DNA of 64,000 nt, taken from Glutinoglossum americanum (Eukaryota; Ascomycota; Geoglossomycetes; Geoglossales; Geoglossaceae). The stretch is from the NCBI GenBank assembly GCA_020080175.1, contig JAGHQL010000070.1:1-64000 (forward strand). Reading direction: 5' to 3'. Positions 1 through 64,000 of this stretch are shown piece after piece. Every line of letters begins with the position of its first letter. Positions within the stretch are counted from its first letter, which is position 1. The notes beneath the pieces were generated by a model that saw only the letters and a program-made list of their open reading frames with translations, had not been told where the DNA came from and ran no database searches. A program made the translations under genes and the position numbers.

Positions 1-3
1 GGT

Positions 4-1020
4 TCAGGGCCTGCAGGGTGAAGACCCCGCCCGGGCCCTGGGCGAGGGCGGGGCGGCGGACCAGGGCCAAGTTCGCCACCCCCCCCCCCGCGCCTGGCTC
101 CTCGCGACGTCGGACAGCGTCCTCATCCCCCCGAGGCCCGGCTGGTGCCACGAGACGTTGCCCGGGTCGTCCGGGCCCGCGACGGCGTTGCGGCGCGCGC
201 TGAGCGGGCGCTGGGTCGTGCGGGTGTGGGCCTGCGCGCCCCTGGAGGCTCGGCGCCGGCGGAGCCAGGCGGGGGCCGGGCGCTCGAGGGTGGTGGCGGC
301 GTGGTGGGGTTTGCGGGGGGGAAGCTCTTCGGAGGGCGTGGTGGTAGGGGCGCTGCGCGCGGCCGGGCGGGGGGGCTGGGGGAGCCGGGTTCTCTGGTGG
401 GCCGTCCCGGGGGATCTGTGCTTCTTGTTCCTGTAGCCTCTCACGGGGTCGCTGTGGGAGGGGCCCGGGGAGGTCGCCCATGGGTTGCCGCTGAGGTCGG
501 GCCCGCGCCGGTCTAGGCCGCCTTGGTGTCCCCTCGGTGCGCGGTCTTCCGGGAGCCAGGTGCCGATCGGGTGCCACTCCGCTTGGTCCCCGTCCCACAG
601 ATCTTCGCTCCTCTTCCTGGAGCCCCAGATCCAGTGGAGGAAGCTGGAGCCCCAACTTGGGTTTTTTTCGTCGGGCTCGGGAGACGGCGGCAGTGAGGCT
701 GCGGGCGGGCGTGGCGATCGCAGGGTCCAGGGGGCGGGGAACCACTCGTCCGTATACAATTCGTGGGCGCCGGCTGGGGCGCTGGGTTCTCCTCCCTGAA
801 GGGGTGCTTCGAAGTAGGCGGTATCTGGTCTGGGGCTTTTAGCTTGGGATCTTGGGTCTGGGGGCGTAGCTTCTCTTGTGATGCGGGAACTCTCCCCGCG
901 AGAGGTGGTCCAGCCGAGATCTAGAGGAGTTGGGGGCGGGGCTGTCTCCCGAGAGTAGAAACCCCTTCTGACCGTGCGGTTGAAGGCAGGGCCTGGTGTT
1001 GCGAGACCAGCGTTAGGCAT
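4..1020 (-). CDS. doubtful Pro/Arg-rich open frame
   Basis: A 338-codon open frame starts at an ATG (1018-1020) and stops at 4-6. I recognise no family. The translation is rich in Pro, Arg and Ser. Only a short central stretch around SSFLHWIWGSRK has a balanced, protein-like composition. The DNA is strongly GC-rich, which makes long open frames likely by chance, and overlapping frames are open on the other strand too. The last part (plus coordinates about 4-150) includes a run of C and may lie beyond a missed splice site. It could be the 5' part of a low-complexity protein continuing outside the window, or not a gene at all. Confidence 0.22.
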   Translation of the reverse strand: MPNAGLATPGPAFNRTVRRGFYSRETAPPPTPLDLGWTTSRGESSRITREATPPDPRSQAKSPRPDTAYFEAPLQGGEPSAPAGAHELYTDEWFPAPWTLRSPRPPAASLPPSPEPDEKNPSWGSSFLHWIWGSRKRSEDLWDGDQAEWHPIGTWLPEDRAPRGHQGGLDRRGPDLSGNPWATSPGPSHSDPVRGYRNKKHRSPGTAHQRTRLPQPPRPAARSAPTTTPSEELPPRKPHHAATTLERPAPAWLRRRRASRGAQAHTRTTQRPLSARRNAVAGPDDPGNVSWHQPGLGGMRTLSDVARSQARGGGWRTWPWSAAPPSPRARAGSSPCRP

Positions 1021-1929
1021 TTGGTGTCCTTTCGTGGTGTCTTTCTTTTGGTGGTGTTCGTTTTAAGCAACAATTGGTTTTTTTTTGCGATTTGCGGGGG
1101 GGGGTGGGTCGATCTCGATGATGGTGATGGTTGGGCAGCGACATGGCCCGTCCGGACCTCGAATATATATATACTACAAGGTGGAATGTTCAGTCCGCTG
1201 TGCGGGCAGAACGATACCTCTGGGAGGTGGATAATCCCCTTCCCTTTTCATTGTATTCTCATTCTCTTTGACGGGGGTGATAAAGGGGGGTATTGTGTGT
1301 GCGGACAAAGGGACTATTGTTATGTCGCCGACAAAGAAGTAGTACACGGCTCAAAGAGCACTACGCTTGGATGGTATATACTGGACTTATATCACCCGTA
1401 TTGGTATGGGCCCTATATATGTAGATAGAGAGATGCGTGTAAAAAGCAGATTTTCAGCAAGGAGAAAGGAGAAGGGAGGGGTTTGTGCGCAAGTGAGTAT
1501 GTACGCGCGAAACTGCTGCTAGACGTGAGCGCAGGTAGTCCCCCGCGCTGTATGCATAATCAGGCTCTGCAAGCACGGATGCAGCTAGTTCCGTGCAGGG
1601 GCACCAGCGGTATACCTCCATCTTAGTTGGTTTTTTCCCCCAGGGGTCCACGGCTAGGATAGAGATCTCAAAGCCAATAACTCTTCGTCCCCGTGGTCTT
1701 TTTTTTTCTTCGAGCATTTGTTTTCCGGCAAAAAGATACGGAAAGGAAAGTCTTTTGAGAGGTGTCTATCTACGACAGTGCCATGCGATGCTCGCCCCAA
1801 GCCGTGATGCGCCCAAACCCCCGAGCCCCTGGCGTTCGAATCTAAGAGGTGCCTACCGAAGTCCCCGTAGAGAGAGGTAAATGCAAAAAAAGCATATGCC
1901 CTTCTATGACTATTTGTGTCTTGGATCGC
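1021..1929. other. intergenic, no supported gene
   Basis: No coding region is convincing here. The stretch is AT-richer than the block to its left and holds short homopolymers (T-run near 1078, G-run near 1097) and TATATA-like sequence near 1165 and 1375. It separates the doubtful frame at the left edge from the 3' end of the MFS transporter gene. Confidence 0.5.
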
Positions 1930-3724
1930 TTAAAAAATTGTCTTAATTTTCCAGCCCACGGCCATGATTCTGGCGGTGAGGAAGGCTACAAACCCCGCTG
2001 CGTAGCAGGACGCGGTGAAGAGTATGAGACCCCGATAGTCCCCATGAGAGGCGGAGAGGATCTGCCCAGCGATCGGGATGCCGGTTAGTGTCCTGAGGCC
2101 GAGTTCTTATCAGCAAAACAGAACTGCAGACAAACCCCAATCCTCGATCTCAAGTGGGGTGGCTTACCCAAAGCTAACCAACGTATAAGTCGCAGCATAA
2201 TGCCTCCCATATTCTTCTGTCTCGCAAAGCTGCCCCACACAAACCGGCGTCAAGGTAATGTTGCTCCCGCTCGCGAATCCAAAAATCACCGCATAAGCCA
2301 CGACCTCCCCCGTCCTCCCCGCCGCAAAATACCAAATCCCCATCGTCGATCCAAGGCACGCCCCGACCATCACAAGCATCATATTAAACCTCCCAACCTT
2401 ATCCGCCACAAACCCCGGACCCCACCTCCCAAAAAAGCTCGCCGCGTTGAATATCGCCAATAGTTTCAATGCGACGGTGGACGGGATGCCGTGGGCGAGG
2501 GCGTAGGAGGGTAGATACGTGAGAGGAATGAAGATACCCCATTCGATCATGTACACGCCAATCGACGTGACCGCGAAAGTGGGGTTTGAGAAGGGACGGA
2601 GGTTGGGAAGGGCAGAGGAAGCGGGTTTTGGGGGCAGGCGAGAGCGGATTAGGAGGTTTGCGAGGGTGAGGAGGAAGAGGGCTAGGAGGGCCATCACTCG
2701 GGTACTCCAGCTGAAGCCGATGCGGGGGATTAAGGAGTCGAGGAGGAGGGGGAAGAGGATCCCCCCAATGGAGCCACCTGTTGGAGGAAGTGAATAAACT
2801 GAGTGGAGGGTGAGAGAGGGAAATGGGGGGGGGGGGGGGGGGGGGTTTCTTTTGGGGTTGGATTCTAAAGAAAGAAGGAAGGGGTACCCGTGCAAGCGAA
2901 CCCGGTGGCAGCTCCTCGGTGGACGTAGAACCAGTGCCCAACAACCGCGATGGCGGGCGTGAAGATCATGGAGGTACCTAGGCCTCCCAGGACACCAAAC
3001 ACGAGCATGAAATGCCAGTATTCTAGTAGCCATATCGCGTTAGTCGGCCGAAAGTTTCTTGATATTTTGGGGAAACAAAATGGAGCGGAATCGGTACACG
3101 GCACGAACGAGGTGAAAGAAAACGGGGTATCCATCCGCTATAGGAAATATGCAGGGAGGGGAGAAACCGAGGAAACACAGTCCATAAACCACTCAACCAA
3201 CGACACGCTCCAGCACAGCCAAGAAGAAGACTCGGCCACTAACCGGTACACCCCCCGACCCCCCCCAGCGCCCCAAGCACCCCCACGGTCCCCCCAGCGA
3301 CCAACCCCCGCGGCCCCACCTTGTCGAAAACGCCCCCGACCACCACGCCACCGCCAAACGCCAGGAAGACGTAGACGCCGAAGATCCACCCCACGGCCTG
3401 CGGGGAGTGGCGGGAGAGCTGGTGGGCCGAGAGGTAGGACTGGAAGGCGCCGATGGAGTTCATGGTTCCGAGGGAGGCGAGGAGGGCGGAGAAGGAGCCG
3501 AGGAGGAGGAGGAGGGAGGGGAGCGGAGGGTGGAGTTCGGGGTAGTGGGTTGGGGGTTGTTGGGGGGTGTCGTCGTCGTCGTCGTCGTCGTCGTTCCCGG
3601 GGATTGGGAGGATCGTTGGGTGTTTTTCGGGGTCGGGTTGGCTGGCGACTCGTCTTCCTCCCTCCCCATCCACCTCGACTTCAACACTCCCCTCCCGCAC
3701 AGACAACCCCGCCGATTCCCCCAT
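1930..3724 (-). CDS. MFS transporter, monocarboxylate (MCT/SLC16-like) type
   Basis: Four exons on the minus strand: 3724-3244, 3022-2888, 2777-2168 and 2092-1930. They total 1389 bases, giving 462 aa plus stop. All joins close in frame; introns are 221, 110 and 75 bases with GT..AG ends, and GACTAAC precedes the first acceptor. The protein has an Asp/Pro-rich cytosolic N-terminus with an Asp8 run, then the major facilitator fold. Family landmarks are the [10 protein letters not shown] helix, [28 protein letters not shown], the [17 protein letters not shown] loop, [10 protein letters not shown] between the halves, and the C-terminal [14 protein letters not shown] helix. Fungal relatives move monocarboxylates or related small acids across membranes; the substrate here is not deducible. 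The start ATG gives the usual acidic tail before helix 1. Confidence 0.88.
2825..2845. repeat. 21-base G homopolymer inside an intron
   Basis: An uninterrupted run of 21 G on the plus strand. It reads as C on the coding strand within intron 3 of the MFS gene (2778-2887), upstream of the CAACAG acceptor. It may act as the pyrimidine tract and is likely to vary in length or be miscounted. Confidence 0.85.
3573..3595. repeat. trinucleotide repeat encoding poly-Asp
   Basis: GTC/GAC triplets repeated about eight times, read on the minus strand as the Asp run in the N-terminal tail of the MFS transporter. Confidence 0.8.
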
Positions 3725-4829
3725 TCAGACAAACAAGATCTTATCTTATCTCCCCACCCAGCTTTTTTCCCCGCCGCTTATCCACAGAAAGAATCCCACT
3801 TCCACGAGGGCTGGCGAGGCAACTATGCGTAGCCGTAGGCACTTTTTTCTTTTTTTTCGATCAACGTTGAAAAAAGAAGATTCGAGGAAAATACCCACGG
3901 CCTTTTGATAGGGTTGAGGGCGAGGAATTGGAAAAAAAAAAACGGAAAAACTAACGCCCACCGCTCGCTCTCTCTCCCCCTCCCCCACCTCCATGGCTGC
4001 CCCAATTTCCCTCAGTTCTTCCCTCTTCCCATCCATCGCGCGTCGCAGCATGCAACACGGCGGAGAAGCGTGCCGAGTTCCGGCACGTTAACTAGCCAAG
4101 CGTGGCGAACGCACACTTGAATGTCCACCGCGTGCAATGTCTTCAGCCAGCGCCAATTCTCGTGGGGGAAGAGAGAAGGTGTGGGAATGGCGATGCGTAG
4201 CGACTTCTTTTGCTCTGGAGCTGATGACTGATAGTGGTAACGCACGCCGCGTGGCTTCGACGCAGAGGAGAGAGAGTCCGTCCCTTGGTGCCGGATTGGA
4301 GGAATTGGAGGTGTTTGGGATGACAGAAACCCGCCCTGCCAGTCTACTCTGCCAATGAATTGAATTGGCTCGCTTCGCCCGCCTTATAGGGAACTCGCTA
4401 TATTAACCGAAAGACGGTTTGATTAATTAATGAATCAATTGACCAATTGTCTCTGGTTGTCTCTTCGTCCATTCGTCCATTTGTCCCTTCTGTTCTTGAA
4501 GCTCAGGCCTTACGACCCTCTTTGCCGCATCTCTAGAATGCTATTTACACCGTCTTGATATACCGGTTTACAATGGCCAAAACTCGTACCTGGCACACTC
4601 AAACCTTGTCGCTGCGATAGGAGTGTCTCGCGGTTTACAAGCTTCGGTGCGCTCTTGGTGATGAGGTGCGGTGTCGACAACCAAGCCACACACTCGACAT
4701 GCAGACCTTCAGCCTCACCCGCGTAAGGCTAAGACTCCCGCGGCGATCCCGCAGTCTTCAGGGGCGTCCCGCGGGAAAAGTGCCATCGGTGCATCTTGCA
4801 ATATCCCGTCGGTGACTCGAGTCTAAGAT
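3725..4829. promoter_or_regulatory. intergenic region between divergent genes
   Basis: About 1.1 kb without a supported gene lies between the starts of the MFS gene (minus) and the HeLo-like gene (plus), so both promoters should be here. It contains T-rich and CT-rich stretches (3841-3860, 3961-3990) typical of fungal 5' regions, and an AT-rich patch at 4400-4450 made of TTAATTAA- and CAATTG-like words. No specific operator can be named. Confidence 0.45.
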
Positions 4830-5963
4830 ATGGATCCTCTCTCCGTCGCGGCGTCGGTGGTCGGGCTACTTTTGGCAGGCGGAAAAATGGCCGGCTTACT
4901 GTCGAAGATGACCTCTCTAACGGATGCACCGGCCCTAGCGAGAGCCGTGTTGACCGAAATGTCCGACATCTCTGCAGCGCTTCGGCACACTCAAGACTTC
5001 CTGAGGGGGGCCATCGCCGTTCCCGCTGAGCGTCGACAGTACATCCTGCTAGAACACCTCGTCGCGACCCTGACCGGATGCGTCACCACGTACTCGGAAC
5101 TCGAGCCTATCGTTGACAGTTTGAGGATCGGCGCCTCGGATATGGGCGCCTTTGATCGTGTCAAGTGGTCCGTGAAAGAGAACGAGATTCGGGATATCGT
5201 TCAGCGGCTGCAGAACCACAAGTCTTCCCTCAATCTCATGCTCACAATCCTGCAATGCTCGTCGAGCCATGAGATACAGCAATCCGTGACGAGGCTATGC
5301 GGTCTCGTGGAACAAGCTGTCAGGAGTAACGGCGATTTATCAATGCGGCTCAGCCGCCTGGAAGGAAACCACACGCTCTCGTCCGGCGCCTCGAATGTAG
5401 TACCGATCTACGATGACGACGGTAACGACAGTGCTACCATTCGGCCGGTAACAACAACGAATGGCAATCAGCCAGATATCGTCGACGAATCAGCCATAAC
5501 CACTTTTGCCTTCGACAGCACCCTGAAGAAATCTCGTGTCTACTCAAGAGTCAACTTCATCCGCTCCGACAGCCACTCTGAGTCCTCCCTAGTCAGCTCT
5601 GATTGCAAGACAGCAGCCATCTCAATCTTCTCGTCACGGAGCCTCTCCGAAGTATCCAACTTATCCGTATACTCATTGCCGATATGCCTCGGGGATATCA
5701 ACAATAGAAATTGGTACATTGAGATAGAAATCCGTGTGAAGCTTTACAAGATGGTCCACATCAAGATTACACCGAATACTACGTGCCTCGACTTGAAACA
5801 GAAGGTCTACGATAAAGGAGGATGGCCACCGGACCAACAATTTCTTGTTTTCTCCTCAAAAAAGATCCCAGACAACGCCATTCTTATGGACATTGGAATC
5901 CGAGATGGAAGTCTAGTGCACGAGATCTTGCGATGCGCGTGGCGGGGGATCGATGGAGGTTAG
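4830..5963 (+). CDS. HeLo-like/STAND N-terminal domain protein with C-terminal ubiquitin-like domain
   Basis: Single-exon frame of 377 aa starting MDPLSVAASVVGLL, the hallmark start of the fungal STAND N-terminal (HeLo-like, helical) domain. That domain fills roughly residues 1-190. A Ser/Asp/Asn-rich linker (about 190-290) follows. Residues about 296-377 align with ubiquitin: the segment DKGGWPPDQQFLVF matches ubiquitin DKEGIPPDQQRLIF; Lys equivalents of K27, K29, K33 and K48 are present; Ile44 is Val; and the chain ends ...RGIDGG immediately before TAG, a C-terminal Gly-Gly like mature ubiquitin with a four-residue insertion. HeLo-like domains elsewhere mediate membrane targeting and regulated cell death, usually attached to NLR ATPases; here there is no ATPase. 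Whether the Gly-Gly is used for conjugation is unknown. The domain calls are strong, the function is inference. Confidence 0.85.
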   Translation: MDPLSVAASVVGLLLAGGKMAGLLSKMTSLTDAPALARAVLTEMSDISAALRHTQDFLRGAIAVPAERRQYILLEHLVATLTGCVTTYSELEPIVDSLRIGASDMGAFDRVKWSVKENEIRDIVQRLQNHKSSLNLMLTILQCSSSHEIQQSVTRLCGLVEQAVRSNGDLSMRLSRLEGNHTLSSGASNVVPIYDDDGNDSATIRPVTTTNGNQPDIVDESAITTFAFDSTLKKSRVYSRVNFIRSDSHSESSLVSSDCKTAAISIFSSRSLSEVSNLSVYSLPICLGDINNRNWYIEIEIRVKLYKMVHIKITPNTTCLDLKQKVYDKGGWPPDQQFLVFSSKKIPDNAILMDIGIRDGSLVHEILRCAWRGIDGG

Positions 5964-6632
5964 AACCGGCGATAATCGAGCTGGGAGGGCAGGAAGTGGC
6001 ACCTAATTCCCGGAGTATATCCTGGTGAGCAATTATTGGGCGCTAGGGGCGCTTCAAAGGGAGGGGTAGAAGTGTCACTTAGTTTCTTCCTGGGACGGCT
6101 GGGGGTGGTGGCGCCCATACTCATGACGTCGACAAACTGGGGATGCGACCCTGCAGCTTGCTCCACCGCGCTCTGCAGAAATGCCAGGGACGAGTGGAGG
6201 AAAAGCGGAGGACCTTAGAGAAGTTGCGAATGCCAGGGTAATGGACGTGCCTATGGCAGCACCCACACCGGAGCCATCTAATTATCGCTTGCTCTCTCAC
6301 ATCGGCCGATGCGCCTACCCTGGACACGAACACAGCCGCCAGCGCTTCTCACAAACGCCTAAAGGGAGAAACCAGAGAAACACGATTGCAAACCTGACCT
6401 CTGGCTCGGTCATCCCAGGAAGATCACCTCTAGACCTAACCGCCTCCCTGGCAGGTGCGAACTCATTCCTCTCAGACCACAAAAATAAAAATTTTTTCCT
6501 TTTTTTTTTTCAAGATAGATAATCTACTGTAGTCGTAAATCTAGAGAACATGGGCGGTCAAAACACAAGATGAAAATCCCCCAACTTGGAAAGTTTATCG
6601 ATTATTACACGTTTTGTTGTTTCAACCGTCCA

Positions 6633-6659
6633 TGAACCCGCACGGCCCATGCGGGTTCA
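6633..6659. repeat. inverted repeat (hairpin)
   Basis: Perfect 10-base arms TGAACCCGCA and TGCGGGTTCA separated by 7 bases, just upstream of the dispersed repeat at 6778-6960. Its role is unknown; it could be an end or internal stem of a non-autonomous element. Confidence 0.6.
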
Positions 6660-6777
6660 TCGGCGTGCAGCAACATGGGTCAACCCGGGTTGGGCTAGGA
6701 CCACAGCCCGAGGTGCGACCCTGGCGCAGGGAACCGATATCGTCGCGTCAGAGGAGCACCGTCGGAAGAACGAATTT

Positions 6778-6960
6778 ATAGCCAAGATAACAGAAGACTG
6801 CAGGCAGCTCACCCTCAACCCGCGCCGCCTTGAGCTCGCGCGAGCAGGCTGATCGCTCACCACCACGTTTAGCGCTGTCCACTAATTTTCCTTTCCACCC
6901 CCTCCACTCCTGTCCGGCTTCAAGCCCGTGAGCCGGGCATCTAGCGGCGCCAAAGCTTTT
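6778..6960 (+). repeat. dispersed repeat, copy 1 (partner at 48652)
   Basis: About 185 bases closely match 48652-48838 in the same orientation. Shared blocks include ACTGCAGGCAGCTC, CCACTAATTTTCCTTTCC and GAGCC near the end. Differences are substitutions and short indels. It encodes nothing obvious and has no visible target duplication, so it may be a fragment of a non-coding transposon such as a MITE or SINE. Confidence 0.65.
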
Positions 6961-7397
6961 TGTGGCTCCGCCTATTCCAGGTACCGCCTCAAGTCTCTCG
7001 TCACATGCTTTTCTACTCTGCGTCCAACTCCTCCACTTTCTCTTCAACTTCCATCACTGATTTAATCTTTCTGACAATTTTCTAGACTCTCAAAAATGCT
7101 CCTTGTGTAGAGCGATTCCGTGTCTCGGAATCTGCACAGCCTGTGCCACCAGCAGATTTTTGCCTAGAGACTTATCGCCGAAGATTTATCATAGATATTG
7201 CCAATGCTGGATGAAGGCAGCCAAAGATTACACTCATGCAATTTACTCTCAGCCCTTATTTTCACACTTCTATGCTGACTATGGCCATTTATACTTCTTC
7301 TCTGAGCTCGCTATATCACGAACTGGCAGATCATGAGCTAGTTGCAACTGCCATCAATCGATTATATGTAATCAACTTTTGTGAAGAGCATGATAGA

Positions 7398-7612
7398 ACT
7401 AGTTGGGCAGAGCACATGAACCCGTCTGGTGCGTTAGCAGGGAGAGCAGCAGCAGCAGCGGAGAAAGCAGCAGCAGTACGAAGAGCGGAAGCAACATGAG
7501 TCTGACCACTTTTGGCGTGAGCCTCCATAGTAAAGGCCATCAGCAAGGGCTAAAGATGCACCGTCGGTGCCGTGACCACCTTCTTGTCAATGCCGCTCTG
7601 CCAGGTATCCAC
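7398..7612 (+). repeat. dispersed repeat, copy 1 (partner at 17756)
   Basis: Matches 17756-17940 in the same orientation. Both copies contain GTTGGGCAGAGCAC, a GCAGCAGCAG-rich stretch, GAGTCTGA.CACTTTTGGCGTGA and CATCAGCAAGGGCTAAAGA. This copy carries a longer CAG-type tract. Most differences are C/T or G/A, as expected from RIP-like decay. Confidence 0.7.
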
Positions 7613-7700
7613 TAGTGACCCTAAATTTGGGTATTAATTTTAGCTTAATACAACAAATAATAGCTGCTGTTGGCAGTCGAGTTCCATTCTGCTAGGCTCT

Positions 7701-8909
7701 TTACTTCCTCAACTGGATGTCCGGCAAATCCCACAATTCCTCCTCTTCTTTTGGAACTGTTTCGGGTGTGGTTAGATAGACTTTGGACCAAACCTCCTCT
7801 CTATAGTTCGTAATTTCATTCTCCTGTTCCCTGGCATCCTTGGTAGGCGATACGTTTGGAGAACTCTTCATGGCAGACTCTAAGATTGTAACGATGAAGT
7901 TAAAAATCGTTTTGCCGCCTTGAGGGCTTGTGACATAATACTGGGGAGACTCTTCAACGACACCCTCATTGTCGATAGACATGAAACAGTATCGGTACCC
8001 GTCGGTGTAGAAGCCTTGAATAGTGGTGTTTTTTTTACCTGCTCTCTTTCGTTGTTCTCGGAGGATCGCCATATAGGTCAGTAGCTGTGTTTCTGCCGTA
8101 GAAAATAGCTCTCGGCGTTTCGCTTCAACTGCAACGAGGAATGTGCCATGTTGAGCGCCATCTCTTTCGCCGTAGCCAAAACCCCAATCAGCTCTTCCTG
8201 TGACACGAATAGTCTGTTTGGTTCCTGGATGCATGACATCTATGTGTACATCTAGCTCTGGAAAGACTCTCACAACTTCTCGAGGGTCAGAGAGCTGGGG
8301 TGTGCTGGGACAAGATGCGGTTTTACGTTTTTTCGAAGTAGAATCCTCGGGGCAGTGATCGATCAGGTGGAGCTTGCAAGCGATAAGCATCATATCAACA
8401 GCAACGCGACAGGTTGCTTTAGAGTCCTCATCATATAATGCTCGTGATAAATCGTGGAGGTTGTCCTCTATGAACATGGCAAACAGCAAATCAGTAAAGT
8501 AAAACGCTTTGTTATTTAATTGTGAATACATACTCAATTTTTGCGGCATATCATAAGGCTCAGCGCGTAGCTCCCAGGGCTTCATCTGCATTCGCCTTAC
8601 ATCAAAATCAAGCTGGAAAAGAGTTCTGAGGTCTTTCAATGTAGCTTCACTAGCAGCAAGCTTCAAAATAGATTAGTTTATGATAGGCAGGGTATAGAGC
8701 AGGCTTCTGAATGAGTAAAATACTGTCTTTCCCCTCTTAAAGTCTAAAACTGCTGTAAGCACGAGCTGCAGTTTCTCCGATTCATCTACAGACCTATCCT
8801 CCACCAAACGCAATATGTTGGAAGCGATCCATTTTGCCCTAAGCGTAGCTCCATTAGGGATTGACTCAACCCGGCTTTGCCAAAACGATAGATCGGACTG
8901 AGACGTCAT
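7701..8909 (-). CDS. PD-(D/E)XK nuclease-like protein
   Basis: Two exons, 8909-8724 and 8660-7701, joined over a 63-base intron (GTATTT..CTAAT..GAAG), give 381 aa. The start is the ATG that opens MTSQSDLSFWQSR. The core signature is Asp220 in GRADWGFG, followed about 20 residues later by VAVEAKR, giving Asp220...Glu241-Ala-Lys243. That spacing and the hydrophobic strand before E-x-K are typical of the restriction-endonuclease-like fold. A charged helix with RELFSTAETQLLTYMA follows. Such proteins in fungi often lie in repeat-rich accessory DNA; substrates are unknown. It faces away from the DUF3716 gene, with a Tc1 element inserted between them. Catalytic activity is inferred only from motif order. 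Confidence 0.75.
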
Positions 8910-8937
8910 AGTATGGTACAAGCTACTAGCAGTAGGC

Positions 8938-8957
8938 CACCTCGCGACCGCGAGGTG
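8938..8957. repeat. GC-rich palindrome upstream of the nuclease-like gene
   Basis: CACCTCGCG and CGCGAGGTG are perfect 9-base arms with 2 bases between, about 30 bases upstream of the PD-(D/E)XK-like start codon. It could be a binding site for a dimeric regulator; there is no direct evidence. Confidence 0.5.
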
Positions 8958-9025
8958 TTGGGGGGGGCACGTGACTAAGGGGAGCGACGGCGGAGGTTTT
9001 CATGAGTTCTACATAGCTATACGTA

Positions 9026-10439
9026 GGCCGCTACCAAAAGTCTTCGGACTCTTCGCTTAGGCCTTTCTTAGGCCTTTCTTAGGCGTCGCCCCACTAAATC
9101 CTCGTTAAGATCCCTTTCACGGCCTTCCTTATAGTCATTTCCACCTTTTAAGCGGATAATCTCCTTGATATGTCGCTCAATTCTTTCAATCCAAGCTTGA
9201 ATTCTTGTTTGCTCAAGATCTTTCCAAGCCGCAGACCATCTTTTAGCTGCTTCACTATGGGTGGTAGGTGCTCCACTTTTGGTTGTTGCCCACTTAAGAA
9301 AAGACCATGAAGGCTCAATCATATTGAGATCGGGTGAGTTTCCTGGCCATAGTAGTCGTTGTACTCCTTGTAGACTATAAATTTCTGCCTGAGAGCGATG
9401 AGCATGTGAGGGAGCATTATCTTCTTGAACTAAAGTATCCGGCCGATCCTTCATACATTCTTTAGCAAATGGTAAAAGTTTTCCTAAAAGGATCACTTTT
9501 CTATATCGGTACCAATCAATACTACCTGCCTTACTCTCTTGAACAAGTTTTCCAGTTTCTTTTGTGAATTTCCATTTAGGTTTCTTTCCAGGTGTTTGTT
9601 GTCTAAGGTTTATTCGTCGTACACCTGTCATAAGCTCCCATTCGGCTTTAAGATCGGGTTCTCTTAATGCATTGACTACCTCAAGTTCTTGTTTTGCAAT
9701 TCTCTTTTCTTGTGCAGTTTCTGGAATCCAGATATGCATTGGACCTTTCTTATCATAAGAAAAGCAACCTCAGAACATGAAGTCAGAGCATTTTTTCCAT
9801 CGTCTTCGTATAACTGTCTTATCATATCGCCCTTCTTGAGTCCTCTACACATGAGTTCCACCTCTTCTATGACCTAAAATAATACTTGTTTCATCTAACC
9901 AAATAACATTTTTCCAGTCCTCGAGAGTCCATTTCTCATGATCTAGCACAAACTGTAGCCGTGCAGCTCACATTGCATGAGTTAAACCTGGTTTCCATGT
10001 TGGTTTCTATTTTCTAAATCCTGCTGAACGAAGTACTCTCCAAGCTGACATTGCAGAGACTTTAGTTGCAAACCCAAGCTCTTGTGAAGTCATTTTTCTT
10101 CCTTCATTACTTGAACGCACCAAACTAAGGATTTTATCTTCTGTTACTTGTGTAATGACTTTTGGTCTACCAGAACGGGAGGCATCAGTAAAGTATTCAT
10201 CTTTGAATTCCCGGCTTACTGCGGGATCATAGCCACGTTCATATGCGACTTTCTTAATGCGATAAATAGTTGACTTAACTAGGCCAGTAACTTCTTTTAT
10301 ATATGAGATAGGCACATTCTCTTTTAAAAGTGCTAGAGCTTATGCTCGATATGCGACAGAGGTCTCGTGGGCAGGCATTTTGGTAGGGTGTCGCTTAACT
10401 AGATTTTAGTTAAGAGTCCGAAGACTTTTGGTAGCGGCC
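9026..10439 (-). mobile_element. Tc1/mariner transposon, decayed
   Basis: A 1414-base element has 28-base perfect terminal inverted repeats (9026-9053, starting GGCCGCTACCAAAAG, and 10412-10439) flanked by TA at 9024-9025 and 10440-10441, the mariner-type target duplication. The minus strand carries a transposase in one frame from an ATG at 10378 down to 9068, about 436 codons. It has an N-terminal helix-turn-helix (EVTGLVKSTIYRIKK), the first Asp in VIWLDETS, the second in QEDNAPSH and the Glu in NSPDLNMIEPSW, so it is a DDE type. Five in-frame stop codons interrupt it and no length change is needed, so it looks inactivated by transitions. Identical ends suggest a fairly recent insertion. 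Confidence 0.93.
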
Positions 10440-10473
10440 TATGTATACTCTATATACACTTCGTAAAGTAACA

Positions 10474-11239
10474 ATGGCAGCCCACGTGACCTCCTTGCCT
10501 CCTGCTAGTACCTTCAGCACTCCTGCCGTCATTGTTCCTGCTGTTGCTGTCACCCGCACAGCCCCCACCGAGCGCACTAAGCGCGCCGAGCGCAGTACAG
10601 CTCTCAACCTGCCTACTGTACAGGCCGACAGCCCTGCTACTCTTGCTGCCCGTGCAGAACAGCTGCCAGAGAAACTATCGAGCGCTCTTGTTACCCTTGC
10701 TCACATGCCGAAGCTTCGTGGGGTCTATCTCAGGTCTGGTAGAACAATTGTCTGGGAGCAAGTAGGCAACCAAGAAGCTGTGCTTGGCTACACCCGAGGT
10801 GTAGAGGCTCATACAGGCTGCACATCCTGTGCTAAAGGTGCTGGGCCATTTGTTTACTGTGTTACAGTAGAAGGTCAATTCTCGGGATCTTGCAGCAATT
10901 GTCATTATGATAGTGGAGGTGTTAAATGCTCATTTCGGCCTAGTAAGTCTGTTTTCAGTACTGTTTTTACCATATTAACTTTTTTTAGAGAATTTCAAAT
11001 CTGTAAGAAGTCACAAACATACCTCTTATTCAGCTCACAATAGTCGCAATCGCGTTACGGGCCGTTCCAATACTGCAAACAACTTTACAGATGTCCATTT
11101 TTGAAAACGGTTCCATAAAATGGAAAAGCTACTCCGTCAGCTAGCGGATGTGTGTGGGGAGATGGCAGATGAGATGGAAGAAGAAGAAATGGAGATAATT
11201 GAGGTAGAAGATGATAGTGAGAATGAAATGGAGGAGTAA
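10474..11239 (+). CDS. DUF3716 family protein, probably with a premature stop
   Basis: Exon 1 is 10474-10942. A 46-base intron follows (GTAAGT..TATTAACT..TTTTAG), and exon 2 starts at 10989. The first stop at 11102-11104 gives 194 aa. The fungal DUF3716 zinc-site pattern is present: TGCTSCAKGAGPFVYCV, then about ten residues later GSCSNCHYD and CSFR, i.e. CxxC...C...CxxC...C. The N-terminus is Ala/Pro/Thr-rich. After the TGA the same frame stays open to a TAA at 11237-11239 and encodes an acidic tail (EKLLRQLADVCGEM, then Glu-rich). The TGA could therefore be a mutated CGA or TGG, or a natural end. The Tc1 element sits 34 bases upstream of the ATG and may have displaced the promoter. Function of the family is unknown. 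Confidence 0.7.
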
Positions 11240-11410
11240 CGAAGGTTTACAGAAGTTTGCAGAAGTTTACAGTAGTGTAATAGAATGTAAGGGAGTGTAA
11301 CGGGATGTAAGAAAATATAATAGGATATAAGAGAATGTAACAGAATGTAAAGAGGTATAATAGGATATAAGAAAGTATAACAGGATATAAAGAGATATAA
11401 CAGATTCCAA
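11240..11410. repeat. degenerate minisatellite
   Basis: Imperfect repeats of 9-11 bases around GGATGTAA / GGATATAA / GAATGTAA words run about 170 bases between the DUF3716 frame and the 3' end of the Helitron gene. Related TAATG repeats lie at the other side of the Helitron gene (about 16002-16052). Confidence 0.6.
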
Positions 11411-11427
11411 AAGGAGTTGTAAAGCTA

Positions 11428-14400
11428 TTATGATAATAAGACTTCTGAATATACAATATTGTCAGTCTTATCATCACCGTTTTCGGGTAGTAAAGCACTT
11501 AAGCCATGAATATCAGTAACTCTTGATAATGCAACATATAACTGTCCATGTGTAAATGCAGAAGAGCGTAAGTCCACACCAACAACATTGAGCGATTGAC
11601 CTTGCAACTTGTTTACAGTCATTGCAAAACATAACTGTACTGGAAACTGCTTGCGAATTAACTGAAACGATAGTTCACCTTCTTTTGTAGTTAAGTGGAT
11701 TCTTGGAAGGACTCGTAACTGTCCGTCAAATTCACCACCAAGTATCCGTACCTCAATGCAACGTCGACCGCAATGAGTGACGATCATGCGAGTACCGTTA
11801 CATAAGCCTTGCTTAGGATATAAGTTCCGTAACAGGATTATCGAAGCACCAACCTTTAAATGCAGTCTTGCTGGTGGCATTCCAGCTGGATTAAGACTGT
11901 TAAGAAATTCCACAAGTAATTCATCGTGACCTTCATCAGTATTATTGACATCTGTAGCATCAACAGAATTATATGTATGTGAATCATCAAAGAGTTGTTG
12001 TATGAGATAGTCGTTAAGAGATCGTACAGTATCATTCCGCATGGATAATATTGCATGGCTTCGGAAGAAACTGATATCTGTATGTAGTCGTTCCAATTGA
12101 GAACGTAGAAAAATATGATTGCAAAAGTGCTCTAAGGATTGAAACTGTATGATGCCAGCTAGTAATGAAATTTTACCATGTAATATAACGTCATGAGGAA
12201 GAGAACTTACCCACCGTGCAAAATGCTGATTATCCTCACCGATACGAACTCGCATATTCTGTTGCAGCATCAACTGCCATAATTGCATCCACAAAAATGA
12301 CCGTTGAATACATGCATTGACGATGGTACTGCGATTACCATTGCGAATGACCGGAAGGATCTGTGCAAAGTCACCACCTAATACAATAGGAATACCACCA
12401 AAGGGATGTAAATTGTCTAAATATATATCTTCCAACATGCGATGGACTGCTTCAAAACAATACTTGTGTTACATTAGAACTTCATCCCAGATGATTAACG
12501 ATGTTTTTTGTAACAGACCCGCGAGATCGGATTTCTTACCTACAGCACACGTTGCAGACTCGTGAATATTTAATGGAATCTTGAACCGTGAGTATGAGGT
12601 CCGTCCACCAGGTAAAAGTAATAAGGCGATGCCTGAAGAAGCAATACAAAGAACTATCTTTCCTAAAGCACGATAGTGATGACAAAGACATTTATAGAGA
12701 AAAGTTTTACCAGTCCCAGCAAGACCTTGTAAAAAGAAATGTGCTGTATGTGAATTATCCGCGATAGCCATAACAATCTGATTAAAATAGTAAGTCTGAT
12801 CTGTATTAAGTTGTTCATAATATTGTCTACCAGTTGTCCGTTCTTCATTAGTATCATAGTGCATTTCAGTTGCAACCATCAGATTGCCAATGCTGATGCT
12901 CCAATCGTGCTGATACATTGGTAAACCAAAGTCTGTAAGAGTTTTACCAACATCCGCAAGAACTTCATGAATCAGAAACAGACCATAATCAAGATGCGAA
13001 TCTTGCAAGCTGGGAAGTATAATCTGCTGTCGCTGTAAATGATGTATCAAGTCGTCACAGAGGTTTTGACGAAATTGCATCCATAAAGCTAAGGGATCTA
13101 TTACGTTACCGAATAACAATGCCGTAGTGAAGAGCATTCGCAATACATTTCCAGATGAAAATAACACAGCTTCTGTAAAACAATCAATCCATTCTTTATC
13201 ATCTTCCAACAGCCCTAATGCCATGCAAGCAGACTGAAATGTTGGATGTAGAAAATCATGTACAGTACGGAGGTCGATGAAGGATCGAGAACCACGGACT
13301 GTAGTCAGCAACATACGTAAGTAATATCTTTCACCCGCAAAAGGGCTACAGTGATATATACGACCGATTGCAGTTCCTCTTTGGCGTGGAGACCATATCC
13401 GTAACTTATCTTTAAAGATGTAATAGGTTGGAAATTCTTGATATAGATATTGACGTCCATCTGCATGTTCCGTATTGTATTGAAAGAAAGCCATAAGTTT
13501 AGAACAGGCTATCTGCATACGTTGACGAATTTCTTCTTCCGTCGCATCGTCCAGAAAGTATACTGGATGTTGATCAGGTAGATGAACGGATAGGTGAATT
13601 ACTGGTGGATATTTTTCATGGGTAGGAAACTCGAATATTCGCCATATAGCTTCTGTCGGACCGATATAACATCCCTGCAGATGTCTAGTGATTTCATCGT
13701 TCTCGTTTGCTAACCGTAAAGTCATTTTGTCAGTACCTTTATAGATATACTTATGGATGTACTTGATAGCTTGTACAGAAGCGCAAACTTCCACGTTAAT
13801 ATGTGCTTTATAACACATGGTAAGATATGGATTGTATGGAACAACCCAACTGTTATTTATGGCGAAAGTTCGACTAGAAGAACCTGCAACAGGTACCATC
13901 CATTTTCATTCATCATCGCGTCTTCGATAGAGTGGATATCCATCTTCTTTCACCATAGTTATAGCTTGAAACGGATGTGAATATCGTTTGGTACACGATG
14001 ATGACCCTCCATATTCAGCGATTGTTATGCATGGAGCATTAAAAAACTCTACGCCACATGGTCCATGAACCATACTTGATTTGACGATCCTTGTCAGTTC
14101 TCCTATAGGGTCCATCGTAGTATTCAAAAGTTCAGCGGATATGATTTCATCAATACAGGATGCGTCTAGAAAACGATCATCTGGATGCAAAAAGAGTAAC
14201 AGATGAATATGTGGAAGACCGCGTTTCTGATATTCAACAGTCCATACACATCTAAGATATCGACCAAAAATCTGATCTTGTTTCAATTCACGTAACAACT
14301 GCTTTACCTTCAAGTAAAAAACGCAAGCTACCAAATCCGGTTGATCCATAGCAGTTTGACCTCTTTGCAGCTCTCGTTCGATCTCTTCCCATCGTGGATT

Positions 14401-15997
14401 AGCTGTAAATGTAATAAAAAGAGTTAGTCTGCCAAAGTGACGGATGATAGCCATAGAATCTTGAAAAAGCTGTTGTATAAAACGATCGCCACCAGTATAA
14501 CTGGACAGAAGAATGATGCGACGTCTGAAATTGTTCGCATCGACGTTATGGCGAAGCATAGCATCTGCAAGACCATCGTACAAATCTGCACAGAAGCTCG
14601 ACTGATGTTTTCGTAACCATTCTAACTTGGTCTGATCACAAACGGCCCACGCGTCGACGATGTACTGCTGAAACAGACGTCCGCTAAGAAATAATATTTC
14701 ATCGTTATATTGACGGGTATGAAGACGGTATCGATAATATACTCGTTGGCATAAACGGTCCTTCTGACGCACCCCGTTACGATCCAGCAACTGTAAACTC
14801 CAATGCCAACCAACCTCTCCATACGGAAAGAGCAAAACATAATGCAGAAGCATGTACGCTGCATGAGTTGGGCTGATACAGGACATGCGATTGCTGTTAC
14901 GTTCACTAAGGATGATGTCACGGTTGCAAGGCTCTCCATATTCGTCTTGAATGATGATAGCAACTTCCGCACTAACAGGTAAATTGTAGCGCCGTCAATC
15001 GGTTTCTTTTTCTATTACCAATTCCATCCTTGGGTTGAGGATGACTCGCATGTCATCTGTAGATGCAGTAGCGGTTCGTAACCTCTCTTCTGCAGTATGA
15101 TAAAGAGAAATAAATGGATTGATTGAATATAACATATCCATCAGTCCTTCTAAAATATGTTGCTTCAGTTGTGGATTCTGACCATTTCGTATTTCCGCCG
15201 CTTGCTTCGCATCGTAGAAAAACAACTGTGCATATCGCGGTTGCTGTCCTCATTCAGGTGCTAGCGGACCTTGTAGATGATAAAGTTCACTGTGAATCTG
15301 AAAACAGGAAGGACTATTACGATTACGAATGTGCGTATTGATGTTGTAGTTAGCAGATGTAAATGCAAGAGTAGCATTGTACTGACGGATGTATTCGCGA
15401 AAAGATTTTGCTTCCACATCAGTTAAAGTTAGCAGGTTACGTAAATAAGAGGGAGGGGGTCGAAATGGATTCAAATGAATGTCACCTCTCTTGCAGCAAG
15501 TTTCCCATTGCGGTGCTTCTGATTTACTGTTACTTATACGTTCATCGATCCAATGTAATGCTTCGCAATTATCGCAAGCATGGTTCATAGGTCCGAGAAC
15601 CAATGGTTGATATCGATGAAAGGATGAGATGAACGCTAAAGGATGTTACGAACGTTGAGGAGGACGACCATGCTGTCTTCTTTGTACTGATAGTTCTACT
15701 ACTGAATAATCATGAACTTCCGAAAGATTACGTTGCTGCTGTCGATGCCGTACTGATCTCATTTTATTACCATCAATCTCCATTAATACTGGTTGTCGTC
15801 GTCGATTCTAATGTAAAAGTGTCAACGAAAGAGTTATGATATTAAACGTATCTTATTGTTATTGTTATTATCATTATTCTTACCGTACAGGCCTGACAGG
15901 TCTTGTAAGGTCGACCAAGTCGATCACGACAAAACGAATCATAAGGTTGATACTGTTTACAGCTATTGCAGAAGCTATTGGAAGAAAATGGTGGCAT
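11428..15997 (-). mobile_element. Helitron Rep/helicase gene, decayed
   Basis: On the minus strand, exon 15997-15884 and exon 15807-11428 are joined over a 76-base intron (GTAAGA..TTACATTAG). One continuous frame of 1497 codons results, interrupted by five stops, each explicable by a transition. The first exon encodes a Cys pair motif (FCNSCKQY...KTCQACTNRRR). Next come a CDNC finger and the HUH nuclease motif LPHIHLLLFL near 14200, with the Tyr region KYIHKYIYKG near 13740. The PIF1-like helicase has Walker A GLAGTGKTFLYK near 12700 and the C-terminal LCFAMTVNKLQGQSL and YVALSRV motifs. This is the full domain order of an autonomous Helitron. The TC 5' end and the CTRR/hairpin 3' end could not be placed with confidence, so boundaries are those of the gene only. 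Confidence 0.92.
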
Positions 15998-16001
15998 TAC
16001 G

Positions 16002-16052
16002 GAATGTAACGTAATGTAACGTAATGTAATGTAATGTAATGTAATGTAATGT
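16002..16052. repeat. TAATG microsatellite
   Basis: GTAAC/GTAAT pentamers repeated about ten times just upstream of the Helitron Rep gene start. Confidence 0.8.
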
Positions 16053-16307
16053 AATGAGGTTTAGATGGGAATGGGGATGAAGCGTAATCCGTTAAGGCTC
16101 ATTTAACTCTAAAAATTTTGATGGGGTAACACGTGACCCGGAAATTTGCCCTAATCAATTAGATAGTTAAGACAGTATTATATAGATGTCGTTGAAACTA
16201 ATATGGGAGCGGAGAGTGATTGAATGCTTTGTCGTTGATATAGATTAGGACGTTATCGTATTAGGATATAAAGTAGCGAAGCTTATGTGGCAGCAACACA
16301 AGACTAA

Positions 16308-16935
16308 AAAAAGTACCCAGCACTCACCCATCATTTTAGTTGGATGAGCTAGATGGTACATGTACAGGCACAAGATATGGTACCAATATTTGACAGCAGT
16401 TTAGAGATTTATTGTACATGTACCGACTATTCCCTAGTTTGTGATCTAGGAACCTCTAGTAATCAATTGAATTCAATTCTATTTACTGATACCGTCTAGG
16501 TGCAGGCCCTGGGCAAGCATGAAGATACCTTACCGCTGTCATTGGGCTTGCAAACAATCACATCGAGGGGCTCGATCGTGTATTAGGCCTTCGATTTGAC
16601 CAAACAGATAGTATCCATTCTCTTAACGTATTTTCTTCCTTCTAAGTCATTTCTCCTAATCTCACTACTCTTAGTATTGGGCTTACAAACGGTCACATTG
16701 AAGGGCTTGATCTGGCAATACAAGGTAACAAAAGTGTGCCCAGCACTTACCCACTCCTTGCCCAGATGACGCTGCTTTAGCTAGGTGAGCTGAGTGAGTA
16801 CATGTACAGGAAGCTCTCTGTATATGTACATACAGCCCATCAATAGCTTTTTAATAACTGATATAACTGAATGGAAGTCGTCGATTCTCTCGACACACCC
16901 TCCTTTCTTGTAGGTGGCTGTACATGTACAGGCCA
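16308..16935. repeat. diverged duplication carrying GTACATGTAC palindromes
   Basis: Two related segments (about 16308-16430 and 16734-16840) share CCCAGCACT.ACCCA, a GAGCT motif and GTACATGTACAGG. A second pair (about 16537-16580 and 16678-16712) shares TTGGGCTT.CAAAC and a CA.TCGA.GGGGCT-like word. The perfect 10-base palindrome GTACATGTAC occurs four times: 16356-16365, 16414-16423, 16798-16807 and 16920-16929. Confidence 0.65.
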
Positions 16936-17242
16936 CTTCTGTAACAGCGGTTCCCGTCGGCCTGACATTGACGGGCTAGTCAGGTGACTGAGGGCGCCGA
17001 AGTAGGCCTATTAGGCATTCTTGCTGCGTTCGGTAGGAGGGCAGTGATCATTTCATCGACCAGTTCATTCATTTTCAAATCAGGGTGAGGTCGGGGCGCA
17101 TTTTTATAACCTTGGCGGGTAAAAGAAAATCAAACTGCAGCGTACCAACAGATTTCTATCCTACTACATTCACTGTTAACCATTTTCCAGTCCGCGGTCC
17201 AGGGAAAAACCAAACTTCATTGCCAAATAATCCAAGCCCTAG

Positions 17243-17347
17243 TAGAGAAGCGCCCAAAAACAGCGCTGAATTATCCAAAAACAGTAGCTGGAGCGTCAAG
17301 ATTTGGATACCTTTTCACTAGCATCTACGTTGATAATAATAATAATA
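17243..17347 (+). repeat. dispersed repeat, copy 1 (partner at 20881)
   Basis: Matches 20881-20995 in the same orientation: AGAGAAGCG.CCAAAAACAGC, then GG.TAC/CGCTTTTTCAC.AGCATC.AC, ending in an ATAATAAT microsatellite. Differences are largely transitions. Confidence 0.7.
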
Positions 17348-17681
17348 TGGATGCCGGTGAATCCCTATTTCGTTTTGGCCACCTCTCTTTCGGTAAGGTG
17401 TCACGCTTGACCCTCTCGCCGCTTTTCTGTGAGGTTGACTCTCCTGGATTGCGACTTATTTGACGGTGATCGACGGCCATATGCCTCACTAGCATAGCTG
17501 AGAAGATGATCCTGCTGTGCGATCCTCTTAGGCAGCAACGATTGCCTCTGCTCACAGAGTTATCGGTAGTGGCTCGGGCCGCACTCTCATTTCATCCCTC
17601 CCGGATCCCCACTCATGCATGATGAGTCGGAGAGACGGCCCTGCCACAGAATCCTCCTAGGTAGAAATGAAAGAAAGGGTA

Positions 17682-17733
17682 TGAAATCGGCATCTATCGA
17701 CGCCGTCGATAGATGCTCCTAAGCACGAGACTA
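17682..17733 (+). repeat. dispersed repeat with perfect palindrome (partner at 18911)
   Basis: TGAAATCGGCATCTATCGACG...; the core CATCTATCGACG / CGTCGATAGATG forms a near-complete palindrome at about 17691-17715. A diverged copy at 18911-18960 keeps ATCGACGCTGTCGAT and the following CACGAGA. Confidence 0.6.
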
Positions 17734-17755
17734 CGCAACAGGGACCCCACTACGA

Positions 17756-17940
17756 CCCAGTTGGGCAGAGCACACGGACCCATCTGGTGCACTAGCAGGG
17801 AGAGCAGCAACAGCAGTAATAAGAAGCAGAAGCAATATGAGTCTGATCACTTTTGGCGTGAACCTCAGCAGTAAAGACCATCAGCAAGGGCTAAAGACAC
17901 ACCGTTAGTGTCGTGAACACTGTCTTGTCAATGTCGTCAA
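17756..17940 (+). repeat. dispersed repeat, copy 2 (partner at 7398)
   Basis: Second copy of the repeat at 7398-7612, same orientation, with a shorter CAG tract and many transition differences. Confidence 0.7.
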
Positions 17941-18055
17941 AAGATCAGAGGTAATTAGGAAGCGGACGGGAATTGGCATATGGGTTGCATCGAGCCCCTC
18001 GATACAACCTGTCCACTTCATAATTGCACTCAAACAGAACCATTTCCTTTAGCGC

Positions 18056-18472
18056 CTCTGGTCTTTTGGCATGAGTGTCCACTTCCAATAGAGCATACTG
18101 TCGGTCGCATCGAGGGGCTCGATGCAACCCATATGCCGATTCCCGTCCATCAATTCCCATCTACTTCCTACTTGCGCTTAAACATAACTATTCCCTCTGG
18201 TCTTTTGGCATGAGTGTCCACTTCTAACAGAGCATACTGTCGGTCACATCGAGGGGCTCGATGCAACCTATATGCCGATTCCCGTCCATCAATTCCCATC
18301 TACTTCCTACTTGTGCTTAAACATAATCATTCCCTCTGGTCTTTTGGTATGAGTGTCCACTTCTAATAGAGCATACTATCGGTCGCATCAAGGGGCTCGA
18401 TGCAACCTATGTCAATTCCCGTCCGCTTCCTAACTGCGCTTAAACATAACCTGAACATAACCATTTCCCTAT
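18056..18472 (+). repeat. 139-base tandem repeat, three copies
   Basis: The word CTCTGGTCTTTTGG begins units at 18056, 18195 and 18334, an exact 139-base period. Each unit has GAGTGTCCACTTC, CATACT.TCGGTC and a palindromic core CATCGAGGGGCTCGATG. An inverted partial copy (about 17955-18012, with CATCGAGCCCCTCGAT and GGACGGGAATTGG) precedes the array. The last unit is truncated with an internal deletion. Confidence 0.85.
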
Positions 18473-18910
18473 ATCCTGAGCTAATGACAAGCATAGAGCT
18501 CCTTTAAACTCCAACTTTAACTTCCACCAGCCATTGGATCTTCAGAATTGTAAATTATCTAATGCACTATGCTCTGCCTTACTACAACCAAGTGCCCCTT
18601 GGCTCAGGTTCCATAACAAGAACACAACCCACTTGGACCCGAATGCAGTCTAGGATCGATAGGTTGGAAGAAAGAGATGTCAGACTTATAACTGAAGTAC
18701 GAGAGTTCCGGAAACCTTATATACTTTGCTGATTCTGTGAATCCTCTTATTGAGGAGGGATGGGAGGTGGCTCACTATTAAAGGACAGACTTCAATAGCC
18801 TTATAACTGAAAGTAGGCTTTCAAACTAAATAAGACGTAAAGCAACTTTGTGCTATGTGGTAGAAACAAGTAGTAAAGGAAACCTTGAGACGAAAAGAAG
18901 AAAAAAAATA

Positions 18911-18960
18911 TGAAATCGACACCTATCGACGCTGTCGATTTAGCCTCCGAACACGAGAAG
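18911..18960 (+). repeat. dispersed repeat, diverged copy (partner at 17682)
   Basis: Starts TGAAATCGACACCTATCGACG and continues with GTCGAT and ACACGAGA. It is the decayed second copy of the palindromic repeat at 17682-17733. Confidence 0.55.
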
Positions 18961-19152
18961 TGCAAGAGCTAACAAAACTTCCCCGCTCACAGCTTAGAAA
19001 TAGAAAATCCAGTACACGTACAGACAAGTCAAATAAGGCTCACAAAGAGTAGCATAGCAAAATTGTTTATTTTAGACCGTAGCTCTCCAGACCAACTCCC
19101 CAGGAAAGCGGTAAAAGGTGGATACAAGTAAAAATGTAGAAAAGCAAATTGG

Positions 19153-20500
19153 CTAGTTAGAAGAACCTTCGGAAGAGGGTTGATAGTCGCGGTCTCTGAT
19201 GTCTGTCAGTCCTGCACGATCTTTTAGCATCTCCTGGCACCTGTAAACCGCTAGCTGTTTGATCTTGTGCTTAATGAGGGATCGGTAATCATCCCATTCA
19301 AAGGATATCGTTCGTTCATTCTCCGGCGCAACATCGAGGAAGTCGCTAAGCTGAAATTTAAGTTGTGGTAAGTCCGCAAGCGTATGAAGGTTCTGTAATA
19401 CATAAGTCAGAATGAAATATTAGCTTCATTAATGATGACTTACAATTCGATCCTCATTCCGAGTTGCTAACTTAGTCACTGGATCCCGTTTCCAAACCTC
19501 CATATAGGCTGTTGATATGCGTCCCACCCATACTAGTCCCTTATAGATGACAGGGCCGTACTCTCCCTCAAGATTGAAATTTAGGGCGCGAACCTCTGAC
19601 CCCTTAGGAAACTCTAGCCGCCCAAGTTCTTCGTCATCCAGATCATGGACTGGACATCGGTAATTCGGAGACTCTTCGAACTTTACAAGTACAAAGACAC
19701 AGACTTCGGGTTTGCCGTCCAACCACAACTTGGCATCTCGAACGAGGTCCTCGTAAGTCTCAGAAAAGCCTACTTCGAGAACAAACTTTATTTCAAGTTC
19801 CCCAGCAGCATTTTGGAACTCCATCCCAAGGTCAGGAGTTTTGTTTGACCCTTCATATTGGCCCCCAAAACCCCCGAAATTCTGATTCCCAACCGCGTAC
19901 ATCTTCGTGCGGACAGAGGCGGGAAGAGTTGACTTCGTAGCGGCGAATCCGTCTGAGAAAACGGGTACGATAGATTCATGTAATGCGGAAGGCATACATT
20001 GGACAACGAGAGTTGAAGTAGACGAATTGTACGAATACCTTGGATACCTGAGACTAAATTAGCGGTGTATCTTGAGTAATTCTGTAAATAGGCTCAGACT
20101 TTTGATCCGTCTCAAAAATATGAAGATCGGCACACAGCTTCGCCCACTCTCTCATAGACATCTTGACAGAGAGATTACTCTTATAGACTCCCAGAGAACC
20201 ACGTTTGGCATTAACTCGGGCCTCGAAACAATCAACATACTCGCGAACTTGATTGTATGGCGACTTGGGTTCCTTCACCGCTACATGCTGCTCTTTGTTT
20301 GGAGGAACTATATCCTCTGGAGGAGTAATGTTGCGAACAGGACCGAGAGACAGAGGAGAGCGCAGAAGGCTCGGAGGGCTGTACGAGGGCCGCGGGGTGG
20401 GAGGATGGCTTCTCCAGAAACTAGTTTCCGAGCGAGGGGACGGAAGGAAATATCCGTGTTGGCTGTTGCCAGTCATGTCTCTGTGATGAAGGGGCTCCAT
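19153..20500 (-). CDS. PD-(D/E)XK-like fungal protein with E-x-G variant
   Basis: Three exons, 20500-20100, 20047-19444 and 19392-19153, total 1245 bases, 414 aa. Introns are 52 bases (weaker donor GTCTGA, CTAAT branch) and 51 bases (GTAAGT..TTACAG). A Pro/Ser-rich N-terminal 80 residues precede YSYNSSTSTLVVQCMPSALH, a start typical of a large fungal family. Asp206 in TPDLGMEF and Glu225 in FVLEVGFSETYEDL follow, with RDAKLWLDG after them. Asp...Glu-x-Gly replaces the usual Glu-x-Lys, as in Uma2-like members of this fold. The C-terminal exon adds a basic helix (LIKHKIKQLAVYRCQEML). Function is unknown; nuclease activity is uncertain because the Lys is absent. It lies inside repeat-rich DNA. 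Confidence 0.78.
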
Positions 20501-20880
20501 GGTGTTTGCTTGCTGTGCGTGACGATGGTAAAGAAAAGATGTATAGAGAAGTAAGCGATGCGCGCTTTCCTCAATCGGGAAAAGTGACCATTGTGGAGCA
20601 GGGGTCCGTGCCCGGAGGGCACGGATTAGGCGGCTCGTTCTTTTGTTGTTTTCTTGGCAGACATAGTGTATTTAGACCTCGCTTGCCCCCGAGCTAGTCC
20701 TACAAGCATCCTACCTACCGGCTACCGAATTGCCTCCACACCATTCCTTTAGCTCGATAAGGGTAACTACGAGCGCCAGTTCCTGTCTGCTTCTCTGATT
20801 TCCGCTGCTTCAATGTAGCTATTACTATGGGCGAGGAGCTTGATCGTGGCGTGGCAACCAATTTGGTACATTGGGTACAA

Positions 20881-20995
20881 AGTGGAGAAGCGTCCAAAAA
20901 CAGCACTGAAGCGTCCAAAACCGGCAGCCGAAGCATCGAGATCTGGACGCTTTTTCACCAGCATCCACATTGATAATAATAATAATAATAATAAT
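20881..20995 (+). repeat. dispersed repeat, copy 2 (partner at 17243)
   Basis: Same-orientation partner of 17243-17347, ending in an AAT microsatellite (about 20972-20995). The stretch 20501-21257 around it holds no supported gene. Confidence 0.7.
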
Positions 20996-21257
20996 CTGAC
21001 TTCTGCGCTTTTTAACCGAGCTGCTGGATCAGCCTTGCAAGTTATCAACGTGGGTATTTTGGCGCTAGGTGGCTCAGGTGGCAACACTTCACGAGCCTGC
21101 TGCTGCTTTTAGGTTTGAAAAGAGTCGACAAAGTTTTTTGAATTCAGAATGTTTGCGAGGAGGAGCTGTGGGACGGGAAAACGTGGCGAGACCCGAGAAT
21201 CAACCAAGAAAAAAGACAAAAAAAGAGCAGCTTGCATGACCGTCCACTGTTTCCAAC

Positions 21258-22073
21258 CTAAGTCTCAAGGACCATGCTAAGAATACAGTTTGAGCAAACC
21301 CCATCAGAACCATAAGCCGGCGCTTTGCCATCAATGGTCCAGTCGAAAATGCCGCCATTGGCCGCGGTGTGGTGCGTAATACCAGCAACCTTCTTCGCCG
21401 TATTGCAGCCCTTGTCGCTAACCAGATGTTCGACCCCCTTCACACACAGGTCCCTCCCCACCGTATCGGGGTTGAAGTCGACTCCAGTCTTCTGCTGAAC
21501 GTAGGTGCTGAGTATGAACTTGACTTTGGGCTTGACGACCGGACCGGCGAGGGCGTCGAAGAAGCCGGACATTGTCTTGGTGAAGATCCCCACGGTGGTT
21601 TTCTTCAGCGCTTCCTCGCAGGCCTTCGCTGCGATCTTCACGGCGGTGTTGGTGAGCCAGTGGTGATGGTTCGAAAGATAGCATATCGACCGTCCGCCCC
21701 AGGTTCGGCCGTATTCGGCGAGGGTGTCCAGATCGCGCTCTGCTAGCATGGCATCCGAGCGGGCCATCAGGCCCTGCGCCTTGCGGCATTCGTCAAAGCT
21801 CTTGCCCGAGTCCAGGCAGTCGCCAAAGAGAGTGAAGTCTGAGTCGCCCCCGTCCCGTTTGGTGACCGGGACGGCCAGGCGGCATTCATCAAAGCTCTTG
21901 CCCGAGTCCAGGCAGTCATGAAAGGGGGTGAAGTCTGTGTCGTCCCCGTCTCGTTTGGTAATCGGGGCTGCCACGCTGCATTCATCAAAGGTATTGCCGG
22001 AGTCGAGGCATTCTTGGAGGAGGTTAGAAGTGGCGTCGTTGAGTTCAGCGGCAGGAAGCGCCAGCGCTCCCAA
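21258..22073 (-). CDS. secreted-type protein with Kex2-bounded Cys peptide repeats; 5' end unresolved
   Basis: An open frame of about 270 codons starts ..LGALALPAAELNDA, which resembles the end of a signal peptide; its ATG is not resolved upstream. Three similar units follow: ECLDSGNTFDEC, DCLDSGKSFDECR and DCLDSGKSFDECR. Each of the first two is followed by an Ala/Pro-Val/Ile-Thr-Lys-Arg stretch, and the next unit begins Asp-Gly after the Lys-Arg. This layout fits Kex2 cleavage into short peptides with two Cys each. The remaining about 170 residues form a separate Cys-containing domain (GRSICYLSNHHHWLTN, later CSNCILS). I do not recognise the family. It could be a secreted effector-like protein, or a peptide precursor fused to a carrier domain. 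Confidence 0.55.
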   Translation of the reverse strand: MGALALPAAELNDATSNLLQECLDSGNTFDECSVAAPITKRDGDDTDFTPFHDCLDSGKSFDECRLAVPVTKRDGGDSDFTLFGDCLDSGKSFDECRKAQGLMARSDAMLAERDLDTLAEYGRTWGGRSICYLSNHHHWLTNTAVKIAAKACEEALKKTTVGIFTKTMSGFFDALAGPVVKPKVKFILSTYVQQKTGVDFNPDTVGRDLCVKGVEHLVSDKGCNTAKKVAGITHHTAANGGIFDWTIDGKAPAYGSDGVCSNCILSMVLET

Positions 22074-22309
22074 GCTGCGCAGGCTATTTCCAGCTTATGC
22101 CACGATAACATGGTGGAAGTCGACCGAAGAAGACATTGCATGCCACGCAATACGCCCCTGCGCGCTCGGCAGGCGAGGGGCTGCTGATGAGCCACCAGAC
22201 ATGGTGTAGTCGGAAAACCCTCTAAAATTCACTGCTGCCCCTAAACAGCATGTTTTGAGGGTGTTTTCCAATCACCACCACCTCAACAACCCTTAGATTT
22301 CGCCATCAC

Positions 22310-22998
22310 CATGTCTGATACACGTCAATAAGTTGGCCGGTCACATCAGCCGAATACATCTGCGGATGTAGCTGCCTCTCTGGCCACAAGTAAGTCGATA
22401 TTCGAGCCGCGAGCACGTGACCATGTATCGCCCGTACGGAGTAGTCGGTCAATGCTAGTAGGAAATAGAACTAGTGTCTTGCAGGCAGAGTCGCCGGTAA
22501 AAGCTCGAAAATGGGGCTCGCTGTCTCTCTTGAAGGCAATACGATGGCGATTCCCGCAGCTAAGCTAGCGCACTCGCTTGCCACCTTAGGCGCTTGAAAC
22601 GGTACTGAATATCACAGATCGCAGGATCGGCACTACTTGAGGCGTAGCAAAGTTTTGAAACCGCCTTGCTGAAGGATGCGTTGCCCTCATCCGTGACCTG
22701 ATTTCCGGCCTAGATCCAGAGAGTACGGCGTCAAAAGTACCATTGCACTTGCCGATGCCGAAAGGCTTGCTAGCATTCCAGAGATTATTAGGACCGGCTT
22801 ACAACGTCTGGAAAGTGACGATGTCCCAACGGGAGATTGTGCCTCACGGCCGTTGGTTAATGCTGAAACCAAGCCTGGTTCTCTCCGCCTCTATCAAGAA
22901 GACCATGAATTATTCGTAGTGCTGGCAACTTCTAATTCCCTCTGGATTGACTATAAGTACTGGATCAAATCTCATCTTCTAGACTTCCGCCAGTAGGA
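22310..22998 (+). pseudogene. degenerate open reading frame remnants
   Basis: Coding-like segments on the plus strand: an ATG with MSDTRQ, a stop, then GRSHQPNTSADVAASLAT followed by a GTAAGT donor. Later there is an open stretch (about 22695-22998) with ADAERLASIPEIIRTGLQ and SNSLWIDYKYW ending in TAG. They cannot be joined into one convincing gene, and the family is not recognised. It is either a decayed gene or one with exons I cannot place. Confidence 0.3.
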
Positions 22999-23114
22999 CT
23001 AGCAACAATTCAGTATTCCAGACTTCCAGACTCATTGATATCTCGCCTTTCGCTCCCCGAGAATTTGCACTTTTCCCATTCACACCTTTCTTATCCCTGC
23101 CATATAACAGCACA

Positions 23115-23979
23115 ATGGCTCCCTCAGTCCACTTTCGGAATCTCCTTTTAACGCTCCTTCTTGGATTCCTCTTTTTTGCAACTCATGTCAAATCATATCC
23201 TGACCCAAGGTAAATGGCAGCCATTTATAATTATAACTTAGATCTCTATGCTCATTCCCTCATAGAGTAGCTGATGTCGAAAAACGCAATGACGACCGTA
23301 CTGCTCTGCCCGTTCCGGAACCCGGTTTAGCCATTAGGGACGCGGAGGACAAGAAATCCTTGACGAAGCGAGTCGACCAGGCCGCGATCTGGCGCTCATT
23401 GAAGCCCGACACACTAGCTAGTACCGGCCATACAAAAGTTTGGAATCTTCCTGTAGACGACGTGAGGCATTATGGATCCACTTTCTGCTATGGCTGCGTA
23501 GTTGTTGTCGTTGCCTCCGGCCAAAGACTCGTCATCGCACACTTGGCTGAGGTAACTGGCAGCAAAATGAACTTCGAAAATAACGAAGCATTCCTAGACA
23601 ACATCGAATTGCCTCTGGAACACACTCTATACGCAAACAAAGCGACGCTTGACCCCGCTCCGCGTGTGATGGTTTTCGGACCCTCTCCTAGTGAAAATGG
23701 AGACTTCTCCAACAGGGGTAAATAGACCAACTTATCGGAGTGATTCAGGGCGTGTTCCCCCAAGCTGGTATAGCCTTATGTCCTTACCATAAGCGACCTC
23801 CATACGACGAGAATCCCCAAAGCGTGGACGGCAAAGTGACAGTAAATTGGTCGCCGCCTCTGCACGGTGAAGGAAAGGCGTCATTGGAAATCTATGGAGA
23901 AAACGTGCTCAAAATCAGCGGGTCCTACAACTGCAGGGGCGGGAGGTGCTCCCCTACCGTTGCTCAGAAAAGGATTTAG
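23115..23979 (+). CDS. secreted protein with pro-region, probably frameshifted
   Basis: Exon 1 (23115-23209) encodes a clear signal peptide: basic start, then NLLLTLLLGFLFFATHVKSY. A 56-base intron (GTAAAT..CTTAG..CATAG) leads to exon 2 (23266-23725), which has Lys-Arg sites (VEKR, LTKR) suggesting a propeptide. The first frame ends after 184 aa. A second open segment follows at once in another frame (23722-23979, GVFPQAGIALCPYHKRPPYD and YNCRGGRCSPTVAQKR). Both halves look coding, so a one-base shift near 23720 has probably split a protein of about 265 aa; a sequencing error is also possible. The family is unknown. With the neighbouring Kex2-repeat gene it makes a small group of secreted proteins. 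Confidence 0.5.
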
Positions 23980-24249
23980 GAAATTGATGTTTGAAGGTGT
24001 TTTGGCGGTTTCCATAGATTTGAATTTATCAGCCATTGATTTACCACCGAAACCCCTGAGAAAATGCACAGTGGAGGTGATTTCTATGCCTGCAATTGGG
24101 CAATTATGACTAACTAATATGATCCACCCCATGTGCGCCGCTCTATCTCTGCAGTAGCTATATAGATAGGCTTGAATAATTAGTTCAAGCCTGCCTTCCT
24201 TGTGTAAAGCTGCTTGCTGCCCCGGCGTTGCTATAGTGCTGTTGACAGT

Positions 24250-24607
24250 ATGAACGTGAAGCGTTTTGGTACGGCGCGTTGGGTAACGCTAGTGGATCAC
24301 GTTAACTATACCGGCTACTACTTAGTAATAGGCTTGGCAGGAGCATCCATCAGCGACATTGACCTCCGTTCTAATCAGCTATCCTTCTACACTCCGACTG
24401 AACTTATGCCCCCCCCTTAACACCCACCCCGAGTCATTGCCGTCGTTCTCGTTGCACAATATTAGCCCCTTGAGGGGATTGAACGGATCTGTTGGTGAGA
24501 CAGTCATCTTCGATGATACAGAGGAATACTTTGAAGTAGACAACCTTCGGAGATACAGGATGCCGTTCTCAAATGCTGACCCTTGGGGCTCGGAGGAGCT
24601 GATGTAG
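24250..24607 (+). CDS. hypothetical protein fragment, frame broken at a C-run
   Basis: An ATG at 24250 opens 57 codons (NVKRFGTARWVTLVDHVNYT) that end at a run of C (24411-24417). The neighbouring frame continues without stop (NTHPESLPSFSLHNISPLRG, then VIFDDTEEYFEVDNLRRYRM) to TAG at 24607. A length error or mutation in the C-run would explain the split. I see no family match. It could be a decayed small gene. Confidence 0.3.
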
Positions 24608-24933
24608 GAGTTGGATTTGTTGTAGCTGACACTGTATTGACGGCGACAGCAAGGTGTAAAATTATAGTCTTGCTGATTATTATCGGGTAATTAATCAATA
24701 CAGATTTCCTAACCAATTGGTACACAATAAAGCTCTTACTGTCTATCGTTTTATTGAAAACAAGCCTGTAGCTCAAGCAGCGGTTCACTATGATTGTCCG
24801 ACAAACACCTCCACCCGCCCGGCTGCAGTGGCGTAAGGATTAGCAGTGACGTTGTAGGTGTGCTCTCTACGAGACTATAGCTTCTGCAACCGCGCCAGCA
24901 CGTCTCCCGATATGTACCCCAAAGGGCGTGTAG

Positions 24934-25239
24934 TCACGATGGAAGCCTTCCACAATTAAAGATTTTGCCGGCGAGGTTGGCAGTATCAAGGATTGAGCCT
25001 CGGGCTACTAGGATCCCGAAGCTATCCGAAAAGTACAAGAAGCCCCTTGCACCACAGTTCGCGTCGTCTCCATCTGGTCCAGCCAACGTCTCGCCGAGTC
25101 CTTCTGTCGTGGACCAATCGGTGGCCCAGGAAGGCAAATCAAGATCCTTCTCGATAGAGAGGAACGTCACGCGCAAGGAGAGCAGGTCATAACGTTCAAT
25201 AAATAGTGCGGAGAGTTGCTTGTATACCTGATACAACAT
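24934..25239 (-). pseudogene. C-terminal fragment of a HET-type protein
   Basis: About 100 codons with LDLPSWATDWSTTEGL, FLYFSDSFGILVARGSILD and an upstream helix YKQLSALFIERYDLLSLR. The LPSW..DWS motif followed by a small beta segment (..L.V.G...D) is the usual C-terminal part of fungal heterokaryon-incompatibility (HET) proteins. The N-terminal HET domain is not found upstream; a TPR relic lies there instead. I read it as a truncated relic. Confidence 0.55.
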
Positions 25240-25454
25240 AATTCGGTTTGATGGCGTGTTGGTCCTTTTCCGCCGCGATATTCAGCAGCGCAAGACTTTG
25301 TCGCGCGGAAGCTTGCAGTTTCTCGTGCGCGACATGGAGAGGAGCAAAAAGATTTTTAGACCTTGTTTACGGAGTTTTTCCTCGGACTTGATCAACTTGG
25401 CCATGTCTGAAGAAGGGAGTTTGAAAAGGCCTAGGCGATTGAACCCTGCAGCAA

Positions 25455-25640
25455 CCCTGCAGCAACCCTGCCAGGTTACCGACGCTTGTCGGTGTAAAAG
25501 GATGGCCCGGCCCCAGCGTCTTCTCGTACCCCTCCAGTGCTCATCGGTTCATCGCCTCCGCCGCCCCATACTTGTCCTCATACCGTAGCTCCAAAGCCAT
25601 GTTGGCCACGCTCGTCAGCTCAGCCCCGAAACGTCTACCT
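25455..25640 (-). pseudogene. TPR (NLR-type) relic
   Basis: A minus-strand frame reads ELTSVANMALELRYEDKYG, a helix pair, a stop, then ALEGYEKTLGPGHPF and TSVGNLAGLLQ. These are typical kinesin-light-chain-like TPR words of fungal NLR proteins (compare the array at 40306-42196). The stop is a TGA where the family has Arg or a similar codon. Only about one and a half repeats remain, with no NTPase nearby, so this is debris of a former NLR. Confidence 0.55.
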
Positions 25641-25750
25641 ATCCTGGGATGAGCAAAACATGCACGAATAGAAGACGCCAACCCGTCTCTATGCCGAAGT
25701 TGTCGATTATGAAACCCCCGCCGCTGCCCTACGGCTGCATTCGATGCTGT

Positions 25751-27251
25751 TTATGGCGGTCGCTGGGACTGCCTGACCGTGGCCAGCCTAGCCTGGTCAT
25801 ATCGCTCTCGCCGTTGATTCTCAATCGTCCATGCAGCCGTTTGTCTATCAACGGAGAGCTCATGTATCCGATCTTCTTCACTGGCCCGGCGATGATTTTC
25901 TTGTGCATCAATCCGATCAAGCCGCTCTTGAAACGTGGCCGCTACTATTCGGACAATATTTGTTAGCACCTGGGCCACCGCTCTCAGAGTCATGATACAT
26001 ACCGCTCCGAACCGTCGAGTGGTCCCTCCCAAACGTCTTCATCAGAAAGTTCTCGATGCGGCCCAAAAAAATAATACGATTCAGTTCAAAGTAATCGGAA
26101 TGATAGTCGGTGTCGATGAAGAAAGATTCGAAAGTATTGAAGGCATTGGTGTCGTAGAGAAAGTCTTCGCCCAAAATTACATCACAAGGAAGATTTGGCA
26201 GCACTTCAAAGTCCCGCAGATCAAAGCTATCCCCATCCTCACCCAAGACCACAGAAACCTGCACACTACCAATTGTGTGCGCGATACTTCCATTCGCAAA
26301 TTGAACGCGACTCGACTCTGATCGGTCAATGGCATATCCCATTCGTCTGACGTAGTCCAAAGACATCAGGTCTAGCTCTGAGCCAGAATCTGCATTAGCA
26401 AGAGTGTGATTCCCGTTGATGCGGCAGGAGAGCCGCGTCGAGGGTGACCCAACGAGTAGCACCTTGGGTATATGACTCGGTAGATGTGTGCGTGGCTTTA
26501 GGCGGTCTCGATGTTTTGTCATGGTTTCTGTGCTGTTGAGGAATCGCCTGCCCATGATCAACTTGGTCGCCAAGGCCTTGAAAACGTAGAACCAGCATTT
26601 ACTCTTTGTTTCGGGTTCATTTGCAAAGGCGCAGCCGATCTCTACCCGTCCTGTGGCTCTAATAATCTCACCGTTCCCAAGCTTGAATCTTGGACGATCG
26701 CCCGCACCCTTGTGAACACGCAAGTTGAGGTTCCCAGCTAGTTCTGCCGACATGATATTTTCATCCGAGCCTGTATCTGCACAAGCCTGTATCGTGTTTC
26801 CCCCCAGCACCATATGAAGCTCCCTGTTTTGAGTTGATCTTGGAGCGAAGCGCGGGCTAGCTGGAGTGATACTCTCAGCCTTGGACCGAGCTAGAGTAGT
26901 AGAGGCCAACTCACGTTTCTTGTCTCGCTCTATAGGAAAAGCCTTATCCAGGTATGACTTGAGCGAGTCCTTAACAGCCTCTAAGGAAGGGGGAGGGCGC
27001 CCAAATCCCCACGAAGATATACGAAGGCCAGCTCTGTATTCGAGCGTGGTAGGTACCTTGTTTTCAACCCCGTGGGCGCCAGGCCACTTTCGAATGACGA
27101 CAGGTTTGAGCTTGTCGAATGCGGCTCCTGCGATGTGCATTAGTCTCTGGTATTACGCGGCAGCTCGTAGTAAGTGCGTACCTATGAAAGTCATCCCAAT
27201 ATCTACCCCAACAACAATACGCTTGTGAAATGCATCCTCTGGAACAGACAT
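25751..27251 (-). CDS. Hsp70-like N-terminal stub fused to two retropepsin-like domains
   Basis: Three exons, 27251-27182, 27127-26003 and 25944-25751, total 1389 bases, 462 aa. Introns are 54 and 58 bases with CTAAT/CTAAC branch sites. Residues 1-70 hold KRIVVGVDIGMTFIG and NKVPTTLEY..ISSWGFG, the beginning of the fungal Hsp70-like/actin-like ATPase fold; the rest of that ATPase is missing. Two aspartic-protease domains follow: Asp141 in ACADTGSDENIMS with LIMGRRFL, and Asp270 in NADSGSELDLMS with VILGEDFLY. Both have the A-D-T/S-G-S active-site loop and the later hydrophobic-G motif of retropepsins. The last 64 residues are a charged helix. No reverse transcriptase, integrase or LTR is seen, and the frame is intact, so it reads as a host gene. 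Activity and substrates are unknown. Confidence 0.78.
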
Positions 27252-27613
27252 CGTAGTCACAACTGGAATCAAATATCATCGACCCAACCCGAGGCGAGCG
27301 CAGAGGTTTTATGCCTCTCTCTAAATCATGTACCCTCTTTCTCGTCTTGCTCGGGGGAAATGCATCCACTAGTAAGGGCCTGTCTGAAGCAAACAGCGTT
27401 CGAGCGATGGAAAATATGATCGCTCTTCCTGGGTGAAAAAGTCTGTCCATCTAGAAATGCTCCAATGGGCGGGCGACACGTTCACAGCCAGTAATTTTTG
27501 TGAGGTGTGCTCAGCCTTGCTCGCAGTCTTATCTAGTACCCTGGTACTCTTGTACATATGAATTGCGAATGTCACTAGAAAGGGAATGATTACTCCAGGC
27601 GGAAATTTCCTGA

Positions 27614-28618
27614 ATGGCGCAAGACATAGAACACGGCCGGAATAGAACACATTATATCAGTGGCTATCCTTCCCTCGCCGCTTTTATCGCCAGCGACAAT
27701 GATAAATCGACCGCAATATTTCGCCGTTTCGACAGGCTGTCGGCGCGTAACCTCTTATACCTCCAGAGCGAACTCGCGGAGTTGGAGGCTAGACAAGATG
27801 AGTTCGATGGGGAAGATGGCAAAGACAACGACATGGAGGCAAAGCAATGTGCTAGATCGTGGACGCACTTCAAAAAGAAATCGGAAAAGCTAAACAACGA
27901 GAGAGAGAAGAAGAGAATGGACTTAGTGAAGGAAATCCGAGAGAAGATTAAAGAATATCGTATGTCTTCTTCTGCAGTAGCCTTATTGTGACTGATCATC
28001 GCTCCCTGAGTAGGAGAAGCTATCCTCCTCGAGAGCACACTCTTGTCACTGCCACCACCCTCGGCGCGAACCCTTGAAGCCTTCCGCAGTCACTTTCACA
28101 ACGTGGATCGAGGTGATTTCCCCACTCTAGGCGGCCGGAGTGCTCACATTCTAGACGATTCCGATGACCTGATAGCTCTTCGAACGCCGATGGGCCAGGA
28201 TAGAATGACAAAGTTGGTACGAGAACATTTGGGCATATTTTTCCAGGTGAGAAAACAATCTAAAAAAGCTGAACTTATCTGATGACAGCGTCAGACAAGC
28301 CCTCCAGATGGTCACATCGCCAACGTATCCGATCGAGGCATTTCTCGGTTTGTAGCCTGGTTTAGTGTTGTTCTGGCAGCAGTATTGCTCATCGGAGCAA
28401 TCGCTAGTCTCTATGTGGTGCAATCACCGAATTGGAGACTGGGAATGATTGCATCGTTCACAGTGCTTTTCGCAATATGTGTTGGCCTACTGACAAATGC
28501 AATGCGAGCTGAAGTTTTTGGTGCGACGGCAGCTTATGCCGCAGTCTTGGTGGTATTTGTGAGTGGGAACCTAGGAGGTCCAACGATACTGTTAAAGCCT
28601 GGGGCGACGATAACCTGA
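27614..28618 (+). CDS. DUF6594 membrane protein
   Basis: Exons 27614-27959, 28014-28246 and 28289-28618 total 909 bases, 302 aa; introns are 54 and 42 bases with GTATGT and GTGAGA donors. The typical DUF6594 sequence is present. It begins with GYPSLAAFIASDNDKS and FRRFDRLSARNLLYLQSELA, then a charged coiled-coil region. After these come an LPPPSARTLEAFRSHF segment and a C-terminal block of three hydrophobic helices (FSVVLAAVLLIGAIASLYVV, MIASFTVLFAICVGLL, AAYAAVLVVFVSGNL). The family is common in filamentous ascomycetes and its role is unknown. The protein probably sits in a membrane with a long cytosolic N-terminus. The frame is intact. Confidence 0.88.
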
Positions 28619-28963
28619 TGCCGATTTCGGCGTCGTTCCTGCGACTCAGAAGACAAGTCTCATCCTAGAGACGGTAAACACTCGGCCTGCTAACGGGAAT
28701 GACTGGTACTCCCATGCTCAAAAGGGCGCGTGGTGTTTGTAGATATCCGACATCGGTGGCCCGTTTAGTGTCGAACTCTAAATTGTTCGTTTGAATTCAT
28801 AGGGTCGTATGTCCGGCCATTTCGGGAAATCAATGATACAAGGCAACAGAAGACTCCCAATGTTCAGCAAACTCTCGAAGCCAGCGAATCAGCCCTTTTG
28901 AAGTTTGCACTGAGAGATAGCTGCTACCTGTGAAGGTAATCATGTCGAGTGGTTTCACCATCC

Positions 28964-30010
28964 TCAAAACGGATTGGGGTGGGTCTTCCCCACTGACGAA
29001 TGGATGGCCGGTATGTCGTCGGTGCAGCCTGTTGTTGCAAGGCGTTCCGAGAACCCCTTCGTGGCTATCGGATAGATGTGCCCATTCCTATCCGTCCGAT
29101 CTGGAACCCAAGTAGGCAATCCCGGTATGGTCGGGGGAAAGGTACAGTATCCAAGAACAGATAGCCTGCCGCTGTATTGAATTTGAGCCATCGCAAATTT
29201 AATAAAAACAGTTGTGGCACCGCTAGTGTAATCGGGGCAGATATTCTCACCATTCTTCGATAAGCCCAATTCTGCAAATAGCTTGTCCCGCCGATCAGAA
29301 GATATGTTGCGTCGCAGAGTAACTGCCACATCAAGGAGACGTAACTTAGAAACACCAGGCTGCACTTTTGCTTCAGTCAACGGGTCAACTGCTCCAGCTG
29401 ATATGCGACAGATTGTGTCGAAGTTTTGCATCGCAGTTGTCTCAATGGGGCCGCTGGAAGGACCCGAAAGAAGCTGTGTCAAAAGTCGAAGCACATCCAT
29501 GACGTCTCTCCACACCACCATATTCCAACCACAAAACACGAGCGCCGCAGGAGCCAATGCTGCTTCCTAAAGGATCCAGGCGCGTTCCCGGTATGAGCGA
29601 GTGAAGATATTGGCAACGGCTTTCCATTGGCCAAATTTCTGTTCGTCGCCGAATTCTCGTTCCAGCACGGCGGCATGTTGCTCCTCGCAGATCTCGGGCG
29701 ATCTTTCCAGATATTTTATTTTTTGGGCAACGGCTCGCACCAGAAATCAACTTCACTTATTCTCTGAATGCAACAGTTGTGTTTGATAAGTAGGGCCAAG
29801 CCAGACGAAAGTCTATACGCATTTGAAGTATATTGTTGACATGAGATTGACCTGGTGCATACGCTCGCTATCAGAGGACTGGTCGATGCAAATGGCATCA
29901 ATCCAAAGACCATATCCTTGCGGAACCACGCCTCGCAGGCATAAAAGAGCCAAGTGCAGGTTCTTGCGAACCCGAAAGCCGGCCTGGTCAAGCGTGGGTC
30001 ACCTATAGCA
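28964..30010 (-). pseudogene. HET-domain (heterokaryon incompatibility) pseudogene
   Basis: The minus strand shows the HET core: NLHLALLCLRG, LWIDAICIDQSSDSERMHQ, VNLMSTIYFKC, FVWLG; then WKAVANIFTRSYRERAWIL, EAALAPAALVFCGW, SSDRRDKLFAELGLS, CPDYTSG and GLPTWVPDR. The order matches HET proteins from the conserved domain to the usual C-terminal region. It is broken by at least two stops that look like CAG to TAG changes (one at 29567-29569) and at least one frame change near 29750. Part of the region before the core reads GDPRLTRP after a possible acceptor. HET proteins trigger cell death on non-self recognition; this copy should be inactive. Confidence 0.75.
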
Positions 30011-30268
30011 GCAAAACATCACGGTGGAAACACCTCATAAAACGGCAGCAACAATATCCATTTTCGGAGGCCTTTTCATCACGAATACCATTTAAAGATG
30101 TATATTTACCTGCTGGCCCGACCGTATTCTTATGGCCAGGTTAGACCGTAGCTCCTAGCTGACTAATCACCCACCAAGCCCAACCCGCCCAATCACAGTC
30201 GAAAAAAACTTGCCAAAAACTCTCATCATGAATTCTCAATCCCAATAGCATAGCCCCCCACTGCCACA

Positions 30269-31240
30269 ATGGCTCCCTTAAAAGCGGGCAAGATGGCCGC
30301 TGGACGCACGCTCGCGGGACGTGCCGTCTATGTCAGGGTGCATCCCCGCACCAGGAATCTAGAGGAGGGTAGACAGGTCTTGAGGGAATTGGAGACTTTT
30401 GGGCCTGTGGAGATGTTTAGGAGCTTGAAGGTGAGAAGATTTACGAATTGGATTTCTCCCGTCTGAAGAGGGAAAAAGAGGGGAGGAAAGATGAGAGAAG
30501 AGATCCGTAGGGGGAAAGAACAACGTTAACTAACCGCCCCGTCCCCCACCTAATAGTACGACCCCTCTTCCGCCTCCCTGAACGCCTCTCTGGCAATCTA
30601 CCTCCATAAATCCTCCGCCTCCGCCCTCCTATCTTCCTCCCCCATAAAATACACCCCTCGCCCTACCCCATCCGACGACCCACGAATCTACTCCTCGATG
30701 CTGCCCACTGGGGAAGAAGAAAACCCCTGGAAGGCTGAAGGCATAGACGAAATGCTCGACCTCAGCCCCCCTCCCGGGGACCGACCAACCCACCTCCCAA
30801 TCGAATCCGCCCACCCTCCCTCGGACACCCCCCCCCGTTCCGAGCCCGAACCCCCCGAGGACCAAAATCCTCGCTACACACCCCCGTCTACTGACCCCCC
30901 ACTCTCCTACCGCTCCCCATGGGGCACTTCCCCTCCCTCAGATCCCCACCATCCCCAAACCCCATCCCGGACTTTCACGCTAACAGCCTCCCCCTCGAAC
31001 CTCAACCACGCAGACTATATCTCCCGCCAACCATACTACAGATTCTACAGTCCGATGGCCGATCCGGTGCAGTCCGCGTGCGGGATCGCGGAGTCGTTTG
31101 TGAAGAAGAAGAAAGGGGGAGGGGAGAGGCCGCCGGGGTTGATGGCCATTTGGAGGGAGGGGTTGGGGGGGGAGGGGAAGAAAGCTGTTGGGGGGTTGGG
31201 ACCGAGGGGTGCTCTGGGAGAGGGGGAGGGGGTCCGTTAG
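30269..31240 (+). CDS. conserved fungal protein with RRM-like N-terminus
   Basis: Exons 30269-30430 and 30557-31240 (126-base intron, GTGAGA..CCTAATAG) total 846 bases, 281 aa. Residues about 14-85 (GRAVYVRVHPRTRNLEEGRQ, LRELETFGPVEMFRSLKYD, LAIYLHKSSASALL) resemble an RNA-recognition-motif fold. The middle is acidic and Pro-rich with no clear domain. Near the C-terminus FTLTASPSNLNHADYISRQP and YYRFYSPMADPVQSACG look conserved, followed by a Lys/Gly-rich tail. The Ala/Arg/Lys-rich first residues could be a mitochondrial presequence; that is inference. I do not know its function. Confidence 0.7.
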
Positions 31241-31616
31241 TTAGTCCGACGTCATACCGCCACCACCGGCGAGCAGATACCCTATGCGATATCTGCCTCG
31301 TCTAGTTTTGAGAGAAGGGGCAAGTTCATATCATTCTGGGCTTAATAATGTTGTTCAGGTGGAATCCCAAGACAACGGATCCTTAGGTCTTTGGAGTGCA
31401 CAGCTAAAGCACCTCATCACTATTCGAGCATAGTTGAAAGGCACCTGTCATGCCCCCCACCAGGGTTGGCCAGCGCATATTCATTGCTCTGCTACCACAC
31501 ATAACCAATTGACAGCGAAGAGAAACATTCTACCGTACAATATGTTTACTCCAATCCGAACGACTACTACCACAGTTGACACAGTAATACGTACGCCCAG
31601 ATGAGAGCACCGCCTC

Positions 31617-32416
31617 CTAAAAGTTGTTGCAATTCGGGCACTCATATTTTCTACGAACTAAATTCCCACCTCCGGCCATAAGTCGAATGATATCAGCGGC
31701 AAAACCGACAGTTTCCTCAATTGCATACTGGAATTCTTTCTTCTCTAAGAGTGTTTTGATGTGCTCGTGGGTTACTTTAACGACTATGTCGCGGAGGCCC
31801 CGGTCTGTCGGAGGCGTCGAGTCGTAAACTTCAGGGATAACGTGAACAAAGTCGTCCATGTTCCAACAAGTCCCTACAGCCTCCTCGAACTTTTCCTTCG
31901 CTAGTAATCTAAGAGCTGGAACGTCATATTTGTCCGCAATGCTGTACACCCTACTGTTGAAAAACATGGGTGAAACTCGTCCCTGATCGTTGCCGCTGCC
32001 GTCATAGTCGAATCTGTACAAGAAGTGGAGCATCGCTTTAACGACAGAAGCGTCATCTTCCTTGAGCTCTATCACGCCGTCGACCCCTTCCTAGCAAATC
32101 GCACACGATCTTAGAAGAAAAAAAAAATGATAATATCGAATCGAGATAACCCCCGTATTCTGAAAGCGTACCTTCCAGTCACCATCACACATGGCGGAGA
32201 AATACTTTGATTGCCCGCATAAGACTATCTTGTGAGCGTTGAACTCCTGGCCCTCGCAGCGGATCTTGAGATCCGAGTACTTGGAGGAGTTGAAGTAGCT
32301 GTGGGGAAAAAAGACATTAGTCCATTCATCGCGGGTTATGGTTTCAAGGCTCGCTAGAGTTGAAGCTACCCTTTTAGACTAGCATGTAAAGAGTCGAACG
32401 GATCCCCCCTAACCAT
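31617..32416 (-). CDS. BTB/POZ domain protein
   Basis: Exons 32416-32370, 32298-32172 and 32090-31617 total 648 bases, 215 aa; introns are 71 and 81 bases. The BTB fold is complete: YFNSSKYSDLKIRCEGQEFN, AHKIVLCGQSKYFSAMC, then ELKEDDASVVKAMLHFLYRF and VYSIADKYDVPALRLLAKEK. A helical C-terminal part follows and the protein ends YECPNCNNF with a CxxC pair. Fungal single-BTB proteins of this size are common; some act as Cullin-3 adaptors, but no partner domain (MATH, Kelch) is present here. The first exon is short and chosen because it supplies an ATG, the correct phase and a family-like N-terminus. Confidence 0.85.
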
Positions 32417-34487
32417 ATGTAACGATTCGCAAGTTTTTCAAGCGAGAGATACGACGTAAACTAACGTTATTTCGCTATATCCCATCAGCGCTCATTCTTT
32501 CGAACCGATGCGGGAAATGTATGTACAAAGGCGGTAAAAACATCCTATTTCCTGCAAAAAGGAGAGGTTGCTGTTTTACCTTCTCCAGGGAGAGGGGAGG
32601 GAAGAAAGCGGAAGGGATAATGCGGCTCGGACTGGATTGAGAGAGAGAGAGAGAGAGAGAAACCGGTGAGGAGCTAAAAGCTCAGCCTTGGTGAAGCCTC
32701 GTTGGTAAAGCTTGCCCGCCCTGCCAAGCCGATGGCTGATAGGCCGGCGTTCATACCAACAGGAGCTTTATCCGCAAGGCGGAAAAAGAAAACATACGCC
32801 TTCCGTAAAACGCCAACGCGAGGTGCAGGGCATAGGTTTCGTTGGTATACCGGACTCACGCTGCTTTTCGCTCACGTTTTTTTTTTTGGGGCTTCGCTTC
32901 ACCGGGTGCTTTATAGATAGCATGGAAGGGTCAATTAGGGTTATTCCTTCGACTCCAGAAAAGAGAATTCGCCTAGCTCGAGATCGGCTTTTGGGTTGTC
33001 TTGGGTGGTCCTGTTCCTGGATTGGTGTTCGAGTGCGGTTTTGCCGAGACATACTGTAGGGGTAATACTAGAGGTTTTTTTTTTTTTTTTAAAAAAAAAA
33101 GGAAAGTGAAGTTTATGTCACTTATTGACCTTTATTGAGCTGGTTCGGTGTATCGTGAAGAATTAATTATATCCAGAAACGTTCTTCTGAGAAAATAACT
33201 TATGATGTGCCTCGGAATGATGCCGCCAACGGGACTTGGTTGCCTGCGGGGTTCTGTGCTATGATGAGATTTGGGAGGAGCGGTGCTGCCAGTGGGGTCT
33301 ACATCATCTACGGCTTTTATCCCGTAGATGACGGTGACGAGGATGATTCCCGTGATCAGAAGGTCAATCATGGGTGGGGTTACCCGCCACGGGCCAGCGG
33401 TTCTCCATCGCAAAAATTGCCGGTAGGGTTACGGGTTATAGGTTTGGCCGCACGGTTGACCTTACGGAGGGATGTGACGACCTCGGTTGCATAAATTGCC
33501 AGACACTGAGATTGGGGTTTTTTTCTTTCCCCCCATGAACTACGATGGACCTGAAGTCGGCTAGCCACTTGATAAGGCGATGAAGCCACGGCATTCAGCA
33601 AGAGGGCCGTTCTTCCGGCGGCTAAACGAATCGCCCTAAGCTCTATGCGGTAATGTGAGCTTTTGTAAGAAATTTATCTTTCTATTTCGTCCCGTAAGTT
33701 TTTTTAGAATATTGACAAGCTCGAGCGCCCGAACTATGAAATGGAGTCCTCCCTCCGTTCGAGGGTTTTGTGCACGGAAACTGCAATTAAGCGACTTGTC
33801 TCGCGCTCCTCTGTACAGAACTAATGCTAGCGGACCTCGGAAAGGGGTGGGGATCGTGCTGACTTATAGCGGGTTAATGTTATGCCGCTGCCAAGGAATG
33901 ATCTTAGACCCCTTGCAGCACCCCCTGGGTGTCGTGACGTATGAGGCGTCCTGACAGCAGTGGCATACGGGCCCTTTTTATTCCAGCGGAAAACTCGCTC
34001 TTCCCCGAGACGGCAGAAATACACAGCAAACCTCCACGGTGATGCGTGGGATGATAGTTGGATGGAATTAAAATTTTAACGCAAGCTTGGGTGGGGAATA
34101 TAATTTGGAGCCATTGTGAGTTTAGAGTTAAGGCTGAACAGCACTGCCCCATGGCACCTCTCCGTTTTCTTTCCAGTTCAACTTTAGCCTTCGCGGCTAA
34201 GCTATTTCGGCATTCTTGGCATCGAGTAGGAGAATTTCTTTGAAGCCTTTTATGAGCTTGGCGGGTCACACGCTGCATCTCTTTCTCGATGTGTGCGCTT
34301 GGCTTCAGCCCTCAATAGATCCGCTGCAGAGGGATGTGATAGCGTGGGATGGCGTGGTATGAGTTTAGCCAGCAGTCTAATAGACCATTGTAAGAAAGGG
34401 ATTTCCCCATCTCCCGGTACTGCTCCTCCCAATTTCTCCAATCTCTAGATTTCATTCTCAGTATTTTTGTCCCTGATTTAGCCCACG
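32417..34487. other. intergenic, no supported gene
   Basis: About 2 kb without a convincing gene. It contains a GA dinucleotide tract (32639-32660) near the BTB gene promoter and a T-run followed by an A-run (33076-33101). Several short overlapping frames lack family features. Both the BTB gene (minus) and the metallopeptidase gene (plus) start at its edges. Confidence 0.5.
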
Positions 34488-36485
34488 ATGTGGCGTTTCT
34501 CTCAATTGGCAATACTTCCTCTCCTCTTTCATGTCCCGTCTGCTACTGGAATCAACTGCGCTCAATTTGCTAGTGATCCGACGCAGGAGGTTAACTTGGA
34601 ATGTGTCCAGTTTCAAGGATATCCGGCAACGATTGCCGGTGTGAGCGTCGACTTTTACCATTACACTGAAGGCTGGGACTCATCAAACTCACAAACCGCC
34701 GGGCACGTTCAGGACATCCGCGCCGCCGCTGACAACGCCCTGCCTAGTTATTCAAAATTTGCAACACTTCCAGACATCATATTCATCATCGTTCCAACGC
34801 TTCCGAAGACTTCGGCCGATGCCGACACTGCTGGAACTGCGACTTGTAATGTTCAGGGGCACACACCTTGTTACATCCGAATCGCGGATGATGTTCTGGA
34901 TAAAGATGGATCTCACTACAAGCGTGCTACCGCTCACGAGCTTTACCATGCCATTCAGCACCGAAACCGCCCCGATTACCAAGCCACTACAGCTTCTTCG
35001 TGGTGGCGTGAAGGCTCCGCGGAATACTTCGGGAACGCCTTTTACCCGAATCACCAGCCACTTGCTTCCATCATCACATACAAACCTTCTGTCCACCTCT
35101 ATGAACAAGCCCATTCCGCCAGCCTATTCTTTCTCTTCCTCTGGAGCCACGGGGTGTCATGGCCCAAAATTCATGAGATTGTTCTGCATCAAGTTGCTGC
35201 AGACAGCTTTCAGGAGGCAAGGACGAGCATGGCAAACGATGCCGACATCCAATATTGGTTTCCTCTATTCGCGCAAGCTCACAAAGACGGCAAAATATTC
35301 TTTCCCGACTTCATTTACGCTTCCCCTCCCCCAGGCGAAGAGTACCAGATAACGGAACATCCTTACACGGTCCATCTGACTAAAGACGGAGCTAGTATTC
35401 CTACCCCGATCTATGGAGACCCGTTTACCATTCAATCCGGATTGATCACTGTCGAGTCGGGTCAAACGTACATTTTCAAGGTCAAGTCTCTCAAAAAGCA
35501 GGCAAACCTCTACTACCGCGCGCGCGGCACAACCCCGTGGAAGCAATTCACCACGGATGTGACTATCAAGGTCCCCTGCTCCGGCGGCACTGATACATAT
35601 GAATTTCTATTTACATCTACCGGCGATCGCAACACTGATGGTGCAGACCTATCTGTAACACGCAAATCCAAGCAGGACTGTAGATGCAAGCGTCAAGACG
35701 GTGAGTCTTGCCCTATCGAATCCAATGGTGGATTCATCCTTTACCCGCTGTACAACCCAGTTACGTCTGGTGCCATGTGTCCGTCTGGAACACATTTTAC
35801 TATGGGGGCTTGGTGCTGTCCTGAAGGGACCGAGTTGGATCAGACGGTCGCGACGGAGATGAGCATTTGCTGTCCTACTTGTAAGTTGCAAAATTCTCAA
35901 AGACTTGGGTGTGATAGCTAATACGTAGCAGCGGCCGATTGCAGTAAAGATATCGTTCCTGATAACCTTAGGTGTGCGGATCCGAGTTGGGTGCTTTGGT
36001 CGAAGGCCTTCCGCCAGGTCGGGTGTTGTATGCAAGGCTATGTTCCGAATTCCCAACGGTACTGTGTACAGGATCCTGGCGAGCTCGGGCATGGGTATTC
36101 GTCGGTGAGTAGTCTTTTCTTCTGCATGAAGAGAGCTATTTACCGAGACTATTACCTCTAGATTCTGCAAGCCGGTGACTCTTCTGGAGCTGCGACTACC
36201 GACTCCGCGGATACGACCGACTCCGCTGATGCGTCTACGGACTCTGCGGATACGACCACCGACTCTGCTAATGCGTCTGCGGACTCTGCGGATACGACCA
36301 CCGACTCTACCGATGCATCTACGGCCTCTGCGGATACGACTACGACCTCTGTAGACACGGCTACGGCCTCTGCGGGTATTACTGCTGGTTTTGTTACGGC
36401 TACATCGACTAGTACTTCGGCTCTTTTTACCGCTACGGCTGTGGTATTAGGGAGCATCATTCTCAAGGCCTTGGGGGGCGACTAA
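34488..36485 (+). CDS. secreted HExxH metallopeptidase-like protein with Thr/Ser-rich, GPI-type tail
   Basis: Exons 34488-35880, 35932-36104 and 36162-36485 total 1890 bases, 629 aa; introns are 51 and 57 bases. A signal peptide (LAILPLLFHVPSATG) is followed by a peptidase-like region: His150-Glu151-Leu-Tyr-His154 in ATAHELYHAIQH, with Glu175 in WWREGSAEYFGN as the likely third ligand (gluzincin-type order). A beta-rich region with DRNTDGADLSV follows, then a Cys-rich stretch (GAWCCPEGTEL, ICCPT, VGCCMQGYV). The last exon encodes a repetitive Asp/Ser/Ala/Thr region (ADTTTDSA-like units). It ends in a hydrophobic helix (ALFTATAVVLGSIILKALGG), which suggests a GPI anchor and cell-wall display. 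Substrate unknown. Confidence 0.82.
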
Positions 36486-37675
36486 ATGACTCTGAGCGTC
36501 AGAAATATAGAGGGAAGGACGTTACTTCGACTGCAACGAAACCAATCACATCTCCAGGAGTTGTCCAAACAAGAAAGCCGTACTCGCGACAACTATCACT
36601 GAGAGTGACGACGAGAACGGACAGGAAAAGAGTAGCTCTCTAGGGAGTCGCCCTGGAGAGGTAGGCGAGAGGTAACACGGAGATTGTGTCTGAATTAGTG
36701 ATTCCTCAGGGCGCCTTCGAGGATAGCGAACAGCTGTGTGAAATAACTGTAACCATTAGAAATCACGAGTAGAAGTAGATAAGCAAATGAAATTGACAAG
36801 TTCTAGACATTTGGGAGTCGTACAAACAATAGGATCGCGTCTGATAATACAGGAAGCAGCAGGACTGCCATAAATACCAGAAATAGTTAGATCGACAAAA
36901 AAGGTGAAGCCCCGAGCTATTTTTGCTCTTGCTATGGCTCCTCCCGTATCACAAAGAGTTTGAATTTTTTGAATTCTTTTCCTTATAGGAGACCCGGGGC
37001 TCAGCGTCGGCGTTTAGTAGATAGGCATGGTTGATAGTTTTTTTTTCGCTTCCTTTCCATTCATTTTCTTTATTGAAAAAAACTTTTTTTTTAAGTATTG
37101 AGGCGGGCGGGTAGGGCTTAGTCAGCCCCCACCTGCATCTACCGGCGTCAATAGGCTTCACAGCGGCGAGGACGGACTATGAGATTAATTAATCAATTAA
37201 GGCATGTTTCTTCAATGTCTCTGCCTTTCGTATCGTCATTGTTTCTCTTTTCCCTGAGCGCTCCTTAGAGCAATTTTACGTAGTTAGCTGGCGTTAGTCT
37301 AACCTACTATTCGTAACTTTAAGCTTTGGTTTCCCCTAGAACACCATAATCGTATAGGGAAATCTTTTGCGGTTAAGAAAAGCTATGCATATAGATAAGC
37401 ACTACTATCTTCATTACCGTCGCCCATCATCGTCACCGTTGGTGCCCATTATGTCTTCTATAGCAGTCTGATCACGCCTAGGATCCTCCGGGTAACTTTC
37501 TCGATCAGAAAGGTGCCCCACCTCAGTCTTCTCAATGTCGGCTGTAATCATCTATAATTCTCCATGTTAAAACAAATTTGAAGCTGGTTAATATTCGATA
37601 GCGCTGCGAAACCCAGCACTCACCCATATACTTTTACCGCACTAGTGAATGAACGAATATTCGTCACCGTAACTA
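36486..37675. other. intergenic, no supported gene
   Basis: About 1.2 kb with no coding signal. An AT-rich patch near 37175-37200 contains TTAATTAATCAATTAA, similar to one at 4420-4440, and A/T homopolymers lie near 37060-37095. The right part should hold the promoter of the patatin-NLR gene. Confidence 0.5.
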
Positions 37676-40600
37676 ATGCCGAATGACCATGGAAGACAGC
37701 GCGGTCTGCGACTGCTTTCTTTAGGTAGGTTTTCTACTGAGCCCCGCTTTCTTAGACCTATAAACCCTTACTAATTACAAAGATAGATGGTGGTGGAATC
37801 CGAGGCGTTTCAGAGCTTGTGATCCTCCAGGAGATCATGCATCGTATTCAGCGGATACAGAAACTCGACCACCCACCTCTACCAAGTGATTACTTCGACC
37901 TCATCTGTGGGACAAGCACTGGAGGGTAGGGTGCCACTTCATACTGCAGATCCCTGTGCTAACCGGATGTCGGCAGTCTGATTGCGATTCTTCTTGGGAG
38001 ACTCAAGCTGTCAGTTTCAGACGCTATTGATAAATATAGGATTCTTGCCAAGACCGTGTTCTCAGAAAGGAAGGCCAGAGGTAAAGATGGCGCATTTAAG
38101 GCATCGAAATTAGAGCAGGCTATAAAAGATGTTGTAGAATGGAAGTTGGGCTCAGGACACGCTGATGAGAATATGTTTGAGCTAGAAAGCAGTGAAAGCG
38201 GCGAGGAATCCTGCAAAATGTGAGACGGTAACTTCTACCTGCAATCCATCGCTAACACAATCCTGGTAGATTTGTCTGTGCCGTTGCCGCGCAAAATATC
38301 AATAGAAAGCCGAGGCTTTTCCGGTCCTACCAAGCCGATAAGAATGAAGGATATAACTGTACAATCTGGGAAGCTGGCCGTGCGACGTCGGCAGCACCAA
38401 CTTTCTTCAAACGCATACAAATTGGACCGCCGGGACTTCAAGAGGACTTTATCGATGCGGGGCTTGGCTGCAACAACCCCGTAAAACAGTTGATTGCAGA
38501 AGCGGAGCACATTTTCGGGGATGCGAGAGACGTAGCCTGCATTGTCAGCATAGGCACTGGGAAGCCAGAGGTGACCGGTTTCAGAATGCCGGCATTTGGT
38601 CTTCAGAGAGTTCTTCCAATAGATCTCATAAAGGTTCTTAAGAATATGGCTACGGATTCGGAGGCTACGGCTGCAGAAATGACGCAGAAGTACAAATACT
38701 ACCCAGGGGTATATTATCGTCTGAATGTAGAACAGGGATTGGAGAATGTATCGCTCGAGGAATGGCAAAAACTTGGTGAGGTGAAGACGCATACCTTGGA
38801 ATATTTGAACCAAGTCGACATCAGCCAGAACATTGACGACATCGTGGCTGCTTTGATTGGTAGTTCTCCCTCTCAGAAGTATACTATAGGACACCTAGGT
38901 AGTCAATGCAATTACCCGTTGTCGAAATGGCAGCTAATGCCAAAAAGGTACATCTATTCCGGCGGTTGATCCACCCCGTACATACTACAAGTATCCGGCA
39001 TTGAGAGTTAATCATTTTATCGCTCGGGAGAACCCACTTAGGGAGATTGAAGCTACATATCATCACTCCAAGGACCTGGTTGACCCCACAGTGGTAGTCT
39101 TATTCGGAATAGGTGGCTCTGGAAAGACACAGCTTGCACTTGAATATTGTCGACGAACTGAAGCAAGCAGGCGATTCACGAGCATATTTTGGGTGGACGC
39201 ATCTGATATAAAAACTACAGCACAGAGCTTTTTAACCATAGCCGGAATAATTTCCGATGAGGGATTGGAACTTGCTGATGCAGATGCAAGTATACGATTT
39301 GTCACAGATATAATAAGCACCTGGCATAACCCTTGGCTGATTGTTTTTGATAATTTTGATTCACCTAATGCGTTTAAGGGCAAAAATATGAAGGATTACT
39401 TTCCCCGAGGAAAAAATGGAGCCATCCTTTTTACCAGCAGATTTGCGGGAGCTAGGCGGTTGGGAAATATAGTCAAAGTGACCAATATGTCAGAGAGTGA
39501 GGGATTAGAGCTTTTGCTTGAGCGTTCTGGAGCGAGCACCAATAGTCAGAATTGCAAGGCAGGAAAAGAGATTGTCCAGCGGTTAGGATACTTAGCCCTT
39601 GCCATCGATCAAGCCGGAGCATACATCTCCACACGTGGTCTGGCTCTCCATCTCTATATCGACCACTACAACAACCGCAAAGAGAGAGTTCTAAAGGAGG
39701 TGCCGGAGTTCTGGGAGTATAGAAAGAAACTTGGTGACGCAGAGGCAGAAACATCTCTAAGTGTCTTCACAACGTGGGAAATGTCATTCGAACAAATCGC
39801 TTCAGGTGGCAATGGCCGAAGAAACAAAGAACACCTACTTACAGTATCCGCATTCTTCGACAACAAGGATATATTCGAGGAACTCTTTCGGGTTAACTTT
39901 AAGCCGGAGAATCCAGGGTGGATGGAACTATTCTGTATTGAGGGAAATTGGAGCGAATATGAGTTTCAAGATGTATTAGCAGAATTATTCAATCTCTCTC
40001 TTGTACAGAGTCTTGAGGCCGGAGCCGCTGGAACACACTTTTCACTCCATCCCCTCATTCAAGACTGGGTAAAGCTAAGGCTAAACCTCCAAGACCGTCG
40101 GACTTATGCTATGGAAACAATTTCAATGCTTGCTACTTTCATAGATGTCAAGGATGCTATGACATTGCAGTTGAAGCAAACAGTTGTTTCACATTTGGAT
40201 GCGTCTGTTCAGAATGACGCAAGCTTTCTTAATCATGGGGGTGGACTAGGGACTCAATGCCTGATGGGCGCTACACTCAGCTTTGCATCTTTCTACCTTA
40301 GTCGAGGACGGTACAAGGAGGCCGAGCAGCTCTACGGGCAAGCGCTCGAAGGGTGTGAGAAGCAGCTCGGTCCAGACCACCCCGAGACGCTACGGATGGT
40401 GCAGAACTTCGCGATCGTCTACGGAAACCAAGGCCGATACAAGGAGGCCGAGCAGCTCTTCGAGCGAGCGCTCGAGGGGTGTGAGAAGCAGCTCGGTCCA
40501 GACCACCCCGACACGCTACGGGCGGTGCCGAACCTCGCGAACATCTACCGAAACCAAGGCCGATACAAGGAGGCCGAGCAGCTCTACGAGCGAGCACTCG

Positions 40601-42225
40601 AAGGGTATGAGAAGCAGGCCGGCCCAGACCACCCCGGCACGCTACTGACGATGCAGAACCTCGCGAACGTCTACGCAGACCAAGGCCGATACAAGGAGGC
40701 CGAGCAGCTCCACGAGCGAGCACTCGAGGGGTATGAGAAGCAGCTTGGTCCAGACCACCCCGACACGCTACGGACAGTGCAGAGCCTCGCGATCGTCTAC
40801 GGAGATCAAGGCCGATACAAGGAGGCCGAGCAGCTCCACGAGCGAGCACTCGAGGGGTATGAGAAGCAGCTTGGTCCAGACCACCCCGACACGCTACGGA
40901 CAGTGCAGAGCCTCGCGATCGTCTACGGAGATCAAGGCCGATACAAGGAGGCCGAGCAGCTCCACGAGCGAGCACTCGAGGGGTATGAGAAGCAGCTCGG
41001 CCCAGACCACCCCGAGACGCTACGGACGGTGCAGAACCTCGCGATCGTCTACAGAGGTCAAGGCCGATACAAGGAGGCCGAGCAGCTCCACGAGCGAGCA
41101 CTCGAGGGGTATGAGAAGCAGCTCGGCCCAGACCACCCCGAGACGCTACTGACGGTGAAGAACCTCGCGGTCGTCTACGGAAACCAAGGCCGATACAAGG
41201 AGGCCAAGCAGCCCTTCGAGCGAGCACTCGAGGGGTATGAGAAGCAGGCCGGCCCAGACCACCCCGAGACGCTACGGACGGTGCAGAGCCTCGCGAACGT
41301 CTACGGAAACCAAGGCCAATACAAGGAGGCCGAGCAGCTCTACGAGCGAGCACTCGAGGGGTATGAGAAGCAGCTTGGTCCAGACCACCCCGAGACGCTA
41401 CTGACGGTGCAGAGCCTCGCGAACGTCTACAGAGACCAAGGCCGATACAAGGAGGCCGAGCAGCTCTACGAGCGAGCACTCGAGGGGTATGAGAAGCAGG
41501 CCGGCCCAGACCACCCCGAGACGCTACGGACGGTGCAGAACCTCGCGGTCGTCTACGGAAACCAAGGCCGGTACAAGGAGGCCGAGCAGCCCTTCGAGCG
41601 AGCACTCGAAGGGTATGAAAAGCAGCTCGGCCCAGACCACCCCGACACGCTACGGACAGTGCAGAGCCTCGCGGTCGTCTACGGAAACCAAGGCCGATAC
41701 AAGGAGGCCAAGCAGCTTTTCGAGCGAGCACTCCAGGGGTGTGAGAAGCAGCTCGGTCCAGACCACCCCGAGATGCTACTGACGGTGCAGAACCTCGCGA
41801 ACGTCTACAGAGACCAAGGCCGATACAAGGAGGCCGAGCAGCTCTACGAGCGAGCACTCGAGGGGTATGAGAAGCAGCTTGGTCCAGACCACCCCGAGAC
41901 GCTACGGACAGTGCAGAGCCTCGCGATCGTCTACGGAGATCAAGGCCGATACAAGGAGGCCGAGCAGCTCTACGAGCGAGCACTCGAGGGGTATGAGAAG
42001 CAGCTTGGTCCAGACCACCCCGAGACGCTACGGACAGTGCAGAGCCTCGCGATCGTCTACGGAGATCAAGGCCGATACAAGGAGGCCGAGCAGCTCCACG
42101 AGCGAGCACTCGAAGGGAGGGAGAAGCAGCTCGGCCCAGACCACCCCGACACGCTACGGACGGTGCAGAATCTCGCGACTCTACGCCGTCGAATGCAACC
42201 AGCCACCCCACCCACCAACCTGTAA
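37676..42225 (+). CDS. patatin-NB-ARC-TPR NLR-like protein
   Basis: Five exons, 37676-37724, 37787-37925, 37977-38219, 38270-38898 and 38948-42225, close in frame to 4338 bases, 1445 aa. Introns are 49-62 bases. Residues 1-370 form a patatin-like phospholipase: oxyanion loop DGGGIRG (17-23), nucleophile Ser60 in GTSTGG, and catalytic Asp206 in DAGLGCNNP. The NB-ARC NTPase follows: Walker A GIGGSGKT (407-414) and Walker B LIVFDNFDS, then a winged-helix part. Fifteen 42-residue TPRs fill residues 807-1436. This is the known fungal NLR design in which ligand binding to repeats triggers the N-terminal lipase, often linked to self/non-self recognition and cell death. All catalytic residues and joins look intact, so it may be functional. 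Confidence 0.93.
40306..42196 (+). repeat. 15 tandem 126-base TPR-coding repeats
   Basis: Fifteen consecutive units of exactly 126 bases encode GRYKEAEQLYERALEGYEKQ followed by LGPDHPETLRTVQNLAIVYG.Q. Units 4 and 5, and 13 and 14, are almost identical at DNA level. Protein differences recur at a few sites: Tyr/His/Phe after EQL, Cys/Tyr after LEG, Leu/Ala before GPDH, Asp/Glu before TL, Asn/Ser and Ile/Asn/Val in the last helix. The repeat also leaves a long open frame on the opposite strand that is not a gene. Confidence 0.95.
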
Positions 42226-42363
42226 CGCCGTCGATTCATTTATATGCGGGGATATCATTTCTAGTGCTCTCTACGAAGCAGAGGATACATATCCTAGAGA
42301 TTTGTAATAGATTTTGCCACCGTTTGGCAAATCTGAGGGTTCCCGGATGCCACGGCAGTAGCG

Positions 42364-42778
42364 ATGGATGCTGTTCAAACTATCCGCCGCATTGTTGCTC
42401 GGTCTGGCAAATTCATTAAAGAGGCTATTGCCGAGTATTTAAGACGAAGGAAAAACAAAATAGATGAGCTTCTCAAAATCTTCGACGATAGTCGCGATCT
42501 CGACGAGATAATATCCGAGGTCGTTTCTGAGGCATGGAATTACATCGAAGCCACGAACTCTGGATGGTCCGATATCGGGACCTCAAGTCTCTGAGAAGAG
42601 ACATACAATATGGCAACTTCGTGGACAAGCGACTGGATCGCTACGAGGCAGTGACCAGCAGAAAACGAATAGAAGGAATGGCCATCTACAAAGCTTGGGG
42701 CTGCCTTCCTCAAGATGGTCTGCCGAATAGCACCAAACCTCCGTGGTTCAGCGACAACTCGCTGCGTGGCATGTTGTG
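42364..42778 (+). CDS. hypothetical small protein, frame possibly shifted
   Basis: ATG at 42364 opens 76 codons (MDAVQTIRRIVARSGKFIKE, AEYLRRRKNKIDELLKIF) with helical, charged composition. The neighbouring frame then continues open to 42778 (LKSLRRDIQYGNFVDKRLDR, KRIEGMAIYKAWGCLPQDG). Both halves look coding, so one protein of about 135 aa may have been split by a one-base change near 42570. The family is unknown. It lies 140 bases downstream of the NLR gene on the same strand. Confidence 0.35.
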
Positions 42779-44447
42779 AGAGCCGCCCGCTAGGGGCACT
42801 TGAGGGGGATACAGGCAGTGTGATGCCTAGGTCGGGGTGAGAGTCCTAGGGTACTAGACCTGGTGGGCGACCCTATCACTCGGGAAGACAATACTGTAGG
42901 GTTATTTTTTACAGGGAGAAGTAAAGAACATTTGATGGTTTTAAAGGTCTTAGAGATCCGGCAGCAAGAGCTCTTTACTAGTGAGGGCCGTAGAGGGAGG
43001 AAAGCCTTGGCCTGCAATGCTTTTGAACACTGATGTTATCAGTAAACACTGCTGGGCTTCCTTTTATGAATGGACACTTTATCATGAAGCTAACGTTGCT
43101 TGAATGGAACTGAAAACTAAAGTAGCGACTAATTCGATTTAGTAGTACTATATACATATATGTTATAATGAGCCCTGCCAGCTTGAGCAAATCCGAATAG
43201 TGGTTCGACGCCCTGATGCCCCGGTGCCGACTCGCACTACTTAACTACCCCCACCCCCACGTTGAGAACAACGTTAAGGTTAAGCTCAGTGATTTCCCGG
43301 AATACAACTATACGCTCCTACATAAACCCCACCACACATCCCCTAGAAGTTCACCCCCTGGCACCCCCTAACCTCAAAAAAAAAATAATAAAATAAAAAG
43401 ACAGGCCCAGCCAGCTCCACCTAGACCTTTTCTCACCCCACCGTTAAAATCCCATGGTGCCTACAAAAGCCCAAGAGAACCGGGGGGGAGGGGGTGATCT
43501 GACTGATAACCAAGCCCCGCATCCACGGAACGCTTTGAGACCAAGGCGGGGCAAAGGTAAAGCTAAACTTCTGCTACGGACGGGCGAGGTTTTCGGGCCC
43601 AAAGCCGTTCCGATTCGATCCGTGAGCTGCGTTAGAGGGGGAATGCCGGCTGCTGCTGGTTTGGGTTCGGTTGTAAAAAAAAAAAAAAAATTCATGCTGT
43701 CAGGCGGATTTCGGGGTATCTGGCCATGCGGGGATTTCTTTGGGGGTATGAGCCGGGTTTGCGAGGTACGACGGACTTGTTAGACGGCGGGCGATTTTGT
43801 TTTTTTTTCGGTTACTTTGAATGCCTCCGGTTGTTCGATCTGGGGATGAGGAGGGGAAAAAAAAAAAAGAAGCTAGCATTGCATGTATACGGATATGTTG
43901 TTTTTTCTTGGAGATTTTTCGCCTGTCTCGATCGGGTAACTAAGCATTATGTAACGACGCCCTATTTCTTTTCTCCCCTCTCGCGTTAAAAATGTTGTTT
44001 TGAATTTGACATTCTACTTGCAACCGCGGGTCCACGAAGCCAGCACTAATGTGATGACTGGGCCGCCTTCTCTACCTCTGCTATAGCCCTTCACCAATCC
44101 ATCCGCCCCCTGCTCCCTATGGTAAGAGACTGAAAGTTGACTCTGACTCGCTCTAACGGTTCACGGAATGGGGCCTTGTCCCCACCCCATTCCTGCTTCT
44201 GCAAATGACGGTGCAGCCAGCCGCTGCATGCGTTCCCCCCACTCTGCAAGCCCCCTGCCGGATAGGTGATTTTCGCCCATCTCGTGAATGCGGCTGTTCT
44301 CTCGATAGATCGGCTTCGCTGCCTACGGGAGCACCATCTCTGTTTCCCTTGTCGCTGTCATGGTCCTGTAATGGCGTGCCTGCTATTGCTTCTCGTGTTC
44401 CAACGGCTCCTAGCACTGTAGTGGTAAGCCCGTTCTTGCTACAGCAC
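42779..44447. other. intergenic, no supported gene
   Basis: About 1.7 kb with no recognisable coding region. It contains A-rich and T-rich homopolymers (43377-43400, 43675-43690, 43798-43809, 43857-43870) and a GC-rich patch at 43480-43640. The right part may hold the terminator of the isocyanide-synthase gene. Confidence 0.45.
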
Positions 44448-46544
44448 CTAATTGAGGCGTACACGCCATATTTCGCGATCTTCTTCGCCCAGATAGGGCG
44501 CACCTGCGTGCGATATAGCGGTATTGCCCAACAGAAGCACGTCTCCGTTTTCCCACGAAAATCGTAAACAGACTCTCCGGTCGTAGAGGAGGTCATTGAT
44601 AGCCTTTGTAATATCCTCATTACCACCCTCAGCGGTAATCTTGTCTTGTGAACTAATTCTGGTGACTGGCCACGGCTGATGCCAGCATGAGTAAGGCATA
44701 TGCTGCACTAGATATTGGACTACTAATGGTAGGTCTTTTAACCCGTTGTGAACCCCTAGGTCATCATTCTGCAACTTCCACGTCGCCCTTTCGAGGCTTT
44801 CGACAGGGTACAAATAGGACAGAAACTGGAAGAGACGGCGCGAGGAAACAAAGAGAGTGTCACCGCAGCCTTGAGTGCTTGTATTGACGCAAGTGAATAA
44901 TTCAAACCTTAGAAGTGTTAGTGAAACTTAACTCTAACGGCTTAGCCAACTCACCTAGGCCATTTGTAACTTTTTAGATTGCTGTGTCGTTCGTCCCCCG
45001 CGTGATTAGTGCACTGAAAGCCATTAACTGTAGACCCGACTATGCTATTGAAATGGGTAGGTATTGTAAAACCGCTGTTGTTGATATCCTTGGAGGTGTG
45101 ATCCATTTTGTGATTGAATATTCTTTCAACTTTACCAGGTGACCAGCTTAAGACCTCTCCAATTTTGCTAGCAGCCTCAACAAAGACGCCACGCTCTGTG
45201 ATTTTACTGAAACCACGCAAAATAATCGGGGATTGCCGTTCCCCTAACTTCCGCAAGGTCCTCATATTGATATCAAGTATCGAAATAGGACCTGCACTTT
45301 GTGCAGGACGAACAATAAGGCCACAGGGGTATAAGTGTTCTAACTCTACGGAGGCTCCCAAATCATACAATGCTGATCTCTCGCGGAAATAAAATGGCCG
45401 ACTGCCCGAATAGATGACGTCGTGAGTTTCGTGAAGGTCTGATACATGAGCAGTTTTAAACGATCCGTTGACGTCAACGGCCACGGCACAGTGCCAAGGG
45501 GTCATTGAGAACTTGCCAAGTTCTTGCGGCACCAGAGGTATAGACAGCTTTGTTTCGTTGGTTGAGGGATGAATTGAGAGTCGAACGTAGTCTGGACATT
45601 TAACTTCAATAAGCTTCGCAAAGGCCTACGAGACATCTCAAAGTTTAGCCAACGTATTTAGGCAAGGGGACTGACTGCTATTCCGACTGCACGTCGAACG
45701 AAAACACTAACCTTTCCACGCGTAATCATGTCTGCAGCAACCTTTTTACATATTTTTCGGTAGGCTGTCTTACTGCTGGCATTGCGGGCATAATCAGTGT
45801 ACAACAGATCTTTCTGCAAAAAGCGCTTGTATCCGGAGTAGGTCATGCAGGTATCTCGGTTCCGACTGATTTCCAATCGAAAGTCAAAGTTAGGATCACC
45901 AAATTGCGCCATAAGCTCTTTCCGACATTCTGAAATAAGTGCAAGATATTCATCTCTGGTGATGGCCCGGCTAGAGTGAAGACCGAGTAGATCCATGACT
46001 CGGATGAACCTAATGTTTGTCGAGAAGCCTTTGGCGAGTACAATTTGACGCAAGGCCTCCGTGTAGTTCCACACCTCTTCGTCTGGAGTAAAATCAAGGT
46101 CTTTGGGATACCTGTTAGTGCCCGAGTCGAACCCCCCATCCCATAAAGTTGTCGTCTCAAAAGTACTAACCGTTGTAGACCAAACCATCAGATAAAATGG
46201 TTACAGTAGCCCCGGGTTCATAGATATCAGCAATATTACGACAGAGACCATTGAGATGTGCTAGTGCGAGTTCTTCGCCCATATCCGGTAGAGGACCCAA
46301 CACCTTGTCTAGCTTATTAGCAGACTTGCTAGGAAATGCTGGCAAGATCAATCGTACTGCCTCACGAGACTCAATCTGACTCTCTATTACAGGTGTAAAT
46401 TTTGCTTTCGAGAGCCAGGTATTGTCCCTTGTGACAACGTTTTGACCGTATGTTTGAATGAGGCCCAGGATCTTCCTGGCAAGCCTGGTGGATGGCTTCT
46501 CGTGAAAAATAAATCTATTTTGATCTAGAGGCGTAGGTGACTGC
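44448..46544 (-). CDS. isocyanide synthase (DIT1/PvcA)-TauD dioxygenase fusion, joined to the NLR exons upstream
   Basis: Exons 46544-46171, 46100-45712, 45625-44955 and 44907-44448 stay in phase. The DIT1/PvcA part has STRLARKILGLIQTYGQNV, LILPAFPSKSANKLDKVLG, LPDMGEELALAHLNGL, TILSDGLVYNDL and MTYSGYKRFLQKDLLY, the isocyanide synthase family that turns an amino-acid amine into an isonitrile. The TauD-like Fe(II)/2-oxoglutarate domain follows (ISILDINMRTLRKLGERQSP, PIILRGFSKITERG, HQPWP, LRFSWENGDVLLLGNT). Such fusions occur in fungal isocyanide pathways. The usual His-x-Asp iron motif reads His-Phe-Asn (45047-45055), which may cripple the oxygenase. No ATG is available in the first exon's frame. 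The most economical reading is that it is spliced from the NLR exons at 46642-48539. The exact acceptor (46544, 46556 or 46578) is uncertain. Confidence 0.78.
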
Positions 46545-46641
46545 CTATTATCTGCACTTAACAGCTCCTCGGCGTTTGTCTGACTAACGTAAGGGTTAAA
46601 TGAGAATTTTCTTAGCGTTAGGGGAACCAAGTCAAACTTAC

Positions 46642-48539
46642 AATAGTCCTGTCGTTCCACAGGACGATGGAATAGAATCAGGTCCGTCTTGAATCCGTTT
46701 TGACGCAAGATATTCCTTGACGGAGAAATGTGCTAGTCTGACCTCTCCATTAGTCGTTAGGGTAACTAGACTAGAACATATTAATATATCTAGCGGCTCT
46801 GGACACCGCCTTTCAGGGCCAACCCGAGGGTTGCCTTCAATATCGACCGTAATAACTTCAGCGACTTCTTTGAGTTGTAAGGGCCGAGCCGAGTAGGCAA
46901 GCCACTCTAGTACCTTCAAAGCATTTTGGCTATGTTCTTCTTCAATTTGCTCCAGTATTCGAGCGTATGTATCATCCAGTGTTTTTGGTAGGGATGCCAG
47001 TGCCTTCCGAAGTATAGGGAGGTTGAGGCAGTTTACCAATGCGTCGAGCTGGCACACAGCCCATCGAAACCTGATAACAGACATTAGTGTAGATTTAAGA
47101 GATTTTATAGAGTGAAGGGATGTTCTTACACTCCTTCGGCTTTCTTAGTTAGTGTCTCCTCAATCTCCTGCTTCGCCTCCGGCTTGTTCTGCCATCTTTT
47201 TAGCCTCCGATCAGTCTGAAGCCTCTCGCGGACGTAGGTGCTGATGTCTTCGCTGACAAGCGTACTCTGAATACAGATCTTATCTCCATCATTAACCAAA
47301 TGCTCAATTCCTTCCTCGATGTCTCTTTCTCTTCTACTTGTAGCTAGGATATGCAGCTTTCCAGTCTTCCATTCAGCAATTTCCTCAATATCTGTTAGAA
47401 GGTCCTGTCTTTCCTTGCATTCGTCTAGAGCATCAACAATGATGAAAGTCTCGCTACAATTTTGGATCATCTGTCGTAAGGCCATCAGAAGCTCGCTGGC
47501 CATTGGCTGCTGATTTCCATTCATCTTGGAAGAGAAGAGTGACTCCAGTACTTTGGGTGTGCTTGCACATTGCATGGACAGTTGTGTAATAAGTGAACGT
47601 ATCATTTTCTCATGCTGCTGTTTCTCAATATCATTGAAGTCGAAGTAGAAGTACGCGACTGCCAGGGAAGAGTCGTGATCACAGTGATGGAGAACATCTT
47701 CGACGACTGTAGAACTCAGAATGGTCTTACCGCATCCAGGGATTCCGTGTAGCCAGATAAACGAGTTTGGATTTGTCTTCCAATTAGTATACTGCTTGCT
47801 GCCGATAAACCATGCTCCGGTTTGCGCTTGCCGTTTCTCGCGTGCCTCATTGTGGTTGAGTGAGGGATCTGGTGCTGACAGCCATCTATGGATCTTTTCG
47901 CGCTGATCATCTGTTTTCTATGGGGTAAGTTTATATGACTGAGGGAAAACGAAATGGAAGCGTGGCTCTCTTTACCTTCTTGACCCACTCGTAATTCTGC
48001 TACTCCCCTCGCAGTCTCCCTTGTATTATTTTTCACCTCTGCGATGTCACCCTCGATTGCTCGTGACAGTTTACTATACATAATTAATACTTGTAGCCGG
48101 GCAGGGCTATCAGAACTTACAGTTGGTCATTTTGCAGAGCTAGACCAACAAGTGTTTTCAGCCGCTCGATTTTAGTAAGGGTTTCACTGATCTCATTTTT
48201 ATCGAGTGTCCAAAGCAATATCTTGTTGAACTTCTTTATCCCAGTCCCCGGTTTTAATTTCTTTACCAGCTCCTTTATTGTTTCATCGAACTGCTCCAAT
48301 GGCCCTCCTTCCACGCCAAGTGAAAAGACACCGTTGAACCATGGGTCCGTCGGATTTGCTTCTTCCACCTTATACCTCAAATCTGTAAGGAGTGCTAAGA
48401 GGCTGGTGGTTTCTCGTGCAAGTCTCGCTCGATCTTTAGGAGCATCCTTCACATCATTGAGGTATTTGATAACCTTCGTAGTAGCATCGATGAGCTGGAC
48501 GATGCTGGCAGCCAAGGAGACCGCTGTGATAGGGTCCAT
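46642..48539 (-). CDS. SesA/HeLo-like-NACHT NLR exons, running into the isocyanide synthase
   Basis: Exons 48539-48121, 48073-47976, 47910-47130 and 47070-46642 (introns 47, 65 and 59 bases) keep one frame. The start MDPITAVSLAASIVQLIDAT is the usual N-terminal helical domain of fungal NACHT proteins and continues to about residue 140. NACHT follows with Walker A FIWLHGIPGCGKT and Walker B ETFIIVDALDEC, then TSRRERDIEEGI. The winged-helix region FRWAVCQLDALVNCLNLPIL, LPKTLDDTYARILEQI and RLAHFSVKEYL comes next. Normally ankyrin or similar repeats follow. Here the frame reaches a GTAAGT donor at 46641, and the next coding exons are the isocyanide synthase. Without splicing the frame stops at 46638. 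Total with the downstream exons is 3621 bases, 1206 aa. Confidence 0.82.
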
Positions 48540-48651
48540 AATAACAGATAGTTTGTAGGGCTGGGACGATAGTCGAATAGTTCCCAACACTAGAGACCTC
48601 CACCCGTCCAGGTTAAGCGTTGTCGTGGAAAGCAAGCATCTTATTACTTAG

Positions 48652-48838
48652 TGCCAAGATGACAGCATACTGCAGGCAGCTCGCCCTCAACCCGCCCCTT
48701 TCGGGTGAGCCACGCAGCCTTGTGATCGCTCACCCCCCATGTTCAGGGCTGCCCACTAATTTTCCTTTCCCACCCCCTTCACTCCTGCCCCCTGTTCGGC
48801 TTTAGCCCCTGAGCCAAGCATCTGGCTGAAGCGGCAGC
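48652..48838 (+). repeat. dispersed repeat, copy 2 (partner at 6778)
   Basis: Same-orientation copy of 6778-6960, lying about 115 bases upstream of the NACHT-NLR start codon, so it sits in that gene's promoter region. Confidence 0.65.
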
Positions 48839-48942
48839 CTAAAGGCGGCTAATCCACTAGAATGCGGAGATATCGTTGTTCAAGCGGATAGAGCACATCA
48901 CGAAGGTCTAGACCGAACGGGCTTCGTGCATCAGCGCAAGCG

Positions 48943-49113
48943 ATGAACGCTCTGACACAGGTTATCGTTGATGGTTTTACTCCGCAGGACGATTTGTTCG
49001 ACCTAAGCCCTGTAATTTACAAGTTATACGATCGTAAGACCAAGAAGGAAAAAGGGAGGCAGTTCTACAAGGACAAACTCGCAGATGTTTCCCATATAAA
49101 GGTGCCAGTGTAA
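48943..49113 (+). CDS. short open frame, possible gene fragment
   Basis: A 56-codon frame from ATG to TAA (MNALTQVIVDGFTPQDDLFD, then IYKLYDRKTKKEKGRQFY) with balanced composition. It is in frame upstream for about 50 bases before a stop. No family is recognised, and it may be a relic exon. The flanking 49114-49611 holds no coding signal; it is AT-rich near 49360-49420. Confidence 0.25.
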   Translation: MNALTQVIVDGFTPQDDLFDLSPVIYKLYDRKTKKEKGRQFYKDKLADVSHIKVPV

Positions 49114-49611
49114 ATCTCTACCTACTTCTTTGTAGGAGGCACTTGGCCTTTCTCAACCTCCAAAATTGATCTTCACCACGAAATATTCTACGGAGGGATG
49201 TTTTGGGTGAGGCGTTTGGTTGTGGTCGATTGGGGCCCAAGATCTAGATTCCCCCAAAAAACCCCTCCCAGAGAACAACAAAACGTCGAGGTACATAGGC
49301 ACTTCGGCCGCTAGGCCCGGCCACATTTACCTTGTAACAACTAGGCTGGACTTTATATTTAGTTTAGGCTAGAAATTAGGGTACATTTCTATATATTAAG
49401 ATTTCAAAATAAATTTAAACCCCATATCCCGCACTCCTTCTGATCTAAATAAGATCCTCTGATCTTTGGATCAACCCCCCTAAATAAAAACATGAGGGCC
49501 GGGTGCGAGAGCAATATATCTAACTGCGCAATCCAGAATTCCTCCCTCCCTTTCTTTCGATTGCCCTAACTCAAGACTGGGACATGAGAGATCACCCAAA
49601 AAAAAAACATT

Positions 49612-51486
49612 TCACAGTCGACTGCTCGTCCACAAAAACCCATTATCTAGCCCCCAAGACCCCTCCCCACAATCCCACCCATGCCCAGTCCTCGTCCTGA
49701 AGCTCTCCAAATCCGCCTCCTGACACCCTAGCCTCAAAAAGCTCCCATCGCCATCGACCCAACAATCGATCAACCTCGCAATCTCCCTAAAACCCCTCGT
49801 GTGCCCACCCTCCTCTGTGGCAGCGAAACCGCGACATATGAAGAGGTAAGCGTGGATGCATTCGTGCAAGATGGCCGAGAGGACCAGGCGCTGGTCGTAG
49901 GTTCCTGACATGAGGCGTTGGCGGGAGAGGATGATGCGTGTTTGGAAGCCGCCAGTGTGGTCTGGTTTGAGTTCTGTGGTGCCAATTAGACCCCCCGATG
50001 AGGGCTCAAAACGGAGGTCCAGGGGATCGGACCATTGGAGGTCTACTTTTGCGACAGTGAGTTTTTCCTCGAAGAAGAGGATGTTTGCCCAGTGGACGAC
50101 TTCGCCCAGGCAGCCGGTCATGAAGGGGGAAGAAAGGATTAGGCGGCTGAGCTCTTGTTCGGCGTGGGCCTGTTTGGAGCTGTTGTTACGCTCGGAGAAG
50201 TAGTTGTAGACGGATGTGGCGGCTTGCTCATCCGTCATAGGTTCGTGTTCGAGGAGGTAGAACTCCGGCTGGGGTTCGGTGATTACACGGAAGCCGGGGG
50301 TTGGCGGGGGGTAGAAAACGGGTTCTGACTCGATGGATGGGGTTTGAGGTTGGCATTCCTTTAGAGTAGGTGTCGGTTGGTGGTCGACGCTGACACTTGG
50401 TTGGCGTGGGGGAGTTTGCGCTGTAATCAAACACTGACGGCCTCTAGGAATAAACTCTGCATTCTGTTTGGAGAAACCCGATTCCTCTTGACTTGGAATA
50501 GCTTCTCGCTGCTCTTGGCATGTATTGCTTTTGGCGGTCTGAGTAGGTGTAGGGGATCGACTGTAGTTTGGTTGCTGGTGTTGATTGAAACTGGCGGTAG
50601 CCGATTTAGTTGAATTCATCCCGCAGTCTGAAGGTTGCTGCTGGTGGTAGTCAGAAGGATAACTTTCAGAGTTGTTGTGAGCATCAATGCCGCTGGGATC
50701 GAGCACGACGATAACATCACACTCCGAGAGCATAACTTGGGTAGGCGTATGCGATCGGCTGCGGTTATAATGCTGACCTTGGCCAAAACTCAGGGCATTT
50801 ATTTCTGCTCGGATTTTTTCGCAGTCTGAGAACTGCTGCTGGTGGTCAGAGGGATAGTTATGGGCGTCAATGCCACTGGGGTCCAGCACGACGATAACCT
50901 CGTCCTCTAGGACTGCCACCTGCATAGGAGGCGAATGCGATCGACTTCGGTTTAATTGCTGATTCTGGTCAAATCTTATCGTATTTGTTTCTACTGGGAG
51001 TTTTTCGCGATCTGAGTGTTGGTGGTAGTGGTTAGAAGGGTAAGTCCCTGGGTGCTCGTAAGGCTCAGCGCCGCCGTGTTGTAACATGGTAACTTCGTTT
51101 TCTGGAACTACGGCAGGCATAGGCACTTGTAGCCTATTAGCATCGACATGCCCAGCGCCGAAAGGCGGCTGGCCGTGTGTTGGAGGGTTCGAGTGCTTCG
51201 GGAGTCGGTGATAGTCATAGAACGTGGGTGGTTGGTGCACTGTGGCGATAAAGTTGGCAGTGACAGTTGGTTCCTCAGCATGTTGAATAAGTACTGACGC
51301 CTTCGGCTGAGAACCATCAAGATGCCCGTTGCCAAAAGTCGGCTGGTAAGAACAAAATCCCTTATGAATATTATGTGACTGAGGATTCAACTGGCCCGTC
51401 TGCGGATTATGGGGGCCCTTGTGGTGCATAAGCTGCCCATTGGGGTATTGCGGCGGGAAGACTGCAGATAGTATCTCGGCATGCAT
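49612..51486 (-). CDS. SprT-like metalloprotease-domain protein with duplicated SIM-like motifs
   Basis: Single exon, 624 aa from the ATG opening MHAEILSAVFPPQYPNGQ. Residues 1-400 are Gln/His/Pro/Ser-rich and probably disordered. Within them two related blocks contain VIVVLDPSGIDAHN (Val197-Asp202 and Val258-Asp263), preceded by acidic residues, then YPSD, HQQQ and SRSHTPTQ-like words. The hydrophobic-acidic core resembles SUMO-interaction motifs. Residues about 450-615 are a SprT-like domain: LSAILHECIHAYLFI with His541-Glu542...His545, then GGHTRGFREIARLID with the likely third His. SprT proteins such as Spartan and Wss1 cut proteins crosslinked to DNA; fungal relatives with long disordered N-termini are largely unstudied. 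The promoter lies in 51487-52174. Confidence 0.82.
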   Translation of the reverse strand: MHAEILSAVFPPQYPNGQLMHHKGPHNPQTGQLNPQSHNIHKGFCSYQPTFGNGHLDGSQPKASVLIQHAEEPTVTANFIATVHQPPTFYDYHRLPKHSNPPTHGQPPFGAGHVDANRLQVPMPAVVPENEVTMLQHGGAEPYEHPGTYPSNHYHQHSDREKLPVETNTIRFDQNQQLNRSRSHSPPMQVAVLEDEVIVVLDPSGIDAHNYPSDHQQQFSDCEKIRAEINALSFGQGQHYNRSRSHTPTQVMLSECDVIVVLDPSGIDAHNNSESYPSDYHQQQPSDCGMNSTKSATASFNQHQQPNYSRSPTPTQTAKSNTCQEQREAIPSQEESGFSKQNAEFIPRGRQCLITAQTPPRQPSVSVDHQPTPTLKECQPQTPSIESEPVFYPPPTPGFRVITEPQPEFYLLEHEPMTDEQAATSVYNYFSERNNSSKQAHAEQELSRLILSSPFMTGCLGEVVHWANILFFEEKLTVAKVDLQWSDPLDLRFEPSSGGLIGTTELKPDHTGGFQTRIILSRQRLMSGTYDQRLVLSAILHECIHAYLFICRGFAATEEGGHTRGFREIARLIDCWVDGDGSFLRLGCQEADLESFRTRTGHGWDCGEGSWGLDNGFLWTSSRL

Positions 51487-52159
51487 GTTTGTATTTGACG
51501 GATGATCGCTGCGCAGGAGATCTGGGGGAAGATTGAAGAATATATACGGTAGCGCCGATCCCTCTCTAAAACTCGAAACTTTACCAAGGCGGAAGAAATA
51601 AATGGGGCGGCAGAACAACGGACAATCGATGCAGAGTCAACATCAAAGAGAGAATGGATGGTCTGCGCCACTAAGGTGGTCCGAGGATACGTGGCTCGCA
51701 GGTCCAATGTGCCTACATACATATACCCATTATCACGACGTGGTCTGCAGACTGCTTGACCACGTACGGCAAAATTCGAAAATCGTCCAAGACAACAGCT
51801 GCGCTCGGAAAGGGGATGAAAACTTCTCGAATTGGAGCGAATACAGTGCTGAACATTTTCCAATTACTTCTGTTGTTGTGTATGTTTTCTTTTTCCCATT
51901 TTGCGTGACGACTCTTTTCCGATTCTGGCTTCGCTGGCGGCGCGAGGCTGACGGAACCATGGAAATCATTTCTTAGAGCAAACGTGTCGAGGTACCAACA
52001 GAGCCTCGCCAAATAGAAACTGCGCGGCTTGCAGCCTCGTTTAACGGAGTTGCTGGACGATACTTCTCAACCACTCAAAGCGAAGCCGAGAGTACAATGC
52101 GCAGCGTCTCAAAGTTTGAGTTGATGAGGCGCAAGGCGCAGTGTGATCTTTCGAAGCCC

Positions 52160-52200
52160 TGCGAATCTAGTGATCTAGTGATCCAGTGATCTAGTGACAT
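52160..52200. repeat. short tandem repeat over the F-box stop codon
   Basis: The words TCTAGTGA and TCCAGTGA are repeated four times. The stop codon and last codons of the F-box/WD-like gene lie at its right edge. Confidence 0.7.
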
Positions 52201-54093
52201 CACGGTTCCCTCCTAATCCTCTCATAAGCCGGACCCCATCAGCTTGCGACTCCAGGGCGAGCCGCATTGCTTGGTTGTAGTGTTTCTCTTCCCTTCGTTT
52301 CAACAATTCCTCAGCCGTTTCTACCCGTTCATCGAAATCAGCAGGGAGAAATTGAGGGCTTCTTGTGAACGAAAGAAGTCCAATTCGTTCGCCTGTCCAG
52401 AGCAAGAGATCGTCCTGGTTGAGACGTTTTTTATCACAGCTTCCATTGGTCGATAGTATCTTACGAACAACCCCTCCAAACTCGTGATTAAGCGCCGTGA
52501 TGGGTGTTCTAGCAAAAAGACCACCCGATTCGCCTTCTTGGCCTTCATTCAAATGCCAGCGGCGGACTTCCAGGCTGCCGTCCCGCTCCAGCCATTTGAC
52601 CATCCCATCTCCGTCTGAAACAACAATGCGTGTACCGTGTGTGGCCACAGAAAGTAGTTTTGACGCGGATGCAGTACGACGGTTCTTAAACGATGGATAC
52701 CTCGGCCTGGGGCTGCTTGGACGGCTGCAATCTGCAGAGGTTCCATGAAGCTCCAAAGACCCCTTCCCATTATATTCACCACAAGCAATAAGCATTGTAC
52801 TAGGCTTTGCTTCAGCCTTGTTCTTCACAAAAGCTATCAATTCTTCGGCGGACGCACAATCCTGCGGCATGACGGTATAAGGTAAGGCTGCCAGGCCACA
52901 CAAGCGCGCTCCGGAGTGTATTGTACCACGTAGTTTGGGCCACATCCTACGGTCATATCTTAGGATGCTTGGGAAACGGCCGGCTACATAGATATCCCCA
53001 TCACCGTCCCAGAAGTCCTCGGAACTGTGAGAGTGTAGAATAGATAGCGGCCCAGGCTGAAATAACGGGGCATATGTCGCAATCTCGGATCGGCCATCAA
53101 AGAGCGTTCGAAAGACTGAATGCTGTCTATTTGAAGTCGGGAAATTTGCAACGAGGTCGCATCGTTCTCCCATGCTGCTATTAGAGATACCTGAGGTACC
53201 CCTAGTTCGGGTGTCATGAAGATGCAAACTTAAAGTTGTGCCCACTGTGAGTGGCACTCGATTCTGTGTCGCTGATAACGCAGAAATGGAGAAGGGAAAC
53301 TTGGTGTGAGATATGACCTGAAGCGTCTGGAGGTCAACTTCGTTCAGGCCGCTCTGCACCGCAAAAAATGCCCTCTTCTGCAAGTTGTCAACGCTAACAC
53401 ACTCCACAACTCCTGTACTAGTCATCGCTGCTCTGGCTTGCTCCCTACCGGTGTGTTCACCGCTTACGGAGAGTAGACCAGGCCTGCTGATTGCAAGAAT
53501 ACCGCCTTGCTTGTTCTTTCCTCCCCGCCCCGACCCCCTCAAATCCCACAAGCAAACACTGCCATCGTCAAGTGGGGAAACAACCACAGTATCGCTGCCA
53601 TCTTCGCGGGCTAAACCTGTGAGTGCACCAAGGCCTCGCGCCTCTCGACATCGGCCTTTGCCCAGGCCTTCAAAGGGCTTTTGAAGCCAGCTCGAAGAAA
53701 TAGGCCCGTGACGGTGAATATATTCTTGGTACCAGCTGACTTTCTCCGTCGGGAAAGACGGGTCCCAGTTGGCCAACGCTTGCACGTTTCTGCAGTACTT
53801 ATTACGATGGCTAGGATTCCTCGCTCCGTCTTGCTTGTTGGGGGCTTCAGTCACCACTTTTTGAATTGCAATAATCCTTTGTCTGAGCCTCTCAGCCGGT
53901 GAGCCCTCGAAACATATAGATTTCCATAATTGCTCGTCGCGGGTGATCGAAAGGAAACGCCGGGATGTTTGTTGAAGCTTAACGAGACTACAAATATCCA
54001 AGACTACTATCATTAGTTTTGACCTTGACTCAGTCATTGCCAATACTTACAGGATGTGATAAGAAGAATTATCTCCGACGGAAGATTGTCCAT
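52175..54093 (-). CDS. F-box protein with WD-like propeller region
   Basis: Exons 54093-54051 and 54006-52175 (44-base intron, GTAAGT..CTAATG..GATAG) total 1875 bases, 624 aa. The F-box spans the intron: MDNLPSEIILLITS then LVLDICSLVKLQQTSRRFLS and DEQLWKSICF. Repeated beta-rich segments follow (VVVSPLDDGSVCLWDLRGSG, FAVQSGLNEVDLQT, TLSLHLHDTRTRG, SGARLCGLAALPY, VVSDGDGMVKWLERDGS), consistent with a WD40-like propeller. F-box/WD proteins recruit substrates to SCF ubiquitin ligases through Skp1. The C-terminal helix (ETAEELLKRREEKHYNQAMR) is charged. The substrate is unknown. Confidence 0.87.
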
Positions 54094-54763
54094 GACGTAG
54101 CACGATGATGATAGTAGAACCTTGCGGATCTGAGGTTTGGGTTGATTTGGTTAAGGCTGACGACAATTCCTCACTCTACCGGTATGAAGACCACTTTAAA
54201 GCTTAACCAACACCACACGATGCCATTTTGGTCTTTCCATGGCAAGGGATCTGTAGACTTAGTACAGGATCGTAGCCTTCTGCACTTTTGGGGTCGATTC
54301 CTGAGAGCCCTCTCTCCTAGCAAAGTTCGATTTTGCCACCGAGAAAAGTATCGAAGGTCTCGAGGTTTCGGATCAATAGCTTCTACGAATTCCTCTGCTC
54401 TGCTAATGCCCCATTCACGTTCGCACAATATTCCGCTTGGTGAAGACCCATCGACCAAAGAGTCTTTGCACTTATTTCAAGCGACCAGTCTATATATTCT
54501 TTTTCATATCATAAGGTTTACGCTTAAGAATCCTTATAGCCACCATAGTAGGTAGGCATATTCCCAAGTCGTATGCTAGGGATATTCATGACCTCTGTTT
54601 GATAGGCACCCCCGGGTTGCATGCTCGAGACGGGTCTTTATAGCTAGTATAACCTCGAAGTGCTACCATAGCTAGGCAAACCCGGCATGAGTGGGAAGGC
54701 TTTTGGACTACATCTGAAGGCCCTCGTGATTTTTGCTAATATCTAATTACTGTGTGGTCGCGA

Positions 54764-55999
54764 CTACTTCACATACACGGAATTCCTCAAGAACTCCTTC
54801 ATATGCTGTGGAGATCCGAAATACAGCTCCTCTCCCATGGGTCTCCCATCTGATATTGGAGTTGTTGGCACCTCTATAACTTGGTTCTTCTTCCAATTAT
54901 CACTCCCGCTCATCCTCGACAAATAGGCTAGTGCGTCATCCCACGTTCCGCTTCGTAGGCTGGCCTCTGAGAAGTCGAATTCGCGTAAAGTGCGTCTGTG
55001 CCGTCGAATGAAGGAATCGATTTGGCTGGCGTCCAAGACAGAATTTTTCAATTCCATCTGCTTTAGTCGCTTAAAGCGGGTTCGCTTGGGTTTTTCTCTC
55101 CTATCTGTCCGGAAGATTGGCTCGGAGTCTAGTGTAAATGGGCAAGGTCCCTTTACACCTTTCCAGCGGAAAAAGAGTCGTTCTAAGTTTGCTGAAAACC
55201 CAGCAAGAAAATCATGGAGGAATCTAAGATGGTCCGTTGCACCATTCCTCGATTCGAAGCTCCAACCATCCATGTGAATTGCCAGTTTCTTTATCTGTCC
55301 CCATCGCTTTGCGGAATTTGGTAATGTTCCAAACCCTGGCATCGCACGGAGATAGAAAACGCCAGCCGGGTGGATAGGTAGAAGGGACAGTGTAGTTAGA
55401 TTCGTCAGTGGAGCTCTCTCCACTGCGATCCTGAGACTGATGAGCGCATAATCGACGGAGCATCGGCGATATCTCTGCGCAGGCTCCTGTCCTGGACACG
55501 AGATCTTGAGGTGCTCTATGTCGCGCATCGCTTTAAATGCGCGGATAAACGCCGGGATATTTGTCGCGGCGTGGAAAAGCGGGTTGTACTGCTTGATGAG
55601 CATATCGCTCATCTCCCACGATCCATACTTGGGCCGTTTATGGCGAGATATGGGTGAGGGGTTGTTGACGCTAGGTTCATACACATACACTCGTTCCTCT
55701 CCCGTGACTGGATCTAGGAGGGGTGGCAAGAATGTCTCGGATGTATGCTCCATCTTGAACGTCAAGGTCCGGATATGGTGACCTATCCGTTCCAGAGCGG
55801 CCATCCTGGCAGGTCTGGTGAAAGTCCCCATGCGAAAGGTCACTTGTACGTCGCGGAATAGAACCGGGGCGCCGCGAACACTGAAGTCATGGCATGCTCG
55901 ACGGAAATTAACGAGGTCATCTTTTGGTAAACAATCGAGAAAGGTGTCTCGAGTGGTTTTGTCCCACCAGAATCTGAGAAAGGCGGAGCCGTATCCCAT
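54764..55999 (-). CDS. fungal F-box-like protein
   Basis: Single coding exon of 411 aa starting MGYGSAFLRFWWDKTTRDTF. The N-terminal LDCLPKDDLVNFRRACHDFS followed by FRDVQVTFRMGTFTRP is the fungal F-box-like pattern. The rest (IRTLTFKMEHTSETFLPPLL, AFKAMRDIEHLKISCPG, LERLFFRWKG, LKQMELKNSVLDASQ, FDFSEASLRSGTWDDALAYL) resembles degenerate leucine-rich segments. The start was set at the first ATG. An intron-like GTGAGT..AACAG lies upstream in the presumed 5' UTR (about 56038-56118). A role as an SCF substrate adaptor is inferred from the family only. The gap between this gene and the previous one (54094-54763) holds no coding signal. Confidence 0.8.
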   Translation of the reverse strand: MGYGSAFLRFWWDKTTRDTFLDCLPKDDLVNFRRACHDFSVRGAPVLFRDVQVTFRMGTFTRPARMAALERIGHHIRTLTFKMEHTSETFLPPLLDPVTGEERVYVYEPSVNNPSPISRHKRPKYGSWEMSDMLIKQYNPLFHAATNIPAFIRAFKAMRDIEHLKISCPGQEPAQRYRRCSVDYALISLRIAVERAPLTNLTTLSLLPIHPAGVFYLRAMPGFGTLPNSAKRWGQIKKLAIHMDGWSFESRNGATDHLRFLHDFLAGFSANLERLFFRWKGVKGPCPFTLDSEPIFRTDRREKPKRTRFKRLKQMELKNSVLDASQIDSFIRRHRRTLREFDFSEASLRSGTWDDALAYLSRMSGSDNWKKNQVIEVPTTPISDGRPMGEELYFGSPQHMKEFLRNSVYVK

Positions 56000-58269
56000 T
56001 GCAAGAGAGCATGTCGTCAATTGGGGGGTAAGACTGTTTAGAGAAGATGAATTAGTGAAGGTGTTCCTTGAGCTAAGGAGTTTTCAAAAAACAGAGAAGG
56101 ATTTGTAACGGCACTCACCTTTTGTTCGATGTGGATTATTCCGGATATCGCTCAGGCTACTTCTTGAATGTAAGATGAATGTCCGTGCCTATATTAAGAG
56201 GTAGTGGCAAATATTCGGAGGAAAGTAAGAAAGAATGGAAGGGTTGAAGTATGGAACAAGAAGAGTGGAGAAGGGGTTATTTGTTTGAGGACGGAATATC
56301 AACTCTCGATAATTCGCAGACACAAGAATTTAAGTAGAGCCAGCCATCCACATCCATCAACAAAGGAAAAAGCAGCCCTTCCCTTAGTATCATCACGTGG
56401 AGATAGGAAGAATGAGTCAACGATCAAAACGTTTCGAAACGGACAAGGAAGCGGAAGCAAAGCACTATCTAGTACTTCTTCGAATGCGCGATGGCGGGGA
56501 AGAGTCGTTGTACTTCCGTCGTGTGCGAGGTACGGGGCCTCTGACCTTTTTTCCGCGTTGGTGGGAAAGCTCAGCCGCAGGGAAAGTTTCACCAGCGGGC
56601 CAATCATCGCGCCGAACGCGCGGAAACCTCAGGATACGCGGTTCGCGTCCGCCTGTGGACTTGGCGGCGGGGTGGCCTGGGCAAGGCCAATGGGCGCGGG
56701 GAGGAACGCGTTTGCGGGGAAGGAGCGGAAGGCGATGAGGCATTTACACGAACTACACGCGTAAACGGGGTAAGGTGGAGCAGAGGCCAGACCAGGCCGG
56801 CCCTTCCACTACGGGGATTCGGAGGAAGAGTCATCAGAAAAACGGCTGCCGATGGTCAAGTGGCTGGGCTGGTGGTGGGTTTTTGTGAGACGGCGGGGAA
56901 CGGCCGCCGCCAGTGGAGAACTACCACGCGCCTCTTCCTTTTTTTCTCCAGCCATCTCCACTCACGTCTCGCTATCTATTCTTTTTTATTTTTTTATTTT
57001 ATTTTATTTTTTTCGTTATCTTCCAAGCCATACTAGCCACTTCATTTGTTGTTTCTTCGCGGTGAGGTCCATCGCGGGGTCCGCACCACCACCCCTGCTG
57101 CTTTGGGATGTACGTAGTATGTACGAGCAGAAAAACCCTTGTAGATGTCGAGATACCCGTGTGGGATCGGCTGCAGGGAACATTACATACTAACTGCGTT
57201 AGCGCGCCCATGGAATGCCTGTGAGAAGCTGCTGGAATGCCGGAGCGTGCTCCTCTCGGTGGTGCGTGCTAGCACCGGCGGCAAGCTAGCTTCCTCCTTG
57301 GGTGATACAGCACATGTATGCCGGTGCACCATCAGTAGTGGGAATGCGGCGGATAATCGGAACTCGGTGTGAGAGAGAAAACAACCCCGCCATACCGGGA
57401 ATTCATTGAATGGAGAATGTTTTAATATATCTGAAGGATTCAAGACTCGAGAAACCAATATTTCTAGGGAATGGATAGACGCTCTGAGCCCTTGGCAGGA
57501 CTTAGGGAATTCTATAGGCATAGCTACTATATTGAACGGCGACATTAGCTATGCGGGTAATATCCCCGATAGCTATCACTACCGAGGAGCACCCTCCAAC
57601 CCCCCCCCCACCCAACAACCTACGAGACCCCATTCCAAACACCTCAAGAATACCCAACTAAACCATTCCACCGCGCAGATATCCACCATCCCCCCCCCCA
57701 AAAAAAAAGACATCCCACCAGGAATGAACCAATAAACCCAATCTACGAGACCCCCATTCCAAACACTTTCACGTAAACAACTAACCAAGCCATCCATTCC
57801 ATCACGCAATCCCACCCAGAAAAAAAAAAAAGAAAAAACTCGTGGCATATCAAGGGAATCCCCCGTCCCCTCCTACTACAACACTCTTCACGTGCCCCCC
57901 CCCCCCAAAAAAAAAGGGGAGGAAGGTTTAGCGGTCCAGACGAAGTGAACATTCGAGCCTCCTTACGGGACTTTTATGTCATAGTGTAAAACACACTTTG
58001 TTAAATCTTTGTTTTAATTCTTGTTTTCTTTCTTAGCCTGCTTAAAGCTGCGAAAAGAAAAAACTCATAACAGAACCGCTTCCCAAGAACCCTCAACCAC
58101 AGCTTACTTTTTCGATCTCGAAAGCTAGCTGCTGGTGGAAAGGTTTAGGGGGGGATGGGAGTCCGTAGGCTCTAAATTAAACGAGAGATGTGAGAGAAAC
58201 CAAAAACGACTGGGGGGAGTCGGGGAGCCCGAGTAAAAGCTTTAAGATGGTTTTAAATCTAGCCTTTCA
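56000..58269. other. intergenic, no supported gene
   Basis: About 2.3 kb. A GC-rich open stretch at 56380-56760 is open in several frames and lacks domain features. T-rich pentamers occur near 56980-57015. A low-complexity block at 57590-57920 has C-runs, A-runs and a degenerate duplication of CTACGAGACCCC.ATTCCAAACAC. No RNA gene was recognised. Confidence 0.45.
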
Positions 58270-60884
58270 TCAAGTCTTGACATCCACCTTCTCCGTTGGG
58301 GTCCCTGAATCTGAACCCTCTTGCTCGGTAACTCGTCCCTCCCTTCCCTGAATGGCGGGCTTCTTCTTTCCCAAAATGTCTAGCCCGATGGACTTGAAAG
58401 TAAATGCCATGCTGTGTCTTCCTTCCCATAACGGGTACACCGCTACGCACAATGCTGAGAAGAACAACCATGCAATACCGACGGACACCCAACCTGTGAA
58501 GAAAGATTTGGAGAAGATGTAACCCGAGCCATAGAGTGGCATTGGCCAAAGTACGAGGAGAATGAGCGTCATGGCAACGGTCATCCACCTGGCGATCTTA
58601 CCAGCAGCGACGTACCTAGCTTCGTCATCCTCAGGGGTAGTAGCCTCGTTCCCTAGGACGACCTCCGGATCGGTTGCTACGGATTTGTCATCGTCCGCCC
58701 GACGGATGGCGCGCATGGAGGCGTAGTCGTAGTCCTCGGGTCCAAACGCGTAGGTGAGGATGGGGATATAGACACAGGGGCTGAGGAGTGCGGCGACGTT
58801 ACCGGCTAACATGGGGTTGCTATAGGTTCACCTTGTGAGAAATTTCAAGGTCAGCGAAGGGCATCGTTGGGGGCTCACTTTGCACCGGTGCTATCCACGC
58901 TAAGGCTTCCATACTGCTTCTTCGCTGTAACGAGCCAGGCAACCAGGCTAGTGATCAGACCAAGAACAGGAGATAGAGTAGCAGCGATCATGTTCTGGCG
59001 TTTCCAGAGTAATGTCAAAGAAGCAGGTAACACAGCTGACGACACAATTACGCCCATCAGGAGGTATAGATACCCCAAGGATATACCTATTCCCGCGACC
59101 GTTAACTACCTGGCACACTTGTCACTGAACAAGAGAAAACTGCTCCGTCGCTTACCAATGTAGTATAATCCCACTGAGAACCCGGCCATAATGAGAGCAA
59201 ACCCAACAACGCAGAGATGAGCCATATAGATGAGCCTCCGACCACTAGCTTGGGGGTTAAAGTATGTTTGATAGATATCATAGGTGAAAATGGATGACCT
59301 GCGTTTTGCCTTAGTTAGCCCCAGGCCCCGCTTAAAACCAGCAAATATGAAAGACACGTACACAGCAATCAGCTCAGCTGAGGACGCAGAAGTTACGGCC
59401 ATAAAGACAAGTAAAAGCGTGCATGCCGCCCCGCCCTTACCCAATAGGGCCACTGCCGCATTTGGCAACACCAAGCCTGCATTGACATCTGCGGGAGCCA
59501 TCCGATGAGGGTATGTGGGGAACGCGGGGTTTGTCTCTGTTGCAAGAGCTGCAAGACCCATTGTCGTCGCACAGAGCCAGGGCTAAAAATACACTGCCGT
59601 CAGTCGATGTTCGGAAATTGGGATGCCATCTTTGGTTGAAATTCCAGAGTGACTTACAATGGCAAACCAACTAAGACCACCCATAACATAACCGGGGAGG
59701 GCAGAAACTGGGTGTGCAGCAATAGCCTTGTTGTAGTAACCGTTGTCGCAGAAAACGGTGCCGAAATTGCCGACAATGTTAATTACGAAGAAGATGGCGC
59801 CTTCTTTTGACCTCATAGTCAGGTAGCTCCCTTCAGCGTTGCCTTCGACTGGGTGTGCTTTGGCGGCCTCGACGAGCAAATCGTACACTTTGCCGGGAGA
59901 TCCCAGAATATTACTCGTTGCGTACGTGGTAAACGCAAAGCTAAGCCCAAAATGTCAACAGGGGTCACCGAGCTTTGGGGGTCGCTTAGGGTCGAGGACT
60001 GACATGAAGAGAATAACCAAAATCATCACGGTATGTACGTAATCTGTTAGGAAGGTGGCTTTGATACCACCAAACATTGTATACAGCACGACTCCCACCG
60101 GTAACAAGAAACAAGCTGCTGCCGTGGGCACGCCAGTCAAACTCGTCACCACCGCACTGCCACCAGTGAGTAACATAGCCGTGACCAGAATATTCGTGCA
60201 TAGTCCGAATATAGTAAAGACGATGTGTGCATAGACGCCATATCGAGCACGAATGACTTCCAGGAAGGTGTGAGCGTTTGGTGCCCGACGTTTGAGCTCA
60301 ATTGCAAGCGTCGCAAAAAGGATAATTTGCACTGTTGCTCCAGAAGCATACTACCTAGCGTCAGTTGGACATGTGCTGCTCTATAGCTAATTTGGAGACT
60401 CACCCAGAAGGGGCCCGAGACGCCGTATTTATAAGCTACACCTGAAGACTGTAAGAGCGTAGCAGCCCTGTATCCCTTCAATCAGCGGCTGCTCTGACCG
60501 GGTGATATTCGAAAAAAAGGCCCATTATTTACCATGTCCAACTACTAACGACAGCACTCGCTACCAACCCAGATCTGACCGTCCTCCCAGCCGTACTAAA
60601 CATTTCACTAGTTTGGACCTCATTCTGATATCTACAAGAGGCGTTTGTCAGCAGGAGCTTCAATTGAGAACATAGGCAAATATTATATAAAATAAATAAT
60701 AAAACGTACCTTTTCAGAATCCATGTTGTCAAGATCATTCCAAAGGCAAAGGCAAACCTAGAGCGGAAAATTATCAGACCATGCACGCAGATTGTAGCAG
60801 CCTCTTAGGATTCGCTGGACAGCCCTACCCAAGCCCGAGCACAATGCCATATCCAAATCCCTTGTCCAGAGGTGGACTCCCCAT
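58270..60884 (-). CDS. dur3: urea/H+ (or Na+) symporter, DUR3 family
   Basis: Nine exons: 60884-60829, 60757-60710, 60631-60533, 60467-60404, 60350-60004, 59940-59658, 59582-59156, 59086-58879 and 58819-58270. They total 2082 bases and every phase closes, giving 693 aa, the normal DUR3 length. The SSS-fold helices are evident: [110 protein letters not shown] and [18 protein letters not shown]. The Asp/Glu-rich loop and Lys-rich C-terminus are cytosolic features of the family. DUR3 imports urea at the plasma membrane and is usually induced under nitrogen limitation; GATA-type sites were not assessed. The frame is intact. Confidence 0.93.
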
Positions 60885-63800
60885 CGCTGCGGATTGGTCT
60901 CGTTTGAGGTCTCACAAATCACACGAGAACGCTCAGATTAGGTTTCGAAAGTCGGCGGCCTCACAAAAACGGGGACTTGTCGATCACCACAAGTTCGGTG
61001 AGGGTATATGGAGCTTAAATGTGCTCGCATGATATGGATTGTCCGGAATCTCGCCACTGAAGTCCGCAACGAATTTTCGCAAGTCAACAGACTGAAAAAA
61101 AGGAAAGCTACAGGCAGCATCCTGAAACTCTAGAAGACCTTGGGACAGCTTGGCTCGCCGAATCAATTCGAGCTCTTTCGGGATTTTTTACCGTTTGTGC
61201 GATAAGAGCAGGGCGTTGTTAGTTGGAGTATGGAGGACGATGTTTGCGATTGTAATACATGTAGTCAGCCTCGCTTGAGACTGCATTTTGGATTTAGCCG
61301 GGGTTGCTATTGGCTTCTGCAAGCCTTATCTGCACCAGAACGAAGATCGACAGGTGGGAGATAAGGAATGAGCTTCCGAAGGCGCAGCGAACTACTCGTA
61401 AGGATGTATTGTACTTCCCCCACGCAAACAGCAAGAAACATACAGCTCAGCCAAAACAAACATCTAGGTTCTCCGCGGGAAGTGAGAGCGAATCAGAAAC
61501 AGCTCAGAGTGCTCTGTGGGCATGAAAAGCTTCAGAATTATTGGTGTACCATCGAAGCGAACGACCGTCAATTCTCAATCCTATGGAAACGGGTAAGGCT
61601 CCGCTGAGAACTTCTACTACAGCCATACAATTTATAACGAATATGCAGTTAAAAAAAATCCTTGGCCTTCCAACCGCCCAGTGATTCGCACGAAACCTAG
61701 TTTGGCGTGCTGCACCAAAGGGAAATTCGGCGGCTGCCGCCGTGCTAACAAAGCAACTATTTGTTTGGGGGTTTCTGGGAAAAATAAAAAAACTAACTAA
61801 TTTCGGCTTTGAGAGGATCCCCAAGATACCAAGGGAAAAAACCAGGCTATCCTGTTGCGATATCGGGAACCCTCTAGGTTGCAATGAACTTTTGAGTGTT
61901 TAAGTGGTCAAGACATCCCGGAGGGGGGGCTGTATGGGCTTTGCAGATCCTGCGATCCAAACTCCTGGGAATAATCCTAGACCTCGTCTTTTTTCTCGTG
62001 TCACCCCAGATCCCACGTCTTCTGTTAGAGCGTTGCGTGGGCGGTTCATCTTCGGAAGGGGTAGGGATCGGGGACTGTACCAGATCAGGTTATCCAGTTT
62101 GTGTCCACCACTTTTCGCATGGTAGCTCCATATAAGCTATGGCCAACCAAGACAAAAGCAACGCGACGCTGCAAAACCATAAAAATCCATATCCTATGCC
62201 TACTATCTTAGGTACATACAGTAATCCTGCAGGTTGCAAAAGAAAATCGCTATCGTGACCAAATAACATGACTACCAATTGAATATTACAAGACGCGCTG
62301 ATACTCGGATCCAGTAATCGACCCGGGTACACTGAACTTTTCTTATTTAACAAGACAAGAAGTTGCGTCCTCCGACCCAAGAGGAAGAACTTTCGGAATC
62401 GGCGCTTCGCGCGTAGCCCGCCCGGGCGTTTTGGTCGTGTGACTCATTTGTACTGCGGGCCGCCTGGAGGTCCACCGGGTCCTGGCAAGGTATGGTGCAC
62501 ACCGGAATTCTGCGATTGAATGTCCGGACGGTTCCTGCCGTGGAGGATTAGGTATCGCATCGCAACTCTCGGACGAAATATATAGGTGGCTGGGGACACA
62601 AACCTAAGGTCCTGCGTGAAGGAGCAAATCGTACACGAAACTTCCTGTGAACGGTGAGTAGCCGCAGGTGGATCCTTTAGCCTCAAGATATGGCTTACGC
62701 TATATGGGTGGAAAGAAAGTGGGATCACCGGCAAGAAGCAGAATGTGAACCAAGGCCTAGACGAACTCAACTATGAATTCTAAATCAACGCATGCCAAGT
62801 ACTCGCTATCTTACCATCGCTTGACACAATGAGCTTGATAATATCAGTATGAGTCTCCGTCGATGATCGAAGTGCTGGGACTTACCAGTGTGGTTTCCGC
62901 AATGATGGCATTGAGCCTGCCAACCTTAAGTCGCCGTTCCCGGATCCACCCGTGTCCGATCTCACGAGCTAACTTACAGTGACATTTTCATAGCCCTTCA
63001 GAGGCGATGTAAACTCTGCAACACATATGAGCATCTATTCCCCCCGAAAGCTACGGGATTGTACCATGAGTTCCGAATGTGAAACAAAACTAGTATTGAG
63101 CTAAAGTTTAGTAGGTACGGCGAACTTGACGAACAGATGGTAACTCACAAACATATTTCGCGGTTATTTAATGCTTCTGTAAGGACGATCTTTATTGTCG
63201 TTGGAAGTAAAATAGCTGGAAGAGAGGTGATCTTTGTATTATCATGAACGCGCGTTGTGGCAAGAGCCTTAAGGTGAGGCTCTGCGGCATATTCCGCATG
63301 ATGCACATCATTCAGGGGACTGCTTGCTAAATGCTGCCCCTTTGTCACCTATATCAAATACCGATTGCATGCGCTAGTTGTACTATGGGATTAAATTCGG
63401 ATTTCAAATTACGGTTTGATGACCTCTGAAGACGCCATGTCTCGAAAGCCCTTTTTGTCGGGGACGATTGAAATGCAACCCACTGATGGGGGCACGGAGC
63501 GTTGATGGTTGATGACACGCGATTCCCTGCCTTCTCATTCTATCAATCCGCATGACTAAGGTCACTCCTGACCGTCTGTAAGCATCAAAAAGATTATTCA
63601 CTAAATACAAAAGCGGGGTAATTCGAGTCCCTTACGGAAGGGAAACCCTGAATACACGCGATCTTAAGGTACCGGTACAAGCCCTTACTACTGATTGAAG
63701 CTTCCCTTTCCGGTAGGCTGGTCGCCATACGTGACATAGGGCGAGGACCCAGGTTGTGCAGGAGTATCTACTGGGTCTTGAAGAGGAGGATAGCACAGTG

Positions 63801-64000
63801 GCCAAGGTAGAAATAAATGAAATGCTTCGTTTCTAAGAAAGCCTTTAGCCTCAGTTCATAATCCACTATGATGGGAAAATACCATGCGTAACAAAGCTTC
63901 CGAAATTCCTACCAACTATGCAATGCCATGTTGCACCCTTTCGTGAGTCAAACTACGGCCATCAGCAGTCTAAAAACACGATCGCCGTCATAACGAAGTG
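60885..64000. other. right end, no supported gene
   Basis: About 3.1 kb. The first few hundred bases should hold the DUR3 promoter. Beyond that, short frames on both strands (for example around 61500-61880, 62090-62380 and 62440-62770) lack domain features or convincing splice joins. No RNA gene or clear repeat was recognised. A gene with its main part outside the window cannot be excluded. Confidence 0.4.

Follow-up and report, generated by a model that had tools for sequence, protein, structure and literature searches.

The 64,000-nucleotide stretch of DNA analysed here (the window), from the earth tongue Glutinoglossum americanum, holds what is probably a lineage-specific chimeric gene, formed by rearrangement and placing a NACHT-tethered isocyanide synthase under the promoter of an NLR. 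In the gene model, a 58-nt intron (46641–46584) separates four NACHT-NLR exons from the four that encode an isocyanide synthase-TauD (ICS-TauD) enzyme, and the frame is kept (Table 1). The deposited protein FGG08_003815, which was likewise predicted from this sequence, is identical to the spliced model (1219 aa). As the preliminary description had proposed, the best gene model is one fused protein, in which the NLR exons continue into an ICS-TauD gene that lacks its own start. Its suggested splices to 46544 or 46556 do keep the frame, but its length of about 1206 aa is replaced by 1219 aa, with the exon beginning at 46583.

Table 1. Features of the predicted fused gene (positions in the window).
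Feature	Positions	Strand	Evidence
Exon 1: NLR N-terminal domain, start codon 48539	48121..48539	-	77% aa identity to C198 paralog, residues 1-140
Exon 2: linker to NACHT	47976..48073	-	Spliced gene model
Exon 3: NPHP3_N/NACHT NTPase	47130..47910	-	Pfam NPHP3_N 9.6e-44, NACHT 6.1e-8
Exon 4: end of NOD and winged helix, HFSVKEYL at residue 547	46642..47070	-	Pfam, homology end points
Junction intron, 58 nt, GTAAGT ... CTAAC ... TTACGTTAG	46584..46641	-	Intron retention would end the NLR frame at 46640-46638
Exon 5: linker, then first part of ICS domain	46171..46583	-	ICS-TauD homology from 46555
Exon 6: ICS domain (DIT1_PvcA)	45712..46100	-	PF05141 1-270/273, 6.2e-94 for whole protein
Exon 7: last part of ICS domain, then TauD-like domain (first half) with H1034-x-N1036 vs family HxD	44955..45625	-	Pfam, alignment
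Exon 8: TauD-like domain (second half) with H1200 retained, then stop codon 44450-44448	44448..44907	-	Pfam, alignment

The junction between the two frames

The frames and splice signals were established directly. All four NLR exons are open, up to a GTAAGT donor at 46641. The ICS open frame (46732–46166) overlaps the NLR frame across 46732–46638 and contains no in-frame ATG ahead of the ICS domain, so that the ICS-TauD part has no start codon of its own. The open exons, the missing ATG, and the overlap (placed near 46640–46710) had all been described earlier and were confirmed. The NLR frame stops at a TAA (46640–46638) within the donor. Of 3000 simulated fillers, 10 happened to contain an intron that joins the frames and has a perfect GTRAGT donor; the number was 121 when a donor matching five or more of the six positions sufficed. 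These criteria were fixed after the real intron had been seen.

The stop within the donor would also suit a locus of two genes, in which a truncated NLR ends at this TAA with the intron retained and an ICS gene begins at an unseen exon or at an ATG (47084) in intron 3. A start at 47084 stays in frame through exon 4, and NACHT proteins without repeat families occur among the matches listed (e.g. P0147, P0153, and P0172). Enumeration of single-intron models gave 148 that provide the ICS frame with an ATG. However, only six have a donor scoring 5/6 or better, and each of these goes through the NLR donor at 46641. Another 40 have weaker 4/6 donors, the grade of the fused gene's own second donor; 33 of them start from ATG 47084 in the NLR frame, and thus still include NLR coding sequence, and seven from ATG 46750 with a first exon of 8 nt. 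One of the 40 combines a CAG/TAG acceptor with an intron of up to 120 nt. Searches of the window and genome for the poorly conserved ICS leader, described below, also speak against a separate ICS gene, and we regard two genes as unlikely.

An assembly chimera is very improbable. The window belongs to one of 317 contigs, but it contains no N, its G+C content is alike on both sides of the junction (0.44–0.47 over 44500–48499), a consensus intron joins the halves in frame, and a 301-base junction query matched nowhere else in the genome over its full length.

The NLR half and the end of its homology

The NPHP3_N and NACHT scores both exceed the Pfam cut-offs, giving the protein the NACHT domain of a fungal NLR. 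GIPGCGKT at residue 228 and IIVDALDEC at residue 329 are the Walker A and Walker B-like motifs. The winged helix scored below the cut-off (22.7 vs 27 bits), and no Pfam family exceeded the cut-off in the N-terminal domain; in P0122, a close homolog, PF17111 passes the cut-off. The Pfam scan of the fused protein detected no C-terminal repeats (ANK, WD40, TPR, or HEAT). Seventy-one of the 72 near-invariant NLR columns are kept. The nearest paralog (C198) shares 75% amino acid identity across 530 codons, and lineage-specific amino acid changes number 36 in the fusion and 34 in C198. The dN/dS values are 0.187 (NG86) and 0.313 (YN00) against C198 and 0.277 and 0.469 against C112, each spanning both branches, so much of the signal may predate the fusion. 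The NLR part appears to be under purifying selection and to evolve at a normal pace.

Five paralogous loci match the NLR DNA near the junction, and their homology ends sharply, at 46684 (C208), 46681 (C198), 46679 (C112), 46681 (C34), and 46692 (C231, weaker). The end, at about 46681, lies approximately 39 nt ahead of the donor. No origin was recognised for 46680–46642, and past the end nothing resembles C208, C198, C112, or C34, three of which remain open in the NLR frame across the stretch read. The end of homology appears to be where the NLR lost its ankyrin part. The part of P0121 behind the winged helix was not found in the window, and the corresponding part of P0122 gave only chance-level matches there (best E 0.91). 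Leftover NLR homology across the junction intron was considered and rejected: to the eye, a short stretch at the donor is like the LLQFD codons of the paralogs, but local alignment did no better than with shuffled sequence, its score being reached by 477 (C208), 351 (C198), 358 (C112), and 179 (C34) of 500 shuffles.

The ICS-TauD half

The ICS domain is complete and retains 55 of its 57 near-invariant columns, and this part matches the solved structures 9dhm, 9dh4, and 3e59 in sequence. The TauD domain is recognised (9.5e-13). Of its iron-binding HxD...H, H1034 and H1200 are kept, but D1036 is replaced by N; with this ligand lost, the domain is probably inactive. Five of its 26 near-invariant columns are lost, the fourth-most among 120 rows.

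The genome gave no second ICS match, and the whole of P0002 matched this locus only. The first 95 residues of P0002, P0003, P0007, P0008, and P0012 gave only weak matches in the window (the best, with P0012, E 0.001, 22 residues at 63030–63095, lies outside the locus), poor conservation of the leader limiting this search. The loss of the leader alone is not necessarily fatal, since there are ICS-TauD proteins of 602–643 aa with 0–29 residues ahead of the core (P0245, P0260, P0276, P0263, P0265, and P0257).

In a tree of 117 ICS-TauD rows, the tip branch of the fusion is the longest (1.38 vs a median of 0.13). Four Xylographa genes that stand alone group with the fusion (support 97; ICS alone 0.345, TauD alone 0.943), all on long branches, and the grouping may be long-branch attraction. 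The TauD losses are partly common to these genes, and the decay may predate the fusion; Xylographa P0006 and P0015 fall elsewhere in the tree, with ligands kept. RIP was rejected as a source of divergence: the product/substrate indices (NLR 0.80/1.25, ICS 0.94/1.08, and window 0.82/1.17) carry no RIP signature at the usual thresholds.

Among 30 references to ORFs of the window covered by the scans, those near the locus show SprT-like, F-box-like, SSF, and NLR families. No biosynthetic tailoring family was recognised among the neighbouring ORFs scanned, a result limited by introns and by the choice of ORFs; location in a biosynthetic cluster is usual, not invariable, for fungal ICS-TauD genes. 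The copper-response motif TTTGCTC occurs 13 times in the window (11.06 expected) and not at all in 48540–49600, which is uninformative.

The 643 ICS-TauD codons contain no stop and no frameshift. Random substitutions in an unconstrained ICS frame would create a first stop at a median count of 18 (0.9% divergence), and in 95% of cases by 74. The open frame is thus compatible with constraint as well as with a recent event, and it does not date the fusion. A recent rearrangement whose chimeric frame is decaying or not usefully expressed is possible, though clearly the less probable account. The fusion is seen in a single species, its tip branch is the longest, its TauD domain has decayed, and its leader was not found in the window or genome searches. 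Moreover, functionless one-off fusions are expected in a large NLR family, which counts against a chimeric gene with a role. Against an accident stand the open codons and intact splice sites, the constrained ICS core, an NLR half evolving at its paralog's rate, and TauD losses partly common to standalone genes that group with the fusion.

We favour the chimeric gene. The simplest rearrangement would be a deletion that brought together a NACHT-ankyrin NLR gene and an ICS-TauD gene of the same strand, taking away the ankyrin repeats of the former and the promoter, start codon, and leader of the latter. With the frames now linked by a consensus intron, a single mRNA driven by the NLR promoter would encode, in order, the N-terminal domain, NACHT, winged helix, ICS, and TauD-like domain. 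Transcription as a single mRNA, the order and kind of the events, and enzyme activity are what we infer; the homology end points and the residues kept and lost were read directly. The NACHT-tethered synthase would most likely work, the dioxygenase half no longer acting, in which case any product would be an unprocessed isonitrile amino acid. The preliminary description had offered two alternatives: the joining of an NLR 5' half to a promoterless ICS gene, which is supported by the sharp homology end and by an ICS part that lacks both start and leader, and NACHT gating of the enzyme, which gained no direct support: none of the matches listed shares the junction, and the TauD domain looks catalytically dead.

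Relation to known proteins and possible roles

The preliminary description had suggested seeking NACHT and DIT1_PvcA in one chain. Among the 120 ICS-side and 120 NLR-side matches listed, FGG08_003815 alone has both, and none is a relative with the same junction or architecture, which it had also raised. The fusion is thus seen once, in a single genome, and we found no description of a chimeric protein of this kind. Its NLR part aligns, from N-terminal domain through NACHT to winged helix, with NACHT-ankyrin NLRs of Geoglossomycetes (Trichoglossum hirsutum M1813_009229, 57%, and Geoglossum simile M1840_007360, 55% identity, each over 94% of the NLR part). These NLRs and the C198 paralog continue into an ankyrin linker, followed in the two deposited proteins by repeats, whereas the fusion departs at about 46681. 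Fungal ICS-TauD proteins (XanB type; G. simile M1840_007090, 46% identity) have the same domain order and C-terminus but differ in their own start and leader, the intact iron ligand, and the absence of NACHT. ICS-NRPS-like proteins (CrmA type) also carry ICS within a multidomain protein, although the partner there is biosynthetic. According to a published survey (PMC10153163), every ICS in its dataset has one of three architectures (monodomain, ICS-TauD, and ICS-NRPS-like), and NACHT-ICS falls outside all of them.

A nucleotide-binding domain and an unrelated domain share one predicted polypeptide, as in integrated-domain NLRs. The accessible text of a Sordariales survey (PMC12258605) reports 185 non-canonical domains in 378 of 4613 NLRs, most in one to three NLRs each and some proposed as decoys; one-off domains of this sort are common among fungal NLRs. 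These NLRs resemble the fusion in joining NACHT to an unrelated extra domain, but in the fusion a biosynthetic core enzyme replaces the whole repeat region, and the text that we could consult makes no mention of an ICS domain in NLRs. Within the chimeric-gene account, it is quite improbable that ICS-TauD serves as bait or ligand-binding sensor in place of the ankyrin repeats, with catalysis irrelevant. It occupies the sensor position and has lost the TauD ligand, but the retention of nearly all near-invariant ICS residues is unexpected for a dead bait, the TauD decay may be older than the fusion, and the best decoy candidates, nine NLRs with a C-terminal PKinase, keep canonical repeats that the fusion lacks (PMC12258605, accessible part).

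Within the same account, it is improbable, too, that the NLR gates the enzyme, with ICS replacing the sensor or acting as output and NACHT oligomerisation or nucleotide switching triggering isonitrile production. The NACHT motifs, the near-invariant NLR columns, and the ICS core are intact, and the junction lies between domains. On the other hand, no sensor repeats are left, no relative among the matches listed shares the architecture, and in the accessible part of PMC9815663 the enzymatic effector domains of fungal NLRs are described as N-terminal, although nine Sordariales NLRs are reported to have a C-terminal kinase (PMC12258605). A receptor-synthase in one chain, whose NACHT switch is wired to an isonitrile core enzyme so that activation makes, or is triggered by, a reactive metal-binding metabolite, is likewise rather unlikely.

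If expressed, the protein would be, as far as our searches reach, the first NLR-type protein with a secondary-metabolite core enzyme in place of its repeat region, and would add a fourth ICS architecture to the three in PMC10153163. The fusion would allow a direct test of whether catalysis can be controlled by NACHT oligomerisation, and would illustrate, in a natural case, the origin of novel receptor architectures through rearrangement and intron-assisted joining of frames.

Reading frame and predicted splicing at the junction

The contig carrying the fusion gene, C286, is 119,868 bases long; the genome comprises 25.8 Mb in 317 contigs. Our spliced model coincides letter for letter with the deposited protein FGG08_003815 (Glutinoglossum americanum, Geoglossomycetes; 1219 aa; database title hypothetical or NACHT domain-containing protein), itself a prediction and hence no separate support for a transcript. 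Pfam detected NPHP3_N, NACHT, DIT1_PvcA (positions 1–270 of 273), and TauD; a winged helix scored 22.7 bits, short of its cut-off of 27. The fusion is a real, intact chimeric reading frame, and its junction falls between domains.

Coordinates of the fusion gene and of the ends of NLR-half homology
Feature	Position	Strand	Basis
Fusion gene, 8 exons	whole model	-	splicing model = deposited protein
Exon 1	48539-48121	-	spliced model
Exon 2	48073-47976	-	spliced model
Exon 3	47910-47130	-	spliced model
Exon 4	47070-46642	-	spliced model
Exon 5	46583-46171	-	spliced model
Exon 6	46100-45712	-	spliced model
Exon 7	45625-44955	-	spliced model
Exon 8	44907-44448	-	spliced model
NLR-half DNA homology end, C208	46684		alignment to paralogous locus
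NLR-half DNA homology end, C198	46681		alignment to paralogous locus
NLR-half DNA homology end, C112	46679		alignment to paralogous locus
NLR-half DNA homology end, C34	46681		alignment to paralogous locus
NLR-half DNA homology end, C231	46692		weaker 50-base match

The preliminary description held that a GTAAGT donor closes the NLR exons and that the isocyanide synthase (ICS) exons lack an in-frame ATG. Both were confirmed: the donor lies at 46641, with the NLR-frame stop (46640–46638) within it, and the ICS frame, open from 46732 to 46166, contains no ATG ahead of the ICS domain. Removal of the junction intron (46641–46584, 58 nt; branch-like CTAAC at 46621; 3' end TTACGTTAG) puts the two frames in one, and the previously proposed ICS exon starts, 46556 and 46544, both keep the frame. 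Retention of this intron would give, from the same gene, a truncated NACHT protein of ~575 aa, ending after the winged helix at a TAA (46638–46640, minus strand). Under criteria picked after the real intron was seen, a joining intron with a perfect donor arose by chance in 10 of 3000 random fillers matched approximately in base statistics, and one with a donor of at least 5/6 in 121 of 3000.

Single-intron models supplying an ATG to the ICS frame numbered 148. A donor of at least 5/6 occurred in six, all using 46641; a 4/6 donor in 40 (33 from ATG 47084 and seven from ATG 46750, the latter having a first exon of 8 nt), one of which combined a CAG/TAG acceptor with an intron of up to 120 nt; the remaining 102 scored below 4/6. 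Donors within the fusion gene itself range from 4 to 6 on this scale. Because ATG 47084 sits in intron 3 and its frame continues into exon 4, a transcript from there would still include NLR sequence.

Origin and rarity of the architecture

The fusion region was aligned with nine locus records from seven contigs, of which five contigs show a match close to the junction. In C198, C112, and C34, the NLR frame is open throughout the sequence read in the direction of the ankyrin part, and in C208 it is open until a later stop; beyond the homology end, the fusion has no similarity to these four paralogous loci. ICS homology, relative to the ICS-TauD protein P0002, begins at 46555, leaving 125 bases between the two homologies. 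The ICS core is preceded by 99 residues in P0002, 77 in each of P0022 and P0044, and 0–56 in ten other aligned ICS-TauD proteins. The fusion is most likely one gene formed in the G. americanum lineage by rearrangement, and it is fairly probable that the chimeric gene would encode one protein.

FGG08_003815 was the only NACHT protein among the ICS-side matches in the fusion's length range (best 120 of 138) and the only PF05141 protein among the NLR-side matches (best 120 of 647). Matches to the ICS part alone, in a length range outside which the fusion falls, included no NACHT (best 120 of 341); this search and the NLR-side search scored only candidates sharing most words. The proposed check for NACHT and DIT1_PvcA in one protein chain is answered for the matches listed, where the fusion alone has both. 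Text searches of the open-licence PMC literature found no paper pairing NACHT with isocyanide synthase or DIT1_PvcA, nor did a looser search, judged by title and start of abstract, find such a fusion. According to PMC10153163, 4,341 ICS genes were detected and all ICS enzymes of its dataset fall into three architectures. PMC12258605 reports 185 non-canonical domains in 378/4613 Sordariales NLRs, 92% of these domains in just one to three NLRs, and PMC4986451 and PMC9815663 describe recurrent domain reshuffling; these accounts speak against the kind of protein being novel. Additional domains (PF01965, PF12706 + PF23023, or PF07690) also occur in the deposited ICS proteins P0073, P0074, P0075, P0102, and P0106, which are possibly further fusions or mis-joined gene models.

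The convergent neighbour (38256–42225, plus strand) has a patatin-like piece just below cut-off, followed by an ORF with NB-ARC and a long TPR array; this is how a further fungal NLR would be laid out, which places the fusion next to a second NLR gene. Three adjacent ORFs of one frame split by stops (11428–14994, minus strand; Helitron_like_N and PIF1 helicase pieces) read as a decayed Helitron, ~30 kb from the fusion. A Gag-polyprotein-type aspartyl protease domain (25917–27152, minus strand) probably belongs to a retroelement, and an ORF at 4827–5963 (plus strand) has a weak PF17111-type N-terminus, below cut-off, then a ubiquitin-like domain.

Conservation of the domains and the predicted product

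Of 72 near-invariant columns, the NLR half retains 71. Its dN/dS is 0.187 (NG86) or 0.313 (YN00) against C198 over 530 codons and 0.277 or 0.469 against C112; lineage-specific amino acid changes number 36 in the fusion versus 34 in C198, and the fusion's NLR tip branch (0.23; median 0.103) ranks 31 of 120. On C97, the N-terminal exon of a paralogous locus (L016, 1542–2077) is 76% identical in DNA to that of the fusion, and a nearby NACHT match reaches only 31% at the protein level, a contrast that suggests shuffling of NLR N-termini within this genome.

In the 120-row ICS-TauD comparison, where near-invariant columns are those common to 95% or more of the other rows, the ICS domain retains 55 of 57 (F661S and G918S lost; median row loss 0.5), and TauD 21 of 26 (K966T, D1036N, H1132Y, P1133L, and D1194G lost), the fourth-most losses among 120 rows (median 0). 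The D of HxD is an iron ligand in the TauD family; D1036 aligns with it in the solved TauD-family protein 7tcl. This D is absent in six of 120 rows (P0001, the fusion itself; P0024; P0080; and the Xylographa proteins P0044, P0050, and P0055), and H1034 in all four Xylographa proteins grouping with the fusion (P0022, P0044, P0050, and P0055). Since these standalone relatives also lack iron ligands, erosion of TauD may predate the fusion. The four genes, one from each of four Xylographa species, possibly form an ICS subgroup with non-catalytic TauD. In the 117-row tree (P0024, P0080, and P0093 dropped), no tip branch is longer than that of the ICS-TauD part (1.38; median 0.13), which calls for long-branch caution; in the single-domain trees, each again of 117 rows, the ICS tip (0.64; median 0.088) is second longest with P0119, and the TauD tip (1.09; median 0.074) longest.

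In simulation, the median number of substitutions at which an unconstrained ICS frame acquired its first stop was 18, and the intact frame therefore implies selection or youth. True gating, in which the NACHT switch would control isonitrile production, seems improbable. Our confidences overlap, because gating, use of ICS-TauD as an integrated decoy, and, in part, a non-useful accident are all narrower interpretations of one chimeric gene; the C231 match, the 4/6 start models, and NLRs with a C-terminal kinase leave these confidences unchanged. We prefer to read the predicted product as a NACHT-tethered isocyanide synthase whose dioxygenase half would be dead.
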